Of a stretch of DNA of 64,000 bases, positions 1 to 64,000 are shown piece after piece. How positions within the stretch are numbered: the stretch's first letter is position 1; the number at the start of each line of letters is the position of its first letter. The translations under genes and the position numbers were made by a program. The stretch spans positions 27,149-91,148 of the forward strand of contig JAOAEQ010000013.1 of assembly GCA_026416715.1 (NCBI GenBank), written 5' to 3'. Source of the DNA: a bacterium. GTDB taxonomy: Bacteria; UBP4; UBA4092; JAOAEQ01. Below the pieces are notes generated by a model. The model was not told where the DNA came from. It saw only the letters and a program-made list of their open reading frames with translations, and did not search any database.

Positions 1-417
1 GAGGATTGAGGATTGTGGATTGCGATGAGAACCTATTTCAGGTTTCTGCCTGCTGATTTCTGTCCGCTTGCTTTCAATTTCTGGTTGCGGGAGTGTTGGG
101 TTCATTTTCTCAACGATTATGGTTAATAAATCTCGGAGGAAAAAATACAGAACCGCAATACTTAATGCTGCGGCGATTGCGGAAAGTAGGTTCAATCTCC
201 AGCCGATATTTCCTAAGGGAACCGAGGTAGCGAGTTTTCCAAGTAAAGTATAAAACGGATAGCAGGTCGGATGGCCAATTCCAAGCGTATACGCGACTGT
301 GATAAACTCACCGGAATCGCCCCAAGTTACCGTTGGTGCTAACGTTGAGAAATAAACGAGAAACGAGATTAAAAAGAGAGAAACTGCTCCGATGGTATAT
401 CTTTGCTTACTATCCAT
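1..417 (-). CDS. DUF2723 family membrane protein, N-terminal part (runs off left edge)
   Basis: An open frame of 139 codons begins at an ATG at 415-417 and is still open at base 1. The first ~25 residues form a transmembrane helix. It is followed by a TWGDSGEFI motif (residues 31-39) and a GIGHPTCYPFYTLLGKL stretch, the hallmark first loop of DUF2723, a GT-C-fold family of polytopic membrane proteins thought to be glycosyltransferases. Another hydrophobic segment follows around residues 75-97. The last visible ~40 residues are polar and partly encoded by three near-copies of a 7-base unit around GGATTG at positions 3-22, which may be a loop insertion. Family assignment is from recognised motifs; substrate unknown. 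Confidence 0.8.
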   Translation of the reverse strand, partial: MDSKQRYTIGAVSLFLISFLVYFSTLAPTVTWGDSGEFITVAYTLGIGHPTCYPFYTLLGKLATSVPLGNIGWRLNLLSAIAAALSIAVLYFFLRDLLTIIVEKMNPTLPQPEIESKRTEISRQKPEIGSHRNPQSSIL

Positions 418-822
418 AAGGTTGATATTATAATATACTTTACGAACAATGGAGAAGAGAAAAACCGTTACCCATTAAAAGCTTACCAAACTCATATCCT
501 TGATGATGGTTGATATCTGAATTTTACGAAACGACGTTTCTTTTCGTTATCTTTTGCGAAAATTATCCACATCTAGAACCTCCGAGAACGTATTATGTTG
601 CCTATGTAAACCATTAACCCTAATTAAATCAAACGTTATATCTTGCTAAATAAATAATATTAATTATAGGTTCTCCTATATTCTCTTATTTATTTATTTT
701 TAGAATCGGGTTCCCATGTTGCATAGTAAGGGGTTATCTCAATTGTATGTGTATCCATAAGATATAGGATGTATCTCGCCAAGATATATGGAATGTCTTA
801 GCGAGACACATCTGAACGAAGA
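418..822. other. AT-rich intergenic region without a gene
   Basis: No convincing coding frame. It holds a perfect 9-mer DnaA-box match TTATCCACA at 563-571. An AT-rich inverted repeat is also present (AAATAAATA at 648-656 against TATTTATTT at 687-695), as is the hairpin at 768-812. It lies between the divergently placed start of the DUF2723 gene and the 3' end of the replication-O-like gene. A single DnaA box is not enough to call an origin. Confidence 0.5.
768..812. repeat. Imperfect inverted repeat downstream of the replication-O-like gene
   Basis: GATGTATCTCGCCAAG (768-783) pairs with CTTAGCGAGACACATC (797-812) at 14 of 16 positions across a 13-base loop. It begins about 10 bases beyond the stop of the minus-strand gene ending at 823, so it could fold at the end of that transcript. 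No run of U follows on the minus strand, so a classic intrinsic terminator is not supported. Confidence 0.5.
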
Positions 823-1365
823 TTAGAATCCGAACAGGGTATCTTGCGGGTGATGTGTATCCTGGGATCGAGTTTGGCTGGGGTGCGGTTCCGAATTGGG
901 ATATTGTCTTCGGCAAGAATCCGGTAAGAAATCACGGCGCCCGTGTTTTCGTTTCATTGCAGTATAGTTGATTTGTTCCAGCAGCCGTTCTTTATCGAGA
1001 AACCGTTTAACATTCCATTCTGAAATGTTAGGATTGACGGAAAGTTCATACCATTCAACCGCGCCATTTTTCCGCTGTCGATATGGTTTCCCGTTCAGGA
1101 TTTTCTTTTCAATGAGTTTGGTTATAACGCGATTAATTCGACTCGGATGAATTGGGATAAACTTACGAATCATTTGCGTGGATATGACCGCAGTTGACAA
1201 TCCGAATCCGAGCGAATACCGATTAACCAATATGACGAGTTCGCGCTCGATTACCGGCAGATTCGAGACGAGCATCTTCTCATAGACCGGATTCGGCAGG
1301 ATGGTAAAATTCGCTAATCCATTATTTCCTACACGCTGATTCAGACGTGGTTCTATTTGATTCAT
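823..1365 (-). CDS. Winged-helix protein resembling phage replication protein O N-terminal domain
   Basis: 180 residues. Residues ~20-110 follow the pattern of the phage replication protein O / DnaD-like N-terminal winged helix. PNPVYEKML is followed by an ERELVILVNRYSLGFG helix, STQMIRKF as a recognition-type helix and a RINRVITKLIEKKIL helix before a basic wing (KPYRQRKNG). The C-terminal ~40 residues are polar, with Pro, Ser and Gln. It lies 31 bp downstream of the basic gene at 1397-1831 and is probably co-transcribed with it. No Shine-Dalgarno precedes the ATG. Likely a DNA-binding replication or regulatory protein of a decayed mobile element; the function is an inference. Confidence 0.5.
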   Translation of the reverse strand: MNQIEPRLNQRVGNNGLANFTILPNPVYEKMLVSNLPVIERELVILVNRYSLGFGLSTAVISTQMIRKFIPIHPSRINRVITKLIEKKILNGKPYRQRKNGAVEWYELSVNPNISEWNVKRFLDKERLLEQINYTAMKRKHGRRDFLPDSCRRQYPNSEPHPSQTRSQDTHHPQDTLFGF

Positions 1366-1396
1366 AATTATTTATATCCGATAGATACATTCGGTA

Positions 1397-1831
1397 TCAT
1401 TGAACTACCGAGCGGGTCAATTGCTCTTGACAAAACAGACTTATTCCGGTCATCGGGGTCGGTTTGAGTTTCGCCCGATTCCGATACGCTTGTTTTTCTT
1501 CTGGCGATAATAATTTCCACGATTGAACCGCTTGACGGAACTTATTGCGTTGCGCTCGTTGTTTCGTGGTATTTGGGTTCCTCGGCTTCGTATATGGTTT
1601 GAGATAGGTTTTCCCGTTGCGGGTAACGAAAATATAATCCCGGAATTTCCCGGACGCTTGCAAACTCCCGAGCGGAAATCCACGTAATACAATTTCATCT
1701 ACCTGAACTACATACGGGCGACCTAGCGTAGATAACGCTGTTTTAACCGCATATACCGGGTCAGCATGAATTTTTGACTGTTTCTCGAGTTCTTGATAAA
1801 ATGCTTCAATTGGAAAATGGATATTCACCAT
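1397..1831 (-). CDS. Basic small protein with HMG-box-like C-terminal motif
   Basis: 144 residues with no enzyme motif that I recognise. The N-terminal ~70 residues are mixed alpha/beta. Residues ~80-130 are very basic, with the pattern KPRNPNTTKQRAQRNKF, then a Trp-containing helix, SPEEKQAYRNRAK and a GISLF segment. This resembles an HMG-like DNA-binding element seen in many small phage or mobile-element proteins. AAGGA lies about 10 bases before the ATG. It is first in a two-gene minus-strand unit with the replication-O-like gene. DNA binding is inferred from composition and pattern only. Confidence 0.45.
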   Translation of the reverse strand: MVNIHFPIEAFYQELEKQSKIHADPVYAVKTALSTLGRPYVVQVDEIVLRGFPLGSLQASGKFRDYIFVTRNGKTYLKPYTKPRNPNTTKQRAQRNKFRQAVQSWKLLSPEEKQAYRNRAKLKPTPMTGISLFCQEQLTRSVVQ

Positions 1832-2231
1832 GTCGGGTATCCTTAAACTATCAACGGCGCAGTATGAGAATTGAACTGTTCAATTCTCATACTTCTCCGT
1901 TATCACACCACTCATAATTATACCATATAAATTTATTATGCTATATATAATATACTATATAAGTAGTTAGTTTGTCAAGGGGTGAATTGTAACTTTAATT
2001 TAAAATTTAATATATCTATTTACTGTTTCGTTTTTGTAGTTATATTGACTTGTCTTTGTATTAGGTCATTAGTTGGGTAAAAACCAAAACAGGCGTATAT
2101 TTTTTTATCCCAAAATTTAATATTACTTTTATAATTTGCAAAAGCGAATTTTTTTAAAATATCTTATCAAAATATGTTAAAATATTTTGTAATCGTTTCC
2201 CTAATTATATTTTATCATTTTGTTGTTCGCA
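1832..2231. other. AT-rich intergenic region between divergent genes
   Basis: Apart from the perfect palindrome at 1861-1893, the stretch is AT-rich DNA with no open frame, hairpin or promoter that I can defend. It separates the minus-strand mobile-element-like pair from the plus-strand HD-GYP gene. Confidence 0.5.
1861..1893. repeat. 33-bp perfect palindrome, copy 1 of a dispersed element
   Basis: Arms AGTATGAGAATTGAAC (1861-1876) and its exact reverse complement (1878-1893) flank a single central T. The inner 27 bp recur at 30224-30250, with C as the centre base. It sits 30 bp upstream of the start of the basic minus-strand gene. It has no U-run, so it is not an obvious terminator. It could be a protein-binding site, a REP-like element or a transposon scar. 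Confidence 0.75.
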
Positions 2232-4085
2232 ATGTTTCGCAAATCGAAAACAAAATGGTTTTATATAAATTTTACCTTACTTGGGCTTATCGGGTACCTT
2301 GATTATCTCACCGGACAAGAGATTTGGCTTCTACCCTTGTATTTTATTCCGATTGGACTCGCTGCGTGGTTTTTAAACCTTTGGGCAGGTGTTGCTATTT
2401 CAATACTAAGCACTATCATTTGGTTGACAGCAGAATATTCCTATGGAACAGTATATCGCCAAAAAATTTTGGTTTTGAATGCTGGAATTTGGCTGGTTTT
2501 ATTTCTTGGCATAGCGTATTTATTCACTAAACTCAAAGAAACCCGTATTAAACTGCTTCAAGTATTAAGCGAGCGAACCGAGCAACTCACGGAAGAAATA
2601 TCTGACCATAAAAAAACACAAGTGGAATTACAATTCGCTGAACAAAAATACCGCAATTTGGTTGAAACCGCACTAACTGGAATATTTCAAACTGAACTTG
2701 ATGGCACATTTATTTATGCGAATCCTGCGTTAGCAAAAATATTTGAGTTTAACTCGGCACAGGAATTAATTGGCACCAGCGTTCGCGACCGATATAAAAA
2801 TCCAAATGACCGCATCCGGTTACTCGCTGAACTACAGAAAAATCGGTCGGTAACCGATTTCGAACACGAAGTACTTACCAAAACTGGGAAAACCAAAACA
2901 CTGTTAGTAAGCGCAACCTTGATTGACCATATCATTTCTGGAATGGTTTTAGATATCACCGAACGCAAACAAGCAGAAGAAAAAATTAAACGGCACATAA
3001 AGCAACTTACTGCTTTACGTAATATAGATTTAGCGATTACGGCGAGTCTAGATTTGCGGCTTACTTTGGAAGTAGTGCTTGACCAGGTAACAAGTCAACT
3101 CGGTGTTGATGCTAGTTCGATTCTCTTGTTGAATCCGTATAGTCAAACCCTGAATTTTATTGTAGCTCGCGGATTTAACCAGCCACAGGTTTTGCAACGT
3201 ACAAAACTTAGAATCGGAGAAGGATATGCGGGTCGTGCGGCATTCGAACGGAAAATAATTAACATTGAAAATCTGCAGGAAACACCTGGCGAATTTGCGC
3301 AAGCAACAAAATTTCAAGATGAAAAATTTATCAGCTATTATGCAGTTCCGTTAATTGCTAAAGGAAAGGTGAATGGCGTATTAGAATTATTCCATCGCGA
3401 GCCACTCAATCCCGAGCAAGATTGGCTTAATTTTCTTGAAATGTTAGCTAGTCAAGCAGCAATCGCGATTGATAATGCGAAGTTGTTTGATGACCTACAA
3501 AAGTCAAATATCGAATTGGTAGTAGCATACGATGCTACAATCGAAGGATGGTCAAAAGCGATGGACTTACGGGATAAAGAAACCGAAGGACATACACTCC
3601 GGGTTACCGAAATTACTGAACGGCTTGCGCGAAAAATCGGGGTTCCCGATTCGGAAATAGTGCATATTCGGCGTGGCGCTCTGTTACACGATATTGGGAA
3701 ATTGGGCGTTCCGGACGCTATCTTACACAAACCGGACAAGTTGAATGATGAAGAATGGGCGATCATGAAAAAACATCCGGTCTATGCTTATGAATGGCTC
3801 TATCCTATTGTATATCTCCGCCCGGCACTGGATATTCCATATTGTCACCATGAGAAATGGAACGGAACCGGATATCCACGCGGACTGAAAGGAGAATCTA
3901 TCCCTCTTGCCGCACGGATATTTGCCATAATTGACGTCTGGGATGCACTACGGTCAGATCGTCCATATCGTCCTGCTTTGCCAGAAGAAATAGTTATTGC
4001 GTATCTGAACGAACAAGCTGGGATCCACTTTGACCCCAATATCGTCCCCAAATTTATTGAACTCCTTCGCGAACAAGTGGAATAA
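2232..4085 (+). CDS. Membrane PAS-GAF-HD-GYP protein, probable c-di-GMP phosphodiesterase
   Basis: 617 residues from ATG 2232; an in-frame TTG at 2220 is the alternative, and neither has a Shine-Dalgarno. Three or four membrane helices occupy residues ~10-100. They are followed by a short coiled coil, a PAS domain (~135-245, containing FIYANPALAKIF and ending in ITERK), a GAF domain (~270-420) and an HD-GYP domain (~430-610). The HD-GYP signature is intact: HTLRVTE, LLHDIGKLGVP and HHEKWNGTGYPRGLKG. The family hydrolyses c-di-GMP with a bimetal centre. The input signal, sensed by the PAS and GAF domains, is unknown. A second HD-GYP protein and a PilZ protein are encoded near 46-49 kb. Confidence 0.93.
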   Translation: MFRKSKTKWFYINFTLLGLIGYLDYLTGQEIWLLPLYFIPIGLAAWFLNLWAGVAISILSTIIWLTAEYSYGTVYRQKILVLNAGIWLVLFLGIAYLFTKLKETRIKLLQVLSERTEQLTEEISDHKKTQVELQFAEQKYRNLVETALTGIFQTELDGTFIYANPALAKIFEFNSAQELIGTSVRDRYKNPNDRIRLLAELQKNRSVTDFEHEVLTKTGKTKTLLVSATLIDHIISGMVLDITERKQAEEKIKRHIKQLTALRNIDLAITASLDLRLTLEVVLDQVTSQLGVDASSILLLNPYSQTLNFIVARGFNQPQVLQRTKLRIGEGYAGRAAFERKIINIENLQETPGEFAQATKFQDEKFISYYAVPLIAKGKVNGVLELFHREPLNPEQDWLNFLEMLASQAAIAIDNAKLFDDLQKSNIELVVAYDATIEGWSKAMDLRDKETEGHTLRVTEITERLARKIGVPDSEIVHIRRGALLHDIGKLGVPDAILHKPDKLNDEEWAIMKKHPVYAYEWLYPIVYLRPALDIPYCHHEKWNGTGYPRGLKGESIPLAARIFAIIDVWDALRSDRPYRPALPEEIVIAYLNEQAGIHFDPNIVPKFIELLREQVE

Positions 4086-4108
4086 TGATAAATGGAACTG
4101 AAACCAAA

Positions 4109-4288
4109 ATGAACGAGCAATTCGCCGATTGAAAGTGCTTTACGGTCATTTTAGAAAATAGCAATTTCTCGGGAGATGTCGACGATTTTACGTTGGCTAA
4201 ACGCTATAATCAAATTGAAGAAGGATTAACTCGGTTATCATTCGAATTAGCGAAACAAATCGTGCACCAACCGGTTGCTAACAAATAA
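4109..4288 (+). pseudogene. Small broken ORF with in-frame TGA
   Basis: An ATG at 4109 opens seven codons and is closed by TGA at 4130-4132. The same frame then stays open for 51 codons to TAA at 4286-4288 and looks protein-like (ending RLSFELAKQIVHQPVANK, with helical amphipathic character). Read through, it would be about 59 residues. All other genes here use TGA as stop and TGG as Trp, so recoding is unlikely. I read it as a decayed gene or gene tail between HD-GYP and uppP. No family recognised. Confidence 0.35.
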
Positions 4289-4331
4289 TTATCTCTGTTT
4301 TTCTCTGGGTCACAGTGGTAAAGATTTCATT

Positions 4332-5141
4332 TCACTTTCCGAAGATTAATACAACTAACCAGATTAGGATGCAATAGATGGCGAAGATGGAAAGGCTATT
4401 TTTCTGAACATAGCGCAAGAAGTATTTTATCGCGAGATATCCGCTGAACCCAGCGGTGATAAATCCGATAGCAAGAATCAGCAGATAATCCCAGCTAACC
4501 TGCATGTGGAGTAAATCGTTCAATTGAACCAATCCGGCACCGAGAATTATCGGAACTGAGAGCAGAAACGAGAATCGCGCCGCGGTCGCCCGATTGAGTC
4601 CAGTTAACATACCGACCGCTATGGTTGCGCCTGATCTGGAGATACCCGGCGCAATCGCTAGCGCTTGCGCGAACCCGATAATCACTCCACGCAATAACGT
4701 TACTTCCTGCACTGGCATAATCAATCGGTTATTAACATATTCGCTCACGATTAATAGTATCGCGGTAACGAGCAAGAACCACCCTACCAGATGCGGTTTC
4801 GCAAACAGCAATTCAAACTTCGATTCGAATAAGTATCCAAGCAATCCGGCAGGAATCGTAGCCACAATAATTATCCAAGCTAACCGGGCATCCGGTTCTG
4901 AGCGAAAATTCGGATTGCTTAAACTTCGGATAAACATTATCCCCAGTTTAATGATATCTTTCCAGAAATAGCTCACCACCGCAACCAGCGTTCCTAAATG
5001 AACGCCAACATCGAATATCACATCCGGTTCTCCCCAACGCATAAAATAGGGTACTAAAACTAAATGCGCAGAACTGCTAATCGGCAAGAATTCGGTTAGT
5101 CCTTGAACCAGCCCGAGAACGATAGCTTGGAACATGCTCAT
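4332..5141 (-). CDS. uppP: Undecaprenyl-diphosphatase (UppP/BacA)
   Basis: 269 residues from the MSMFQAIVLG start (an upstream in-frame ATG at 5163-5165 adds 8 residues). The enzyme dephosphorylates undecaprenyl pyrophosphate at the inner membrane, recycling the carrier lipid for peptidoglycan and O-antigen and giving bacitracin resistance. Both family signatures are present: GLVQGLTEFLPISSSAHL near the N-terminus and PGISRSGATI near residue 170. About eight hydrophobic helices match the family. It is the last gene of a minus-strand series nadC-birA-ftsB-uppP, with gaps of 57-150 bp. Confidence 0.95.
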   Translation of the reverse strand: MSMFQAIVLGLVQGLTEFLPISSSAHLVLVPYFMRWGEPDVIFDVGVHLGTLVAVVSYFWKDIIKLGIMFIRSLSNPNFRSEPDARLAWIIIVATIPAGLLGYLFESKFELLFAKPHLVGWFLLVTAILLIVSEYVNNRLIMPVQEVTLLRGVIIGFAQALAIAPGISRSGATIAVGMLTGLNRATAARFSFLLSVPIILGAGLVQLNDLLHMQVSWDYLLILAIGFITAGFSGYLAIKYFLRYVQKNSLSIFAIYCILIWLVVLIFGK

Positions 5142-5288
5142 AATAATAAAAAAACCTAATGTCAAATCTCAAAACGCAAATGTCACATAACCTGCTAAAC
5201 TCACATTTCAAATGCTAGAATAATTTTTGACATTAGGTGTTGTAGGATTCATTTAGCATTGGGATTTGGATATTTGACATTGCAACAT

Positions 5289-5609
5289 CTACTTTTGCGC
5301 AGTAGTTGTTGTCGATAGCTTATATACCACTTCGCCAGGTTTTACGAAATTCAGTTCTTCCCTCGCTTCTTTTTCAATCAGGAACGGATCGCCTTGTTCC
5401 CACTGCTTTTTTAACCATTTCTTTTCTTCAATTTCCTTAGACAACTGTTGTTGTTTCTGCTGTTCAGATTCCAATTGTTGGTTATACGACCGTAGTTCAA
5501 GATATGCACGGAATAATACCGCAAGCGGAATCGCTAATACCGCAAGCCAAAAAAATAATCGCGGCTTAAACGTATGCGGTTGGATTGAAGTATCGTTGTC
5601 GTGCTTCAT
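5289..5609 (-). CDS. FtsB/DivIC-like septum formation initiator
   Basis: 106 residues, the usual size of the FtsB/DivIC family of bitopic divisome proteins. A cytoplasmic N-tail of ~17 residues is followed by one membrane helix (~18-35). A Gln/Glu/Lys-rich coiled coil (~38-70) comes next, then the typical EKEAREELNFVKPGEVVYKL end. It would bridge FtsL and FtsQ-type partners at the septum. There is no Shine-Dalgarno. A TTGACA (5643-5648) / ATTTAA on the plus strand (5620-5625, read as TTAAAT) promoter with a 17-bp spacer would start transcription only a few bases before the ATG. Confidence 0.85.
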   Translation of the reverse strand: MKHDNDTSIQPHTFKPRLFFWLAVLAIPLAVLFRAYLELRSYNQQLESEQQKQQQLSKEIEEKKWLKKQWEQGDPFLIEKEAREELNFVKPGEVVYKLSTTTTAQK

Positions 5610-5619
5610 ATAAGCGATA

Positions 5620-5648
5620 ATTTAATACTACATTGCGGCAAATGTCAA
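5620..5648 (-). promoter_or_regulatory. Candidate sigma-70 promoter for the ftsB-like gene
   Basis: On the minus strand, TTGACA (plus 5643-5648) is followed after 17 bp by TTAAAT (plus 5620-5625), a 4/6 match to the -10 consensus. The -10 ends 10 bases before the ATG at 5609, so the message would have a leader of only about 3-5 nt. Confidence 0.4.
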
Positions 5649-5723
5649 ATGGTATTTCCAGAAGAACTGAAAAACGATAGAATGGAATAACTAAGCGAAT
5701 AATCATGGTTTGATTTTCTCTGG

Positions 5724-6521
5724 TTACTCCAGTAACGTTATTTCGCCACTGACAATTTTCCGCACGACGCCACTACTCGACCGAAGTATCAAACTGCCAT
5801 CTAAATCGATATCCGCAACATATCCGGTCGTTTTCTGGTTCAACCCTTCTACCTGAACCAGTTTCCCGAGTATATCCGAAAGCCGTTTCCATTCCAGCAT
5901 TGCAGTTCGGGTTCCTTCGTTTAAACAATGCACATAATGTTTTTCAAAATATCGTAGTATCTCAGCCAGCACCATGGCACGAGAGATAGATTTCTCTTTT
6001 CCGAGTTCAATCTGCAACGAAGTTGACCGGTTCCGTAACTCTTCCGGAAACTCTTCCTTGGCAATCGAGATATTAACGCCAATACCGACAATCGCAAATT
6101 GAATTCGCGCCTGTACGATTTCTAATTCGGTCAGAATCCCCGCAACTTTCTTGCCATGGATGCGGATATCGTTTGGCCACTTGATTGATGCAGGTAAACC
6201 GGTAGACTTCCGAATCGCTTCTGCTACCGCAATCGCTGCAATTGCAGTTAATCGCGCAGCGTGGTTCGGTTCCCAATCTGGGCGAAGGATAAGCGAGAAT
6301 AACAGTGATTTCTTTTTCGGCGAAAACCAGTTCCGATGGTTTCGACCCCGACCCTGCGTCTGCTCTTCAGCGAGAACCAGCGTTCCTTCCGGCGCATTCG
6401 ATTTCGCTAACTCCAGCGCAATATCGTTCGTTGACCCGACGGTTGCATAATAATGAATCCGACAACCGAATATCTTGGTTGTTAGAGCATCGGCAAATTC
6501 TTGTGCTGTTGTCATATACAC
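5724..6521 (-). CDS. birA: Biotin--[acetyl-CoA-carboxylase] ligase (monofunctional BirA)
   Basis: 265 residues. It transfers biotin via biotinyl-AMP to a lysine of the biotin carboxyl carrier protein. The catalytic loop TQGRGRNHRNW (~55-66), the SIKWPNDI motif carrying the biotin-contact lysine (~110), KKVAGILTE and the GIGVNI segment are all present, followed by a C-terminal SH3-like domain. The N-terminal winged helix of the E. coli repressor form is missing, so this is an enzyme only. It lies 57 bp downstream of nadC on the same strand. Confidence 0.95.
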   Translation of the reverse strand: MYMTTAQEFADALTTKIFGCRIHYYATVGSTNDIALELAKSNAPEGTLVLAEEQTQGRGRNHRNWFSPKKKSLLFSLILRPDWEPNHAARLTAIAAIAVAEAIRKSTGLPASIKWPNDIRIHGKKVAGILTELEIVQARIQFAIVGIGVNISIAKEEFPEELRNRSTSLQIELGKEKSISRAMVLAEILRYFEKHYVHCLNEGTRTAMLEWKRLSDILGKLVQVEGLNQKTTGYVADIDLDGSLILRSSSGVVRKIVSGEITLLE

Positions 6522-6577
6522 GATTACCCGGCGTTATGCTTTTAATCGCTGGAATATATGTTCATTAATCTGCGGAA

Positions 6578-7450
6578 TCAATTTGATTGGATTTCTAACG
6601 AAATATCGAGCGCAGGCGAAGAATGGGTTAACGCACCTACGGATATCATATCAACGCCGGTTTTAGCAATCGCACGAACGGTTTTTAAGGTTACACCGCC
6701 GGAAACTTCAATTAACGCCTGTTCGCGAATCAGGTTAACCGCTTCTTTAATCTTCGGAATCGGCATATTATCCAGCATAATGATATCAACTCTTGCCTTC
6801 ATCGCTTCTTGAACCTCTTTCAGATTCTTGGTCTCAACTTCAATCAAGAAGTTTTTTTTCTTAACCGATTTCCGAACTCGAGCAACCGCTTCGGTAATAC
6901 TTCCGGCAATAGCGATATGATTATCTTTAATCAGAATTTGATCGTAGAGTCCAAACCGATGATTATATCCGCCTCCGACGCGAACCGCATATTTCTCGAG
7001 CGATCGCAATAACGGGGTCGTTTTCCGGGTATCTAATATTTTCACCGGATACGGGTTAACCGCATCAACATATCTCCGGGTTAGCGTAGCAATTCCAGAT
7101 AACCGCTGGATGAAATTCAAAAGAACGCGTTCTCGAGAAAGGAGTAGGTTCGCGGGCGATTCAATTTCAGCAATGACCGAGCCCGGCTTCAGTTTCGCTC
7201 CGTCGTTGACATAAAACGTATAAGTCGCTTTCTGCCCTAAAATCAACGGTAGCAACGGTAACCCGGCAATGATACCTGCTGATTTCGCAACTAATTGTGC
7301 GGTGCAAAGGGTAGTATCAGAAACAATGCTTGATGTGGTTATATCGCCGGAACCAATATCTTCGCTAAGCGCTGCGGCAATTAATCGTTTAACTTCTTTT
7401 TGGTTAACCGATTGATTAAATTCAGAAAAATGTGGTATATTACATTCCAT
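6578..7450 (-). CDS. nadC: Nicotinate-nucleotide pyrophosphorylase (quinolinate phosphoribosyltransferase)
   Basis: 290 residues from MECNIPHF. The longer in-frame ATG at 7499-7501 would make the protein unusually long. The enzyme converts quinolinate and PRPP to nicotinate mononucleotide in de novo NAD synthesis. Motifs: EDIGSGDITT, the DTRKTTP arginine/lysine site, YAVRVGGGYNHRFGLYDQ, LIKDNH, EVETKN, LDNM and EVSGGV. It is first in the minus-strand run nadC-birA-ftsB-uppP and is divergent from the pdh genes. nadA and nadB are not in the window. Confidence 0.95.
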   Translation of the reverse strand: MECNIPHFSEFNQSVNQKEVKRLIAAALSEDIGSGDITTSSIVSDTTLCTAQLVAKSAGIIAGLPLLPLILGQKATYTFYVNDGAKLKPGSVIAEIESPANLLLSRERVLLNFIQRLSGIATLTRRYVDAVNPYPVKILDTRKTTPLLRSLEKYAVRVGGGYNHRFGLYDQILIKDNHIAIAGSITEAVARVRKSVKKKNFLIEVETKNLKEVQEAMKARVDIIMLDNMPIPKIKEAVNLIREQALIEVSGGVTLKTVRAIAKTGVDMISVGALTHSSPALDISLEIQSN

Positions 7451-7657
7451 AATGATATAATAGTTTACAGCGGAATTAGAACGGTGTAAAGGGAAAACCA
7501 TGGGAACTGCACAAGCTTGCTTGCGCTTTTAGCCATAGAAGCTGGCTGCTATTAAATTCGAAAGTAAGCTTTCTAAAAGCAAAGCGGTAATAAACTACCG
7601 TTCTTTTAAGAAGACGGAGGTAACAGTTATTTTCATCGAGTGAAAATTTCAGGAATT

Positions 7658-8632
7658 ATGAATTCAACCACTTTGTCACCAGAGCAATTAATCCACCTAT
7701 ACGAGCAGATGTTGTTAATCCGCCGGTTTGAAGAGAAATGCGCTGAAATGTATACGCTGCAGAAAATCACCGGATTCTGTCATCTCTATATCGGACAGGA
7801 AGCGATTGCCGTCGGCGCAATGAGTGCAATCCGACCGGATGATTATATTCTAACCGCATATCGCGATCACGGTCATGCCTTAGCAAAAGGTTCCGACCCG
7901 AAACTGGTCATGGCGGAACTATTCGGGAAATATACTGGTCTCTGCAAAGGGAAAGGCGGGTCGATGCATCTGTTCGATATCGAACATAATATGCTCGGCG
8001 GATATGCGATTGTTGCTGGGCATCTGCCGATAGCAACGGGAGTAGCGTTTGCCATTAAATATCTGAAGAAAGACCAAGTTGTGCTCTGTTTCTTCGGAGA
8101 AGGCGCAGTGAACGCAGGAGTATTCCACGAATCGCTGAACCTCGCTGAACTCTGGAAACTGCCGATTGTCTATATCTGCGAAAATAACCGATACGGTATG
8201 GGAACTCCGGTTGAACGCGCATCGTCTATCTACAATATTGCCCAGAAAGCGTGTGCGTATGAAATGCGGAGAGAACATATTGACGGTATGAACGTATTAG
8301 AAGTGCGCGAGCATGTTCTGCAAGCAGTTGAACTCGCTAGAACGAAACAGTTACCATCGTTTATCGAAATGAAAACGTTCCGGTTTATGGGACATTCGAT
8401 GTCCGACCCAGCGCATGGCCATTACCGAACGAAAGAAGAACTTGAAGAACAAAAGAAACTCGACCCGATTGTTTCATTCCAGAACCGGTTAGTTGAACAG
8501 AACATTCTGAATCAAGCGAAAATAGAACAAATCGAACAGCAGGTAGCCCAGCAAGTTGAAGAAGCAGTCGAATTTGCGGAACACAGTCCGTTTCCACCGA
8601 TAGAATCGGTAGCAACAGATGTCTACATCTGA
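7658..8632 (+). CDS. pdhA: Pyruvate dehydrogenase E1 component, alpha subunit
   Basis: 324 residues from ATG 7658; an in-frame GTG at 7640 is the alternative, but the GGAGGT at 7615-7620 is 20 bases from it. It is the thiamine-diphosphate-binding half of the alpha2beta2 decarboxylase. Visible are LLIRRFEEKCAEMYTL, the substrate loop GKGGSMHLFD, the ThDP/Mg motif FGEGAVNAG...CENN (Glu for the commoner Asp, a variant found in related E1s) and the phospholoop-type YRTKEELE. It is followed after 53 bp by pdhB and then the E2 gene, so an operon is likely. Substrate could in principle be a 2-oxo acid other than pyruvate. Confidence 0.92.
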   Translation: MNSTTLSPEQLIHLYEQMLLIRRFEEKCAEMYTLQKITGFCHLYIGQEAIAVGAMSAIRPDDYILTAYRDHGHALAKGSDPKLVMAELFGKYTGLCKGKGGSMHLFDIEHNMLGGYAIVAGHLPIATGVAFAIKYLKKDQVVLCFFGEGAVNAGVFHESLNLAELWKLPIVYICENNRYGMGTPVERASSIYNIAQKACAYEMRREHIDGMNVLEVREHVLQAVELARTKQLPSFIEMKTFRFMGHSMSDPAHGHYRTKEELEEQKKLDPIVSFQNRLVEQNILNQAKIEQIEQQVAQQVEEAVEFAEHSPFPPIESVATDVYI

Positions 8633-8685
8633 TAAGGTAAAAACGAAGTAATGTTTAACAATTCTATCGTTCTTTAGGTAACGTT

Positions 8686-9660
8686 ATGCCAGAAATTACT
8701 TACCGAGAAGCATTAAATCAAGCGATGCGAGAAGAAATGCGGCGTGACCCAATGGTATTTCTTATGGGAGAAGAAGTCGGATTCTATCAAGGGGCGTATA
8801 AGGTTTCTAAAGGATTACTTGAAGAATTTGGTCCTAACCGTGTCATTGATACGCCGATAACCGAACCAGCGTTTGCAGGGGTTGGTATCGGTGCTGCGTT
8901 AATCGGATTACGCCCAATCATTGAAATGATGACGTTCAATTTTGCGATTCTCGCTCTTGACCAGATTATCAACCATGCAGCGAAAATTACGTATATGTCA
9001 GGCGGACAACTGAAAGTCCCGATAGTTTTCCGCGGTCCGGGCGGCGCAGCGCATCAATTAGCAGCACAACATTCGCAAAGTATCGAATCGTTTTTCTGTC
9101 ATACCCCGGGACTGAAAGTTGTTATGCCAGCAACGCCAAAAGATGCTAAAGGATTGCTCAAATCGGCTATTCGCGATGATAATCCGGTCATTTGCATTGA
9201 AGCGGAATTGCTCTATGGAACTAAAGGCGAAGTCCCGGATGGAGAATATCTGATTCCGCTCGGTCAAGCGGAAATTAAACGTGAAGGGAAAGATATAACC
9301 TTAATCGCTTGGTCGAAAATGGTTTTGTTAGCATTGCGCGCTGCGGAACAGCTTGAATCGGAAGGAATATCCGTTGAGGTTATCGACCCGAGAACATTAC
9401 GACCGCTGGATAGCGAAACGCTCGTTACCTCAGTGAAAAAAACTAGCCGAGTAGTCATTGTTGAAGAAGGTTGGCCATTTGCGGGAGTCGGCGCAGAAAT
9501 CGCATATCAGATATCACAACAAGCGTTCGGATATCTTGATGCACCGATTGAACGGGTTACCAGCCTCGATGTCCCGATGCCATATGCGAAAAACCTTGAA
9601 CAAGCGGTGTTACCTAACGTCGATAAAATAATAAATAGCATTAAAACGGTTTTAAGATAA
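8686..9660 (+). CDS. pdhB: Pyruvate dehydrogenase E1 component, beta subunit
   Basis: 324 residues, the normal length for the E1 beta subunit, which completes the ThDP active site. Recognisable blocks are MGEEVGFYQGAYKVSKGL, DTPITEPAFAGVGIGAAL (with the activating Glu), EMMTFNF, GPGGAAHQLAAQHSQ and the C-terminal transketolase domain with VEEGWPFAGVGAEIA. AGGTAA lies just before the ATG. The gene sits between the alpha subunit and E2 in the order found in many bacterial pdh operons. Confidence 0.95.
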   Translation: MPEITYREALNQAMREEMRRDPMVFLMGEEVGFYQGAYKVSKGLLEEFGPNRVIDTPITEPAFAGVGIGAALIGLRPIIEMMTFNFAILALDQIINHAAKITYMSGGQLKVPIVFRGPGGAAHQLAAQHSQSIESFFCHTPGLKVVMPATPKDAKGLLKSAIRDDNPVICIEAELLYGTKGEVPDGEYLIPLGQAEIKREGKDITLIAWSKMVLLALRAAEQLESEGISVEVIDPRTLRPLDSETLVTSVKKTSRVVIVEEGWPFAGVGAEIAYQISQQAFGYLDAPIERVTSLDVPMPYAKNLEQAVLPNVDKIINSIKTVLR

Positions 9661-9691
9661 AACTAAATCTAACATCCAAAATGCAAAATCC

Positions 9692-9737
9692 AAATAAATC
9701 AATCACTTAATTCTTGAACTGATTGGCTGATTTATTT
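9692..9737. repeat. Inverted repeat between pdhB and pdhC
   Basis: AAATAAATCA (9692-9701) and TGATTTATTT (9728-9737) are exact reverse complements across a 26-base loop in the 121-bp gap between pdhB and the E2 gene. It is AT-rich and not followed by a clear U-run. It could fold in the polycistronic RNA, but the stem is weak. Confidence 0.3.
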
Positions 9738-9781
9738 AATATTAGGGTTTATCATTAGAATTTCCTTACGGAGTAAGTTCT

Positions 9782-10969
9782 ATGGCTAATAAAGTTGTGA
9801 TGCCGAAATTAAGCGATACGATGGAAGAAGGGGTTATCGTCCAATGGCATAAAAAAGAAGGTGATGTGGTTAGTTCTGGCGATATTCTTGCGGAAATTGA
9901 AACGGATAAAGCAATCGTTGAACTGCAATCGTTCGCTAACGGAATCCTGCGGAAAATCCTGGTTCCGGAAGAAGGGAAAGCGCCGGTTGGTAAATTGATT
10001 GCAATTATCGGAAAAGCTGATGAAGATATTTCTGCGATTCTCCATGAAGCGGAACAACAGCCTGAATCGAAACCGATTGTATCGGAACCGGTTAGAGAAC
10101 CGGCAAAGACCGAAGCGGAACAAGGTCAAGGACGCTCAGGAAAAATCATTGCGTCACCACTAGCGAAACGGCTAGCGGAAGAAGCTGGACTTGATTTAAC
10201 GCTAGTTACCGGCACTGGACCGGACGGGAGAATAACGGAGAAAGATGTTAAACAATATCTTGCGGAACATCGAGCACAACCGGCAATTGATTATACGGAA
10301 CAAGAATTAAGCCCGATGTGGAAAGCACTCGCACGGAAAATGGTTGAAAGTAAATCGCCAGTTCCGCAATTTTATGTAACCGTTGAAATCGAAATGGACG
10401 AAGTGCTGAAAACCAAGCGAGCGATGGCGGAAATAACTCCGCAGGAAAAAGTTACCATTACCGATATTTTGGTTAAAGCGGTAGCGAAAACATTAGAACA
10501 GCATCCAGAAATTAATGTTAGCTATGCCAATGGAAACATTCGGACGTATAACCATATTAATGTCGGGATTGCCGTGGCGTTAGATGATGGATTGATTGTT
10601 CCAGTTATAAAAGATGCGGATAAAAAACCGTTGCTCCAAATTGCGAAAGAAACGAAAGAATTGATTCAAAAGGCAAAAACGAGAACTATCCACCCGACAG
10701 AATATTCTGGTAGTACATTCACCATCTCAAACCTCGGAATGTTTCCGGTATCGCATTTTATTGCAATTGTTCCGCCGCCGGAATCCGCAATTCTCGCTGT
10801 CGGAACAATCCAAGCGAAACCGGTAGTTAAAGATGGCCAAATCGTCATTCGTCAGATTATGGCAGTTACCTTATCCTGCGACCATCGAGTTATCGACGGA
10901 GCGCGAGCTGCAATTTTCTTGAAAGACCTAAAACAACGGCTCGAACAACCGACGAAAGTGTTTTCTTAA
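9782..10969 (+). CDS. pdhC: Pyruvate dehydrogenase E2, dihydrolipoamide acetyltransferase
   Basis: 395 residues. One lipoyl domain (1-78) has the lipoylated lysine in ETDKA. A flexible Glu/Pro-rich linker follows, then a peripheral-subunit-binding domain (~125-160, ASPLAKRLAEEAGLDL). The C-terminal acyltransferase domain carries the catalytic CDHRVIDGA. This builds the core of the PDH complex. GGAG lies 9 bases before the ATG. The E3 gene (lpd) is not next to it and must be elsewhere. A hairpin at 10981-11002 probably ends the operon. Confidence 0.95.
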   Translation: MANKVVMPKLSDTMEEGVIVQWHKKEGDVVSSGDILAEIETDKAIVELQSFANGILRKILVPEEGKAPVGKLIAIIGKADEDISAILHEAEQQPESKPIVSEPVREPAKTEAEQGQGRSGKIIASPLAKRLAEEAGLDLTLVTGTGPDGRITEKDVKQYLAEHRAQPAIDYTEQELSPMWKALARKMVESKSPVPQFYVTVEIEMDEVLKTKRAMAEITPQEKVTITDILVKAVAKTLEQHPEINVSYANGNIRTYNHINVGIAVALDDGLIVPVIKDADKKPLLQIAKETKELIQKAKTRTIHPTEYSGSTFTISNLGMFPVSHFIAIVPPPESAILAVGTIQAKPVVKDGQIVIRQIMAVTLSCDHRVIDGARAAIFLKDLKQRLEQPTKVFS

Positions 10970-10980
10970 AAAATCATTTT

Positions 10981-11002
10981 CTATTGCAAAAATTAGCAAT
11001 AG
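10981..11002 (+). terminator. Hairpin after the pdh operon
   Basis: CTATTGC (10981-10987) and GCAATAG (10996-11002) form a perfect 7-bp stem with an 8-base loop, starting 12 bases after the pdhC stop. The following bases TGTTTGGT are only moderately U-rich, so it is a candidate terminator and not a certain one. Confidence 0.45.
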
Positions 11003-11106
11003 TGTTTGGTCAATTCCGAAATGATGGGTGATTCTACCCCAGCTATTTATAGCTGACGGGGATACCAAATAGCTTTTGTTAACGCCGAAGGGATGATTGA
11101 TACTAG

Positions 11107-11126
11107 CCCAGCCATTCAAGGCTGGG
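11107..11126. repeat. Short GC-rich hairpin, REP-like
   Basis: CCCAGCC and GGCTGGG pair perfectly around a 6-base loop in the pdhC-coaX spacer. A related weaker hairpin lies at 11038-11061. Such pairs in spacers are typical of REP-like or transposase-associated extragenic elements, but no tyrosine transposase gene is in the window. Confidence 0.4.
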
Positions 11127-11157
11127 TCGCCTATGCTCCGCCGCAACGAAACTTTAC

Positions 11158-11248
11158 TCACCGCAGAGAACGCTGAGGTCGTGGAGAAAAAATTGATTTC
11201 GTTTATAACCAAGAAGAACCTCTGCGCTCTCTACGGTCTCAGCGGTGA
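11158..11248. repeat. Imperfect inverted repeat built on the CCGCAGAGAACGC motif
   Basis: The left arm (11158-11186) begins TCACCGCAGAGAACGC. The right arm (11219-11248) ends with CAGCGGTGA and is its imperfect reverse complement over ~29 bases, with a 32-base AT-rich centre. The same word recurs at 31557-31580 after ddl. This looks like a dispersed extragenic element. Confidence 0.5.
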
Positions 11249-11417
11249 AAAGATTCTTTTCATTCAGCCGTCCCGAACAGAGGCTAACAACCGTCAGACT
11301 AACTTGTCTCCTAACGCTTCTTGGTGGCCTGCAAAAGCTCTGCTATTGGTTTGTCGTTCAGAAGCGCTCGATTATTCACTGTCTATCATGCAACACTTCA
11401 GTTACGTTCAAAATGAA

Positions 11418-12188
11418 CTATTGTTTGTGGAATATTGTATAAAGCCCTTTTAAGGTAAGCAGCGGGTCAACTTTTTGGATAGTTCTTGACGCTGGAGCGA
11501 TTAACGACGCTAAGCCACCTGTAGCAATTACAAGCGGTAGTTGTGATAACTCTTTTTTCATTCGGTTAACCATTCCGTCAATCAGTTCGTTAAATCCATA
11601 ATAAAACCCAGATTGCAGGTTCGTAATCGTCGTATTCCCAATCACGGGTAATGCGGTAGCTGTTTTCGTGCGCAACGCTATCAACGGTAATTGCGCAGTT
11701 TCCTGATGCAGTGATTCGATAGCAGTCCGTAATCCGATTGTAATCGCTCCGCCGATTATTTCGCCTTTCTCGGAAACAACCGTAAACGTAGTTGCGGTGC
11801 CTAAATCAACAATTATTATTGGTAGTTTTTTATAATACTCAATCGCTCCGACAGCGTTCGCAACTCGGTCAACTCCGATACTATCCGGCGGATAATATTT
11901 AATCGGGATAATGGTATTCTTTGCAGAAATCGCAATAAACGGTTTCTGATTAACTATCTTTTGACAGAATCGCACAATCCGCTTTGTTTCTTTCGGAACC
12001 ACTGACCCAATCACCGCTGATTCTATCCGGGAAACATGTATTCTTTTTCGATTTAACCAAGATAATACCGCCCGTTCTAGATTGACTGTTCCAATCTGAA
12101 ATGAACAAAAATGTTTTGGCGCACTCGTTGGTGTCGAGAATAATGCTATATCAATTTCACTATTTCCAATATCGAATACAATGGTCAT
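11418..12188 (-). CDS. coaX: Type III pantothenate kinase
   Basis: 256 residues from MTIVFDIGNSEI; the ORF extends upstream but the extra 19 residues are not family-like. The enzyme phosphorylates pantothenate in CoA synthesis, has an ASKHA fold and is monovalent-cation dependent. Motifs: DIGNSEIDIALF (phosphate 1), PDSIGVDRVANAVGA, IIVDLGTATTFTVV (catalytic and phosphate 2), GGAITIGLRTAIESL and ATGGLA. It stands alone on the minus strand, convergent with pdh and divergent from rodA. panE, another pantothenate-pathway gene, is at 57 kb. Confidence 0.95.
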   Translation of the reverse strand: MTIVFDIGNSEIDIALFSTPTSAPKHFCSFQIGTVNLERAVLSWLNRKRIHVSRIESAVIGSVVPKETKRIVRFCQKIVNQKPFIAISAKNTIIPIKYYPPDSIGVDRVANAVGAIEYYKKLPIIIVDLGTATTFTVVSEKGEIIGGAITIGLRTAIESLHQETAQLPLIALRTKTATALPVIGNTTITNLQSGFYYGFNELIDGMVNRMKKELSQLPLVIATGGLASLIAPASRTIQKVDPLLTLKGLYTIFHKQ

Positions 12189-12293
12189 AGATACTAAATA
12201 GTTTAGACTGTTATGCTGAATTTTGTAAAGTAAAGCACAGACCAATGATTAGTTTTCAGGTATAGAACAAAAAAACGGATATTCAGCTTATTT

Positions 12294-12302
12294 TGGTATA
12301 AT
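12294..12302 (+). promoter_or_regulatory. Extended -10 promoter candidate for rodA
   Basis: TGGTATAAT gives a TGn extended -10 with a perfect TATAAT at 12297-12302. No good -35 is visible, as is typical of extended -10 promoters. Transcription from about 12309 would leave a 120-nt leader before rodA. Confidence 0.4.
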
Positions 12303-12428
12303 ATTAGTAACAATATCAAACGGTATCGCCGAAATGGCTCATATCACTTTCTAGCAGTTGAAGTCAATTGCTTTTATTTGGCATTCGGATTTCAGGTTTT
12401 AAAATTCTTTTCGAAGAAAAGTTAGTCT

Positions 12429-13514
12429 ATGTGGAAACAACAATTCGCTGAACATATTGATTATCCAACGGTGATTATCGTTGCGCTCTTAGTCTGTATC
12501 GGATTAGCGATGATTTATAGCACAACGCATACCTTAAAATCGCCATATACGTATTTTAACAAACAACTCCTATGGGTAATTTTGGCAGTGTTATGGTTAA
12601 TTATAATCACCGGGATAGATTATAACTTTTTCTATCGGTATGCTTGGTATTTCTATTTGCTTAATATCCTTCTGTTATTAGCTGTTTTCATTACTGGTCA
12701 CCGAGCGATGGGTGCGGTTCGTTGGTTGAACATTTTAGGGCTAAAATTTCAACCTTCGGAATTATCGAAAATAATCATTATTTTTGCGCTCGGGAGTTAC
12801 CTGTCAACAATCGGCGAAAATATTAAACAGGTCAAATTTATCATCGGCGCATTAATCATCGTCGGAATACCGATGGGCTTGATTGTCAAACAACCTGATT
12901 TAGGAACCGCAATGGTGTTAGTCCCGATATTATTTGTCATGTTATTTTTAGCCGGCGCTAGAATTAAACATCTGGTATCAATAATCGGTATCGGAATTCT
13001 AGCATCTCCTTTCTTATATATGACCTTGAAAGAATATCAGAAAAAAAGACTGTTAGTATTTCTTGACCCGGAAAGCGACCCGCTCGGTGCAGGATATAAT
13101 ATCATTCAATCAAAAATTGCTATCGGTTCCGGCGGTCTTTTCGGTAAAGGGTGGCTTCAGGGAACCCAAACCCAACTAGAGTTCATCCCAGAACATCATA
13201 CGGATTTTATTTTTTCTGCTTTCGCTGAAGAATTCGGGTTCTGCGGTGCAATCGTGTTAATTATTCTGTATGGTCTATTATTGTATCGTCTCTTTTCCTG
13301 GATAAAGCTCATTGAAGATAAACAGGGTATGTTAGCCATCGCCGGATTAGCTACCTTGCTTACAGCACATATCTTTATCAATATCGGGATGACAATAGGA
13401 ATTATGCCGGTTACCGGATTACCGCTGCCGTTTATCAGTTACGGCGGTACCGCATTGCTCACGTTTGCTACCGCAGTCGGATTAGCAATGAACATCCATA
13501 AGCGCAGTGTATAA
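12429..13514 (+). CDS. rodA: Rod-shape peptidoglycan polymerase RodA (SEDS family)
   Basis: 361 residues with about ten membrane helices. SEDS proteins polymerise glycan strands from lipid II together with a class B PBP. Diagnostic blocks are the FQPSELSKI motif, KQPDLGTAMV, the EHHTDFIFSAFAEEFG stretch (RodA-type) and the C-terminal PLPFISYGGT. No PBP2, MreB or MreC gene lies in the window. It is followed by the radical SAM gene after a 102-bp gap. Confidence 0.93.
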   Translation: MWKQQFAEHIDYPTVIIVALLVCIGLAMIYSTTHTLKSPYTYFNKQLLWVILAVLWLIIITGIDYNFFYRYAWYFYLLNILLLLAVFITGHRAMGAVRWLNILGLKFQPSELSKIIIIFALGSYLSTIGENIKQVKFIIGALIIVGIPMGLIVKQPDLGTAMVLVPILFVMLFLAGARIKHLVSIIGIGILASPFLYMTLKEYQKKRLLVFLDPESDPLGAGYNIIQSKIAIGSGGLFGKGWLQGTQTQLEFIPEHHTDFIFSAFAEEFGFCGAIVLIILYGLLLYRLFSWIKLIEDKQGMLAIAGLATLLTAHIFINIGMTIGIMPVTGLPLPFISYGGTALLTFATAVGLAMNIHKRSV

Positions 13515-13616
13515 CGTGCGAATGCTAAATAGATAATCAGCACATAACGTCATCCTCGTCAAGACGGAAAGAATCTCCGAAGACAGGACGGAATATTTCG
13601 ATTGGCTTTTAACCAT

Positions 13617-16268
13617 ATGAATTCAATTCAAACCATACTGTACAATACCATCCTTCCATTAGTAACCAAACCAGCGCGATATCTCGGAAACGAATATAAT
13701 GCAATCCATAAAGATTTCAAAAAGGCGGAAGTAAAAGTCGCTTTAGCGTTTCCGGATATCTATGATATTGCGATGTCTCATTTAGGGTTGAAAATTCTCT
13801 ACGGGATTATCAATCAACAGACGGAATGGCTCGCTGAACGGGTGTTCGCTCCTTGGCCAGATATGGAAACTGAACTACGAAAACATAATATTCCGTTATA
13901 TTCACTTGAATCGTTAACCCCGATAAATCAGTTTGATATCATCGGGTTTTCGCTCCAGCACGAGTTAACCTATACCAACGTTCTCAATATGCTCGATTTA
14001 GCTGGAATCCCGATTTTTGCAAAAGACCGAACGCGAGAGCATCCGCTCATCATCGCTGGCGGACCTTGCTGTTATAATCCTGAGCCGATGAGTGATTTTA
14101 TTGACGCGTTTGTTATCGGAGACGGAGAAGAAGTTATCGTCGACCTTATTCATTGTTATAGAACTAATAAAATTACAAAACAAACTCGCGAAACCTTATT
14201 AGAAACATTAGCTGATATTGAAGGAATCTATGTTCCCAAAATAAATTCAAAATCGAAATTGATCAGACGGCGGTTGGTAGATTTAGAACATGCATATTAT
14301 CCTACTCAGCAAATTGTTCCGTATATTGAAACGGTACATGACCGGGCGACGATTGAAATCCAACGGGGCTGTACGCGCGGATGCCGTTTCTGTCAAACCG
14401 GATATACGACTCGTCCGCGACAGGAACGCTCGATTCCAACGATTCTTCGATTAGCTGAAGAAACATTGAACCATACGGGATATACTGAATTATCTTTGCT
14501 TTCATTAAGTGCTACCGATTACTCTAATATTCAAGAACTAATCCACCAACTGATTACTAAATTAGAACCACAAAAAATTTCGTTATCATTACCTTCGCTA
14601 CGCATTGATACCTTCTCGGTTGAACTCGCCCGGCAGATTCAGAAAATTCGGAAAACCGGATTCACGTTTGCTATAGAAGCGGGTTCGGAACGATTGCGTA
14701 ATGTTATCAATAAACCGATTTCAGATGCAGAATGCCTGAATACAATTAAACAAGTGTTTGCTACCGGCTGGCAGCTGGTGAAACTATACTTTATCATCGG
14801 ATTACCGACTGAAACAGACCAAGATATAATCCAATTAATTAATTTAGTCAACCACATCGGGAACCTCGCTAAATCCGCACCAGGAAAACATGCTAAGGTA
14901 AACGTAGCACTTGCATCGTTTATTCCAAAACCACATACGCCATTCCAATGGCTCGCTCAACTTCCAATGGAGACGTTAGACCAGCGCATCCGTTGGATTG
15001 ATAGTCAACTTAATCATTCGCGAATCGAATTGAAATGGCATGACGTTAAACAGAGTTATCTAGAAGCAGTATTCGCTCGTGGTGACCGAAACCTCGGGCG
15101 AGTTATTTATACTGCTTGGAAAAAAGGTTGTAAATTCGATAGCTGGTCGGATCAATTTGCGTTTACCACATGGATAGATGCGTTTAACGAATGTACCCTA
15201 AATCCGGATGATTATGCGCTTCGAACTTGGAAACTAGATGAACTATTACCCTGGGAAAACATTGATACTGGAGTATCAAAAACATTTTTAAGACAGGAAT
15301 ATATAAAATCTTTAAATATGGATCTAACCCCTGATTGCCGAACCGAACCGTGTAATCGCTGCGGAATAACAGAATCAGGGTTAAAATTCACCTGCAGACA
15401 CGCTCAATCACCGCTGAATAGAACCGAGTCTATTTTGCTGCAACCGCCAGCTACAACCATAGCTGATAGCAAAAAGAACGTATCTGAAATCGACCGATGG
15501 AAAATTAGACTCAAATTTTCGAAAGGTGATCCGGTCAGATTTATATCACATCTCGATCTGATGAAAACATTTATCAGTGCAATGCTTCGTGCGAAATTAC
15601 CGATTGCCTACTCCCAAGGATTCAATCCGCAACCGCGATTGAGTTTTGCTAATGCGTTACCACTAGGATATACAAGCGTTGCGGAATATTTAGAATGTGA
15701 ACTAACTTGCTATCTTTCGCCGGAAACATTTCTAACCCGGTTGAGTGCAGTTATCCCAGCAGGAATAACTCTGCTTGATTGCTGGCTTGTCCCGTTTAAT
15801 GCACCAGCGTTGTCATCGATTATCACTTCAGCTTCGTATCGAATAACGAATCTTCCTCGCGAGATAACTCGAATGCAACTAACTGATCGAATTAAACGAG
15901 TATTATCTCAAAAGGAAATTATTGTGCAAAAGGTTCACCCGAATAAAGTAACTCCGATGAATATCCGGCCGTATATCGCTACACTTGATGTGTTTGACCA
16001 GACGAATCTATCCGCTGCAGATTCGATTGGTGTGCCGAATAACTCTCCGATAGGCATCAACCTAACGATTAATATCTGCAATCAAAAAACCGCTCGACCA
16101 ACAGACATTATATCAATTCTACTTGATTTATCTGACGAACGGATTAAACAACTCTATATCGAACGAACCGGATTGTTTTATACACACAACAATCAATTCA
16201 TTCCACTTGACCGGGTCGGTGAAGAACTCGTATTACGTTTCCGTAAAACTATGCAATTGATTGAATAA
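13617..16268 (+). CDS. Radical SAM protein fused to a DUF2344 (TIGR03936-like) domain
   Basis: 883 residues from ATG 13617 (an upstream TTG at 13602 is possible). The N-terminal ~230 residues are a B12-binding-like region. The radical SAM core carries the [4Fe-4S] cysteines C252, C256 and C259 in RGCTRGCRFCQTGY. The C-terminal region from ~residue 630 (IRLKFSKGDPVRFISHLDL...AYSQGFNPQPRLSFANALPLGYTS) matches the radical-SAM-linked TIGR03936 family. This fusion is known (TIGR03960 type) but its reaction is not established. It lies 60 bp before rng, a neighbourhood conserved in many bacteria, hinting at a role in RNA or ribosome metabolism. Confidence 0.9.
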   Translation: MNSIQTILYNTILPLVTKPARYLGNEYNAIHKDFKKAEVKVALAFPDIYDIAMSHLGLKILYGIINQQTEWLAERVFAPWPDMETELRKHNIPLYSLESLTPINQFDIIGFSLQHELTYTNVLNMLDLAGIPIFAKDRTREHPLIIAGGPCCYNPEPMSDFIDAFVIGDGEEVIVDLIHCYRTNKITKQTRETLLETLADIEGIYVPKINSKSKLIRRRLVDLEHAYYPTQQIVPYIETVHDRATIEIQRGCTRGCRFCQTGYTTRPRQERSIPTILRLAEETLNHTGYTELSLLSLSATDYSNIQELIHQLITKLEPQKISLSLPSLRIDTFSVELARQIQKIRKTGFTFAIEAGSERLRNVINKPISDAECLNTIKQVFATGWQLVKLYFIIGLPTETDQDIIQLINLVNHIGNLAKSAPGKHAKVNVALASFIPKPHTPFQWLAQLPMETLDQRIRWIDSQLNHSRIELKWHDVKQSYLEAVFARGDRNLGRVIYTAWKKGCKFDSWSDQFAFTTWIDAFNECTLNPDDYALRTWKLDELLPWENIDTGVSKTFLRQEYIKSLNMDLTPDCRTEPCNRCGITESGLKFTCRHAQSPLNRTESILLQPPATTIADSKKNVSEIDRWKIRLKFSKGDPVRFISHLDLMKTFISAMLRAKLPIAYSQGFNPQPRLSFANALPLGYTSVAEYLECELTCYLSPETFLTRLSAVIPAGITLLDCWLVPFNAPALSSIITSASYRITNLPREITRMQLTDRIKRVLSQKEIIVQKVHPNKVTPMNIRPYIATLDVFDQTNLSAADSIGVPNNSPIGINLTINICNQKTARPTDIISILLDLSDERIKQLYIERTGLFYTHNNQFIPLDRVGEELVLRFRKTMQLIE

Positions 16269-16311
16269 CAGGTGAGTATACTCCGAGTTATCGAATAATC
16301 GCTACGAATTC

Positions 16312-16320
16312 TGTTATAAT
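16312..16320 (+). promoter_or_regulatory. Extended -10 promoter immediately before rng
   Basis: TGTTATAAT is a TGn extended -10 with perfect TATAAT at 16315-16320, ending 8 bases before the rng ATG. Transcription would begin at about 16327, within two bases of the start codon, predicting a leaderless message. No Shine-Dalgarno is present. Confidence 0.45.
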
Positions 16321-16328
16321 ATAACATT

Positions 16329-17915
16329 ATGGGACGAAAAAATACCGCTAAATTAAAAGCAGGTTTGCGAATTATCTCCGACCAGAAAAAACGGATTTTA
16401 ATTACTATCGCACCATACGAGACCCGAGTTGCGTTATTGGAAGGGGCAACGTTAGCGGAATTGTTTATCGAACGTGCTGCTGAACGCGGAATCGTTGGAA
16501 ATATATATAAAGCGAAAGTAACTAGTGTTCTCCCTGGTATGCAAGCGGCGTTTCTAGATATCGGTTTCGGTAAAAATGCGTTTTTATACGTCTCAGATAT
16601 TTTTTATGACCAAGAGGAATACGAACGAATTCTTGAATTAGACGAAGAACATACTCGACCGTATATTTCGGAAGATAAGAAAAAAAGACGACGAATATCC
16701 GCTCCGGTAACCATAGACGATTTAGTCCGAAAAAATCAGGAGTTATTAATTCAGATTTCTAAAGAACCGATCGGGAGAAAAGGACCACGGGCAACTACCC
16801 ATATAACCCTGCCAGGACGGTATATTGTTTTAATGCCGACTATTCAACATATCGGGGTATCGCGACGTATCCAATCTGAAGAAGAACGGAACCGATTGAA
16901 AGAATTGATTAAAAAAATCGCTCCGCCAGCGATGGGAGTTATTGTTCGAACCGCTGGAGAAGGCAAACGAGAAACCGATTTTGAACGCGATTTACAAATG
17001 CTGATGAATTTGTGGAATCGTATTAAACTCCACAGTGAACGAATGGCAGCGCCATCGTTAATCCATCAGGATTTAGGAATTATCTATCGGGTAGTCCGCG
17101 ATTCTTTTACCGATGATACCGCCGAACTTATCATCGATTCAGAAGAAGAATTTCACCGGATAACCGACTTAATTGAAGTAATTTCACCGGAGCTGCGGAA
17201 TCGGATTAAACTGTATGAAGGCAGAGAGTTATTATTCGATGCGTATGGAATTGAATCACAAATTGATAGTTTACTGCATCGAAAAGTGTGGTTGAAAAGT
17301 GGTGGATATATTTGCATTGATGAAGCGGAAGCACTGGTAGCTATTGATGTCAATACCGGCAAATTTAGCGGTGGGAAAGATTTGGAAGCGACGGTGTTTA
17401 AAACTAATATGGAAGCAGCGAAAGAAATTGCAAATCAAATTCGTGCTCGGGCACTCGGTGGATTGATTGTAATTGATTTTATTGATATGCAAAAAAAAGA
17501 AAATCAGGAGCGGGTATTTAAAACTTTTACTGAATATTTGAGTAAAGATCGTGAGCGAATTAACGTCCTCGAATTAACTGAACTCGGTCTGGTAGAAATG
17601 ACACGACGTCGTGTTCGTCAGAGTATTGGCAAAACGTTAACTCAGCCATGCCCGTATTGTAATGGTGATGGCGTGATTTTATCGGAAACAACGATGGCAA
17701 TTAAAGTTTTACAAGAGTTAAGAAAACTCTGTATGTTTACCAGTAAACCAAATATAACAATTCGAGTACACCCAACCATTGCAAGTAATTTAACTACAGA
17801 AATGAATGAAGTAGTGCAGCAGTTACGCAAAACGTATCGGAAGAATATTGTCATTCATCCGGATGAAAAGTTACATTTTGAAAAATATAATATTGAACTA
17901 CTTGATAGTGAATAA
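16329..17915 (+). CDS. rng: Ribonuclease E/G
   Basis: 528 residues, RNase G-like: the catalytic half without the long scaffold of RNase E. An S1 domain (~40-130) is interrupted by a charged insertion (EEHTRPYISEDKKKRRR). The Mg-binding aspartates are D340 in DVNTGKF and D383 in DFIDM, the same 43-residue spacing as D303/D346 of E. coli RNase E. The zinc-link CPYCNGDG follows (C441, C444). It makes single-strand endonucleolytic cuts in rRNA and mRNA processing. The start lacks a Shine-Dalgarno and sits beside a predicted transcription start. Confidence 0.96.
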   Translation: MGRKNTAKLKAGLRIISDQKKRILITIAPYETRVALLEGATLAELFIERAAERGIVGNIYKAKVTSVLPGMQAAFLDIGFGKNAFLYVSDIFYDQEEYERILELDEEHTRPYISEDKKKRRRISAPVTIDDLVRKNQELLIQISKEPIGRKGPRATTHITLPGRYIVLMPTIQHIGVSRRIQSEEERNRLKELIKKIAPPAMGVIVRTAGEGKRETDFERDLQMLMNLWNRIKLHSERMAAPSLIHQDLGIIYRVVRDSFTDDTAELIIDSEEEFHRITDLIEVISPELRNRIKLYEGRELLFDAYGIESQIDSLLHRKVWLKSGGYICIDEAEALVAIDVNTGKFSGGKDLEATVFKTNMEAAKEIANQIRARALGGLIVIDFIDMQKKENQERVFKTFTEYLSKDRERINVLELTELGLVEMTRRRVRQSIGKTLTQPCPYCNGDGVILSETTMAIKVLQELRKLCMFTSKPNITIRVHPTIASNLTTEMNEVVQQLRKTYRKNIVIHPDEKLHFEKYNIELLDSE

Positions 17916-18027
17916 TCTGAATAAGTGAGAACATTCAAAATCTGACGGTTTGTTTCAAAAAGGCAATACTTATGTTCGGAATTCTGATATTCGAATTTCG
18001 GAATAATTAGTATTACTAAATTTTACT

Positions 18028-19194
18028 ATGTATCATTTTGACTGTCGATATTTTGTTGGTGAAAAACCATGTAAGTTTAAAGTTGTTTGTCAAGGATGTT
18101 CTCATTACGCCCCGGTAAGTGAACGGATTCTGATCATTAAACTTGCTGCTATTGGAGATGTCCTGCGCACGACCCCCCTTCTGACCGGATTAAAAAAGAA
18201 GTATCCTCGTTCGTTCATAACCTGGTTAACCGATCCCGGTGCAGCAGAACTATTGAACAATATTCCCGAACTTGACCGCCTGTTGAGGTATAACGGAGCG
18301 GAAACATTAACTCGTTTACTCGTTGAACGATTTGATATTTTGATTTGTTTGGATAAGGAAGTTCGGGCAACGGGATTAGCAATGCTGGTTAATGCGCAGG
18401 ATAAAATTGGTTTTGGATTAAATCAGTTTGGAACAATATTCCCATTTGATACTCGCAGCGAATATGCGTTTGAACTTGGGGTGAATGATGAATTGAAATT
18501 TCGGTTGAATCGAAAAACCTATCCGGAAATTCTCTATGAAATGGTTGGGTTACCGTACCATAAAGAAGAATATGTATTTCAGCTGGCAGAATCATCCTGG
18601 CAAAAAGCTAAAGAAAAAGCTAAACAATGGAAATTCGCTCCGACGGATTTAATCGTCGGATTAAACACTGGCGCTGGTTCAGTGTTCGCAACGAAAAAAT
18701 GGACGATTTCGGGATTCATAAAGCTTGCGGAATTGATTTATAAAAAATATCAACCAAAGGTTAAACTCCTTCTCCTTGGGGGACCGGAAGAAATCGGACG
18801 AAATCAGGAAATCTTGAAAAACAGTAGAGTTCCGCTTATTGATACTGGCACCGATAATAGTTTAACGGATTTTAGCGGACTGATTAACCTATGCGATATC
18901 GTTATCACTGCTGACTCTCTAGCAATGCATTTAGCAATCGCGTTGAAGAAACATGTGGTTGCATTGTTCGGACCAACGGTAGCGCAGGAAATAGAATTCT
19001 ATGGTCGTGGCGAACCGGTTATTGCTCGGGCGGATTGTGCGCCTTGCTATCGACAAAAATGCAATCAATTGATCAGCTGTATGGATCGGCTTGAAGCGAA
19101 AACGGTATTTCGTGCTGTTGAAAAAGTAGTGGACAAACTTAATAGGAAGAAGACTCGAAAAACGAAAATGCGGTTGTCTTCGTCTCGGCTTTAG
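18028..19194 (+). CDS. Glycosyltransferase family 9 (heptosyltransferase-like) with N-terminal Cys cluster
   Basis: 388 residues. A GT9 core begins at RILIIKLAAIGDVLRTTPLL. It continues with a nucleotide-sugar site region (LNTGAGSVFATKKW), LLLGGPEE, ITADSLAMHLAIALKKHVVALFGPT and a Cys-rich end (CAPCYRQKCNQLISC). These enzymes add heptose or other sugars to LPS core. Ahead of the core, ~30 residues carry C6, C15, C21 and C24, spaced like a metal or Fe-S site, an extension I recall in GT9 proteins of uncultivated lineages. The last ~10 residues (RLSSSRL) are encoded by a hairpin repeat spanning the stop codon. It probably starts the 18-23.4 kb operon. Confidence 0.85.
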   Translation: MYHFDCRYFVGEKPCKFKVVCQGCSHYAPVSERILIIKLAAIGDVLRTTPLLTGLKKKYPRSFITWLTDPGAAELLNNIPELDRLLRYNGAETLTRLLVERFDILICLDKEVRATGLAMLVNAQDKIGFGLNQFGTIFPFDTRSEYAFELGVNDELKFRLNRKTYPEILYEMVGLPYHKEEYVFQLAESSWQKAKEKAKQWKFAPTDLIVGLNTGAGSVFATKKWTISGFIKLAELIYKKYQPKVKLLLLGGPEEIGRNQEILKNSRVPLIDTGTDNSLTDFSGLINLCDIVITADSLAMHLAIALKKHVVALFGPTVAQEIEFYGRGEPVIARADCAPCYRQKCNQLISCMDRLEAKTVFRAVEKVVDKLNRKKTRKTKMRLSSSRL

Positions 19195-19199
19195 CCGAG
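19184..19199 (+). repeat. Hairpin spanning the GT9 stop codon
   Basis: CTCGGCT (19184-19190) and AGCCGAG (19193-19199) are exact complements around TT. The TAG stop at 19192-19194 lies inside the structure. The preceding TTCGTCTCGGCT recurs at 42791-42802 upstream of efp, so this is a dispersed extragenic unit that has invaded the gene end. There is no U-run after it, so termination is doubtful. Confidence 0.5.
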
Positions 19200-19248
19200 A
19201 GTGGTACCCAATTTATGGGATATGTTAGCACTGGAGGTTAAGTAGCTT

Positions 19249-20127
19249 TTGTTATACTCGCATCACTATTTCAAACAGATTATTCTAAACGAAATTAACC
19301 AGCGAATTGTTCGGCCAGTGCGGATTCTCAACTTCAACCCAATTGCTGAACATGACTTGATGCAAAAGCTCCAAGTCCAACTGCCGCAACAGATAACTAT
19401 TATTAATCCATACAACTTGTTTCCTGAATCCATAATCCGAAAGAAAATTGCTGAACTTCAACCGTTGTTCCACACCCAGCCTAAATCTCATATAGTTCTC
19501 CTCTATGATTTTAGTCAAACAGAAGTCGGAACTGAAATCATTAGCACATTGAAAACCGACGGTATCTCGGTTAAGATAATCGCCTCACCACCTGAAATAA
19601 TTAAACTAGCCCGGGAAAATAAAGACTGCGAATTCTATGTAATTGCTGCGGGATATGAACCATTAGCCGCCTTGATTGCCGCAACTATTTTGACCGCAAA
19701 ACATCAACAATTAACCAATATCCATCTCTTGGCTGAATTATATATTACTTCGGCGATTGTTCCAGTTGTTTATCATCAACTCAACGATGGTGTAGATGGT
19801 ATGTTTCTGCCCGGTGAACCTGCGGCAATATCAGGATTTAAAATTTATGAAAAGTTAATTCGTCAACTTGCGGTTCCCTGTATTATCGTAGGTAGTGAAC
19901 CGATCGATATTCTCCAAGCCATATCCATGCTGTTAGCGCAAATTGAACAGAATACGACAAAATTGGAAATCCAATATCGACATGCGATCCGACCAGAGGG
20001 AAATCCGATTGCGTGCACCAAATTGGAATCAGTATTTCGTGTGGTTGAAAGTTTTTGGCGCGAGTATGGAACGATACCGGCAAGTCAATTTGTTCTCAAA
20101 GATGAATTTGCCCAGTTTCAAGGTTAG
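19249..20127 (+). CDS. HypD-like protein lacking all HypD cysteine motifs
   Basis: 292 residues from a TTG supported by GGAGG at 19233-19237. The middle and end follow HypD, the Fe-S scaffold for the NiFe-hydrogenase Fe(CN)2CO ligand: IKIIASPPE-like strand, AAGYEPLAA (HypD GFETT), DGMFLPGEPAAISG (HypD PGH), GSEPIDILQAISMLL (GFEPLDILQ), QYRHAIRPEGNPIA and the WREYGTIPASQFVL tail. In HypD the N-terminal EVCGTHT and GPGCPVC motifs are essential; here the aligned segments read NFNPIAEH and NPYNLFPES. The C-terminal ~70 residues with the cluster cysteines are absent. Only three non-motif Cys remain. No hydrogenase or hyp gene is present. It is 54 bp after GT9 and 29 bp before the transporter fusion. 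Function unknown. Confidence 0.75.
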   Translation: MLYSHHYFKQIILNEINQRIVRPVRILNFNPIAEHDLMQKLQVQLPQQITIINPYNLFPESIIRKKIAELQPLFHTQPKSHIVLLYDFSQTEVGTEIISTLKTDGISVKIIASPPEIIKLARENKDCEFYVIAAGYEPLAALIAATILTAKHQQLTNIHLLAELYITSAIVPVVYHQLNDGVDGMFLPGEPAAISGFKIYEKLIRQLAVPCIIVGSEPIDILQAISMLLAQIEQNTTKLEIQYRHAIRPEGNPIACTKLESVFRVVESFWREYGTIPASQFVLKDEFAQFQG

Positions 20128-20156
20128 GGGTAAGCTCATTGTTTCCGGTGGATACA

Positions 20157-22538
20157 ATGCAAAAAACTAATTTGTTGTATTTAACCCTATTGCTGATACT
20201 ATCGCTAACACTATTTTCTTTCGCACAGGATAAAACGCGGTTGGTTATCTGGGGATTTCCGGAAGATGAATCCTGGGTAGGCGTCCATGCGCAAGCGAAA
20301 TATTTCGAAAAACTCCATCCAAATGTTGAAGTTGTTATGGGAGTTCCGGGCGGTCGTGGTGGAATGGATCCGCAGAAATTGATGACCGCTATCGCCGGCG
20401 GGACACCGCCAGACTTGATTTGGCAAGATAGATTTGCGGTTGGCAGCTGGGCAGCCCGTGATGCTTTTCTTGCCCTAGATGATTTAATCGCGCGTGATTC
20501 TGTTAACCCGAATGAATATTATCCCGCTTGCTGGCAAGAAACGATATATCAAGGACACGTGTATGCCCTACCCTATAACACTGACGCACGCGCTTTATAT
20601 TACAACAAAGATTTATTCCGTGAAGTTGGACTTGACCCTAATCGCCCACCTAAAGATTGGGATGAATTGGAAGTATATGCAAAAAAACTAACTAAATTCG
20701 AGAATGGCAAACCGATTCGTATGGGGTTTATTCCGAATTTTGGCAATTCTTGGTTATATCTCTACGGATGGCAAAATGGTGGCGAGTTTATGAGTCCGGA
20801 TGGAAAAATCTGTACGCTAAATGACCAAAGAATTGTTGAAGCGTTAGAATGGATGGTTAAAGTTTATGATATGCTTGGCGGTCGAGCGAAAGTCGTTAGC
20901 GGTTTCGAAGCTGGTTTTCAAGGACAGATAACGGATGCGTTTAATATTGGCAAAGTTGCAATGAAAATTGATGGCGACTGGTGTTTAGATGGGATAGCTC
21001 GGTATGCACCGAACTTGAATTTTGGAGTTGCTCCGCCACCTTCACCGAAAGGTAAACCAATTATCACCTGGTCTGGTGGATTTTCACTTGCAATACCAGT
21101 CAGTGCAAAACATCCGGAACTCGCTTGGCAATTCGCAAAATGGATGAACTCAATCGAGGGCAATATTTACGGAGGTAAAATTCAGCAAGAGTTTAACCGA
21201 AAGCATGGTAAACCATTTTATATTCCACGAATGTCTGCAAATAAACAAGTCAATCAAGTGCTGTTTTCTACCTTTCTTCCCGATGACCCGAATTATCAAT
21301 CAGCAATAAAAACATTTCTCGATTTACTTGAAGTTAGTCGATTTCGACCTGTTACTCCAGTCGGTCAATTACTTTGGGACGAACATGTTCGTGCATTCGA
21401 TGACGCAAGCTATCACATTCGGACTCCAAAGGAAGCATTAGATTTTGGAACTAAAAATGTTCAAAAAGAATTAGATAAAATATTTAAAAAGAAACCATAT
21501 AAACTTCTGAATGTTCCGATTACTTTAACGATCGTCTTTCTTTTAGTAGGAATGGTATTTTTGTATTTAATAATTCGTTTCCTTATTGCGCTTCCTCGAA
21601 ATGCTATTGGAAGACAAGAAGCGTTTACTGGGTTATTATTCGCTTCTCCATGGCTCTTGGGATTTTTGATTTTTACTATCGGACCGATAGTTGCAAGTAT
21701 CATATTTAGTTTTTGCGAATACGACGTACTCCATCCAGCAAAATGGGTCGGATTCGATAACTACCTCAATCTGTTATGGTTCAAAGTTGAGACAAGTAGT
21801 GAATCAGCTACCTATACTAAAGTTTTTACAGTGAATGACCCACTCTTCTGGAAAAGTATCTGGAATACCGTTTATATGGCAATTTTTGGGGTACCACTTT
21901 CGATGCTCCTCAGTTTATCTATTGCGATGCTCTTAAACACTAACGTTCGCGGCATGACACTATATCGGACTATTTTCTATCTTCCAGCGATTGTTCCGGT
22001 AGTAGCAAGTACTATCTTATGGCGTTGGTTTTTAAATCCGCAGACCGGAATAATGAATGTCCTTCTTTCTTATATTGGAATTACCGGACCGAATTGGATT
22101 GGTGACCCTCTATGGACGAAACCTGCATTAATTATCATGCTTCTCTGGGGTGCAGGTGGGGGAATGATAATTTGGCTAGCGGGATTGAAAGGTATCCCGG
22201 AACAACTCTATGAAGCAGCAGAAATTGACGGCAGCAATTGGTGGCAACGATTCTGGCATATCACCATTCCGATGTTAACCCCGTATATTTTCTTCAATCT
22301 GATTATGGGCATTATTGGATATTTTCAAATATTCACGCAAGCATATTTATTGGGTGGACCAGCGGATTCATTATTATTTTATGTATTAAATTTGTTTTTC
22401 CAAGCATTTCAATATTTTAAAATGGGATATGCTTGTGCAATGGCATGGATTTTATTTTTGATTATCCTTGGGTTGACTATTGTCCAAATTAAACTTGCCC
22501 CACGCTGGGTACATTATGAGCTAGAACGGAAGTTCTAA
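20157..22538 (+). CDS. Fused ABC sugar-binding protein and inner-membrane permease (MalF type)
   Basis: 793 residues from ATG 20157, preceded by GGTGG. A signal peptide (1-23, ending SFAQ) leads a family-1 extracellular solute-binding domain (~25-440: RLVIWGF, PPDLIWQDRF, ALPYNTDARALYYNKDLF, WQFAKWMNS). A membrane helix near 460-480 follows, then a MalF/UgpA-type permease with the EAA loop EAAEIDGSNWWQRFWHITIP. Normally these are two proteins; here the binding domain is tethered to its own permease. The partner MalG-type permease follows after 24 bp. No ATPase is encoded nearby, so a shared MsmK/UgpC-type ATPase is likely. Substrate unknown, probably an oligosaccharide. Confidence 0.92.
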   Translation: MQKTNLLYLTLLLILSLTLFSFAQDKTRLVIWGFPEDESWVGVHAQAKYFEKLHPNVEVVMGVPGGRGGMDPQKLMTAIAGGTPPDLIWQDRFAVGSWAARDAFLALDDLIARDSVNPNEYYPACWQETIYQGHVYALPYNTDARALYYNKDLFREVGLDPNRPPKDWDELEVYAKKLTKFENGKPIRMGFIPNFGNSWLYLYGWQNGGEFMSPDGKICTLNDQRIVEALEWMVKVYDMLGGRAKVVSGFEAGFQGQITDAFNIGKVAMKIDGDWCLDGIARYAPNLNFGVAPPPSPKGKPIITWSGGFSLAIPVSAKHPELAWQFAKWMNSIEGNIYGGKIQQEFNRKHGKPFYIPRMSANKQVNQVLFSTFLPDDPNYQSAIKTFLDLLEVSRFRPVTPVGQLLWDEHVRAFDDASYHIRTPKEALDFGTKNVQKELDKIFKKKPYKLLNVPITLTIVFLLVGMVFLYLIIRFLIALPRNAIGRQEAFTGLLFASPWLLGFLIFTIGPIVASIIFSFCEYDVLHPAKWVGFDNYLNLLWFKVETSSESATYTKVFTVNDPLFWKSIWNTVYMAIFGVPLSMLLSLSIAMLLNTNVRGMTLYRTIFYLPAIVPVVASTILWRWFLNPQTGIMNVLLSYIGITGPNWIGDPLWTKPALIIMLLWGAGGGMIIWLAGLKGIPEQLYEAAEIDGSNWWQRFWHITIPMLTPYIFFNLIMGIIGYFQIFTQAYLLGGPADSLLFYVLNLFFQAFQYFKMGYACAMAWILFLIILGLTIVQIKLAPRWVHYELERKF

Positions 22539-22562
22539 TAAAACGATGCAAATGAAAAACTG

Positions 22563-23426
22563 ATGGTGATTTATCTGTTTAATCCTATGAAACAGAAAGA
22601 GATAATTAAACATATCATTTTGCATACCGTATTAATCATCGGTGCAATAATTTTCGCGCTGCCATTCGTGTGGATGCTGGCAACGTCGTTAAAAACTGAT
22701 TTACAGATTGAAGATGTCAGTTCAATCTATCGCATGCTCGTCCCGAATCCGGTGCAATGGAGTAATTATTATAAAGCATTAACCTATATATCCTTTTTGA
22801 AATATCTGTGGAATACAATATATGTAACCATTATGTCAATTATTGGAGTAATTATTTCATGTTCTTTAGTCGCCTATTCTTTTGCGCGACTCCGCTGGCC
22901 AGGTCGTGATGCAACGTTTCTTGTTCTCTTAAGCACTATGATGTTACCTGCGCAAGTTACCATGATTCCGATATTTTTGATTTTTACTAAACTTGGGTGG
23001 GTTAACACCTTAAAACCACTTTGGGTACCAGCATTTTTAGGCAATGCGTTTTTTATCTTCTTATTACGTCAATTCTTTTTAACCATCCCGACTGATTTAG
23101 AAGATGCGGCGAAAATTGATGGCTGTTCGTATTTCTCAATTTTTGTTAGGATTATGCTCCCGTTAATCCGTCCAGCAATTGCCACAGTAGTTATCTTCCA
23201 ATTTATGGGTGCGTGGAACGATTTTTTAAATCCATTGATTTATATTCATGATAAAGATTTAATGACACTTTCTCTTGGACTTCAATCTTTTTTTAATCTC
23301 CACGGCGCTGAATGGAGCAAACTTATGGCAGCATCGACAATGATGACACTTCCGGTCATCCTTCTCTTCTTTTTCGCACAAAAACATTTTATTCAAGGAA
23401 TAACCTTAACCGGTATTAAAGGATAA
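22563..23426 (+). CDS. ABC sugar transporter permease (MalG type)
   Basis: 287 residues (an internal ATG at 22587 would give MKQKEIIKHI, equally plausible). Six membrane helices carry the typical LPFVWMLATSLKT opening, a YSFARLRWPGRD segment, TMMLPAQVTMIPIF and the EAA-type loop LEDAAKIDGCSYFSIFVRIMLPLIRPA that docks the ATPase. It pairs with the permease half of the upstream fusion as the second transmembrane subunit of a CUT1-class sugar importer. Confidence 0.93.
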   Translation: MVIYLFNPMKQKEIIKHIILHTVLIIGAIIFALPFVWMLATSLKTDLQIEDVSSIYRMLVPNPVQWSNYYKALTYISFLKYLWNTIYVTIMSIIGVIISCSLVAYSFARLRWPGRDATFLVLLSTMMLPAQVTMIPIFLIFTKLGWVNTLKPLWVPAFLGNAFFIFLLRQFFLTIPTDLEDAAKIDGCSYFSIFVRIMLPLIRPAIATVVIFQFMGAWNDFLNPLIYIHDKDLMTLSLGLQSFFNLHGAEWSKLMAASTMMTLPVILLFFFAQKHFIQGITLTGIKG

Positions 23427-23512
23427 AGTAGCTTACCTTCATCAGCTGATATCCAAAATAGAATCGGGGTTTAGTCTTTAACTTGAACCCAATGCAAATT
23501 TTGGGGTTATAC

Positions 23513-24640
23513 TTACTCTAGCCGTTTATGGAATCGAAGGATAGCAACGGTAAATAATATGCTACCAATAAGCATGAGCGGAATAACTTGATTCCATAGT
23601 TCGGCAAGTCCGATTCCTTTTAAGAAAATTCCACGGATGATAATTAAAAAGTACCGTAACGGAATTAGATAGGTCAAATATTGAATTAAAGTAGGCATAG
23701 AGGCAATCGGAAAAACGAAACCAGATAACATTAACGCAGTATTCGTTGAAAAGAATGAAAGCATCATCGCTTGCTGTTGTGTTTTACTCACGGTAGAAAT
23801 TAACAACCCTAACCCGAGCGTATTTAAAAGAAATACTACGGTCAATATTAACAGCACGAAGAGATTTCCTCGTAGCGGAATCTCAAACCAAAATAATGCT
23901 ATTGAAAGGATAAAAAATACTTCAATAAACCCGATGATAATGAATGGAATCAGTTTCCCCAACATTAGTTCATAGGATTTAAGCGGGGTTACTATCAATT
24001 GTTCAAGTGTCCCTTGTTCTCGCTCTTTAACAATTGCTCCCGAAGTCAAAGAAACCGTAATAATCGTTAAAATAAGGCAGAGTATTCCTGGAACCATATA
24101 ATTCCGACTTGCTAAATCTTCGTTATACCAGACACGCGTTCGGCAATCAATCGCAGCAAGTTGAGTTAGTCGGATTCCTTTCTTGATAAATCGTTCTGCG
24201 ATAAACTGTTGATTTTGTGTCCGCATAATTCCATTGATATATCCAATAGCAATATTAGCGGTATTCGAATCGGAACCGTCGATGAGAATTTGAATCGGAA
24301 CTGTTTCATAGTTAGTTAATTTCTCCATAAAACGATGCGGAATATGAACTGCTACTTTCGCTTTTCCAGAATCGAGATATGCATCGATTTGCTGTGGGCT
24401 GGTAACCCGATATTTAATGGTAAAATACCCTGCGTGGGTAAACGAATCGACCACTTGTCGGCTGACAGGGGTATTATCTAAATCGCAGACTACCATTGAG
24501 ATATGTTTAATATCAGTAGTAATAACATAACCGAACACGATAAGTTGGAAGATGGGTGCAATAAAAATCGGCGGTAAGGATTTTTTATCCCGAAATAATT
24601 GGATGAATTCTTTACGAACAATGTGGAGGATTCGATTCAT
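23513..24640 (-). CDS. ABC-2 type efflux permease (YbhR-like)
   Basis: 375 residues from MNRILHIVRKE; 14 further codons lie upstream in frame. An N-terminal helix is followed by a large periplasmic domain (VCDLDNTPVSRQVVDSF, DGSDSNTANIAIGY, RVWYNEDLASRNYMVPG). Five more helices come next, with the KEREQGTLEQLIVTPLKSYELMLGK coupling motif. This is the ABC-2 exporter pattern of the YbhR/YhhJ group. It is last in the efflux operon and a distant copy of the preceding permease; the two probably form a heterodimer. Confidence 0.92.
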   Translation of the reverse strand: MNRILHIVRKEFIQLFRDKKSLPPIFIAPIFQLIVFGYVITTDIKHISMVVCDLDNTPVSRQVVDSFTHAGYFTIKYRVTSPQQIDAYLDSGKAKVAVHIPHRFMEKLTNYETVPIQILIDGSDSNTANIAIGYINGIMRTQNQQFIAERFIKKGIRLTQLAAIDCRTRVWYNEDLASRNYMVPGILCLILTIITVSLTSGAIVKEREQGTLEQLIVTPLKSYELMLGKLIPFIIIGFIEVFFILSIALFWFEIPLRGNLFVLLILTVVFLLNTLGLGLLISTVSKTQQQAMMLSFFSTNTALMLSGFVFPIASMPTLIQYLTYLIPLRYFLIIIRGIFLKGIGLAELWNQVIPLMLIGSILFTVAILRFHKRLE

Positions 24641-24761
24641 AACTATGTTAATTAATTTTCCGTTTTCAAAATAATCCATCAAAGCCAGATGGTTCTTAGA
24701 GCGTTAAATCGGCACTATCGCTTTTATGTAACCAGAATATCATTTGTCTAATTGAATGTAT

Positions 24762-25907
24762 TTAATCCAGTTTTTTCTTAAACCGCTTAGCAGCGATGGA
24801 TAATAAGACGAACGCAAATAAGATTAAAATAATCGTTTCTTTCCATAATACACTTAGGCCTATTCCTTTCAAGAAAATCCCGCGAACAATAACCAGATAA
24901 TATCGCGCTGGAACCAGATAGGTTATCGGCTGAATAAACTTCGGCATAGTTTCTATCGGAAATGCAAATCCGGATAATAAAAATGTCGGTAACATAGTCA
25001 ATAATAATGCAGTTAGCATAGCAGCGGCTTGGTTTGACGCAGTAGCGGAAATGAGCAATCCGACCGCTAATGAAGTTATGAGAAAAACCATCGAAAGGAT
25101 AAGTAGTAAGGTGATACTTCCATAAATTGGAACTTCAAACCAGAACCGCGCTAAAACCAGAGTTAGCAGAACGTCAAAAAAAGCAATGACAATATACGGT
25201 AAAAGTTTCCCGATAATTAACTCTCGTGGTTTTAATGGACTTACCATAAGTTGTTCAATGGTTCCACGTTCACGTTCACGCACAACCGATAATGCTGTAA
25301 GTAGCGCACTTGACATCGTCATAATAATCGCAATCAAACCCGGAACGAGAAAATTAATGCTACGTAATTCTGGATTATACCAAACGCGTAACCGATCTTC
25401 TATCGGTGGTAACCCTGCGATTATCGATCGCGCTTGTGTTGGAATTCGTTTAAGCATCAGACGATTCGAATACGTTTGGACGATTGCATTGAGATAACTT
25501 AAGGTAATAATTGCGGTATTAGAATCAGAACCGTCACATATTGCGTAGAGTATTGCAGGTTTATCTGATTTTAACTTTTTCTCAAAATCCGGCGGAAACC
25601 AGAGCACGAGATTAACTTTTCCACGATCAAGCAAATCGTTAATTTCCGTCGGATGGATAAGGTTATATTTCAAACGAAAATACCCAGATTTTTCCAGACT
25701 AGTTAAAAGCTCTCGGCTTGCTTGACTTTTATCAAGGTCATACACTGCCGTAACAATATTTTTTACATCATACGATATTCCATATCCATAGAGAAACAAC
25801 ATAATTACTGGCAGCATAATTACGATAAATAACGAGAACGGGTCACGCCAAATATGGATAAATTCTTTTTTCGCAATGGTTATTGTTCTCGGTTGACTTG
25901 TCATCAT
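24762..25907 (-). CDS. ABC-2 type efflux permease (YbhS-like)
   Basis: 381 residues. Same architecture as its neighbour: helix 1 (~24-42), a periplasmic domain with VYDLDKSQASRELLTSL and CDGSDSNTAIITLSY, RVWYNPELRSINFLVPG, then five helices with RERERGTIEQLMVSPLKPRELIIGK. A 187-bp spacer separates it from the upstream ATPase gene. With the other permease and two ATPases it forms a YbhFSR-like exporter; in E. coli that system affects tolerance to some antibiotics and cations, but the substrate here is unknown. Confidence 0.92.
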   Translation of the reverse strand: MMTSQPRTITIAKKEFIHIWRDPFSLFIVIMLPVIMLFLYGYGISYDVKNIVTAVYDLDKSQASRELLTSLEKSGYFRLKYNLIHPTEINDLLDRGKVNLVLWFPPDFEKKLKSDKPAILYAICDGSDSNTAIITLSYLNAIVQTYSNRLMLKRIPTQARSIIAGLPPIEDRLRVWYNPELRSINFLVPGLIAIIMTMSSALLTALSVVRERERGTIEQLMVSPLKPRELIIGKLLPYIVIAFFDVLLTLVLARFWFEVPIYGSITLLLILSMVFLITSLAVGLLISATASNQAAAMLTALLLTMLPTFLLSGFAFPIETMPKFIQPITYLVPARYYLVIVRGIFLKGIGLSVLWKETIILILFAFVLLSIAAKRFKKKLD

Positions 25908-26093
25908 AATAGTTCGGATTAAAACCTAGGTAGATTATATTATTCTCTACGGTTCCGATTTAGACTTATAACTCTATTTGCTTTATTCTATCTAATTCAG
26001 CTTAAATTTAACCCTATCTTCAATTGGAGGCACAACGAATAACTCGAAACAGTACTTAATTTTTGATTTTATCTGATGTCTCAAATTAAACAA

Positions 26094-27089
26094 TCACCAT
26101 TTGTTATCAGTTTTTATTTCCATTGGAACGTTTCCCCTAAATTCTTTCCTTAACTCTTCTCGTTGCGCTTGGTCAACTAAAGATACAAAAATATCTTCTA
26201 AGCTTGGTGGAATGTGCGTATAACGAGTAACCGTAATTCCATTCTCTTTCAAGGATGAGATAATGGTATGTTTCATTGCATTGGCATCTTTAGTAACAAA
26301 ATGAATTAATGAACCATAAAATGTTACATCGGTAATCTCTTTCATTTGTTTTAAGTTCTCAATCGCGCACATCATCGGTTGGGCATCGAGTTCAACTAAT
26401 TCACCCTGCATATTTTTCTGCTTTAATTCACTCGGGCTCCCTTCAGCAATAAGTTTTCCGCCGTAGATAAATCCAAGTCGGTCGCAATGTTCTGCTTCAT
26501 CCATATAATGGGTAGTAACCATAATCGTTACCCCTTTTTCAGAGAAAGAATAAATCAAATCCCAGAAGTTGCGCCGCGAAATTGGGTCAACACCGCTGGT
26601 CGGCTCATCGAGAAATAACAGTTCTGGTTTGTGCATGATGGCACAAGCAAGAGCTAACCGCTGTTTCCAACCACCAGCAAGATTTCGGGTAAGTTCATTT
26701 TTCCGATCAGATAACCCGGATAACGCTAGCATCGAGTTAATTCGTTCATTTTTTTCATGTTCAGGAACAGAATAAATTCCTGCATAAAATAATAGGTTTT
26801 CTAGTACGGTTAAATCCTCATATAATGAAAATTTTTGGCTCATATACCCGATGCGTAACCGGATCTGTTCAACATCTTTGACGATATCATAATCGAGCAC
26901 TTTTCCGGTGCCTGATGTCGGTGCGATTATCCCGCAGAGCATTCGAACCGTAGTAGATTTTCCAGCTCCGTTCGGACCAAGGAATCCATATATTTCACCT
27001 TTTTTAATTCGGAGATTAACCTTATCTACGGCAACGAATTTATGAAATGTTTTCGTTAAATTATCGGTATATACCGCATAATCGTTCAT
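26094..27089 (-). CDS. ABC transporter ATPase (second YbhF-like half)
   Basis: 331 residues. Walker A GPNGAGKST, Q-loop GYMSQKFSLY, Walker B LLFLDEPTSGVD and the H-loop histidine in TTHYMDE are intact. The ABC signature is LAGGWKQ instead of LSGGQ, a noticeable change. The C-terminal ~90 residues form the DUF4162-like extension of drug-exporter ATPases, ending PPSLEDIFVSLVDQ. It corresponds to one half of YbhF, which is a single two-domain protein in E. coli. Confidence 0.93.
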   Translation of the reverse strand: MNDYAVYTDNLTKTFHKFVAVDKVNLRIKKGEIYGFLGPNGAGKSTTVRMLCGIIAPTSGTGKVLDYDIVKDVEQIRLRIGYMSQKFSLYEDLTVLENLLFYAGIYSVPEHEKNERINSMLALSGLSDRKNELTRNLAGGWKQRLALACAIMHKPELLFLDEPTSGVDPISRRNFWDLIYSFSEKGVTIMVTTHYMDEAEHCDRLGFIYGGKLIAEGSPSELKQKNMQGELVELDAQPMMCAIENLKQMKEITDVTFYGSLIHFVTKDANAMKHTIISSLKENGITVTRYTHIPPSLEDIFVSLVDQAQREELRKEFRGNVPMEIKTDNKW

Positions 27090-27151
27090 AGTTATAATAT
27101 TTTGGGTTAAGCCCCAACCATATTGTTATATTTTCGGACTATACTTTCGGG

Positions 27152-28078
27152 CTAAGGATTTTGTTTAATCAAACGAACAAAAATATCCTCTAATGAAGGA
27201 TTGATTTTTCGAATCGAATTTAACTGGAACTGATTTGTTAGCATTAATTCGGTTACTGCAGATGCCGCCTGTTCGATATCGGTTACTGTCAGATGCAGTT
27301 TATCTCCGAAGATAATCACTTCGTTTACTTCGGGAACAGATTTAACAAGTTTAGCGAGTTCACGTAGCGGTTCCGCTTTCACTTCCAGCACGTGCCCGGT
27401 ATAATTCGATTTCAGATTTTGCGGTGTGTCAATGGCAATCAATTTCCCTTGATGCATAAATCCGACCCGATTGCATAGTTCTGCTTCATCCATATATGGA
27501 GTTGAAACAAAAATCGTTATACCCTGTTCATTTAATGTATAGATAATCTTCCAAAACTCGCGACGTGAAACCGGATCAACTCCCGCAGTAGGTTCATCAA
27601 GAAACAGGATTTCTGGTTCGTGAATAAGCGTGCAGCATAATGCGAGTTTCTGTTTCATACCACCGGAAAGTTTTTCAGCTAATCGGTTAACAAACGGGGT
27701 TAATCGACTGAACTCGAGAAGTTGAGCTGTTTTCTGTTTCCGGCTATTGTGCGGAACCTGATAAAGCTCAGCAAAAAAATCCAGATTCTCGTGCACGGTT
27801 AAATCGCCATATAAACTAAACCGTTGTGACATATATCCAACTTTTCGTTTCACGGCTTCAGCATCAGTCTTGACACTAATGCCGGAAACAATCGCATCTC
27901 CTTCAGTTATATTCAACAAACCGCAAAGCATTCGAATAGTAGTAGTTTTCCCTGCTCCATCAGGTCCAACGAGTCCATAAATTTCGCCTTTATAAACTTG
28001 AAGTGAAAGATTATCTACCGCAGTAAGTTTATCAAATCGTTTGGTAAGTTTTTCAGTTGTTATCGCCCAATCTGGCAT
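27152..28078 (-). CDS. ABC transporter ATPase (first YbhF-like half, degenerate H-loop)
   Basis: 308 residues. Walker A GPDGAGKTT, Q-loop GYMSQRFSLY, signature LSGGMKQ and Walker B ILFLDEPTAGVD are intact. The switch-loop histidine is replaced: VSTPYMDEAE where active sites have TTHYMDE. In a heterodimer with the ATPase at 26094-27089 this would leave one consensus and one degenerate nucleotide site, as known for YbhF/RbbA-like double ATPases. It ends INPSLEDIFVRLI like its partner. It lies 57 bp downstream of the HlyD gene. Confidence 0.93.
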   Translation of the reverse strand: MPDWAITTEKLTKRFDKLTAVDNLSLQVYKGEIYGLVGPDGAGKTTTIRMLCGLLNITEGDAIVSGISVKTDAEAVKRKVGYMSQRFSLYGDLTVHENLDFFAELYQVPHNSRKQKTAQLLEFSRLTPFVNRLAEKLSGGMKQKLALCCTLIHEPEILFLDEPTAGVDPVSRREFWKIIYTLNEQGITIFVSTPYMDEAELCNRVGFMHQGKLIAIDTPQNLKSNYTGHVLEVKAEPLRELAKLVKSVPEVNEVIIFGDKLHLTVTDIEQAASAVTELMLTNQFQLNSIRKINPSLEDIFVRLIKQNP

Positions 28079-28134
28079 ATATATTATAGGAAGATGATAG
28101 AAGTTAAATAAGAACTGTTGCTAAGCTTTGAGTT

Positions 28135-29307
28135 CTAACTGCTTAATTTTTCTTTTTCGTCAGCTATGATTATTTCTGCATCTGCTGGCATACCGGGTTT
28201 GAGGAGATAGTCCGGATTCAATAACCTGATTTTAACTCCGAAAACCAGATTAACCCGTTCTTTTTTCGTTTGAATATTTTTCGGGGTAAATTCCGCTTGA
28301 TTTGCAATCTCACTCACTTTTCCCGGAAACTTTTTATTCGGAAATGAATCTACGGAAATAATCGCATCTTGTCCTAACTTGATTTTCCCGATATCCGATT
28401 CCGGAACATAAATCCGCAACCAGACATTATCTAAATCGGCAATCGTTACTATTGGACTCCCAACATTTACCAGTTCACCCACTTCTTTATTAACAACTAT
28501 CACAAATCCCTTTAATGGCGAGCGGATAACGGTATTTTCATATTGCACCTGAACCTGCTCTAGCGTCGCTTGCGCTTGTTTCACTCGCGCTCGAGCAGCT
28601 GCGATCGCTTCTGGCCGAGACCCAGCTAACAATAAATCCAGTTGCTTTTGCGCATATTCATATTGTTGTTTCGCCGTCTCTACCTGTTGGGGACGATAAC
28701 CGGCGAGAAGAAGGTCTAGTTGTGCTTTTGCAGCGTCGCGATAACTTACTGCAGATTCAAATGCGGTTTTCGCTGCATCTCGTTGCTGCGCAGAAATCGC
28801 TCCATCTGCAAATAAACTCTGCATTCGTTCCCAATCCTTACTCGCTTGAGCCAGGTTCGCTTCCGCTTGCGACAACGCTGCTTTTGCCGCATCAATTTCC
28901 TGCGGTCGCGGACCGGCAACCATATTTTCCCAGTTCGATTTCGCTGCAGCTACATTCGCGCGCGCTTGTTCAATTTCTTCTTTTCGAGCACCAGCAAGCA
29001 AATCCGCTAGATTCGATTTCGCTGCTTCAACTGCTGCTTTCGCTTGCGCTACCGCAGCCGATAATTCGGATTCATCAAGTGTTGCAATTAATTGCCCTGG
29101 TTCAACAAAATCACCTTCTTTGACTTTCAACGCAACGATTTTTTCCGCAATTTTTGCGCTGATATCAACTTCAGTCGCTTCAATCGTTCCATTACCGGAA
29201 ATCGTTACTACTCCTGTTTGTCTCGAACACCCTGAAAACAACAGAATTCCGACCGCAACACTGAATTTGATGACATCGAGAAATTTAAAAAATGGCATTC
29301 GCTTCAT
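28135..29307 (-). CDS. HlyD/YbhG-like membrane fusion lipoprotein
   Basis: 390 residues; GGAGGGT lies about 10 bases before the ATG. A lipoprotein signal ends in LLFSGC (Cys 27). A split lipoyl domain (GNGTIEATEVDISAKI...LKVKEGDFVEPGQLIATL) flanks a long alpha-helical hairpin (~80-245) made of repeats carrying an AGxRPxxI core (LLAGARKEEI, MVAGPRPQEI, LLAGYRPQQV, LLAGSRPEAI). Beta-barrel domain ending VKIRLLNPDYLLKPGMPADAEI. It would link the inner-membrane exporter to an outer-membrane channel, and no TolC gene is here. Confidence 0.93.
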   Translation of the reverse strand: MKRMPFFKFLDVIKFSVAVGILLFSGCSRQTGVVTISGNGTIEATEVDISAKIAEKIVALKVKEGDFVEPGQLIATLDESELSAAVAQAKAAVEAAKSNLADLLAGARKEEIEQARANVAAAKSNWENMVAGPRPQEIDAAKAALSQAEANLAQASKDWERMQSLFADGAISAQQRDAAKTAFESAVSYRDAAKAQLDLLLAGYRPQQVETAKQQYEYAQKQLDLLLAGSRPEAIAAARARVKQAQATLEQVQVQYENTVIRSPLKGFVIVVNKEVGELVNVGSPIVTIADLDNVWLRIYVPESDIGKIKLGQDAIISVDSFPNKKFPGKVSEIANQAEFTPKNIQTKKERVNLVFGVKIRLLNPDYLLKPGMPADAEIIIADEKEKLSS

Positions 29308-29339
29308 ATTGGTTTACCCTCCAAAATAATGGTTGAAAT

Positions 29340-29942
29340 TTAAACATTTTGCTTGTTCTTTAGTGAAGATAAAATGAAATCAATGGTATCCTGAATTGCG
29401 ATTTCGATAAACGGTTCGTCGTATCGTTCGAGTTTAAACAACCGCTGTAGTATCGGTTGCGCAGTAATAAAATGCGCACAAACGCTAAAAATATGAAATG
29501 CCGTTAATTGGATATCTACATTTCTAAATTCACCGGACTTTATTCCTGATTCAAGAATGTTCATTAATGTTCTAGAATTGGATATGATATAAGGAGCCAA
29601 GACATTCATCAATCTTTTTTTGCCTAGACTCATTTCCATCAGAACCATGCGCGCTTGATTTGGATTCCGCAATAGCATGGTCATATAACTGCGAATGAAT
29701 GACGCAAGTTTTTCTGTAGCTGAAACATCTAAGGTTTCCAGTTTTTCAATTTCATTGCGAAGTTTTATTGCGAGGTTAAGTATCATTTCGCGATATAACG
29801 CTTCTTTGCCGCCAAAATGATAGGTTATCGCGCCAAGGTTAACTTTCGCTTTCCGAACGATATCGCGAACGGAAACCGCATCATATCCATATTGAGCGAA
29901 TAACTCGCTAGCAGCTTTCATAATAAGTTGCTTGGTATCCAT
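29340..29942 (-). CDS. TetR-family regulator of the efflux operon (CecR-like)
   Basis: 200 residues. The N-terminal helix-turn-helix (~1-50: FAQYGYDAVSVRDIVRKAKVNLGAITYHFGGKEALYREMI) is a clear TetR DNA-binding domain; the remaining helices form the ligand and dimer domain. It is the first gene of tetR-hlyD-ABC-ABC-ABC2-ABC2, the gene order around E. coli cecR-ybhGFSR. A palindromic operator candidate sits 40 bp upstream (29982-30006), so autorepression of the whole operon is likely. Ligand unknown. Confidence 0.93.
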   Translation of the reverse strand: MDTKQLIMKAASELFAQYGYDAVSVRDIVRKAKVNLGAITYHFGGKEALYREMILNLAIKLRNEIEKLETLDVSATEKLASFIRSYMTMLLRNPNQARMVLMEMSLGKKRLMNVLAPYIISNSRTLMNILESGIKSGEFRNVDIQLTAFHIFSVCAHFITAQPILQRLFKLERYDEPFIEIAIQDTIDFILSSLKNKQNV

Positions 29943-29981
29943 AATCTAAAAACGTTCCCATATTTTAAAGGATGCAAATAA

Positions 29982-30006
29982 TTCATACGTATGTATGATA
30001 ACATAC
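29982..30006. promoter_or_regulatory. Candidate TetR operator upstream of the efflux operon
   Basis: CATACGTATG (29984-29993) is a perfect 10-bp palindrome within TTCATACGTATGTATGATAA, followed by another ATAC half (ACATAC). CATAC/GTATG half-sites are typical of AcrR/CecR-class TetR operators. Its place 40 bp before the tetR start fits autoregulation. Confidence 0.5.
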
Positions 30007-30223
30007 AGGGATAATCCTGTCAAGTAAACGCTGACCGACTTTTAAGTTCGCAGTTATGGCTGCAAGTACGATTCTATTATCGGAAGTTGGGGTAGCAAAT
30101 CCGTTATGGAATAAATCGTCCCCAACCTCAGTTCAGGGTTTATCACCCTTTAGGATTAAAAGATTATTGAGATTAAAATTTGAATAACATATAGATTTTA
30201 TTTCGGTTTGATAGTGGGGTAAT

Positions 30224-30250
30224 ATGAGAATTGAACCGTTCAATTCTCAT
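30224..30250. repeat. 27-bp perfect palindrome, copy 2 of a dispersed element
   Basis: ATGAGAATTGAAC (30224-30236), a central C, and the exact reverse complement (30238-30250). It differs from copy 1 (1861-1893) only in the centre base and in the outer three bases of each arm. It lies in the spacer between tetR and ddl, 224 bp before ddl and away from any gene end. Confidence 0.75.
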
Positions 30251-30379
30251 TCTTGTCCCTAACCTACCCAGAGCAAAGTTACATTTAAGCCATTTTGAGA
30301 TTGGGAGAAGTAGGTCTTTTCTTGTGTTTATCAGTTTTTATATTTTTTATTACCAAAATGGTATAATTCTTGTTTTCAT

Positions 30380-30408
30380 TTGATTAAATTGGTATTAACA
30401 AGTAAAAT
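30380..30408 (+). promoter_or_regulatory. Candidate sigma-70 promoter for ddl
   Basis: TTGATT (30380-30385) and TAAAAT (30403-30408) are separated by 17 bp. Transcription from about 30415 leaves a ~59-nt leader; AGGA precedes the ddl ATG. Confidence 0.4.
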
Positions 30409-30473
30409 TTTTAGAAACTGTTTAAAAATATCAACGAAACTGTGAATTTTATACACAAAAAGGATTAAACCGA

Positions 30474-31559
30474 ATGAAAACTAAATTACGTATTGCCGTG
30501 TTAATGGGTGGGAAAACCGCAGAACATGAAGTATCATTGAACAGCGGAATGATGGTAGTAAATCATCTCGATAAGCAGAAATATTTGGTTAAACCGGTTA
30601 TAATCACTAAACAGGGGTTATGGTTAGTTCCAGATAGCTATATTTCAAAACAAAGTAATTTTCAGCATCCGAAAGAACTCATTCATGATATTAAAACTAA
30701 CCAGGTGACAATTGGAATTGGAATTGATAAACTCTTACATTCCAAAATTGAAGTAGTGTTTCTAGCAATGCATGGACCGTATGGCGAAGATGGAACGATT
30801 CAAGGGTTATTAGAATTAGCAGAATTGCCCTATACCGGTTCCGGCGTGCTCGCTTCGAGTCTGGCGATGAATAAAGTTAAAACACTCGAAATGTTGGAAT
30901 ATTGGGGTATCTTAACTCCGAAACGACTCGTTGTTACAGAAGTTAAAGGTCAAAGGTTAGCGGTTAGAAAAATTCAAAACGAAGTGAAAAGAGAACTTGG
31001 ATATCCCTGCGTGGTGAAACCGAACGAATTAGGGTCAAGTGTTGCAATTCAAATCATCAAACAGCCGAACGACTTAATTCCAGCGATGAAACTTGCATTA
31101 CAATATGACCGACAGGTTATTGTCGAGCAATACATCTCTGGCAAAGAAGTTACTTGCGCAGTTCTTGGTTGCGGATTTGGTAAAGAACCCATCGCATTAC
31201 CACCAACCTTAATTATTCCGAAAACCAGCGAGTTTTTCGACTACCAAGCGAAATATACCGCCGGTGCAACGGATGAAATCACCCCTGCTCCACTTAACCG
31301 TAATCTGATTAAAAAAGTTCAACGCATCGCAGTTACTGTACATAAAGCGTTATGTTGCGGCAGTATGTCGCGAACCGATATGATAATTAACAAGAATAAA
31401 ATCTATGTTTTCGAAACTAATACCATCCCCGGCATGACCGCAGTGAGTCTCTATCCGCAAGCAGCGAAAGCTGCAGGAATATCTTTTCCGCAATTGCTGG
31501 ATAAATTGATTGCGTTAGCGATTGATGAATTCAGGAGTAGAAAGAAAATAAAAACTTAA
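30474..31559 (+). CDS. ddl: D-alanine--D-alanine ligase
   Basis: 361 residues, standard for Ddl. It forms the D-Ala-D-Ala dipeptide for peptidoglycan using ATP (ATP-grasp fold). Visible motifs: MGGKTAEHEVSLNSG, AMHGPYGEDGTIQGLLEL, PYTGSGVLASSLAMNK, VVKPNELGSSVAI (ATP lysine), VEQYISGKEVTCAVLG, SRTDMII and FETNTIPGMTAVSLYPQ. The AGGA in AAAAAGGATT precedes the ATG by about 11 bases. It stands alone on the plus strand with its own promoter candidate; other mur genes are not present. Confidence 0.96.
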   Translation: MKTKLRIAVLMGGKTAEHEVSLNSGMMVVNHLDKQKYLVKPVIITKQGLWLVPDSYISKQSNFQHPKELIHDIKTNQVTIGIGIDKLLHSKIEVVFLAMHGPYGEDGTIQGLLELAELPYTGSGVLASSLAMNKVKTLEMLEYWGILTPKRLVVTEVKGQRLAVRKIQNEVKRELGYPCVVKPNELGSSVAIQIIKQPNDLIPAMKLALQYDRQVIVEQYISGKEVTCAVLGCGFGKEPIALPPTLIIPKTSEFFDYQAKYTAGATDEITPAPLNRNLIKKVQRIAVTVHKALCCGSMSRTDMIINKNKIYVFETNTIPGMTAVSLYPQAAKAAGISFPQLLDKLIALAIDEFRSRKKIKT

Positions 31560-31580
31560 CCGCAGAGAACGCAGAGAAGG
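31557..31580. repeat. CCGCAGAGAACGC repeat word after ddl
   Basis: ACCGCAGAGAACGCAGAGAA begins at the ddl stop codon and shares the CCGCAGAGAACGC word with 11160-11172. No inverted arm is visible here, so it may be a solo half of the element at 11158-11248. Confidence 0.45.
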
Positions 31581-31740
31581 CGTAAAATTCGGTAAGAGTC
31601 AAACGAAAATACTTAAGCAGTTTTCCTTAAGTTTTTAGACGTTCTATTCTTTGAAATTCTTTCATTAATAAAGACCAAAAGTCTTGTTTTTTCTCACTTA
31701 AAAATCTCTCAATTTATTTTAAGATAAATAGGATTTAACC

Positions 31741-31769
31741 TTGCTAAAATCAATGATTTATGCTATTCT
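31741..31769 (+). promoter_or_regulatory. Weak sigma-70 promoter candidate for the TPR gene
   Basis: TTGCTA (31741-31746) and TATTCT (31764-31769), 17-bp spacer, both 4/6 matches. The predicted leader is about 45 nt and contains the GGGGGG before the ATG. Confidence 0.3.
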
Positions 31770-31821
31770 ATATATGTAAATAATCAAGTTAAATATGCCT
31801 TAAAAATAGGGGGGCAAACCG

Positions 31822-32679
31822 ATGAAAAACCGTTCTATCCAAAAGTCAAAAAAAGTTGATAATTCAGATTTAATTTCAATCCTTTTTCAGCAAGCGGAAG
31901 CAGCAGAAAACTTAGGGAATTATCCAGATGCGCTACAAAAATATGAGCAAGTATTAGCACTCGATTCAGAAAACTTGGAAGCGAAAGAAGGGATTATCAA
32001 TTTAGGATTAGCTGATTCAAGTGGTAAACTTTATACCAAATGTTTTCGATATATTCAGGAGCTGGTGAAACAAGAGCCGGATAATCCACTGTTCTTAACA
32101 TTTCTCGGTTTTTACCATCACTTTCAAAAAAATAAAGCGTTGCGAAAGAAAGCGCGGGAATACTATGAGCAAGCATTAGATTTGGACCCACTACAAGAAC
32201 GTGCGTGGCTCGGATTAGGGTATTATTTCACTAAAATCGAAATAGATGTAGAGAAAGCAGCAGAATGTTTCCAATGTGCGATTCAAACCTATATTATCAA
32301 TCGAGGAGAAGAAACTGGTAATGGAGTGTATCAGCTTAATTCAACCGCGCCGTTAGGTGAAATCTATCTCGAACTCGGAGTATGCTATGTTGAACTAGAG
32401 AACTACGATGAGGCAATAGACTGTTTTAAAAATTCGATTCTGATTGATAGAACCCGGTTGCGGGCGTATCGGTATTTAGCGGAAGTATATGAACAGAAAG
32501 GCTGGTTGAAACGCGCGCTACAAACCTATCAGAAAATGCTGAAAATTACTCTTAAAGACTTAGCGGAATCTGAAATGGATTGGGCAACCTTCCCGAATGG
32601 AATTAAAGATTATTCTACGGATAGAAAGTTCGCGGAAAAAAGAATAAAGAAATTAAAGAAATTAATGAAAATAGATTAA
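31822..32679 (+). CDS. Tetratricopeptide-repeat protein
   Basis: 285 residues, no signal peptide. TPR-like helices run through most of it: GNYPDALQKYEQVLALDSENLEAKEG, AREYYEQALDLDPLQERAWLGLGYYF, GEIYLELGVCYVELENYDEAIDCFKNSILIDRTRL, then AYRYLAEVYEQKGWLKRALQTYQKML. Each has the small/aromatic positions of the TPR consensus. The C-terminus is lysine-rich. A GGGGGG run precedes the ATG by about 7 bases. TPRs mediate protein-protein contacts; the partner is not evident from the neighbours (ddl before, short ORF after). Confidence 0.85.
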   Translation: MKNRSIQKSKKVDNSDLISILFQQAEAAENLGNYPDALQKYEQVLALDSENLEAKEGIINLGLADSSGKLYTKCFRYIQELVKQEPDNPLFLTFLGFYHHFQKNKALRKKAREYYEQALDLDPLQERAWLGLGYYFTKIEIDVEKAAECFQCAIQTYIINRGEETGNGVYQLNSTAPLGEIYLELGVCYVELENYDEAIDCFKNSILIDRTRLRAYRYLAEVYEQKGWLKRALQTYQKMLKITLKDLAESEMDWATFPNGIKDYSTDRKFAEKRIKKLKKLMKID

Positions 32680-33221
32680 AACTAATTAGCAATTTTTTGT
32701 AATATATAAACAAATTTTTATATCGGGCAGCAAGTGGGAAATTGAGACACACAAGATATAACAAGGGATGGCTGCAATTTGAATCTACTTTGGGTAGTAT
32801 AGTTACAGTAATTATTAAAAGTAGAGCAAGTCAAGGTGATGAATCAGATATACTTAGGGCTTTTATTGAATTTATTTCGAGACATTTTTTAGAAGAAGTA
32901 AGAGCAGTTAATATACAATTTGAATAATGTTAATCTCAATAATATCATGATTATATTGACAGAATTACTTCTACATGATTTTAACAGATAGCTAAAAATT
33001 AATTTTATTATTCAATTTTGAAAATACCTTATCCTAGAATGTGACTAGAAGCTATCTTACCAATACATTTGCATATATCTATACGTCTTTCTATTGGAAC
33101 TTACCTATTAATTTTGCAATCTCCATCAAACTTTGATAATATAATTTAAAATAATTTCAAAGTTCAAATTTGAAGACTAAATACTAATCTTAATCTTTTT
33201 TATTTAACAGGGATTTAAATT
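32680..33221. other. AT-rich spacer with one doubtful small ORF
   Basis: Between the TPR gene and the PfkB gene only the 61-codon frame at 32742-32927 is open. The rest (32928-33221) is AT-rich and I see no hairpin, repeat or promoter worth calling there. Confidence 0.45.
32742..32927 (+). CDS. Small hypothetical ORF, TTG start
   Basis: 61 codons from TTG 32742; no in-frame ATG exists. GTGGGA lies a few bases before the TTG. The second half (SQGDESDILRAFIEFISRHFLEEVRAVNIQFE) looks like a plausible amphipathic helix pair, and the first half is neutral. No family recognised. It may be a real short protein or the remnant of a longer one; coding status is uncertain. Confidence 0.3.
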   Translation: MRHTRYNKGWLQFESTLGSIVTVIIKSRASQGDESDILRAFIEFISRHFLEEVRAVNIQFE

Positions 33222-34433
33222 ATGCAAAAAAATCGTATTCTTGATACAGTAGTTACTGGTCATATTTGTATCGATATTATTCCTTCATTTCCGAAGTTGG
33301 CAGCGAAAACCATGGGACAGATATTCGTTCCTGGGACGCTGGTTAAAATCGGGAAAGCAGCAATTTCAACCGGCGGACCGGTATCGAATACGGGGCTCGC
33401 CTTAAAAAAGCTCGGAATAAACGTTGCGTTAATCGCAAAAGTTGCCGATGATTTTTTCGGAAATGCAACCATCGAATTATTGAAACAATCTGGAATGGAA
33501 AAAGGAATTCATAAAGTAAAACCGGGAGATGAAGTGAGTTCGTATACTATCGCGCTAGCTCCACCAGGATTCGACCGAATGTTTCTGCATAATCCGGGAA
33601 CGAATAATACGTTCGGTTATGCGGATATTGATTTCGAGCTGGTTCGACAAGCGAAATTATTCCATCTGGGGTATCCACCAGCGATGCGGAAAATGTATGC
33701 AGATAATGGAAAAGAAATGGTAAAAATATTTAAGAAGGTTAAACAGCTTGGAGTAACCACTTCGTTAGATATGTCGTTACCCGACCCAGAATCTGAATCC
33801 GGAAAAGCGGATTGGAATAAAATTTTAAAAAATACTCTACCATATATAGATATTTTTCTGCCGAGCGTCGAAGAGACGCTATTTATGCTAGATAAACCGA
33901 AATACCTGCAAATTAAAAAACAGGCAAAAGGACAGCAAATGCTGGATAGTATTCCTGCAGAATTATATAGCTGGCTAGCAGAAAAATGTCTTGAATACGG
34001 TGCAAAAATCGTCGGTCTCAAATGCGCACATAAAGGATTCTATCTGCGTACTTCGGATGAACAAACTTTATCGAAAATCGGATTCGCGAAACCCAATAAT
34101 CTTAAAACCTGGGCAAATCGAGAACTCTGGGAACCGAGTTTCCATGTCGAACCGATAGCGAGTGCAACCGGCTCCGGCGATTCAGCTATTGCAGGATTTC
34201 TCGCGGCATATTTGCGTGGGAAAACAATTGAAGTGACACTCCGTTACGCCTGCGCGGTCGGCGGAGATAACCTCTATGCGTTAGATGCATTAAGTAGTAT
34301 CAGAAATTGGCAGGAAACAACGCGGCAGATTCAATCAGGATGGAAGAAGAATAAACTGATAATTAAAACCGCCGGTTGGAAATACGACAACCGAAACCAG
34401 CTATGGTATGGTCCGAATGATAGAACATCTTAA
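33222..34433 (+). CDS. PfkB-family carbohydrate kinase
   Basis: 403 residues, longer than the typical ~310 because of an insertion around residues 215-300 and a C-terminal tail. The ribokinase fold is clear: TVVTGHICIDIIPSFP at the start, the STGGPVSNTGLALKKLG glycine motif, LIAKVADDFFGN, and the ATP/anion-hole signature ATGSGDSAIAGFLAAYLRG near residue 320 with the catalytic Asp. AGGGA precedes the ATG. It is the first gene of a carbohydrate block with a DUF2961 lipoprotein and glycosidases. Substrate sugar cannot be read from the sequence. Confidence 0.92.
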   Translation: MQKNRILDTVVTGHICIDIIPSFPKLAAKTMGQIFVPGTLVKIGKAAISTGGPVSNTGLALKKLGINVALIAKVADDFFGNATIELLKQSGMEKGIHKVKPGDEVSSYTIALAPPGFDRMFLHNPGTNNTFGYADIDFELVRQAKLFHLGYPPAMRKMYADNGKEMVKIFKKVKQLGVTTSLDMSLPDPESESGKADWNKILKNTLPYIDIFLPSVEETLFMLDKPKYLQIKKQAKGQQMLDSIPAELYSWLAEKCLEYGAKIVGLKCAHKGFYLRTSDEQTLSKIGFAKPNNLKTWANRELWEPSFHVEPIASATGSGDSAIAGFLAAYLRGKTIEVTLRYACAVGGDNLYALDALSSIRNWQETTRQIQSGWKKNKLIIKTAGWKYDNRNQLWYGPNDRTS

Positions 34434-34494
34434 ATTTAGTATTTTTCATGCTATATTGATGTTAATTATAATAATCAAACATAGGAAAATTGTT

Positions 34495-35541
34495 GTGAAA
34501 AATCTTATTACCTTATTAATTTTTATAACCGTCTGGATAATGATTGTTGTTTTAACTGGTTGTGCGACATTATCAAATCAGGTAGCGGAACCCACGTTAT
34601 GGCAGAGTCCGTTATCAAGTTTGCCGATAATCTCCGGAGGAGAAACGAAACGAGTAAGTAACGTTGTTCGGCTGGAATCCGGTGCGAAACAGGTTATGGC
34701 TGATATCCAAGGTACGGGGATAATCCATCATATATGGCTTACCGCAATGCATAATAGCCAGTTGAGTTTACGGGAATTAGTGCTTCGTGTATATTGGGAT
34801 AATGAACCGGAGCCAAGTATCGAAGTACCATTAGGTGACTTTTTCGGGGTTGGGTTTGCTAAAGAAAAAGAGTTTAAAAGTCTTCTATTAGAAATGTTTC
34901 CTGCTGGCGGTGAGAATCGGCCAGCGTTGAACTGTTATATTCCGATGCCGTTCAGTTACCGAGCGAAACTGGAAATCGAAAATCAAGGAAAACAACCGGT
35001 TTCGCTTATGTTCTGGCAGATAAATTATGAGCTGGTTAAAAAACTGCCGCACGATTATGGGCGGTTGCATGCGCAATGGCGACGCGAGAATCCGGTTAAA
35101 CGTGGTGTACCCTATACTATTCTCGAAGCCAAAGGGGAAGGACGCTATCTCGGAACCGTATTCAATTATCATTTGCTCGAGCCCGGCGCTTGGGTTGAAG
35201 GTGGTGACGATTTCTATATTGATGTTGATAATGCTACGACTCCAACTTTGAAAGGAATCGGTGCAGAAGATTATTTCGGGCATGCTTGGGGATTCCGAAC
35301 CGAAAATAATAGTTTATTCCACGGAACATCTTTTGGTCCGGAAGAACATCGAATGACCGCATATCGGTTCCATATCTTAGACCCGATTCGGTTCAAGAAA
35401 TCGATCAAAGTTACAATGCGTTGTCACGGTTGGGATGTGCAAGATCGGGCAGATGATTATTCCAGTATCGCGTATTGGTATCAGAAAGAACCGCATTTGC
35501 CGTTTCCAGCATTTCCACCACTTGAACAGCGTTTGCCTTAA
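34495..35541 (+). CDS. DUF2961 (GH172-like) lipoprotein
   Basis: 348 residues from GTG 34495, chosen because AGGA lies 8 bases upstream and the product then has an ideal lipoprotein signal (KNLITLLIF...VVLTGCA). An in-frame ATG at 34408 would overlap pfkB and bury the signal. DUF2961 features: a GGETKRVSNVVRLESG-like start, GDFFGVGFAKEKEF, NCYIPMPF, and GIGAEDYFGHAWGFR with HGTSFGPEEHRMTAYRFH. Members now form GH172, including exo-acting furanosidases on fructose or arabinose polymers and oligomers. Likely an outer-membrane-anchored glycosidase; linkage is unknown. Confidence 0.88.
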   Translation: MKNLITLLIFITVWIMIVVLTGCATLSNQVAEPTLWQSPLSSLPIISGGETKRVSNVVRLESGAKQVMADIQGTGIIHHIWLTAMHNSQLSLRELVLRVYWDNEPEPSIEVPLGDFFGVGFAKEKEFKSLLLEMFPAGGENRPALNCYIPMPFSYRAKLEIENQGKQPVSLMFWQINYELVKKLPHDYGRLHAQWRRENPVKRGVPYTILEAKGEGRYLGTVFNYHLLEPGAWVEGGDDFYIDVDNATTPTLKGIGAEDYFGHAWGFRTENNSLFHGTSFGPEEHRMTAYRFHILDPIRFKKSIKVTMRCHGWDVQDRADDYSSIAYWYQKEPHLPFPAFPPLEQRLP

Positions 35542-35615
35542 AATCTAACTAAAGTGAACATAGAAAAAATCGCTGAATTCGCAGTAGAGATATAAATAAG
35601 AGAAAGGTTTTGCTA

Positions 35616-38132
35616 ATGTTCAAAAATATTATTATTTTGATTATTCTAGGTTATTCATTATTTTTAAATTTTGGTCATTGTGACCAGTATAAACATGAAC
35701 CGAATCGATGCCAATTCGGAATTAATGCTTTAAAAACGTTCCATATACCCGATGAATTATATACTACAGTTTCAACGCGGATGGGATATATGCAGGAGCT
35801 AGGAGTTAAATGGGATCGGTCAGATTTCTGGTGGCATAAAATTGAACAAAAACAGGGAATATTTGATTTCACGTTCCCAGATACTGCAATTCAATTTTAT
35901 GAACAAAATGGTATCCAGATGTTTCCGATTCTATGCTATCATTCAAACTGGGCGAACAATGGCGCTGCGCCGGCAACCATTGAAGAACAGGAGTTGTTTG
36001 CTCGATATGTTGAACACTGCGTTCGACGATATAAAAATCAAATAACCTATTGGGAATTATGGAATGAACCGAACATTCTCCCATTCTGGAAACCGAATCC
36101 GAATGTTGCGGATTATACCGCTTTATTAAAAAAATCATATATCGCGGCCAAAAAAGCTAACCCGAATTGCCAGATTGTTGGTGTCTGTATGGCAGGATAT
36201 GACCCGGAATTTCTCGAACGACTATATCAGTTAGGAGGTAAAGATTATTTTGACGTGCTCTCATATCATTATTATCGAACTATCCCGCCAGAATATGAAG
36301 TACCGAAAGAATTGGACGATATACATAATTTAATGGCTCGTTATAACGATGGAAATAAACGGATTTGGATAACTGAACTCGGTGTATCCAACCATCCGAA
36401 ATTTGGTGTTCCTGACGATTTACATGCCGCTTATTTAGTTCGGAATCATCTACTCTGTTTCGGCAGTGGATATGTTGATCGAATCTTCCAATTCGATATG
36501 ATAAATTGGACTGATGATATTAACGCAACTTGGGACGGTATGCTTGGTCTGATGAAAACTAGCGGACAACGGAAACCGGCATATTATGCATATCAAACTA
36601 TGGTTAACCTGCTTGATGGTGCTAGGATTATCGGGAGAGTTCCTTTCGAAGGAAAAGACGATATTTATGCCTATGTATTTGAAAAAGATAAACAGCTTAT
36701 TTTCGTTTTCTGGACAATGAAAGGAGAGAAAAAATTCAGGATTAACAACAATAATCGACAGATTACGCTAATAAATTTGTTTGGGGAAAAAAGCATTATC
36801 CAAAATCAATCGAACGAACTAGAATTAACCGCAACTGAATTCCCCCAATATCTGCTCAATGCACCTAGTGAACTAATCTTACCTGCGTCTTTCAAGATTA
36901 CTCCGCATAGTCTTGAATTAGCCCCTGGAGAAGAAACGGAAACGGTTCTCGAAGTTCGCAATCCTTTTCCTCGAACGATTACCGGGAAATTGCTCTGGAC
37001 AACTAGTCCTGGAATTATTGTTACTCCACAGGTATCGAACGTGATTATCCCTGCAAATACAGTTTATCAGCAGCGAGTAAAAATTAAAACGAATAAGAAT
37101 ATTTCTGAAAATGAATATCAGATTGCCTATCAGTTTGAATCGGAATCAATGTTCAGTAAAACGGTTACTACGATTAAAATTCACCCGGAATTTAACATCA
37201 ATGTTCGTCCTTTATATGACCGAGAAAAAAAACAATGGAAAATAATTGTACGGATAACAAATCAGCTCAAGAAACCGGTTGTTAACGCAACAATCTATTT
37301 CTCGTTAGAGAATGAAAAGACCATCAAATCTCTCGGACAAGTAAGGATAAAAAATCTTAAACCGGGACAACAAGCTGAAACTGTTTTTATGGTGAATGCA
37401 GCGACATTGTTTACCATAACCAAACCGTTTCACCTTAAGGTGCAATTTATTCCAAATGAAGTTTGGAGAAAGAAAACGGTTGTTTTCCCATTTGCTATCC
37501 ATCCAATAGTAGAACAACCGATTCAAATCGATGGAATTTTAACGGAATGGGAGCATATACCTTGTATAGAATTAACTCAAATGCAGCAAGTAGTGCGTGG
37601 GAATAAAACTTGGTCATCAAATACACTGAATGGAATAGTTAAACTAGCTTGGTCAAGCTCTGATGTTTATCTCGCGGCGGAAGTCGTTGATATTGACCCA
37701 GGATACAATCCTTTTCCAGCAGGTGATTTATGGCGTGGTGACGCAGTTGAACTCTATTTAGGATTCGCTGGACCAGAAGACCAGCGGTATTATAGCGGTT
37801 CAGATTACCAAATTGGGTTATCTACCGGAACGGAAACGACACAACCGTTTATTTTCCTTTGGAAAAAAAATATAAAAATAGAGTCTGGGAATATAGCTAT
37901 ATGTCGCTTGCCGAATAAATATTTCCTGGAAGCAAGGATTCCGATATCAGAATTAAATGGTTTTACACCGAAACCGAATTCGGTTATCGGATTCGATGTG
38001 GCTATTGATGATTTGAATCGCAACGAATCGATTGATTATGCCCGTCCACCGGAAGGCAGGTCGATGATGTGGCATGGAACGAATATGAATTGGCAGAATC
38101 CCAGTAACTGGGGAATTGCTATAATTAAATAA
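35616..38132 (+). CDS. Secreted clan-A glycoside hydrolase with C-terminal CBM9-like domain
   Basis: 838 residues from ATG 35616, behind AAAGG. Signal peptide 1-~24. A TIM-barrel (~35-380) of the GH39/GH5-like clan A type has acid/base E151 in WELWNEPN and nucleophile E254 in WITELG. A middle stretch (~380-640) has two beta-sandwich domains (APGEETETVLEVRNPF; KPGQQAETVFMV). The C-terminal ~200 residues resemble CBM9: IQIDGILTEWEH, LAWSSSDVYLAAEVVD, WRGDAVELYLG and ARIPISEL. It follows the DUF2961 gene by 74 bp. Exported, acting on an extracellular polysaccharide; specificity unknown. Confidence 0.87.
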   Translation: MFKNIIILIILGYSLFLNFGHCDQYKHEPNRCQFGINALKTFHIPDELYTTVSTRMGYMQELGVKWDRSDFWWHKIEQKQGIFDFTFPDTAIQFYEQNGIQMFPILCYHSNWANNGAAPATIEEQELFARYVEHCVRRYKNQITYWELWNEPNILPFWKPNPNVADYTALLKKSYIAAKKANPNCQIVGVCMAGYDPEFLERLYQLGGKDYFDVLSYHYYRTIPPEYEVPKELDDIHNLMARYNDGNKRIWITELGVSNHPKFGVPDDLHAAYLVRNHLLCFGSGYVDRIFQFDMINWTDDINATWDGMLGLMKTSGQRKPAYYAYQTMVNLLDGARIIGRVPFEGKDDIYAYVFEKDKQLIFVFWTMKGEKKFRINNNNRQITLINLFGEKSIIQNQSNELELTATEFPQYLLNAPSELILPASFKITPHSLELAPGEETETVLEVRNPFPRTITGKLLWTTSPGIIVTPQVSNVIIPANTVYQQRVKIKTNKNISENEYQIAYQFESESMFSKTVTTIKIHPEFNINVRPLYDREKKQWKIIVRITNQLKKPVVNATIYFSLENEKTIKSLGQVRIKNLKPGQQAETVFMVNAATLFTITKPFHLKVQFIPNEVWRKKTVVFPFAIHPIVEQPIQIDGILTEWEHIPCIELTQMQQVVRGNKTWSSNTLNGIVKLAWSSSDVYLAAEVVDIDPGYNPFPAGDLWRGDAVELYLGFAGPEDQRYYSGSDYQIGLSTGTETTQPFIFLWKKNIKIESGNIAICRLPNKYFLEARIPISELNGFTPKPNSVIGFDVAIDDLNRNESIDYARPPEGRSMMWHGTNMNWQNPSNWGIAIIK

Positions 38133-38143
38133 AAGAGTATTTC

Positions 38144-38172
38144 TTGACAAAGATACTAATTCATAGTTTAAT
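38144..38172 (+). promoter_or_regulatory. Strong sigma-70 promoter for the coiled-coil gene
   Basis: A perfect TTGACA (38144-38149) is followed after exactly 17 bp by TTTAAT (38167-38172), 5/6 to consensus. It lies in the spacer after the glycosidase gene and 85 bp before the small gene at 38257, so that gene has its own promoter. Confidence 0.6.
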
Positions 38173-38256
38173 AATACCATAAAAACTTTAGATAAATTCG
38201 AAAATTAGTTGTTCAGGTTGCTAAATTGATTTTTCGTGAAAGGTGGATGATTTGCT

Positions 38257-38559
38257 ATGATGACTCCGGAAGAAAAAGGTAGAATTTTATTAGAGTTTGA
38301 AGAATGCAAGAAAGAGTTGACGGAACGAAGATTAGAATTAGAAAAAGCTGGCGAAATATTAGGGTTATTCGCTAGTCTTCTACAACGTGAGCCGGAAAGT
38401 ATCATTCTGCCAAGTCAAGATGAAAAACAATATAATGTCGCTAAAGAAACCGAGCAATATATCAATATTGATTATTTCCGACGAGCAACGCAAGCGATTC
38501 GTGCGTTAGTCACCCGATACGAAAGTCTAGAAAAGAAAAAGAGAGAAATCGGATTCTAG
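38257..38559 (+). CDS. Small coiled-coil protein of unknown function
   Basis: 100 residues, cytoplasmic, mostly helical: a Glu/Lys-rich coiled coil (~4-45, RILLEFEECKKELTERRLELEKAGEILG), a short loop (REPESIILPSQDEKQ) and a second helical part (~60-98). A strong AAAGGTGG precedes the ATG, and there is a consensus-like promoter, so the gene is real and probably well expressed. No family recognised. A hairpin follows the stop. Confidence 0.75.
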   Translation: MMTPEEKGRILLEFEECKKELTERRLELEKAGEILGLFASLLQREPESIILPSQDEKQYNVAKETEQYINIDYFRRATQAIRALVTRYESLEKKKREIGF

Positions 38560-38583
38560 TAACAAATCCGATTGTATTTGTTA
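38560..38583. terminator. Hairpin between convergent genes
   Basis: TAACAAAT (38560-38567) and ATTTGTTA (38576-38583) form a perfect 8-bp AT-rich stem, starting one base after the stop of the coiled-coil gene. The stem has little GC and only scattered U follows, so it is a weak bidirectional terminator candidate. Confidence 0.35.
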
Positions 38584-38636
38584 AACATTTGATGTTATTT
38601 TGCGCGATTCGAGATTCGCATTTTCGAAGAATTCAC

Positions 38637-39635
38637 TTAAACATGGATTTCGACAATATCTTTATCTTGCAGAAGATAATGTTTTTCGACATGTTGCCCT
38701 TCGAACCGCGTTGATCCCCAAATGCGTGCAGTTTTAAATCGTTCTGCCATTTCATTATGGATTAACTGCGCTAAATCTAAAACTGTGCTTCCTTTAGGTA
38801 GAAGAAATGGGTTTTCCAAATCCGGTTTATGACCAGGAACTTTGGTATATACTCGAACTAATTCTAATCCGGTATAAAGCGTTTGTTTGAATATCTCCAA
38901 ATTCGTCTGGTTTAATGCGGAGATGGAAACATAATCGTATTCCTTTCCAAATAATTCTATGATCAGTTTTTCATTGTATCCTCTAACATCTAAGTCGGAT
39001 TTATTACCTAATATTAAAGTCCGTTTCGCTAATCCTGCCGATTCTTCTGATATCTGCGAAACGATATGTCTTCCCACAAGTAGAATTTTTATCTTTTCAA
39101 TCCGGTCAATCACATCTTGTATCTGGTCAAGAACATTCTTATCCCCTAAATCACAGACTATGATAACTGCATCTACTCCACGAATAATATCTGGTATCCA
39201 CGGTTCCATATAATCTCTGGTTACCGAAGTTGAATCAATTAATTCGATTTTAATATCCTGATATAGCATGATTCCTGGTATAGGATATCGTGTCGCGAAG
39301 GGATAGGGAGTAACCTCTGATTTCGCATTGGTTAATGAACAGATAATCTGCGACTTTCCAACATTCGGATACCCTAGCAGAAGCACCTGCGGAACATTTG
39401 GGATTCGATCAATATGAAACGTATGCCGATGCGCTTTCGATTTTTTGCCTTCTTGAATTTCATGGGTTAATTTTGATATTTTCGATTTAATTTCGGCTTG
39501 AAGTTTTTCGGTTCCTTTATGTTTCGGAATAAGCGCAAGCATTTCACGAAGACAGGTTAGCCGCTCTTGATTATCGCGGGCAGATTGATATTTCCGTTCC
39601 GCTTCCTTATATTGGGGAGATAGATTCGCTGGCAT
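38637..39635 (-). CDS. DRG/Obg-type GTPase with C-terminal TGS domain
   Basis: 332 residues from MPANLSPQY (five further codons upstream possible). A helical N-terminal region (~1-70) is followed by the G domain: G1 GYPNVGKSQ, a switch region TPYPFATRYPIPGIM, G4 NKSD and G5-like SISAL. The C-terminal ~75 residues are a TGS domain (LPKGSTVLDLAQLIHNEMAERFKTARIWGSTRF...KDIVEIHV). The layout matches archaeal/eukaryotic DRG proteins more than bacterial ObgE. The G3 motif is altered: LIDSTSV where DxPG is expected, so the conserved glycine is missing. Probable ribosome-associated GTPase. Confidence 0.85.
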   Translation of the reverse strand: MPANLSPQYKEAERKYQSARDNQERLTCLREMLALIPKHKGTEKLQAEIKSKISKLTHEIQEGKKSKAHRHTFHIDRIPNVPQVLLLGYPNVGKSQIICSLTNAKSEVTPYPFATRYPIPGIMLYQDIKIELIDSTSVTRDYMEPWIPDIIRGVDAVIIVCDLGDKNVLDQIQDVIDRIEKIKILLVGRHIVSQISEESAGLAKRTLILGNKSDLDVRGYNEKLIIELFGKEYDYVSISALNQTNLEIFKQTLYTGLELVRVYTKVPGHKPDLENPFLLPKGSTVLDLAQLIHNEMAERFKTARIWGSTRFEGQHVEKHYLLQDKDIVEIHV

Positions 39636-39719
39636 ACAAAAATAATACACAGAAATTAAGTTAACACAGAGATCAGGAAAATAGAGTTTTCTATCTCTCT
39701 TCTTTCTATTTTCAACTAA

Positions 39720-42521
39720 CTACGATTTCTTCAATTTTAGAATCATTTCTGCTATTCTTTCGCGCCAGAGATATACAACCGATTCATCTTTTGTTAATAA
39801 TACTTCATTGACTGCTTGTTGCAGAATTCCTTTCGCTTCGCGTGCAAGCTTAACCAACATATCGTTTTCTTGTGCAGTGCCCTCCGCTTCTGCTTGTTTA
39901 ATCAGTTGCTCAAGTATAAAAAGATATTGATAATCTTGCAACCCTTCGCGAAACGCTTCCCATCTTCGGCTAGGTATCGGACCACGGTCACTGGAATAGA
40001 CGACCCCGTTATCACTATATCCCTCATCACCAACAACATCAAAATCGCTCCACGGGTCACCACGCCAAGAGTTATATGCCCAGAAACATACCCCATCTAG
40101 TCCCAGCTGGTAAACGAGCCAGGGTTTCAACCGATAATACTCTAGTACCGGCTGACTAGTCATATTCACCCGACAAGTATAACTCCAAATCGGTTTCCCA
40201 GTAGATTTATAATAAGCAAGCAGCGAATCTTTTTCAGATGATTTAAGCAAACTATCCAAATGGGGGATCCAGATATCAACATACGGATTCATTAGTTTCG
40301 CTTCTTCTAAATTTTGTGCGCCATTCATCACCCAGCGGACTCTCGGGTCAATATTTCGCAAAAATGGTCCGACTTCAGCAACTTTTTTCGCTAAGTCTCC
40401 GGTAGCTTCATCCCAAATCTGCATCGAAAAATCGGTATAATCCAATCCAAGGTCTAGCAAATGTGTGATCCAAGATTTTAACCAGGTTCCAAAAGCTTTT
40501 TTCCACGGGTCACTCATATACTCCCAATGATACTTTTTCGCTGCCCAGCGGTCGAATTCACGAACGACTCCGTATGAAAAGATAATTTCATTACCATATT
40601 TATGTTTCATAGCAATTGCGGTATCGTGTTTCGAAAAATCAATACTAATAACGTTGCCGGTAGAATCACATATCGGTGGGCAGAGATAGCAAGGAACTAA
40701 CATTTTATTAATTTTATGGTCAATCAGGTCGCGAATATACGCATCATTTTCAGCATAATCCCAAAGATACGTTGCAATTGGCATTTCTCGAGGAAGCGTT
40801 ATCGGAAGAACCTTAATAGTTATTTGTACTGTTTTTTGGCTAAACATTCTGTCTTCCAACGGTTTTAAAACGATTTGACCGAAATATTTTCCTGGGGGAA
40901 TATTATGCGTTTTAATTGAAATCCAGACTTGACCGCTTTTCAAAGACGGTATGTCTATGAAGTGAGCTTCATCCATTGCTGGTAAGGCATCGCCGACAGT
41001 CATTCCATTTTTCAATTGCCGATATACCACCCGACGGAAAGTAATATTCTCCATAGGAAATTTCTCAGATTTGCCTTCATCAATTTTGCTCACAAGTTCT
41101 CTTAAACATACCCTAGCTTGATATGGCAGAAAGGATAAATTGGTTATATTAAACGCTGCGGAAATATATTCATCTTGCATGGCGAGGAGATCTATTTCTT
41201 TTATTTCTTCTGTAGAATAAGGTAACTCATCGGGAAAGAGATTCTCCCAGATACCTTTTTTCCAAACGATAGTTTGATAGTTAGATAACTTCCGATATAG
41301 TTCATTCATTTTCTGGGATATCTCTACCCAATCGGAATGAGATATACGCTTTTTCTGTTGATAGGCAGATGCAGATTTTTGTTCCAATTCATCGGTTACA
41401 GTTACTACTTCGTGCACTGCATATTGAAGTTCAGTGTGAATACCAGCTGGAATATTCGGATTCTGTAATAATTGACGTAAAAACATGGTTTGTAACCTTA
41501 GTTCACCGGCAATTGATTCCGGTTTTAACATCAAGGGGAATACCGTCCGATATACTGCTTCATTCTTTTGGTCAAATAACATTACCTGTATCCCATCTTC
41601 ATATCCATATAAAGGGAATGAGATACAATGCTGCGTTGTTCCGATAGTAGATAAAGGAATATCTGCAAGAGTAGTATTATCCGTTCTAACAAGTGCTTCA
41701 ACATGCAAACGATACGAACTATTTCTTATAATCTCTGGAGGAATAAATGTATACGGTAATTCATTATATCCAAACCCTAATTCAAGTTGATTAGGTAACT
41801 CTAATTTCGGTACTAATTCTTGAAATTTCAATATTCCTAATCGAATTGGGTTTTTAAACGGACCGGGACAATATGACCAAGAACTATATTCAGCGGTTTC
41901 CCGATAGCGATTCCGATAGAAGTTAATTTTCCAATTTGTCATAGTGGGTACGAGAGCTCTCTGCCCACACAATGCCGTAAACGGTATTGCGAGTTCGACT
42001 ATCCAACTACTATCATCTTTGCCAACCGCAACTTGAGTTCTACTTTCCCATTCTGCGTTTTCCGGGTCTAAACCTATAGCATCATACAGCGCTCCGCCAG
42101 CGTTAACGATAATATGCGCTAATTTATCCCAGTTATTATCAGATAAAATAAGCAGTTCAATTGAATCATCTCGCCAAGGAAGTCCGTCGTGTCGAGATTC
42201 AGTAATCCGCTGATTTACCATATCTGCTTCATAACAGCGATAAGCGATATACATGCTATGCATATCATACGTCATATATACCCGAGTTTGCTGTGAAGCA
42301 TAGCCGGTTCCGTCGTTACGGGTAAACCCTGAAACTGAAAAAGTTTCTTGCCAATCACGTAAATCACCATCGAGCACAATAGGATTAGAAGTTCTACCAA
42401 TCGTTATCAATGGGACTAAACCGTATTTATCATATGGTTCAGCAACGGTAATTGACCGGTTAAAATATACACAAAAAAATAAGACTACATAGAAATAATA
42501 CCAAAATTTTCTTGTATCCAT
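39720..42521 (-). CDS. Secreted CBM9-like/DUF4091 protein, putative glycosidase (GH123-like)
   Basis: 933 residues with an N-terminal signal segment (~1-28). Residues ~40-235 resemble a CBM9-type sugar-binding domain (PIVLDGDLRDWQETF, YMTYDMHSMYIAYRCYE, WRDDSIELLI, VELAIPF). A helical and beta middle region follows. The C-terminal half (~575-930) shows the DUF4091 pattern shared with GH123-like enzymes: an Asp/Glu site in QIWDEATGD, WSYTCRVN, GVCFWAYNSW and the closing GPIPSRRWEAFREGLQDYQYL. Likely an exported hydrolase of amino-sugar or other glycans. It faces efp divergently. Confidence 0.85.
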   Translation of the reverse strand: MDTRKFWYYFYVVLFFCVYFNRSITVAEPYDKYGLVPLITIGRTSNPIVLDGDLRDWQETFSVSGFTRNDGTGYASQQTRVYMTYDMHSMYIAYRCYEADMVNQRITESRHDGLPWRDDSIELLILSDNNWDKLAHIIVNAGGALYDAIGLDPENAEWESRTQVAVGKDDSSWIVELAIPFTALCGQRALVPTMTNWKINFYRNRYRETAEYSSWSYCPGPFKNPIRLGILKFQELVPKLELPNQLELGFGYNELPYTFIPPEIIRNSSYRLHVEALVRTDNTTLADIPLSTIGTTQHCISFPLYGYEDGIQVMLFDQKNEAVYRTVFPLMLKPESIAGELRLQTMFLRQLLQNPNIPAGIHTELQYAVHEVVTVTDELEQKSASAYQQKKRISHSDWVEISQKMNELYRKLSNYQTIVWKKGIWENLFPDELPYSTEEIKEIDLLAMQDEYISAAFNITNLSFLPYQARVCLRELVSKIDEGKSEKFPMENITFRRVVYRQLKNGMTVGDALPAMDEAHFIDIPSLKSGQVWISIKTHNIPPGKYFGQIVLKPLEDRMFSQKTVQITIKVLPITLPREMPIATYLWDYAENDAYIRDLIDHKINKMLVPCYLCPPICDSTGNVISIDFSKHDTAIAMKHKYGNEIIFSYGVVREFDRWAAKKYHWEYMSDPWKKAFGTWLKSWITHLLDLGLDYTDFSMQIWDEATGDLAKKVAEVGPFLRNIDPRVRWVMNGAQNLEEAKLMNPYVDIWIPHLDSLLKSSEKDSLLAYYKSTGKPIWSYTCRVNMTSQPVLEYYRLKPWLVYQLGLDGVCFWAYNSWRGDPWSDFDVVGDEGYSDNGVVYSSDRGPIPSRRWEAFREGLQDYQYLFILEQLIKQAEAEGTAQENDMLVKLAREAKGILQQAVNEVLLTKDESVVYLWRERIAEMILKLKKS

Positions 42522-42830
42522 ACCCTTACCTAACAGAATGTAAATATAATATTCCGGTTTATCCTAAGAGATATTTTATTCTCGCTTATTTTACGCAATT
42601 ATGTCAATAACTGCATGTTCATTGGTTACCAGGTGAGATTGTAGTTTCAATTCATTGAACCAAATTCTTGACGCTATATATTTTTTTTAGGTAAAATTAT
42701 ATGGTATTTTTAATTGACTTAACAGCGATAAAGCTTAACTACCGAGTCCCGATATATATCGGGTTAAATTTTAGTTCAGGGTCTATGCCGATTCGTCTCG
42801 GCTAAAAACAACCAAATATTGATTTCAACT
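42522..42830. other. Spacer between divergent DUF4091 and efp genes
   Basis: 309 bp, AT-rich in its first two thirds. It carries a 16-bp perfect palindrome (42748-42763) and a small hairpin, GCCGA (42787-42791) with TCGGC (42798-42802), in which TTCGTCTCGGCT repeats the word found at the GT9 gene end. No open frame of note. Confidence 0.45.
42748..42763. repeat. 16-bp perfect palindrome upstream of efp
   Basis: CCCGATATATATCGGG is fully self-complementary. It lies 68 bp before the efp start and next to the GCCGA/TCGGC hairpin. It may be part of a dispersed extragenic element or an operator. Confidence 0.5.
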
Positions 42831-43403
42831 ATGGCTAATACGATACAAGCTTCATCAATTCGACGTGGGACAATTATTATGTATAATAACGACCCGCATC
42901 GGGTGCTTGAGTTTCAGCATCGAACACCGGGTAATCTTCGTGCTTTTGTTCAGGTCAAACTACGGAATTTACGGAACGGAATTTCTACTGAAGCACGATT
43001 TTCTGCAACGGAATGGATTGAACGAGCTGACCTTGAAACTCATCCGATGGAATTCTTATATAGCGATAATCAAGGGTATCATTTTATGAATACTGAAACT
43101 TATGAACAAGTTGCGTTGGATAGTGAGATTCTCGGTGATGCGATATACTATTTAACACCGAATTTGAAGGTTATGATTGATTTCCTTGATGGAAATCCGA
43201 TTGCGGTCGAACTACCACCAGCGGTTGAGCTGAAAGTTATCGAAACTGAACCGGAACTTAAAACTGCTACGATAACCAATGTAACTAAACCGGCAAAATT
43301 AGAAACCGGATTGGTTATTCAAGTCCCACCATTTATCAATGTCGGTGATATAATTAAAGTTAAACCGGACGAAAATAAATACCTCGAACGAGTTAACCGT
43401 TGA
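42831..43403 (+). CDS. efp: Translation elongation factor P
   Basis: 190 residues from ATG 42831 (MANTIQASSIRRG), the family length. Three beta-barrel domains: KOW-like N-terminal domain, OB central domain and C-terminal OB ending RVNR. EF-P binds between ribosomal P and E sites and relieves stalling at polyproline. The domain I loop reads HRTPGNLRAFVQ where E. coli has KPGKGQAF, so the modifiable lysine position is Asn and an Arg follows two residues later. Similar PGNLR tips occur in some PVC-group EF-Ps. No epmA/epmB or earP seen nearby. Confidence 0.95.
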   Translation: MANTIQASSIRRGTIIMYNNDPHRVLEFQHRTPGNLRAFVQVKLRNLRNGISTEARFSATEWIERADLETHPMEFLYSDNQGYHFMNTETYEQVALDSEILGDAIYYLTPNLKVMIDFLDGNPIAVELPPAVELKVIETEPELKTATITNVTKPAKLETGLVIQVPPFINVGDIIKVKPDENKYLERVNR

Positions 43404-43425
43404 ATCAGGTTGTTGGAATTTGAAT

Positions 43426-44676
43426 TTACCGTATTATTCTCCTGGCAAGTACAAAACCGGCAGCATGCTTTTCAGCGTAGTTTTTCGATTTTGGATCAAG
43501 ACTTCCTACTGTTACGACCGGTTCGGTTGCATGGATAAATTCGTTATTGCCTAAATAAATCCCCGTATGGGTAATTCGTCCGCTCCGATTAGCAAAATAG
43601 AGTGTATCTCCAGGTTGCAGATTCTCAGTATATCCGCGGAATCCTACCAGCAGACCTACCGCCGATTGCTGGTCTGCATCACGCGGTAGATTAATTCCAT
43701 TAGCTCGATATACCATTTGGACAAACCCGGAACAATCTATCCCAGCTTTCGTTACCCCACCCCAAACATATTTTGTACCAAGATATTGTTTCGCTGTTTC
43801 AAGCAGTTGCTGAATAAACTTGGTTCTTTCCTGTGGGACTCGATAATAATCTAATGGCACTAATATTTTTCTTCCGTCTGGAAGCTGTATTTGGCCAGAA
43901 TCTGTTAGTGGAAGTGATGCACCAATAGGAATAGTTACCGTAGCTTTTTTATATTCTTTAACAAACAATACTTGCGGCCGGTTTTGCCATTTAACAAACG
44001 CTGATTTCGTCATTCGAACAACTCGGCGCTTTTCTACCCAACCGAGATAACCGTTACTCGCTTGTGCATAATAATATTTGCCGGTGGAATCTTCATCTAA
44101 TAGAAAAATACTATCACCTAAAACTGATTCGGTAACTTGTTCTTTTAATCCGGTCGTTCGACTATAAAAAGGAGCGGCCTTGGTTTTCACTAAAGCAAAT
44201 GAACGGCTCCCAATTCTTTTTGTCGGAACGACTTCAATGGTATTCTGGATGTTTTGAAATTGTAACGCGGAAATAACCGAAAATAATCCGTCCCGATATT
44301 CAGTTAATCCAACCAGCCCGGTTAAAATCGTTTTCCCAGATTCAACTTTTCCTTCAACTTCGAAACAATATATCCTTGAATCATAGACGACCAGAGGTTT
44401 ATATCGTGCAATATATTCATTAATTTTTTCTGGGGAACCGATTCCGGTCGGTTCAATTCGTTTGATTGCTCGCTCGAGGAATCGTCTACCCCGTTGCGCT
44501 GCAGTATCCCCTTCATAAAAAACTATTCCTCGACGGATAACTGCCTTTCCTCGGCTAGGAGTTGTTGGAGTCGTTGATTGCATATCATTGTTTTCCTCCG
44601 CAAAAAGTAGCGTTGAACATACACCGGCAATTACTATCAATATCAGTTGTTTTAATAAACACTTTGTACCTTTCAT
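43426..44676 (-). CDS. Secreted NlpC/P60 cell-wall endopeptidase
   Basis: 416 residues. Signal peptide 1-~26 (LILIVIAGVCSTLLFAEE). A middle region (~175-245) has an SH3-like repeat (GDSIFLLDEDSTGKYYYAQASNGYLGWVEKRRV). The NlpC/P60 peptidase (~295-415) contains the catalytic Cys in DCSGFVQMVY, His in HTGIYLG and the third polar residue in FIHA. Such enzymes cut D-Glu/meso-DAP bonds in peptidoglycan. The ATG directly follows a U7 run at the foot of a folded leader (44677-44753) with no usable Shine-Dalgarno nearby. It is convergent with efp, 22 bp apart. Confidence 0.9.
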   Translation of the reverse strand: MKGTKCLLKQLILIVIAGVCSTLLFAEENNDMQSTTPTTPSRGKAVIRRGIVFYEGDTAAQRGRRFLERAIKRIEPTGIGSPEKINEYIARYKPLVVYDSRIYCFEVEGKVESGKTILTGLVGLTEYRDGLFSVISALQFQNIQNTIEVVPTKRIGSRSFALVKTKAAPFYSRTTGLKEQVTESVLGDSIFLLDEDSTGKYYYAQASNGYLGWVEKRRVVRMTKSAFVKWQNRPQVLFVKEYKKATVTIPIGASLPLTDSGQIQLPDGRKILVPLDYYRVPQERTKFIQQLLETAKQYLGTKYVWGGVTKAGIDCSGFVQMVYRANGINLPRDADQQSAVGLLVGFRGYTENLQPGDTLYFANRSGRITHTGIYLGNNEFIHATEPVVTVGSLDPKSKNYAEKHAAGFVLARRIIR

Positions 44677-44753
44677 AAAAAAACTGGACTGGTTATCAGA
44701 TTGGGATATAGTCCCACCTCCTTTTTTTAAGGAGAACGAAATGCCAGTCCAGT
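44677..44753 (-). promoter_or_regulatory. Structured leader/attenuator-like element before the NlpC/P60 gene
   Basis: In the minus-strand RNA, ACTGGACTGG (plus 44744-44753) pairs exactly with CCAGTCCAGT (plus 44683-44692) as a 10-bp closing stem. Inside are two hairpins: CTCCTT/AAGGAG with a 5-base A loop, and GGGA/TCCC. The closing stem is followed by U7 and at once by the AUG. An AAGGAGGU sequence lies inside the inner hairpins, about 40 nt from the start codon. The shape is a three-way junction; I do not recognise a known riboswitch class. Confidence 0.5.
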
Positions 44754-44914
44754 ATTATTTCTCTCTGCTTAATAATATACGCCTAAAGCGGAAATTTGTC
44801 AACTAAAAATGCAAATCGAAATCTTGTAGCGTTCGTAGAAAAATGATAAACGCTACGGTTTGGTTTTGTTTCTATCTCTTTGTTTGAATTTTTATATTCG
44901 GATTTTATTCTCTC

Positions 44915-46072
44915 CTAACGCGAAGGTACATATCGTTCATCCTGATATTCAAGCGTTTTCATTACATTCGGTTTAAGGTTTAACTGCCAGGTGATAATTC
45001 CGGAGTGTTCGAGTAGTTTCAGGTTATCAGTATCAAACGTGATAGTTCCATCGTCCGACGCTAGAGTTGGTTTGCCCGGTAGGCGGAGTTTAATGATTAT
45101 TTGTCCTGCGGTTTTGTCATAATTCCGGAAATGTAATTTACCTTTTACCGTGACTAAATCAACAAAGAAATTATTATTCGGTTCGTAAGCCTTTAATTTC
45201 CGGCAATCATTGCACGGTTCGCTATCTGACTTATCTCTTCTTTCGGTGCGACCGCAGCGCCGATGGTTCGAATAACCTGACCGACCGCAATTGGTGCTAA
45301 ATAATTAGTAGTATGAACGAAATGAGGTACACCAACCACAAAATTGATATCGCAATGGACTAAATGTTCCGCTTCGTTGATTAGTGTCCGCGAAGAGTTA
45401 ATTCTGCATTTTCTTCATCTATTAATTTTAGGCTATATTCCGGAATCCAGGTTATCCCTTTCCGAAAATATGCCATACCGAGTGTCGTTTTAACAGGGAT
45501 TTTACCGTTATCTTTAACCACGTGTACCCGAAGTGGCTTCTCGAGAATCTGTAATTTTTAATCCCAGCTAACGGTACTGCATAATTATTCTGCGCTGATT
45601 CTAACACAACATAATCACTACCAACGGAAACTAATCGTCCGGCAGCAATTCGGTCAGAACCTTTTTCACGATAGGTTAGCTGAATAGAAAGATATTTACT
45701 TGCTTCAAGTCGATTTCGTTTAACGGTAATATCTTTTGCAACATCAACATCGTCAAATTCAACTATCTCTCCCGGTCTACTACCGATAATATCAACCAAT
45801 TCATCGGTTACATGAGAGAAAATCACAAATGTTCCGAATGCTGCTGGTGGCACCGCATCGGAAACACACCGTCTATCTCGTAGTGTTACTTCTCCTTGCC
45901 GTCGGAAAAACCCTAATTCGTTTTTGAAAACGGTAACAGATTTAACCCGCGATTTCCAAAGATGTAAATTATCTTGCCGTTCGCATTCATTAGCGGCAAC
46001 AGCAGAAATGGTAACGTTACTCACCGCTACTACTAAACTGATAAAAAATAGAGTTTAATTTAGTCGTATCAT
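44915..46072 (-). pseudogene. Decayed DUF4139-like (MuiA-type) secreted protein
   Basis: Reading the minus strand from ATG 46070-46072 gives a signal peptide (MIRLN, TAA at 46055-46057, then TLFFISLVVAVSNVTISAVAA). It continues in one frame to ~45556 (VKSVTVFKNELGFFRRQGEV...NYAVPLAGIK). After one lost base in an A-run it shifts to LQILEKPLRVHVVKDNG...ENAELTLRG. Near 45388 it shifts to LINEAEHLVHCDINFVVGVPH, and near 45200-45240 to CNDCRKLKAYEP...ITWQLNLKPNVMKTLEYQDERYVPSR, stopping at 44915. The pieces in order fit DUF4139 (TW.P.Y.L and the W-L-PG-KTL-Y-RYV end). One nonsense and about three frameshifts make it inactive unless some are assembly errors. Confidence 0.75.
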
Positions 46073-46267
46073 TGCTAACCTCTTTTCTGAAATACAATTC
46101 AAAAGTCATACTACTGATATACAAGAAAATGCAGAATACCATAATGAAACCTAATGGCTAATTTACTTGTGATTTTTACCAAAATGAGTTAAACTACTAC
46201 ACCTGAATAGTGGTTTATATATCAAATTTCAGATTGCGATATTTAAAATTCAATGTAATTGTAAACT

Positions 46268-48274
46268 ATGGCATACCTTATCTGTCAATCGAGCGAAAAC
46301 CAAGGCAAAATATATCCACTGAATACTAAAGAATTCTTTATTGGCCGAGACACGAACTGCAATATCCGTATCCTCGATACTCGTGTTTCTAGAAACCACT
46401 GCAAACTTACAAAATCTCCCCGAGGTATCGAATTGTTCGATTTAAATAGTAAGAACGGCACGTTCGTCAACGGTACGCGGGTTCAATCGAAAATTCTCCG
46501 TGATGGTGATATTATTTCTATTGGACATATAAATTTTCTTTTTGTGACCAAATTGAAAAAGAAGAGCGATGAACCGGAGAAAAAATTTGCTACGGTTTTA
46601 ATTCCAAAAGAATGGTCTGCTGCTGATTCACAGGTTCAAGTACAGTTACCGGCAGAAAAAATTCATGTTCCATTAGATTCCGTGTATCTCCATCAGAAAA
46701 AAAGAACTGACCAAGATCGGCTACGGTTAATTTACGATATTGGGCAGATGCTCGTTTCGTTATTAGACCCACAAATCCTGCTCGATAAAATCATGGAAAG
46801 TATTTTTACGGTTATCCCAGCTGACCGTGGTTTCATCATGCTTTTGGATGAAGAATCAAAACAAATGAAACCGGTCGCTGTTCGTTCCCGGAAAGGAATC
46901 GACCAAACCCAGCCAATGAGTATTAGTCGTAAAATCGTCGATTTGGTTATGCATGACCGAGTTGCAGTAGTCAGTTCTGATGCGACTATCGATCCTCGAT
47001 TTAAAGCGAGTGATAGTGTCATCGCTCAGGGAGTACGTTCAGCAATGTGTGTTCCTCTACTCTACAAAGAAAAACTCATCGGATTAATCCATGTTGATAC
47101 TTTTTCTCAACGGAATGCATTTACTGAGGAAGACTTAAAACTTCTAAGTGGTATTGCAAATCAATCAGCAATCGCGCTCGAAAATGCACAGTTATATTCT
47201 CGAACCCAGCAACAGATCAAAGAATTATCCGCGTTACTAGAAGTCAGTCGGGCGATTTCCGCGAATTTAAATACAGATATTGTCCTTCAGATGATTATGC
47301 GATATAGTTTACATCTGCTTCGCGCTGAAACTGGGTCGATTATGCTTCTTGATGAATCCACCGGTGAATTGAGTATTAAAGCAGCTGTTGGATTAAACGA
47401 AGAAATTGTTACCACTGAACGGCGTAAGTTAGGAGAAGGGATAGCCGGATATGTCGCTGCCTCTGCAACCCCGGTCTTACTGCGGAATGGACTACAGGAT
47501 TCTCAGTTCCGAAATATTAAAAAAAGAGAGTCGGTTAAAGATGCACTCTGTGTTCCACTAACATATCAGGGGAAAGTACTAGGGGTAATAAGTGTAAACA
47601 ATCGTATTGGAGAGCAGACGTTTCAAGATAAAGATTTAGAATTACTATCAACGTTCGCCGCACAAGCAGCGATTGCAATTCATAACGCTCAACTCTATTC
47701 ATATTTACGTGAAATTTATGTTAGCACCATTAAAGCATTTGCCGCCGCGATTGAAGCTCGAGATCCATATACTCGGGGTCATTCTGAACGAATTGCACGA
47801 TTTGCAGTAGCAATCGCCCAAGAATTACAACTTGATTCCGAACAACTAGATATAATCCGCGATGCTAGTTTATTACATGATATCGGAAAAATTGGAGTCC
47901 GAGAGAGCATCCTCCAGAAACCAACCTCATTGAACGATGAAGAATATCTCGAAATGCAACGTCATGCCGTGTTGGGAATGCAGATTTTACAATCTATTCC
48001 AACCTTAAAACCACTTTTATCAATTATCCATCATCACCAAGAGAAATTCGATGGAACTGGCTATCCGGACAAACTTGCAGGAGAATCTATTCCGCTGGGA
48101 GCAAGAATTATTGCAGTCGCTGACGCCTATGAAGCGATGATTTCCGACCGACCATATCGACCGGCTCGAACGATGAAACAGGCAATTAAAGAGTTAAAAA
48201 AATATTCTGGAACTCAATTTGACCCCAAAATCGTCTCTACGTTTATCCAAATTCTCGAACGCAACACTCTCTAG
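46268..48274 (+). CDS. FHA-GAF-GAF-HD-GYP protein, probable c-di-GMP phosphodiesterase
   Basis: 668 residues, soluble. An N-terminal FHA domain (~1-95: FIGRDTNCNIRILDTRVSRNHCKL, NGTFVNGTRV) would bind phosphothreonine. Two GAF domains follow (~165-315 and ~330-480), each ending in the AAQAAIAIHNAQLY-type helix. The HD-GYP domain (~490-665) has RGHSERIARFA, LLHDIGKIGV, HHHQEKFDGTGYPDKLAG and DRPYRPA, so the metal and GYP residues are intact. It would couple a Ser/Thr kinase signal to c-di-GMP breakdown; the kinase is not in the window. A PilZ gene follows 560 bp downstream. Confidence 0.93.
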   Translation: MAYLICQSSENQGKIYPLNTKEFFIGRDTNCNIRILDTRVSRNHCKLTKSPRGIELFDLNSKNGTFVNGTRVQSKILRDGDIISIGHINFLFVTKLKKKSDEPEKKFATVLIPKEWSAADSQVQVQLPAEKIHVPLDSVYLHQKKRTDQDRLRLIYDIGQMLVSLLDPQILLDKIMESIFTVIPADRGFIMLLDEESKQMKPVAVRSRKGIDQTQPMSISRKIVDLVMHDRVAVVSSDATIDPRFKASDSVIAQGVRSAMCVPLLYKEKLIGLIHVDTFSQRNAFTEEDLKLLSGIANQSAIALENAQLYSRTQQQIKELSALLEVSRAISANLNTDIVLQMIMRYSLHLLRAETGSIMLLDESTGELSIKAAVGLNEEIVTTERRKLGEGIAGYVAASATPVLLRNGLQDSQFRNIKKRESVKDALCVPLTYQGKVLGVISVNNRIGEQTFQDKDLELLSTFAAQAAIAIHNAQLYSYLREIYVSTIKAFAAAIEARDPYTRGHSERIARFAVAIAQELQLDSEQLDIIRDASLLHDIGKIGVRESILQKPTSLNDEEYLEMQRHAVLGMQILQSIPTLKPLLSIIHHHQEKFDGTGYPDKLAGESIPLGARIIAVADAYEAMISDRPYRPARTMKQAIKELKKYSGTQFDPKIVSTFIQILERNTL

Positions 48275-48340
48275 AGAATTTTAAATTCCAATCCGCCCGA
48301 TGTGTATATAAAGCTTGAATTTGGGATTCTGAATTTCATA

Positions 48341-48676
48341 CTATTTCGGCCAACTATCTGGCTCGAGGTCAGTCCCGACTAGCACCCAGCGTTCAGTCAA
48401 TTCTTCATATCGGCAATCAAAAATAGTACCGGTAGTTGTTTCAATACGATAATATACTGCGCGTTTCCACGGTTTCTCTTGTTCTTCCACTCGCCAGGAA
48501 GCGATTGCTCGTAATACGATATATTGTTGTCCACGCCAGAGAAAACTTTTCGGATGTTCGTTATCACGATATCCACAATAGGAATCAAGCGCAATCGGCT
48601 CATTCACCGCATATAATTCACCATCTGATTTCAGTGCCGTTTTAATTTCTTTAATAGTTTTTTTCTTTTTTCGCAT
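48341..48676 (-). CDS. DUF6504-like small protein
   Basis: 111 residues from MRKKKKTIKEIK; the ORF extends 20 codons upstream but those look non-coding. After a basic start and a region with CGYRDNEHP, the second half (PKSFLWRGQQYIVLRAIASWRVEE...VYYRIETTTGTIFDCRYEELTERWVLVG) resembles DUF6504, a small domain of unknown role often coded near DNA polymerase IV-type genes. No such polymerase is here. It is convergent with the FHA-HD-GYP gene. Family call is moderate, function unknown. Confidence 0.6.
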   Translation of the reverse strand: MRKKKKTIKEIKTALKSDGELYAVNEPIALDSYCGYRDNEHPKSFLWRGQQYIVLRAIASWRVEEQEKPWKRAVYYRIETTTGTIFDCRYEELTERWVLVGTDLEPDSWPK

Positions 48677-48832
48677 AATTAATGATACAATATAATAGCA
48701 AACAAGATTTATTCTGACTAGTGGTGGAATAACCATGCTGCGCTTGTCAAAACCGTTAAAAAACCGATTAGCAAGAAAATATGCATCTTGGCGATCTCTG
48801 CATGGTTTTCACAATAGTATTTCATTTGGATT

Positions 48833-49264
48833 ATGATGGACGACAGTCGGTTTATTGAACGAAGAAAATTTATCCGTATTCCTGCGCGATTTGTAGTTAT
48901 GATGAAATTAGATATCAATAATTTGAGCGATTATGCGATTGACACTGAAATAATTAACATCAGTGAAGGCGGAATGTTATTAGAACTCCGCGAAACTGAA
49001 TTGCACGAACCGAGCAGTTCAGCTCATCCTGTTTCGATATATTACCATAATCTACAGCTAGATGGACAATTAATCTGGCTGCAGTTCCGATTGCCAGGTA
49101 ATCCGCAGGTCATCCAAGCGATAGCGAAACCGGTTTGGAAGAAGATTTCAATTGACTCAAACGGTGCAATATTCCATCTAGGGATACAATATACCCATAT
49201 ACTACCAGAAGCGCAACAAGCCATTAGCCAGTATATCACCTGGCAATTGCAACAGGGATCATAG
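48833..49264 (+). CDS. PilZ-domain protein, putative c-di-GMP receptor
   Basis: 143 residues, a stand-alone PilZ domain. The c-di-GMP-binding residues are present: RxxxR as R11 and R15 in ERRKFIRIPA, and the N-x-S-x-x-G motif in NISEGGMLLEL. The rest is a six-strand barrel pattern ending in a C-terminal helix (EAQQAISQYITWQLQ). It would read out c-di-GMP levels set by the two HD-GYP proteins in the window. Its output partner could be the pilus/secretion genes at 52 kb, but that is inference. Confidence 0.85.
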   Translation: MMDDSRFIERRKFIRIPARFVVMMKLDINNLSDYAIDTEIINISEGGMLLELRETELHEPSSSAHPVSIYYHNLQLDGQLIWLQFRLPGNPQVIQAIAKPVWKKISIDSNGAIFHLGIQYTHILPEAQQAISQYITWQLQQGS

Positions 49265-49364
49265 GGTGTCCGATTTGACAGAAATAATAACTCAGAGATA
49301 CAATAGCTAATTATTTCTAAAAATCACAATTACGAAACAAAATATTTTTTAGGAGGTAATTTTT

Positions 49365-49643
49365 ATGACAAAAGCAGAAATAGCTGAAAAAGTTCGGGAG
49401 AAAATCGGGGGAATATCTTTTCGCGAAGCGTTAACCGCGGTTGACACTATTCTCGATGGAATCAAACAATCTCTTGCAAAAGGTGAAAAAGTGTCAATTG
49501 TCGGGTTCGGTACGTTCCGAGTTAAAGAACGACGTTCTCGCCTCGGCAGGAATCCTAAAACCGGTGAACAGATTCAGGTTCCAGGTAAAAAAGTTCCATA
49601 TTTTAAACCCGGAAAAGAATTTAGAGAAGCCGTTAATAAATAA
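49365..49643 (+). CDS. hup: HU/IHF-family DNA-binding protein
   Basis: 92 residues, the usual HU size. MTKAEIAEKVREKIGG begins the helical dimer body. The arm and saddle region reads VGFGTFRVKERRSRLGRNPKTGEQIQVPGKKVPYFKPGKEF, with the DNA-intercalating proline in GRNPKTGE. A full AGGAGG lies just before the ATG, among the strongest Shine-Dalgarno sites in the window, as expected for an abundant nucleoid protein. IHF versus HU cannot be decided, although a single homodimeric HU is more likely. Confidence 0.95.
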   Translation: MTKAEIAEKVREKIGGISFREALTAVDTILDGIKQSLAKGEKVSIVGFGTFRVKERRSRLGRNPKTGEQIQVPGKKVPYFKPGKEFREAVNK

Positions 49644-49782
49644 AGGTAAGTAGCCTATGCGCAGTTCCGAATAGTTTTCTCGGAAAGAATACAATGGAGA
49701 TAACTCGGCCAGTCCGTAACCGGTTGGGTATGATAGTACGGATTTGGCTGGGTCTTTTATTAAAACCATCTCACATGTTCCC

Positions 49783-50688
49783 ATGAAAAAGGTAGTGTAT
49801 TTATCAATATTCTTTTGCCTATTTGTATCCGGATATGTTTCTGCAGAAATTGTTGACCGTGTTGTAGCGAAAGTCGGTTCTGAAGTAATATTTTGGTCGG
49901 ATTTAGAAAAAGCTATTCAGTCAGTCAAACTTCTTGAGAATCCACCCACACAAGAAGAACTGCTCAACCAATTAATCGACCGAGCATTGTTATTGCAAGA
50001 AGCAAAACGTCAAAAAATCATTCCGTCGGAACAAATCGTTAAAGCGGAAACGAAACGACAGTTAGCTCGTATTCGGAATGTATATAAAACTGAAGCAGAA
50101 TTCCAACAGGAACTGAATAAGGTAGGATTGACTCAATCGCTGCTCGAGAAGCAATTTGAACGCCGTGCGCGGGAAGAATTAATGATTCAGCTTTTGATTC
50201 GGAAAAAAATGAAACCAGTTACCGATGCTGAGATCGAACAATATACCGTTGCCCACCCCGATATAGCGAAACAGGCGAATCGAGTCCGGCTCCGCCATAT
50301 CTTTTTTTCCCTAGATACTTCTGCTGGAGAAGCTGCCTGTGCAACCGTACTGGAAAAAGCGAATATCGCATTAAGTAAACTGAAAAGCGGAGAAAAATGG
50401 GAAGAAATTGTTAAAGAATATTCTGATGATCAGGATACGCGAATGGATAATGGCGATTTAGGGTTTATTACCCATGGGGATAGTTTTCCTGAAATCGAAG
50501 CGGTCGCATTTGAGTTACCGATCGGAAAAATTAGTGACTTGATTAAAACAGAGCTTGGCTATCATATTATTCAAGTTACTGACCGAATGAATATTCGTCA
50601 ATATTTAGAAAATGAAGCGTTTAATACTACGAAAAAAAATCTTATCAACGAACTGCGACAATCAACGAAAATCGAAATTAAACTATAA
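49783..50688 (+). CDS. SurA-like periplasmic peptidyl-prolyl isomerase/chaperone
   Basis: 301 residues from ATG 49783 (MKKVVYLSIFFCLFVSGYVSAE, a signal peptide); the ORF extends to a TTG at 49744 that would hide the signal. A SurA N-terminal helical domain (~25-150: DRVVAKVGSEVIFWSDLEKAI, LLNQLIDRALLLQEAKRQ) is followed by one parvulin domain (~160-265: RLRHIFFSLDT, LKSGEKWEEIVKEYSDD, NGDLGFITHGDSFPEIEAVAFELPIGKISDLIKTELGYHIIQV). It helps outer-membrane proteins fold. It is followed by pdxA, the same surA-pdxA order as in E. coli. Confidence 0.92.
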   Translation: MKKVVYLSIFFCLFVSGYVSAEIVDRVVAKVGSEVIFWSDLEKAIQSVKLLENPPTQEELLNQLIDRALLLQEAKRQKIIPSEQIVKAETKRQLARIRNVYKTEAEFQQELNKVGLTQSLLEKQFERRAREELMIQLLIRKKMKPVTDAEIEQYTVAHPDIAKQANRVRLRHIFFSLDTSAGEAACATVLEKANIALSKLKSGEKWEEIVKEYSDDQDTRMDNGDLGFITHGDSFPEIEAVAFELPIGKISDLIKTELGYHIIQVTDRMNIRQYLENEAFNTTKKNLINELRQSTKIEIKL

Positions 50689-50759
50689 AAAATGTACGCT
50701 AGCTTCATCCTATACGGATTAAACTCATAAAACGACAGTGTATACTTGCCTCGTAGCTT

Positions 50760-51716
50760 ATGGCTCAATCATTATTACGTATCGGAATAACCTTAGGCGA
50801 TGCCGCAGGTATTGGTCCTGAAATTATTTTAAAAGCTATAGCAACTCCGGAAATTCAGAATATCTGTGTTCCGCTCGTCATTGGAGATAGACTGATTCTT
50901 GAACATACCGCACGGTCGCTGAACCTACCTATACCGGAACATATTCTTGATTTGCATCAGTTCACTTCTCTACCTGAACCGGGGAGAATCTCAGCTGAAT
51001 GTGGAAAAGCAGCACTTGCATATATTGAGAAAGCGGTTTCATTGTGTTTATCCCGTGAGATGCGAGCGATGGTAACCGCGCCGATTCATAAAGAAGCTAT
51101 CCATCTTGCCGGTTCCCCTTACCCTGGACATACGGAAATGATTGCAATGTTAACTAATACTAAAGAATATGCCATGATGTTAGTCGGTGATGGATTAAGA
51201 GTAATATTAGTAACCATACATATGGGACTCGCTAACGTAAGCAAGGTATTAACTATAGAAAAAATTTTAAAAACTATCCGACTCGCTTATCGGGCAACAC
51301 AAGAGCTGGGTATAACTATGCCGAAAATTGCTGTTGCTGGATTTAATCCGCATGCAGGAGAACAGGGGTTATTCGGCGATGAAGAACAGACGAAAATTGC
51401 GCCAGCAATTGAATTAGCGAAACAGGAACAAATTCCAGTTTTCGGACCGTTTCCTCCAGATACTATTTTCCATCGTGCGCTTAACAATGAATTCGATATT
51501 GTGGTTTGTATGTATCATGATCAAGGACTGATACCATTGAAAACCCTTGCGTTTCATACTGGTGTGAATGTTACCATTGGACTACCAATTGTTCGTACTT
51601 CGGTTGACCATGGTACCGCCTATGATATTGCGGGGAAAGGCATCGCTAATCCGTTTTCGATGATTGAAGCGATTAAACTTGCTGTCCAACTCGCTACCAA
51701 CCGGTTTAAATCTTAA
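50760..51716 (+). CDS. pdxA: 4-hydroxythreonine-4-phosphate dehydrogenase
   Basis: 318 residues, close to the family norm. It oxidises 4-phosphohydroxy-L-threonine with NAD(P) in the DXP-dependent pyridoxal phosphate pathway. Motifs: GDAAGIGPEI, TAPIHKEAIHLAGSPYPGHTEMIA (metal His), GFNPHAGEQGLFGDEE (metal His), FPPDTIFHRAL, MYHDQGLIPLKTLAFHTGVN (metal His) and GLPIVRTSVDHGTAYDIAGKG. It follows the surA-like gene by 71 bp. There is no Shine-Dalgarno before the ATG. Confidence 0.96.
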   Translation: MAQSLLRIGITLGDAAGIGPEIILKAIATPEIQNICVPLVIGDRLILEHTARSLNLPIPEHILDLHQFTSLPEPGRISAECGKAALAYIEKAVSLCLSREMRAMVTAPIHKEAIHLAGSPYPGHTEMIAMLTNTKEYAMMLVGDGLRVILVTIHMGLANVSKVLTIEKILKTIRLAYRATQELGITMPKIAVAGFNPHAGEQGLFGDEEQTKIAPAIELAKQEQIPVFGPFPPDTIFHRALNNEFDIVVCMYHDQGLIPLKTLAFHTGVNVTIGLPIVRTSVDHGTAYDIAGKGIANPFSMIEAIKLAVQLATNRFKS

Positions 51717-52211
51717 CCAAAATGCAAACTATTCTACCAGCATTATATTCTAGAAAAATCCTAATATGGAAGAAGATATAGAAATACCGATATTTCAATA
51801 TTCCCTAATGTCTAATATTGGGATTTGAAAAATGCTTTATTTTGACGGGAAAATAAAAAGTTGTAGTGCACAATACCGCTGAATCTGTTGTTCTTAAAGA
51901 AGTTTGATATCCTACTACTTAAATCTATCTGCAGCGAGCTCCGCTAAACAAAAACCTTAGCACGCTACCCTGTTCTAAAAGGTTTGATGTTTTAACCCTA
52001 CCATAATATATTCAATATGTGATAAAATTTTATAAGTGAGTTTACTTAAGGTGATGTCTGCTTTATTTACTTTGAGAAAGGTATATAAAGTATAGACAAC
52101 ATTGATACAATTGAAACCAAACTTAATTATTTGGCAATCCTGAATTGTCGAAATATATTTCAGACAATTCAGGAATAAAGGCATAGTTAAGTTCAGAGTT
52201 TCATAAGTCCT
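51717..52211. other. AT-rich spacer upstream of the pilus/secretion genes
   Basis: 495 bp with no accepted gene. Besides the long hairpin at 52138-52174 I see only AT-rich DNA and a loose inverted repeat around 51800-51830 (AATATTCCC with GGGATT nearby). A promoter for gspE should lie here, but no clean -35/-10 pair stood out. Confidence 0.45.
52138..52174 (+). repeat. Long perfect hairpin upstream of gspE/pilB
   Basis: TCCTGAATTGTC (52138-52149) and GACAATTCAGGA (52163-52174) are exact complements. The 13-base middle is itself GAAATATATTTC plus A, so nearly the whole 37 bases fold as one stem of about 18 bp. It begins 74 bp before the gspE ATG, with no U-run. It may be an operator or RNA control element for the downstream genes. 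Confidence 0.65.
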
Positions 52212-53957
52212 ATGATAAGAAAACGGAAAGAATTATTGGGCGAAATGATGATAGATCGGGGATTAATCACCCATGCCCAACTTGAAGAAGGATTACAAAT
52301 TTCGAAAAAAACCGGGGAACGAATTGGAGAATCGTTGATTAAACTTGGATATGTAACTTCTGAAGAAGTATTAACTACACTCGCACAACAATTAAATCTC
52401 CCGTTTATTAAACTTAAAAATTATCAAATTCATCCATCGGTAATTGAGAAAATCCCGGCAAAATTCGTTTTCCATTATAAACTCATTCCGATAAAAGTTG
52501 ACCATGATAAAATTCATATTGCTACCAGCGACCCGTTGGATATGAAAACAATTGATGATATTCGGTTATTACTCTCATACGATGTCGAAACGGCTATTGC
52601 TACTCCAGAAGATATCGCAGAAGCGATTAAAAAATACTATGGTATTGGCGCGGAAACAGTCCAGCGGATGACCGAAGAATCAGCTGCTGAAAAAAAGAAA
52701 AAGAAACAAGAAGTTGAGGTTATTGGAGCGGAATTAAACACAGCGGAAGATATTACTGAAATGGCAGAAGATGCATCAATTATCAAATTTGTGAATCAGA
52801 TATTGGCAGAAGCGTTTGCGAGTCGAGCTACTGATATCCATATCGAACCGTTTGAGAATGAACTCCGCGTTCGATATCGGATTGACGGTATGCTACATGA
52901 ACAGCCGGTGCCTGCAGTAATCAAGAAATTTCAAGCGGCAATATGTTCTCGAATAAAAATCATGGCAAACATGAACATTGCCGAACGCCGGTTACCGCAA
53001 GACGGTCGAATTGAAGTCAAAATGAGCGGGCGAGAATATGATTTACGGGTCTCCACGTTACCTACTGCATTCGGTGAAAGTATTGATATCCGTGTTCTTG
53101 ACCGTAGTAGTATTTTACTTTCACTAGAACAACTGGGATTATCCCCTGAAGGAGTGCAAAAATTTAACCAGCTCCTCAAAAAACCGCATGGCGTTATTCT
53201 GGTTACCGGTCCGACTGGAAGCGGTAAAACAACCACACTCTATGCGTGCTTGAATAAAATTAATTCAATTGATAAGATGATTATTACCATTGAAGACCCG
53301 ATTGAATATGAACTCTATGGGATCAATCAGATTGAAGTACAGCCAAAAATAGACCTTACTTTTGCACGATGCTTGCGCCATATTCTTCGTCATGACCCTA
53401 ATGTAATTTTAGTCGGTGAGATTCGTGACCATGAAACCGCAGAAATCGCTATCCGCACCGCATTAACCGGTCATTTAGTGTTTTCAACCTTGCATACTAA
53501 CGATGCGGCTGGTGCTGTGACCCGATTGTTAGACATGAATATCGAACCGTATTTAGTTGCGTCTTCGGTTGAAGGAATGATTGCGCAACGATTAGTTCGA
53601 GTTATTTGTTCCAATTGCAAAAAAGAATATATACCTGATGCCCAAACCCTGTCGCTGATTGATACCGGTCAAGGGACTAAACTACCGGAGTCGACAAAAT
53701 TATATCGCGGGACTGGCTGTGAATCCTGTCGGTTTACCGGATACAAAGGACGAATAGCGATTTTTGAAATTATCACATTAAACGATAAAATCAAAAGTCT
53801 CATTATGCAACGAGCTCCCGCAAATCAAATTAAACTCGCAGCGATGGCTGATGGCATGCGACCGTTACGACAAGATGGATGGCAGAAAGTATTACAAGGA
53901 ATAACTACCGTGGATGAAGTACTCCGGGTAACACAAGAAGAAGAGTTTACAGAATAA
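52212..53957 (+). CDS. Type II secretion / type IV pilus assembly ATPase (GspE/PilB)
   Basis: 581 residues. The N-terminal MshEN-type region (~1-150) includes LLGEMMIDRGLITHAQLEEGLQ and LGYVTSEEVLTTLAQQLNLPF. The ATPase core has Walker A GPTGSGKTT, an Asp box (TIEDPIEY), Walker B ILVGEIRDHETAEIA and the His box TGHLVFSTLHTNDA. A tetracysteine zinc site follows (CSNCKKEY...CESCRFTG). It powers pseudopilus or pilus assembly at the inner membrane. MshEN domains in this family can bind c-di-GMP, which would link it to the HD-GYP and PilZ genes. gspF follows after 96 bp. Confidence 0.94.
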   Translation: MIRKRKELLGEMMIDRGLITHAQLEEGLQISKKTGERIGESLIKLGYVTSEEVLTTLAQQLNLPFIKLKNYQIHPSVIEKIPAKFVFHYKLIPIKVDHDKIHIATSDPLDMKTIDDIRLLLSYDVETAIATPEDIAEAIKKYYGIGAETVQRMTEESAAEKKKKKQEVEVIGAELNTAEDITEMAEDASIIKFVNQILAEAFASRATDIHIEPFENELRVRYRIDGMLHEQPVPAVIKKFQAAICSRIKIMANMNIAERRLPQDGRIEVKMSGREYDLRVSTLPTAFGESIDIRVLDRSSILLSLEQLGLSPEGVQKFNQLLKKPHGVILVTGPTGSGKTTTLYACLNKINSIDKMIITIEDPIEYELYGINQIEVQPKIDLTFARCLRHILRHDPNVILVGEIRDHETAEIAIRTALTGHLVFSTLHTNDAAGAVTRLLDMNIEPYLVASSVEGMIAQRLVRVICSNCKKEYIPDAQTLSLIDTGQGTKLPESTKLYRGTGCESCRFTGYKGRIAIFEIITLNDKIKSLIMQRAPANQIKLAAMADGMRPLRQDGWQKVLQGITTVDEVLRVTQEEEFTE

Positions 53958-54003
53958 TGATGATTGAAAAGATGTAAATGGATATAAAAAATTGACAAGG
54001 TTT

Positions 54004-54026
54004 ACATATGGTATGCTACCGTATGT
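54004..54026 (+). promoter_or_regulatory. Inverted repeat in the gspE-gspF spacer
   Basis: ACATATGG and CCGTATGT are near-perfect complements (7/8) around TATGCTA, just downstream of a TTGACA at 53992-53997. An outer pair GATGTAAAT (53971-53979) and ATTTACATC (54034-54042) is perfect. Nested repeats around a -35-like box suggest a regulated internal promoter for gspF, though no good -10 at the right distance is seen. Confidence 0.35.
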
Positions 54027-54053
54027 TGTATCTATTTACATCATGTTGTTATT

Positions 54054-55298
54054 ATGGCAAAATTTGTTTATCAAGCTCGAAATACGCAAGCGAAACTAAT
54101 TGAAGGAACCTTGGAAGCAGAAAATCAATCTCAAGCGATAGAAAAACTACATGCATTAGGCTTATATCCGATTCGGGTACAAGAAGGAATTGGTAGCCAT
54201 CGATTACTTTCTTCTAAAATTTCCGCATCGTATAAGAAAACAGGTTCCGCTAGATCACTTTGGATAAAATCGAGTGAAATCGCTAATTTCACTCGGCAGT
54301 TAGCTGATTTATTAAGTGCTGGGTTAAGCTTAATGAATGCATTGACGGTTCTATCAAATCAGACAGAAAATACGAAACTCCGTGAAATCGTTAAAATGGT
54401 AAGAAACGAAGTACAGGGAGGTAGTACCCTTGCTGATGCGATGGCTAAACATCCTAAAGTATTTAATCAGCTTTTTGTTAGTATGGTTCGTGCAGGTGAA
54501 ATTGGTGGTTTACTTGAAACCGTGCTGGTACGTTTAGCAGATTTTAGTGAGAAAGAAAGTGAAATGCGTGGGAAAATCTTAACCGCAATGGCGTATCCAC
54601 TGGTTTTAGTTATAGTCGGTACTATTGCGGTCATATTTCTCATAACGTTTATCATACCCCGTTTCGCTGCGATTTTCGAAGAGCTTGGAGTAGCCTTACC
54701 GTTACCGACACAAATACTTATGATGATTTCTAGAATAATGCAACAATACTGGTGGATAGTTTTGTTGGGGGGGAGTATTATTGGTATCGCAGTTTATCGG
54801 TTTATTAAATCTGCTGAAGGGAAACTACGAGTAAACCAATTACAACTTCGAATTCCGGTATTAGGCACTATTATTCGCAAACGCGAAATTGCACGGTTCG
54901 CAAGAACATTCGGTGAGTTACTGAAAAATGGTGTCCCTATCTTAAATGCACTACAAATCTCTGCAGATACTATGACCAATCTGCTAGTCGCCCAGGAGAT
55001 TCGGAAAATCAGAACCAATATTAGCGAAGGTGAACGGATAGCTGAACCGTTACGCCAGAGCGCTATATTCCCACCAATGGTAGTAAATATGATTGCGGTC
55101 GGTGAAGAATCTGGCCATTTAGAAAGTGTGTTAATGAAAATTGCTAATTCCTATGAAGCTGATGTTGACCGGTCGTTGAAAGTATTCACTTCACTACTCG
55201 AACCAGCGGTTATCCTCTGTATGGCATGTATTGTGGGATTCATCGCACTCGCTATGCTTCTGCCCGTATTTACGATTAATCTTAACGTCGGAAAATAG
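54054..55298 (+). CDS. Type II secretion / type IV pilus inner-membrane platform protein (GspF/PilC)
   Basis: 414 residues. A short N-terminal region (KFVYQARNTQAKLIEGTLEAENQSQAIEKL) is followed by two GspF domains (~80-200 and ~280-400), each with the FTRQLADLLSAGLSLMNAL / FARTFGELLKNGVPILNAL signature, and three membrane helices (~175-200, ~225-245, ~385-410). It is the membrane base on which GspE/PilB acts. It sits between gspE and a pseudopilin gene in the expected order. The retraction ATPase PilT is not seen here. Confidence 0.94.
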   Translation: MAKFVYQARNTQAKLIEGTLEAENQSQAIEKLHALGLYPIRVQEGIGSHRLLSSKISASYKKTGSARSLWIKSSEIANFTRQLADLLSAGLSLMNALTVLSNQTENTKLREIVKMVRNEVQGGSTLADAMAKHPKVFNQLFVSMVRAGEIGGLLETVLVRLADFSEKESEMRGKILTAMAYPLVLVIVGTIAVIFLITFIIPRFAAIFEELGVALPLPTQILMMISRIMQQYWWIVLLGGSIIGIAVYRFIKSAEGKLRVNQLQLRIPVLGTIIRKREIARFARTFGELLKNGVPILNALQISADTMTNLLVAQEIRKIRTNISEGERIAEPLRQSAIFPPMVVNMIAVGEESGHLESVLMKIANSYEADVDRSLKVFTSLLEPAVILCMACIVGFIALAMLLPVFTINLNVGK

Positions 55299-55392
55299 AG
55301 AGAAACAAGAGGTCAATTATCTGAGGGCAGAAAAACGAATGCTTCCATTGATTTTTTGAACTTCATTTGAATTTTAGATTTTGAGCGTTACA

Positions 55393-55941
55393 ATGCCTAT
55401 AATGAATGGTTTCACGCTGCTTGAAATTTTAGTAGTATTGGTTATCGTAACATTGATTGTTGGAGCAGCTATCCCTAATTTCCGTGGTGCATTTGAACAA
55501 TCGCGACTCGAAACAGCTTCTCGAAACTTAGCAACAACGTTAGGTACAGCGCACCACTTATCCGTTATTCACCGGCTAATGTTTCAGGTTAAATTTGATT
55601 TAAATAAACAGGAATATCAGATTATACCTGATAGTAGTTTATTGAAAGATGACGATGAATTACCGAATTATGCGCGTCGACATACATTACCCGATGGTGT
55701 TAAATTTAATACGATTAACATAAATATTCCCAATGTTTCCGAAGCTGATGACGGCACCATCAAAAGTATAGCATTTTATCCTGATGGAAGCACTGATGGC
55801 GCGATTATCTCAATCTCCGATGAGTCTGGCGCTGTGATAACCCTGCAAGTGATGAAAGCTACCGGGTTGATAAAAGTTTCTACTGGACTACCACCAACAA
55901 CCAATGTAACACCAATGATACCGGCATCAGATACTGATTAA
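55393..55941 (+). CDS. Pseudopilin GspH/FimT-type
   Basis: 182 residues from ATG 55393; TTG 55381 and ATG 55402 are alternatives. The leader is short (MPIMNG) and is cut before FTLLEILVVLVIVTLIVGAAIPNF, the class III prepilin signature with Glu at +5 of the mature protein. The globular part (RLETASRNLATTLGTAHHLSVIHRLMFQVKFDLNKQEYQI) has the GspH/FimT pattern with a C-terminal beta sheet. It completes a three-gene cluster with the assembly ATPase and platform; a prepilin peptidase and secretin are not in the window. Confidence 0.88.
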   Translation: MPIMNGFTLLEILVVLVIVTLIVGAAIPNFRGAFEQSRLETASRNLATTLGTAHHLSVIHRLMFQVKFDLNKQEYQIIPDSSLLKDDDELPNYARRHTLPDGVKFNTININIPNVSEADDGTIKSIAFYPDGSTDGAIISISDESGAVITLQVMKATGLIKVSTGLPPTTNVTPMIPASDTD

Positions 55942-56017
55942 AAGTTAGGCTTTTAAATTTTTCATTTATAATTGCTATTTACCAAAACTAAACTTGAAAC
56001 AACAAATAATGTAACTT

Positions 56018-57097
56018 ATGCGTACTGGAATCGCTCATCTGCCCCTACACTATGGAAAAACTCCCAGTTGGCTTTTTTCGCGCATGAAATTATTAGCTCG
56101 CGAAATTACCATTGCTATCGTAGAAGAGTTTGGTCCGGATGAAATCGTTCGACGTTTATCCGACCCATTCTGGTTTCAAGCGTTTGGTTGTGTTCTCGGA
56201 TTCGACTGGCATTCCAGTGGAGTTACCACAACGGTCTGCAGCGCTTTGAAAGAAGGACTCAAAGGATTAGAAAACGACCTCGGAGTATATATCACCGGCG
56301 GGAAAGGGAGTACTTCTAGAAAAACACCTACTGAAATTAGAATGTTTAGTAATTATATTTCCGTTGATCCAGAACCGCTGATATATGCGAGTAAAATGTC
56401 AGCAAAAGTAGATAATACTGCGGTCCAGGATGGATACCAGCTTTACCATCATTCGTTTATTTTTACTCAATCTGGTTTATGGACAGTCGTTCAGCAAGGA
56501 ATGAATGTATCGAACCGCTATGCACGAAGATACCATTGGTTATCGGAAACGTTTCATGGTACTAACCACCACAGTTTCGTTAACGAACCACATACAGCTG
56601 TTTGCTGTGATATACGGGGAGAAACGCTAAATCTAGTTGCACGAGAAAGTGAACCCGCACGCAGGATAACCACGCAAATCGCTTGCGAGCATCCGGAAAA
56701 ATCAATCCGAGAACTGAAAACAATTCAACGGCTCGATTTACCCAGCCGACATTCGATAGTTCCGGCAGATATAAATCCTGATCGGTTAACCAAGATATTG
56801 CTCAGAACCTACGAACAGCAACCGCAAAATTTCGAACAGTTACTTGGTATCGAAGGTGTTGGACCCAAAACCGTTCGTGCATTAAGTTTAATTTCAGAAT
56901 TAGTCTATGGGATAGCACCCAGTTTTCGCGATCCGGTTCGATATAGTTTCGCTCATGGTGGAAAAGACGGGCATCCCTACCCGGTCGACCGCAATAATTA
57001 TGATCAATCGATAGCAATCCTTCACCAAGCGCTCAAACAAGCGAAACTTGGTAATCGCGATAAGATGGATGCGTTTAAACGATTACATAGTGTTTAA
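56018..57097 (+). CDS. DUF763 protein with helix-hairpin-helix
   Basis: 359 residues, typical for DUF763, a family found mainly in archaea and some, often thermophilic, bacteria. Conserved blocks: RTGIAHLPLHYGKTPSWLFSRM, FWFQAFGCVLGFDWHSSGVTTT, GVYITGGKGSTSRKTP, QLYHHSFIFTQSG.W.VVQQGMN, and the HGTNHHSFVNEPH region. Near residue 275-300 LLGIEGVGPKTVRALSLI is a helix-hairpin-helix DNA-binding element. The many His, Asp and Glu residues suggest a metal enzyme. A nuclease or DNA repair role is plausible but unproven; uvrC lies two genes downstream on the other strand. Confidence 0.85.
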   Translation: MRTGIAHLPLHYGKTPSWLFSRMKLLAREITIAIVEEFGPDEIVRRLSDPFWFQAFGCVLGFDWHSSGVTTTVCSALKEGLKGLENDLGVYITGGKGSTSRKTPTEIRMFSNYISVDPEPLIYASKMSAKVDNTAVQDGYQLYHHSFIFTQSGLWTVVQQGMNVSNRYARRYHWLSETFHGTNHHSFVNEPHTAVCCDIRGETLNLVARESEPARRITTQIACEHPEKSIRELKTIQRLDLPSRHSIVPADINPDRLTKILLRTYEQQPQNFEQLLGIEGVGPKTVRALSLISELVYGIAPSFRDPVRYSFAHGGKDGHPYPVDRNNYDQSIAILHQALKQAKLGNRDKMDAFKRLHSV

Positions 57098-57119
57098 TGT
57101 TCACGATTCGGAATAATCT

Positions 57120-58091
57120 ATGAAATTTTTGGTTTTTGGTGCAGGAGCAATTGGTCAAGTTGTAGGTGGATTACTCGCAAAATCCGGAGAATCGGTAACC
57201 CTTTATGGTCGCGCAAAATATTTAGATTACATTAAACAAAATGGATTACGGATTACCGGTATTTGGGGTGAGCATCTAATTCAGAGTCTTGATTGTGTAA
57301 CGGAATTAACCGAATTAGCTAACCACGAATTCGATTATATTTTGCTCACCGTCAAATCGTTTGATACGGAAGGAGCGGTTACGCAATTTGCTCCGTTAGT
57401 TACTAAGAATACGTTAGTCGTATCTCTCCAGAATGGTTTAGGAAATTGGGAAATAATCTCTGCAAAACTCGGCAAAGAAAAAGTTGTCGGCGCACGAGTT
57501 ATTTTTGGTGCTGCAATTCCCGAACCAGGACTAGTAAAAGTAACGGTTTATGCTGAAGAAACTATGCTCGGCCCAATTCAACAAGATATCCCCAATGAAA
57601 TATACAAAAAGATAGAGCTACTCGTTCAACGATTAACGCAGGCTGGGATTCCCGCGAAATTAACAAAAGAAATTACGGGATATCTCTGGCAGAAAGTTAT
57701 GTATAATTCCGCATTGAATCCATTATCCGCATTACTCGGTATGACTTACGGAGAAATTGCAGAGAACCGATATGCGCGCACAATTATGGTCCAAGTTATT
57801 CAGGAAATATATCTTGTCGCTCAAGCGTATCAAATCAAATTAATTTATTCTGACCCTGAAAAATATTTTGAAAAATTTTTCTCTCACGAAGTTCCATCAA
57901 CTGCACCTCATCGGTCGTCGATGCTACAAGCAATCGAAGCCGGTAAACGGGTTGATATCGATGCACTGAACGGTGCGATTGTTAAACTTGCGAAACAAAA
58001 AAATATTCCCGTTCCTGTTAATGAAATACTTACTTTTCTAATCAAAGCAAAAGAAACAGCGGTTCAAAAAGAAGGATTAAATCGTAATTAA
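57120..58091 (+). CDS. panE: 2-dehydropantoate 2-reductase (ketopantoate reductase, PanE/ApbA family)
   Basis: 323 residues. It reduces ketopantoate to pantoate with NADPH in pantothenate synthesis. N-terminal Rossmann motif GAGAIGQVVGGLLAKSGESVTLYGR, then KSFDTEGAV, SLQNGLGNWE, GARVIFGA, and the C-terminal catalytic segment WQKVMYNSALNPLSALLG with the active-site Lys, ending in the helical domain with EAGKRVDIDALNGAIVKLA. It starts 22 bp after the DUF763 gene, and its last 15 bases overlap the end of the convergent uvrC. The family also contains uncharacterised paralogues. Confidence 0.9.
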   Translation: MKFLVFGAGAIGQVVGGLLAKSGESVTLYGRAKYLDYIKQNGLRITGIWGEHLIQSLDCVTELTELANHEFDYILLTVKSFDTEGAVTQFAPLVTKNTLVVSLQNGLGNWEIISAKLGKEKVVGARVIFGAAIPEPGLVKVTVYAEETMLGPIQQDIPNEIYKKIELLVQRLTQAGIPAKLTKEITGYLWQKVMYNSALNPLSALLGMTYGEIAENRYARTIMVQVIQEIYLVAQAYQIKLIYSDPEKYFEKFFSHEVPSTAPHRSSMLQAIEAGKRVDIDALNGAIVKLAKQKNIPVPVNEILTFLIKAKETAVQKEGLNRN

Positions 58092-60002
58092 ATATTGATA
58101 GATTGTTTCAGCCAGTTGTTTACCTATACCGGGTACATGTTGCAAATCATTGACCGTAGCTTTTTTCAATTCCGCAATTGAACCAAAATGACGGAGTAAC
58201 GCAAGTTTTTTTACTTCTCCAATACCTGGAAGTTCATCGAGAAACGATCGTGCACTTTGTTTTTTGCGTAATTGACGATGGTAAGTTATCGCAAATCGAT
58301 GTGCTTCATTACGAATCCGTTGAAGGAGATGTAACCCTTTATTATCCCGCGATAAAATAATTGGTTCATTTTGAGTCGGAAGATATATTTCTTCTAAACG
58401 TTTAGCTAAACCAATAATCGGTATCGTACATTCCAGGTTATGGTTTTTAAAAACGTGGTTCATTGCCTCTTGTGCAGCATGGAGATGTCCTAATCCACCG
58501 TCAATTAAAATCAAATCCGGGTAGAGATACGTTCGTTCGGTTTTTCGTTCGTTATTTCTTTCGTTTTGTTCTTCAAGTAAACGGGTAAATCTTCTTGTAA
58601 TCACTTCCTGCATCATTGCATAATCGTTAATACCTACAACTCGCTTAATTCGAAACCTGCGATATGCTGATTTCACGGGACGACCATTGTTGAATACCAC
58701 TAGCGAACCAACCGCATCGGTTCCACCAATATTCGAAATATCAAACGCTTCGATAATTCGCGGATATACGGGAAGATGTAACGCAAATTTTAGGTCAACC
58801 AGCGATTGCGGTAGTCTCGCTAATTCTGGTTGTCGCCGGGATAATTCTTCCATTAAGAACAATTGTGCATTTTTAGCTACCGTCAGCAATAATTTCTTTT
58901 TATCACCGCGTTGCGGAACCTCAATTGATATTTTCGTTCTACATTTTGAATACAAATCGAACCGACCGTATTCTTTAATTTGACTTAACCATTCAATAAG
59001 TTCCGGTTCATCTTCCGGATGCGCGCATAAATAGAGTTCCCTGGGTATCCGATATGCGATGTGATAGTGCTGTTTGAGAAAGGTTGCATATATTTCTGGT
59101 ATCGATAATCCAGCAACACCTTCTAAGATATATTTTTCTTTTCCGACTAATTTCCCATTTCGAATCACAAACACGGCAACGGCAGCGATTTCCGTATCCG
59201 CAGAAACGTTATCAGCGCAGGTAGCAATCGCTACGAAATCGCGTTCCGCTGCTTCGGGAATGTATATTAACTGTTTAAATTGCATGGACTTAATTGCACG
59301 AAGTTGGTCTCGTATTTTCGCTGCTTCTTCGAACCGCATGGAATCCGATAATTGCTGCATTTTTTGGTTCAAATGGTATTCAACTTCATTATATTTCCCT
59401 TCTAAAAGCATACATATCTGATCGCAAATCAAGCGATAATCTGATTTACTAATATACCCACTACATGGAGCACTACACCGGTTTAAATGGAATTCTAAAC
59501 ATGGTCGAGAACTTGCTTGTTTCCCTTCAACAATTTTGAGCTTACAATTTCGAATCGGGAAAAATGTCCGAAGAAATTGTATTGTTTTCCGCATCGAACT
59601 GGAATGGGGAAAAGGACCGTAATATCTATCGTTATCTTGCTGAGGTAACCGAACTACCAACAACCGCGGATAATCTTCACTATAGGTGAATCGTAACCAG
59701 GGGTATCGTTTATCATCTTTAATCCGGACATTAAATTTCGGTTTAAACTGTTTGATCAAATTTTGTTCAAGCACCAGGGATTCGAGCTCATTTTGAACCA
59801 CAATATAATCTAAATCTGTTGCCCGTTCGAGCATCAATACGGTTTTCGACGGTAGATTGCGTTGGCTATAGAAATATGACCGAACCCGGGATTTCAACGA
59901 ATTCGCTTTTCCAATATAAATCGGTTCATTTCGTTTTCCTTTAAAAATATATACACCGGGTGAATCTGGTAATTGGTCGATTATTTTTTGCCAATTAGTC
60001 AT
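58077..60002 (-). CDS. uvrC: UvrABC excinuclease subunit C
   Basis: 641 residues. GIY-YIG nuclease at the N-terminus (SPGVYIFKGKRNEPIYIGKANSLKSRVRSYF) makes the 3' incision. A four-cysteine Fe-S site follows (NCKLK...RPCLEFHLNRCSAPC). Next come a UVR motif (~residues 195-230, MRFEEAAKIRDQLRAIK), the RNase-H-like 5' incision domain (IEAFDISNIGGTDAVGSLVVF; LILIDGGLGHLHAA) and C-terminal helix-hairpin-helix repeats (LPGIGEVKKLALLRHFGSI; VPGIGKQLAETIY). Nucleotide excision repair; uvrA and uvrB lie elsewhere. Confidence 0.96.
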   Translation of the reverse strand: MTNWQKIIDQLPDSPGVYIFKGKRNEPIYIGKANSLKSRVRSYFYSQRNLPSKTVLMLERATDLDYIVVQNELESLVLEQNLIKQFKPKFNVRIKDDKRYPWLRFTYSEDYPRLLVVRLPQQDNDRYYGPFPHSSSMRKTIQFLRTFFPIRNCKLKIVEGKQASSRPCLEFHLNRCSAPCSGYISKSDYRLICDQICMLLEGKYNEVEYHLNQKMQQLSDSMRFEEAAKIRDQLRAIKSMQFKQLIYIPEAAERDFVAIATCADNVSADTEIAAVAVFVIRNGKLVGKEKYILEGVAGLSIPEIYATFLKQHYHIAYRIPRELYLCAHPEDEPELIEWLSQIKEYGRFDLYSKCRTKISIEVPQRGDKKKLLLTVAKNAQLFLMEELSRRQPELARLPQSLVDLKFALHLPVYPRIIEAFDISNIGGTDAVGSLVVFNNGRPVKSAYRRFRIKRVVGINDYAMMQEVITRRFTRLLEEQNERNNERKTERTYLYPDLILIDGGLGHLHAAQEAMNHVFKNHNLECTIPIIGLAKRLEEIYLPTQNEPIILSRDNKGLHLLQRIRNEAHRFAITYHRQLRKKQSARSFLDELPGIGEVKKLALLRHFGSIAELKKATVNDLQHVPGIGKQLAETIYQYLITI

Positions 60003-60185
60003 AGGTATATTCTATCATAGAGCATCGAAACTAAGGCAATGTAACATTGAAAAATTGATTCAACGAGTTATTGGAATAGGAGGCTGGAATTATGTTTAAA
60101 CGTAATTGATAGGAAGAAAAACTTACCCAAAGAATACCATGGCATAGAATAGAAAAAAATGATTTTTAACTATTTACCTGATAAC

Positions 60186-62126
60186 TTATTTGATGGTACA
60201 TCGAAACAGATCTGCTCGGCAGGACACATAAATAGTACCGTCAACATCCATAGCAATTTTATTCACATTTTCTGGAAATTCAACAGAATCAGTTACTTTT
60301 CTCGAAATGAGCGAAAATTTTACCAGTCTATTCGCACTACCAAAATAGATATATCCATCACCGGGAGCAATAATTGTACCTGTAACTGCGGGTAATTCTG
60401 GATTCAATTTTACGAATTGTTTGTTTTTTGGATTAAAGAGATATAACTGTTTATCAACAGCGAACGCTACCAATCCTGTTTTCACATCAACTACAAGATC
60501 ATGCACAGTAACAAAATTATTCCTATCAAATTCTTGAGTAAACATTACTTCTCGCGAAGAGATATCCACCATTCCGAACGCTGGATTACCATCCGGATTA
60601 TTCGGTAAACCATTAGCCATTAATGTCGTTCCAACAAAAATGTATTTATCATTTACCGCAATTCCACTAATATTCATTTGTCCCAATGGATTTTTAATTA
60701 ATTCTGACTTTCCAGTTATAGGGTCAGTGATAGAAATTGCGCCGCCATATCCCCCATATTTAATCCACCAGCCGCTATATAGTTTGTTATCCGGTCCTAT
60801 CTTTATCCCAGCATAAGGTCGGATATACTCCGGTCCAAATCTCGCTATTGTTCGTGGATTACCGTTCCACAAATCAAATGGTTTCTCCGGATCATATTCA
60901 ATCACTTCCCCGCCAGCATAAGCGACTGGATATACTTTCCCTTGATAGAATGTAACATCATATACTTCACCACCGTGACTCGAAACGACATCTGTATTAA
61001 CATATTTTTTGGTTTTTGTATCCACCCAAAATAATGTCTGCCCGAATTCGGGACCACCCCATATTCGTCCTTTCCCATCAGATTTGAGAAACATTGGCGG
61101 ACGACCAGCGGTTTCTACTGGAAACGGTCGTATTTCCATTTTTTGATTACCGGGAGTAATGACAAAATATTTCTGACCGATTATCCCAAGGAGTTTCCCC
61201 GTGCGACTTGTCGCTCGGACAGAACCAACTAACCGGGAGTCGAGTTCTGCGACTAGCTCTAATGCTGTCATATCTTTTGTATATCGATATATGGTTTGTC
61301 CTTGCCGAAGATATAATGTCGTTGCATTGCTTAAACCCGGAAGGATAGACCAATCGAGTGTTTCGTTCGGTGGTTTAGGAAACGGTAATGATTCCAGCAA
61401 AGCTAACGTAACTCCATCATACACTTTATTTCGGGTACATAAATACCCTTCCCATATTACTGCGGAACTCAATCCATTTAATTCTTTAGGAACGGGACTA
61501 AATTGTTTTGTTTTGGGATCAAAAATAACCGTTACGATTTCTTTTGCAATATAGGTACAGAGAATTCGCCCGTCAGCGGTCGGAAATACGTATCGTAAAT
61601 ACATATTCTCTTTTACCGTTGGAGAATCGAACGTTTCAATTTCATAGCTATCCATATTTAATGCACCGAGTTTAGCGTGCGGATAGGTTCCTCCATAAAT
61701 CCGTCCATCATTTCCAATGGCAAAATTCCAGATATAACTTTCTCCTGGGAATTTAATACTCTTGATAAACTGCATTCGGTTGAGGTCGAATACTAAAAAA
61801 TACCCGTCGTAATAAGTTCCAATAACCAACCGATTTCCGGACACCAGTTGTAGCGCCCATGCACCTTCACTAGTTGGAGCGTTGAACACTTGCCCGGTAT
61901 TGTTTTCGAAATCGATAACGATAAGTTCGATATGCGCTGCTTCACTACTACTACAGAGAACAAACGATTCTTTCCCAGTTTTGGGATCGGTTACCATCAA
62001 TGTTGATAAAATATTTTTTGCTCGACACGGTTGTCCAAGATACTCGATATTATTAGATTTCGCATGCATAGTGATATTGATACCTAACAGAAGAAAATAG
62101 ATTAAAGGAGGGAGATAGAATTTCAT
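60186..62126 (-). CDS. Secreted beta-propeller protein of unknown function
   Basis: 646 residues from MKFYLPPLIYFLLLGINITMHAKS, a signal peptide (two more codons possible upstream). The mature protein is a string of repeats of the form strand-GYxFVFD-N-x(n)-K-strand. Examples are YFLVFDLNRMQFIKSIKFP, TVIFDPKTKQFSPVPKEL, LFWVDTKTKKYVNTDV, VIEYDPEKPFDLWNG, SITDPITGKSELIKNP, LYLFNPKNKQFVKLNPEL and RLVKFSLISRKVTDSVEFP. That is at least seven blades of an NHL/Kelch/PQQ-like propeller. Probably binds a protein or glycan outside the cell. Not assigned to a named family. Confidence 0.75.
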   Translation of the reverse strand: MKFYLPPLIYFLLLGINITMHAKSNNIEYLGQPCRAKNILSTLMVTDPKTGKESFVLCSSSEAAHIELIVIDFENNTGQVFNAPTSEGAWALQLVSGNRLVIGTYYDGYFLVFDLNRMQFIKSIKFPGESYIWNFAIGNDGRIYGGTYPHAKLGALNMDSYEIETFDSPTVKENMYLRYVFPTADGRILCTYIAKEIVTVIFDPKTKQFSPVPKELNGLSSAVIWEGYLCTRNKVYDGVTLALLESLPFPKPPNETLDWSILPGLSNATTLYLRQGQTIYRYTKDMTALELVAELDSRLVGSVRATSRTGKLLGIIGQKYFVITPGNQKMEIRPFPVETAGRPPMFLKSDGKGRIWGGPEFGQTLFWVDTKTKKYVNTDVVSSHGGEVYDVTFYQGKVYPVAYAGGEVIEYDPEKPFDLWNGNPRTIARFGPEYIRPYAGIKIGPDNKLYSGWWIKYGGYGGAISITDPITGKSELIKNPLGQMNISGIAVNDKYIFVGTTLMANGLPNNPDGNPAFGMVDISSREVMFTQEFDRNNFVTVHDLVVDVKTGLVAFAVDKQLYLFNPKNKQFVKLNPELPAVTGTIIAPGDGYIYFGSANRLVKFSLISRKVTDSVEFPENVNKIAMDVDGTIYVSCRADLFRCTIK

Positions 62127-62223
62127 TAGCATTTTAAATTTAACATTTGCAATGCTAAATTTTTGTATTGTTAAATGAATCCTTTATGAATAATCCGGAG
62201 CAACTGATTTATTCCGTTTCAAA

Positions 62224-64000
62224 TCAATGCCGTTTTATATCTAATACATCATAGGTACGCCAATCGTAATCGAGCGCAGTCATTTGTCCAGAAATAACCA
62301 GCGTAATATTACAAATGCGTGGAGTGTTCAGTGCACCTGGAGCACTAACCGTGATAATGCCATAGGTTGTCCCAACCGCTAACCCAGAAATATTCACTCC
62401 GACTTGAGCTGTTTGCGATCCCGTTTCAATCACACTTCCACTCGTTGGAGAAATCGATAACCAAGTTCGGTTCGTACTTGCAGACCAGCTCATCGTTCCG
62501 GTACCATCGTTATAAATGGTCAAGATTTGTGGTGCCGGATTTGGTCCGCCACTAGACGCCGTAAATGTTAATGCGGTCGGACTAATCCGCAGATTCGGTT
62601 GCGGATTCACCGTCAGGATAACCGTGCAGTATTGTGGACTGTTTTCTGCACCGGTTCCGGTGATTGTTAAGGTACCGGTATAAGTTCCATAACTTAAACC
62701 GGTAATATTTACATTGACCTGGATATTTTGCGGTATCCCTGCAGTAACCACGCTCGATGTCGGTGTTGGTGATAACCAACTCTGATTTGAACCTACAGTA
62801 AAACTCATATTTCCGCCCCCATCATTATAGACAGTCAATACTTGCTCCGCTGGATTCGAACCTCCCTGTTGTGCGGAGAAATTTAATGTCGGCAGAGAAA
62901 TGAGTAATCGCGGCGGGAGAAGGAAACTTAGAATCCGTTGCATAACATTATTGCGGACTGAACTATCGATAATCGTTTCAAACGGAAAACCGAAATTAAC
63001 TACTTTCGTAGTAGGACTCCAATATTGGATTGCCGCATTTCCACCAGAACCACCAGAATATATCAAACATACACTACTATCACTTATAGTATTTAACTGG
63101 TCCGGATAATCAACAAAATAGGTTACTCCGCGACCGGTATCAAATACAAAACTGCTTAATCCATTAAATATCCCATACGCAGAAGCGGTTACGGTATCAG
63201 TATTCGAATCATCGCCCGCATATCTCGCTTTTAATGAATTCGAATAGAAGGTGGAATCCGCGCTACCAGCCGTCCTGCCTAAATCCCACCCGATTTCTGA
63301 ACCGGACACAAATAATCGGCCACCTCCTGCTAAGAAATTAGTCACTCGGGTTTGTTCCGTACTGCTGAACGTTTCATCTGCAGTCGATTCTTTACCGGTA
63401 AACCAAACTACAAGTTTATAATTTGATAGATTGATTAATCCACTCGCTACCGCTTCGTTACTTGCAGAATCGAAATAGAATTTCCCATTATTCGCCGTCG
63501 TAGCATTCGCTATCGCAATTGCATGCTGTATCGAATAGTTATAACTATTAACTAATTCCATATATTGTCGGTTCGGGTATCCATTGTCACTTCCATAATA
63601 AACACTTTTACTCCGAATCGCCGGCATCATCCATCGATCCATTCGGTCAAACCCATCAACAATAAGGATATTCGCCGTACCGGTTGCTCTAACTCGAACC
63701 GCTAACGTATTTGTCGGGAACGATTCACCGCCTGCGTTGAGTGCACTAACCCGAAAAAAATATACTTGGTCTGGGGTTAAACCCGAAACGGTTATCGTAG
63801 TTGTAGTTGATAGGATTCCATTATCAAATCCATAACCATTTGTACTCTTATAAACTCGATAGCTAGTTGCTAACCCGCCGTAAAGATTGACCGAATCAGT
63901 CGTCGGTGCACACCAGGTAAGCTGGACACTTCCTAAACCCGTATTTACTACCCGAAGAGCAGTCGGCGGTTCTGGAAGAAGATTTATCGCAGTATTATCT
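62224..64000 (-). CDS. Large secreted Fn3 / BACON-repeat protein, C-terminal part (runs off right edge)
   Basis: The frame is open from base 64000 to the stop at 62224, about 591 codons; the ATG at 63640-63642 is internal. From the right edge: a fibronectin type III domain (PEPPTALRVVNTGLGSVQLTW...YRVYKST...LTPDQVYFFRVSALNAGGES). An alpha/beta domain follows, starting ANILIVDGFDRMDRW (with WFTGKESTADETFSSTEQ and FLAGGGRLFVSGSE), like those in some secreted peptidase and lyase proteins. Two BACON-like repeats come last (LPTLNFSAQQGGSNPAEQVLTVYNDG...WLSPTPTSS and ISPTALTFTASSGGPNPAPQILTIYNDG...WLSISPTSG). The C-terminus (TALDYDWRTYDVLDIKRH) shows no sorting motif that I recognise. Likely exported, surface or extracellular role. 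Confidence 0.8.
   Translation of the reverse strand, partial: DNTAINLLPEPPTALRVVNTGLGSVQLTWCAPTTDSVNLYGGLATSYRVYKSTNGYGFDNGILSTTTTITVSGLTPDQVYFFRVSALNAGGESFPTNTLAVRVRATGTANILIVDGFDRMDRWMMPAIRSKSVYYGSDNGYPNRQYMELVNSYNYSIQHAIAIANATTANNGKFYFDSASNEAVASGLINLSNYKLVVWFTGKESTADETFSSTEQTRVTNFLAGGGRLFVSGSEIGWDLGRTAGSADSTFYSNSLKARYAGDDSNTDTVTASAYGIFNGLSSFVFDTGRGVTYFVDYPDQLNTISDSSVCLIYSGGSGGNAAIQYWSPTTKVVNFGFPFETIIDSSVRNNVMQRILSFLLPPRLLISLPTLNFSAQQGGSNPAEQVLTVYNDGGGNMSFTVGSNQSWLSPTPTSSVVTAGIPQNIQVNVNITGLSYGTYTGTLTITGTGAENSPQYCTVILTVNPQPNLRISPTALTFTASSGGPNPAPQILTIYNDGTGTMSWSASTNRTWLSISPTSGSVIETGSQTAQVGVNISGLAVGTTYGIITVSAPGALNTPRICNITLVISGQMTALDYDWRTYDVLDIKRH

Follow-up and report, generated by a model that had tools for sequence, protein, structure and literature searches.

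A HypD homologue without HypD's functional cysteines or [4Fe-4S] domain, encoded away from hydrogenase maturation genes

The window analyzed here, a 64,000-nucleotide stretch of bacterial DNA, contains an open reading frame at positions 19249-20127 of the + strand that specifies a 292-aa homologue of HypD comprising domains 1 and 2 only. The two alpha/beta domains of HypD's central cleft are kept in this HypD-like protein, whereas the [4Fe-4S] domain is gone, as are the ligand of the iron, the redox pair and the majority of residues that hold Fe(CN)2CO. The gene probably arose long ago as a paralogue of hypD, evolved fast and was repurposed. To our knowledge, the only role known for HypD is that of a hydrogenase scaffold.

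Results

The open reading frame specifies a true HypD homologue

The sequence-only reading of this DNA had named the protein a HypD homologue, and this was borne out by profile and sequence searches. In particular, the Pfam HypD family (PF01924) matched residues 22-291 with an E-value of 7.4e-45 and a score of 154 bits (cut-off 25), TIGR00075 matched with an E-value of 1.5e-42 and a score of 145.8 bits, which lies under its equivalog cut-off of 192.8, and the sequence of the HypD from Thermococcus kodakarensis (PDB 2z1d) matched with an E-value of 4.6e-23. The HypD-like protein is a true HypD homologue and the match is not a chance one. It is a member of the HypD superfamily as defined by PF01924, but it is not a functional HypD as defined by the TIGR00075 equivalog.

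A model of the protein made by AlphaFold2 with a HypD alignment as input had a mean pLDDT of 90.6 and a pTM of 0.88. VIA-align superposed this model on the HypD crystal entries 2z1d, 3vyr, 3vys and 3vyu over 284-289 residues, with Z-scores of 29.4-30.0 and rmsd values of 2.4-2.7, and the alignment to the T. kodakarensis protein extended up to residue 304, so that only domains 1 and 2 are represented. The proposed HypD fold was thus recovered by prediction and superposition. Note that a model made from the single sequence was poor (pLDDT 43.5), which argues that the confident AlphaFold2 model partly reflects the alignment of canonical HypDs. The next structural matches had Z-scores of 7-9.6 and were to common alpha/beta folds; those to periplasmic sugar-binding and LacI-type folds (Z 7-9) were set aside as the background expected of common alpha/beta arrangements. 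HypD itself is reported to differ in structure from other proteins in the PDB (PMC6886295).

Cofactor and redox sites are lost while fold-determining blocks are kept

To compare motifs, we aligned the HypD-like protein to 45 canonical HypDs, with HypD sites numbered as in E. coli. The order and fixed spacing of the G.E, PG, G.EP.D, GN..A, F and WR blocks are common to HypD and the HypD-like protein, as are the fold of domains 1 and 2 (PF01924/TIGR00075; 2z1d, 3vyr) and an aspartate in the cleft. At the MEVCGTH site, which contains the iron ligand C41, the HypD-like protein reads LNFNPIAEH (19327-19353, + strand), with Asn30 in place of the cysteine. At the GPGCPVC site, which contains the redox pair C69/C72, it reads NPYNLFPES (19405-19431, + strand) and residues have been deleted, C69 falling in the deletion and C72 corresponding to Asn56. 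Further along the + strand, GFET(T) has become GYEP (GFETT to GYEPL; 19651-19662), PGHV has become PGEP (19810-19821), which puts Glu190 at the position of H201, a proposed contact of the CN ligand, and GFEP has become GSEP (19891-19902), which puts Ser216 at the position of F227. The PEGN block (19993-20004, + strand) and the WR..G.IP block (WREYGTIP; 20056-20079, + strand) are kept. The replacements first read from the letters (EVCGTHT to NFNPIAEH, GPGCPVC to NPYNLFPES, and the GYEP, PGEP and GSEP variants) therefore hold when the protein is aligned to 45 HypDs.

The C-terminal [4Fe-4S] domain is absent together with its four cysteines, in agreement with the claim that the Fe-S tail is missing. 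Likewise, every Fe-S and catalytic cysteine is lost, as had been claimed: C41, C69, C72 and the four Fe-S ligands have no counterpart. Three cysteines remain (C127, C211 and C256), none of them at a functional position of HypD; the protein is stripped of functional cysteines, and to call it cysteine-free would be wrong. In a published model, Fe(CN)2CO is surrounded by C41, G42, G43, H44, G68, C69, F147, T149, P199, G200, H201, F227 and E357 (PMC11565642). Nearly all of these modelled contacts, T149 and F147 included, are replaced in the HypD-like protein, the sole survivor being the Pro-Gly of PGH.

When conserved columns were defined as those with at least 90% conservation in the 45 unselected canonical HypDs, the HypD-like protein kept 1 of 10 at cofactor or redox sites, 25 of 49 at other sites in domains 1 and 2, and 0 of 16 in domain 3. 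The contrast between the first two classes is modest and involves few sites (Fisher P 0.03). Outside the conserved columns, mean identity to canonical HypDs was 22%. The main rival to repurposing is decay: the gene would be a redundant second hypD that has shed domain 3 and its metal sites, and whose reading frame is still intact although no function is being selected for. We consider this unlikely, although the loss of nearly all catalytic features is what it would predict, because the cofactor sites have gone but the fold-determining PEGN, WR and G.EP.D blocks have stayed. That positions of the fold are far better preserved than those of the cofactor would make repurposing likelier than decay.

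In HypD, the C69A and C72A substitutions abolish hydrogenase activity and strongly lower ATPase activity (PMC9900092), and the ATPase activity of C41A is less than full (PMC6886295). Judged by these published mutants, the HypD-like protein would be unable to act as an Fe(CN)2CO scaffold or to mature hydrogenases.

One functional position of HypD does survive. Asp87 (19507-19509, + strand) aligns with E. coli D98, a cleft residue that is invariant in 88 of 88 canonical HypDs and that is needed for the interaction with HypE, which it helps to dock (PMC12130793). This raises the idea that the protein binds HypE (or HypC) through the kept aspartate and so restrains or adjusts the canonical HypCD scaffold, as a regulator or decoy in maturation. 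We regard such a role as very improbable: a single aspartate is weak evidence, and C69 and C72, exchange of either of which abolishes the interaction with HypC by the account given of a cited study, are both gone.

The reading frame has the features of a living gene

The HypD-like open reading frame starts with TTG, 11 nt after a GGAGG that, as read from the sequence, is likely to be its ribosome-binding site (19233-19237, + strand); an in-frame TAG stop codon lies just upstream of the start (19243-19245). Its own stop codon (20125-20127, + strand) falls at the point where a canonical HypD runs on into the [4Fe-4S] domain 3, and the next gene follows too closely to leave space for such a domain. 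A frameshifted domain 3 behind the frame was considered and ruled out, since the next gene is only 11-29 bp away.

The 292 codons are free of stops, which in random codons would have a probability of 8e-7, and codon usage and GC content by codon position resemble those of the neighbouring genes (GC3 0.36). Stop-free length, neighbour-like codon use and the putative ribosome-binding site suggest that this is a living gene, known from one sequence. With regard to decay, the codon-preference score is slightly low (0.077, against 0.06-0.21 in the neighbours), which would fit a loss of selection, but neither a frameshift nor an internal stop has broken the frame, even though it has accumulated more than 2 substitutions per site.

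A canonical hypD and hydrogenase genes are present in the same genome

The genome that contains the window (G000; 2.96 Mb in 64 contigs) has exactly two HypD-family genes, the one in the window and a canonical hypD. The latter, which scores 500.2 bits against TIGR00075, is found on contig C2 downstream of hypF and hypC, and matches to the [NiFe]-hydrogenase large-subunit family occur on contigs C19 and C36. The presence of separate genes for canonical HypD, HypC, HypF and hydrogenase implies that the HypD-like copy is dispensable for maturation. These same genes would provide partners for a regulator or decoy; however, the genome has one HypC only, encoded at 93644-93838 of contig C2, with no second copy, and no hyp gene lies near the HypD-like gene. 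The earlier statement that hyp genes are missing thus stands for the neighbours that were read, and does not extend to the genome, where a canonical hypD accompanies hypC and hypF on another contig.

The sugar-transport neighbourhood is not shared with a relative

Upstream of the HypD-like gene is a run of rodA, a radical-SAM (DUF2344) gene, an RNase G gene and a gene for a GT9 glycosyltransferase. Downstream is a gene whose product has a MalE-type binding protein fused to a MalF-type ABC permease in one chain (20139-22538), and after it a gene for a MalG-type permease. The HypD-like gene is on the same strand as the GT9 and ABC genes; the gap to the GT9 gene is 54 bp, as first given, and that to the ABC gene is either the 29 bp first given or 11 bp, depending on which ABC start is chosen. 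Gaps of these lengths make it plausible that the HypD-like gene is co-transcribed with the GT9 and ABC genes.

Two features of the GT9 gene itself were also observed. In the protein (18028-19194), the N-terminal part contains a C-x8-C-x5-C-x2-C motif and the C-terminal part a cysteine motif with CAPC, both conserved in its orthologue in the only other genome of the phylum examined (G001), and these motifs suggest a bound metal in a heptosyltransferase-like enzyme. Furthermore, a perfect palindrome with a 6-bp stem (CTCGGC-TTTA-GCCGAG, 19184-19199), which lacks a T run and has one copy in the window, spans the GT9 stop codon.

The relative G001 keeps the run from rodA through the radical-SAM and RNase G genes to GT9, the GT9 proteins being 47% identical. 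There, the gene after GT9 is one for an M48-type peptidase, as read from sequence, and neither a HypD-like gene nor an importer follows the run; the only HypD in that genome is canonical. Several full-length homologues of the importer fusion occur in G000 and at least one in G001, and because G000 has only two HypD genes, its other importer fusions have no HypD-like neighbour.

These observations bear on whether the HypD-like protein serves the adjacent importer or GT9, for instance by sensing sugars in the cytosol or by assisting as an accessory protein. Strand and spacing are in favour, as are the domain matches to periplasmic sugar-binding and LacI-type folds, which lie within background; on the other hand, the neighbourhood is not conserved in G001, the importer fusions elsewhere in G000 do without such a gene, and the protein has no DNA-binding domain. 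We consider this role improbable, and the link to sugar transport, being adjacency in one genome, is weak. The proposed part in envelope glycan or sugar uptake is therefore unsupported.

No orthologue was found in wide searches

When 386 genomes from across the domain were searched at the protein level, no orthologue of the HypD-like protein was found. The best non-self matches were 26-36% identical and scored 106-124 bits; canonical HypD motifs were present in those loci that were inspected. A protein-pattern search of genome contigs and viral contigs likewise found no orthologue, PHROGs gave no match, and plasmid records had only annotated HypD among the matches listed, with an identity of at most 29.5%. 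A 335-aa second copy of HypD in one genome, a candidate short variant, proved to be canonical with a shortened N-terminus.

We also scanned DNA for the fixed HypD spacing together with a codon at the H201 position that does not begin with C. In a local test, the scan found 38 of 45 known HypD loci (84%) when any codon was allowed and, as written, matched only the window gene among the test loci; it is blind to His, Gln, Leu, Pro or Arg at the H201 site and to altered spacing. Among 84,980 genomes (~85,000 species), a collection that may omit close relatives of G000, the scan returned 50 matches, all of them HypD and none resembling the HypD-like protein, and repeating it on viral contigs gave no match. 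Asn occupies the H201 site in 46 of the 50; both cysteine motifs are intact in 43 of these, and 3 are cut by the ends of their loci. These H201Asn HypDs (among loci L067-L114) recur in Clostridium, Desulfosporosinus, haloarchaea and Bacteroidota, and show that the His of PGH, a proposed CN contact, is not universal.

The other four matches (L066, 4343-5464; L115, 605-1729; L106, 6128-7219; L111, 1651-2739) are atypical HypD-family genes that, like the HypD-like gene, lie in surroundings other than hyp clusters. PGH has become PGE, PGD or SGR in them, CGTH or GPGCPVC is altered, and two adjoin a gene for an rpoD-like sigma factor; the four form one group in the tree (support 0.93) and are the sole HypD in three of their four draft genomes. 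Unlike the HypD-like protein, which is under the TIGR00075 cut-off, they are full-length, keep domain 3 and most cysteines, are above the cut-off and branch separately.

In a FastTree phylogeny of 93 HypDs, the HypD-like protein has the longest branch, with 2.15 substitutions per site where the median is 0.23. It pairs with L083, a HypD from Desulfosporosinus, a result of long branches that was not relied on. A branch of this length and the lack of an orthologue in these searches are also what decay would predict. The distinct clade with conserved neighbours that the sequence-only reading had looked to for support did not appear, as no orthologue was found and the corresponding block in G001 lacks both the HypD-like gene and the importer.

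Discussion

Returning to the repurposed paralogue, what was observed is a HypD fold that has neither the cluster nor the catalytic cysteines and is encoded away from hyp genes; that part of the original proposal stands, and repurposing is what we infer from it. The product would most likely be a stable cytosolic protein, incapable of HypD-type electron transfer and probably a poor binder of HypC. The residues predicted to line its rebuilt cleft, where the strands of the sheet have their C-terminal ends, are Asn30, Asp87, Tyr136, Glu137, Glu190, Ser216 and Glu217. A polar cleft of this kind would most likely serve, with no redox chemistry, to bind a partner protein or a small polar molecule. 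More tentatively, the HypD-like protein may be a metal-free HypD-fold protein with a new ligand- or partner-binding function outside hydrogenase maturation, and possibly the first such repurposing without cluster and cysteines. We found no HypD-family protein lacking both the cluster and the cysteines described in open-licence papers.

A natural HypD fold minus all metal chemistry, so far represented by a single example, would reveal what such a fold does alone. The HypD-like protein would thus be a natural test piece for HypD's proposed binding of ATP, HypC and HypE as against its redox role.
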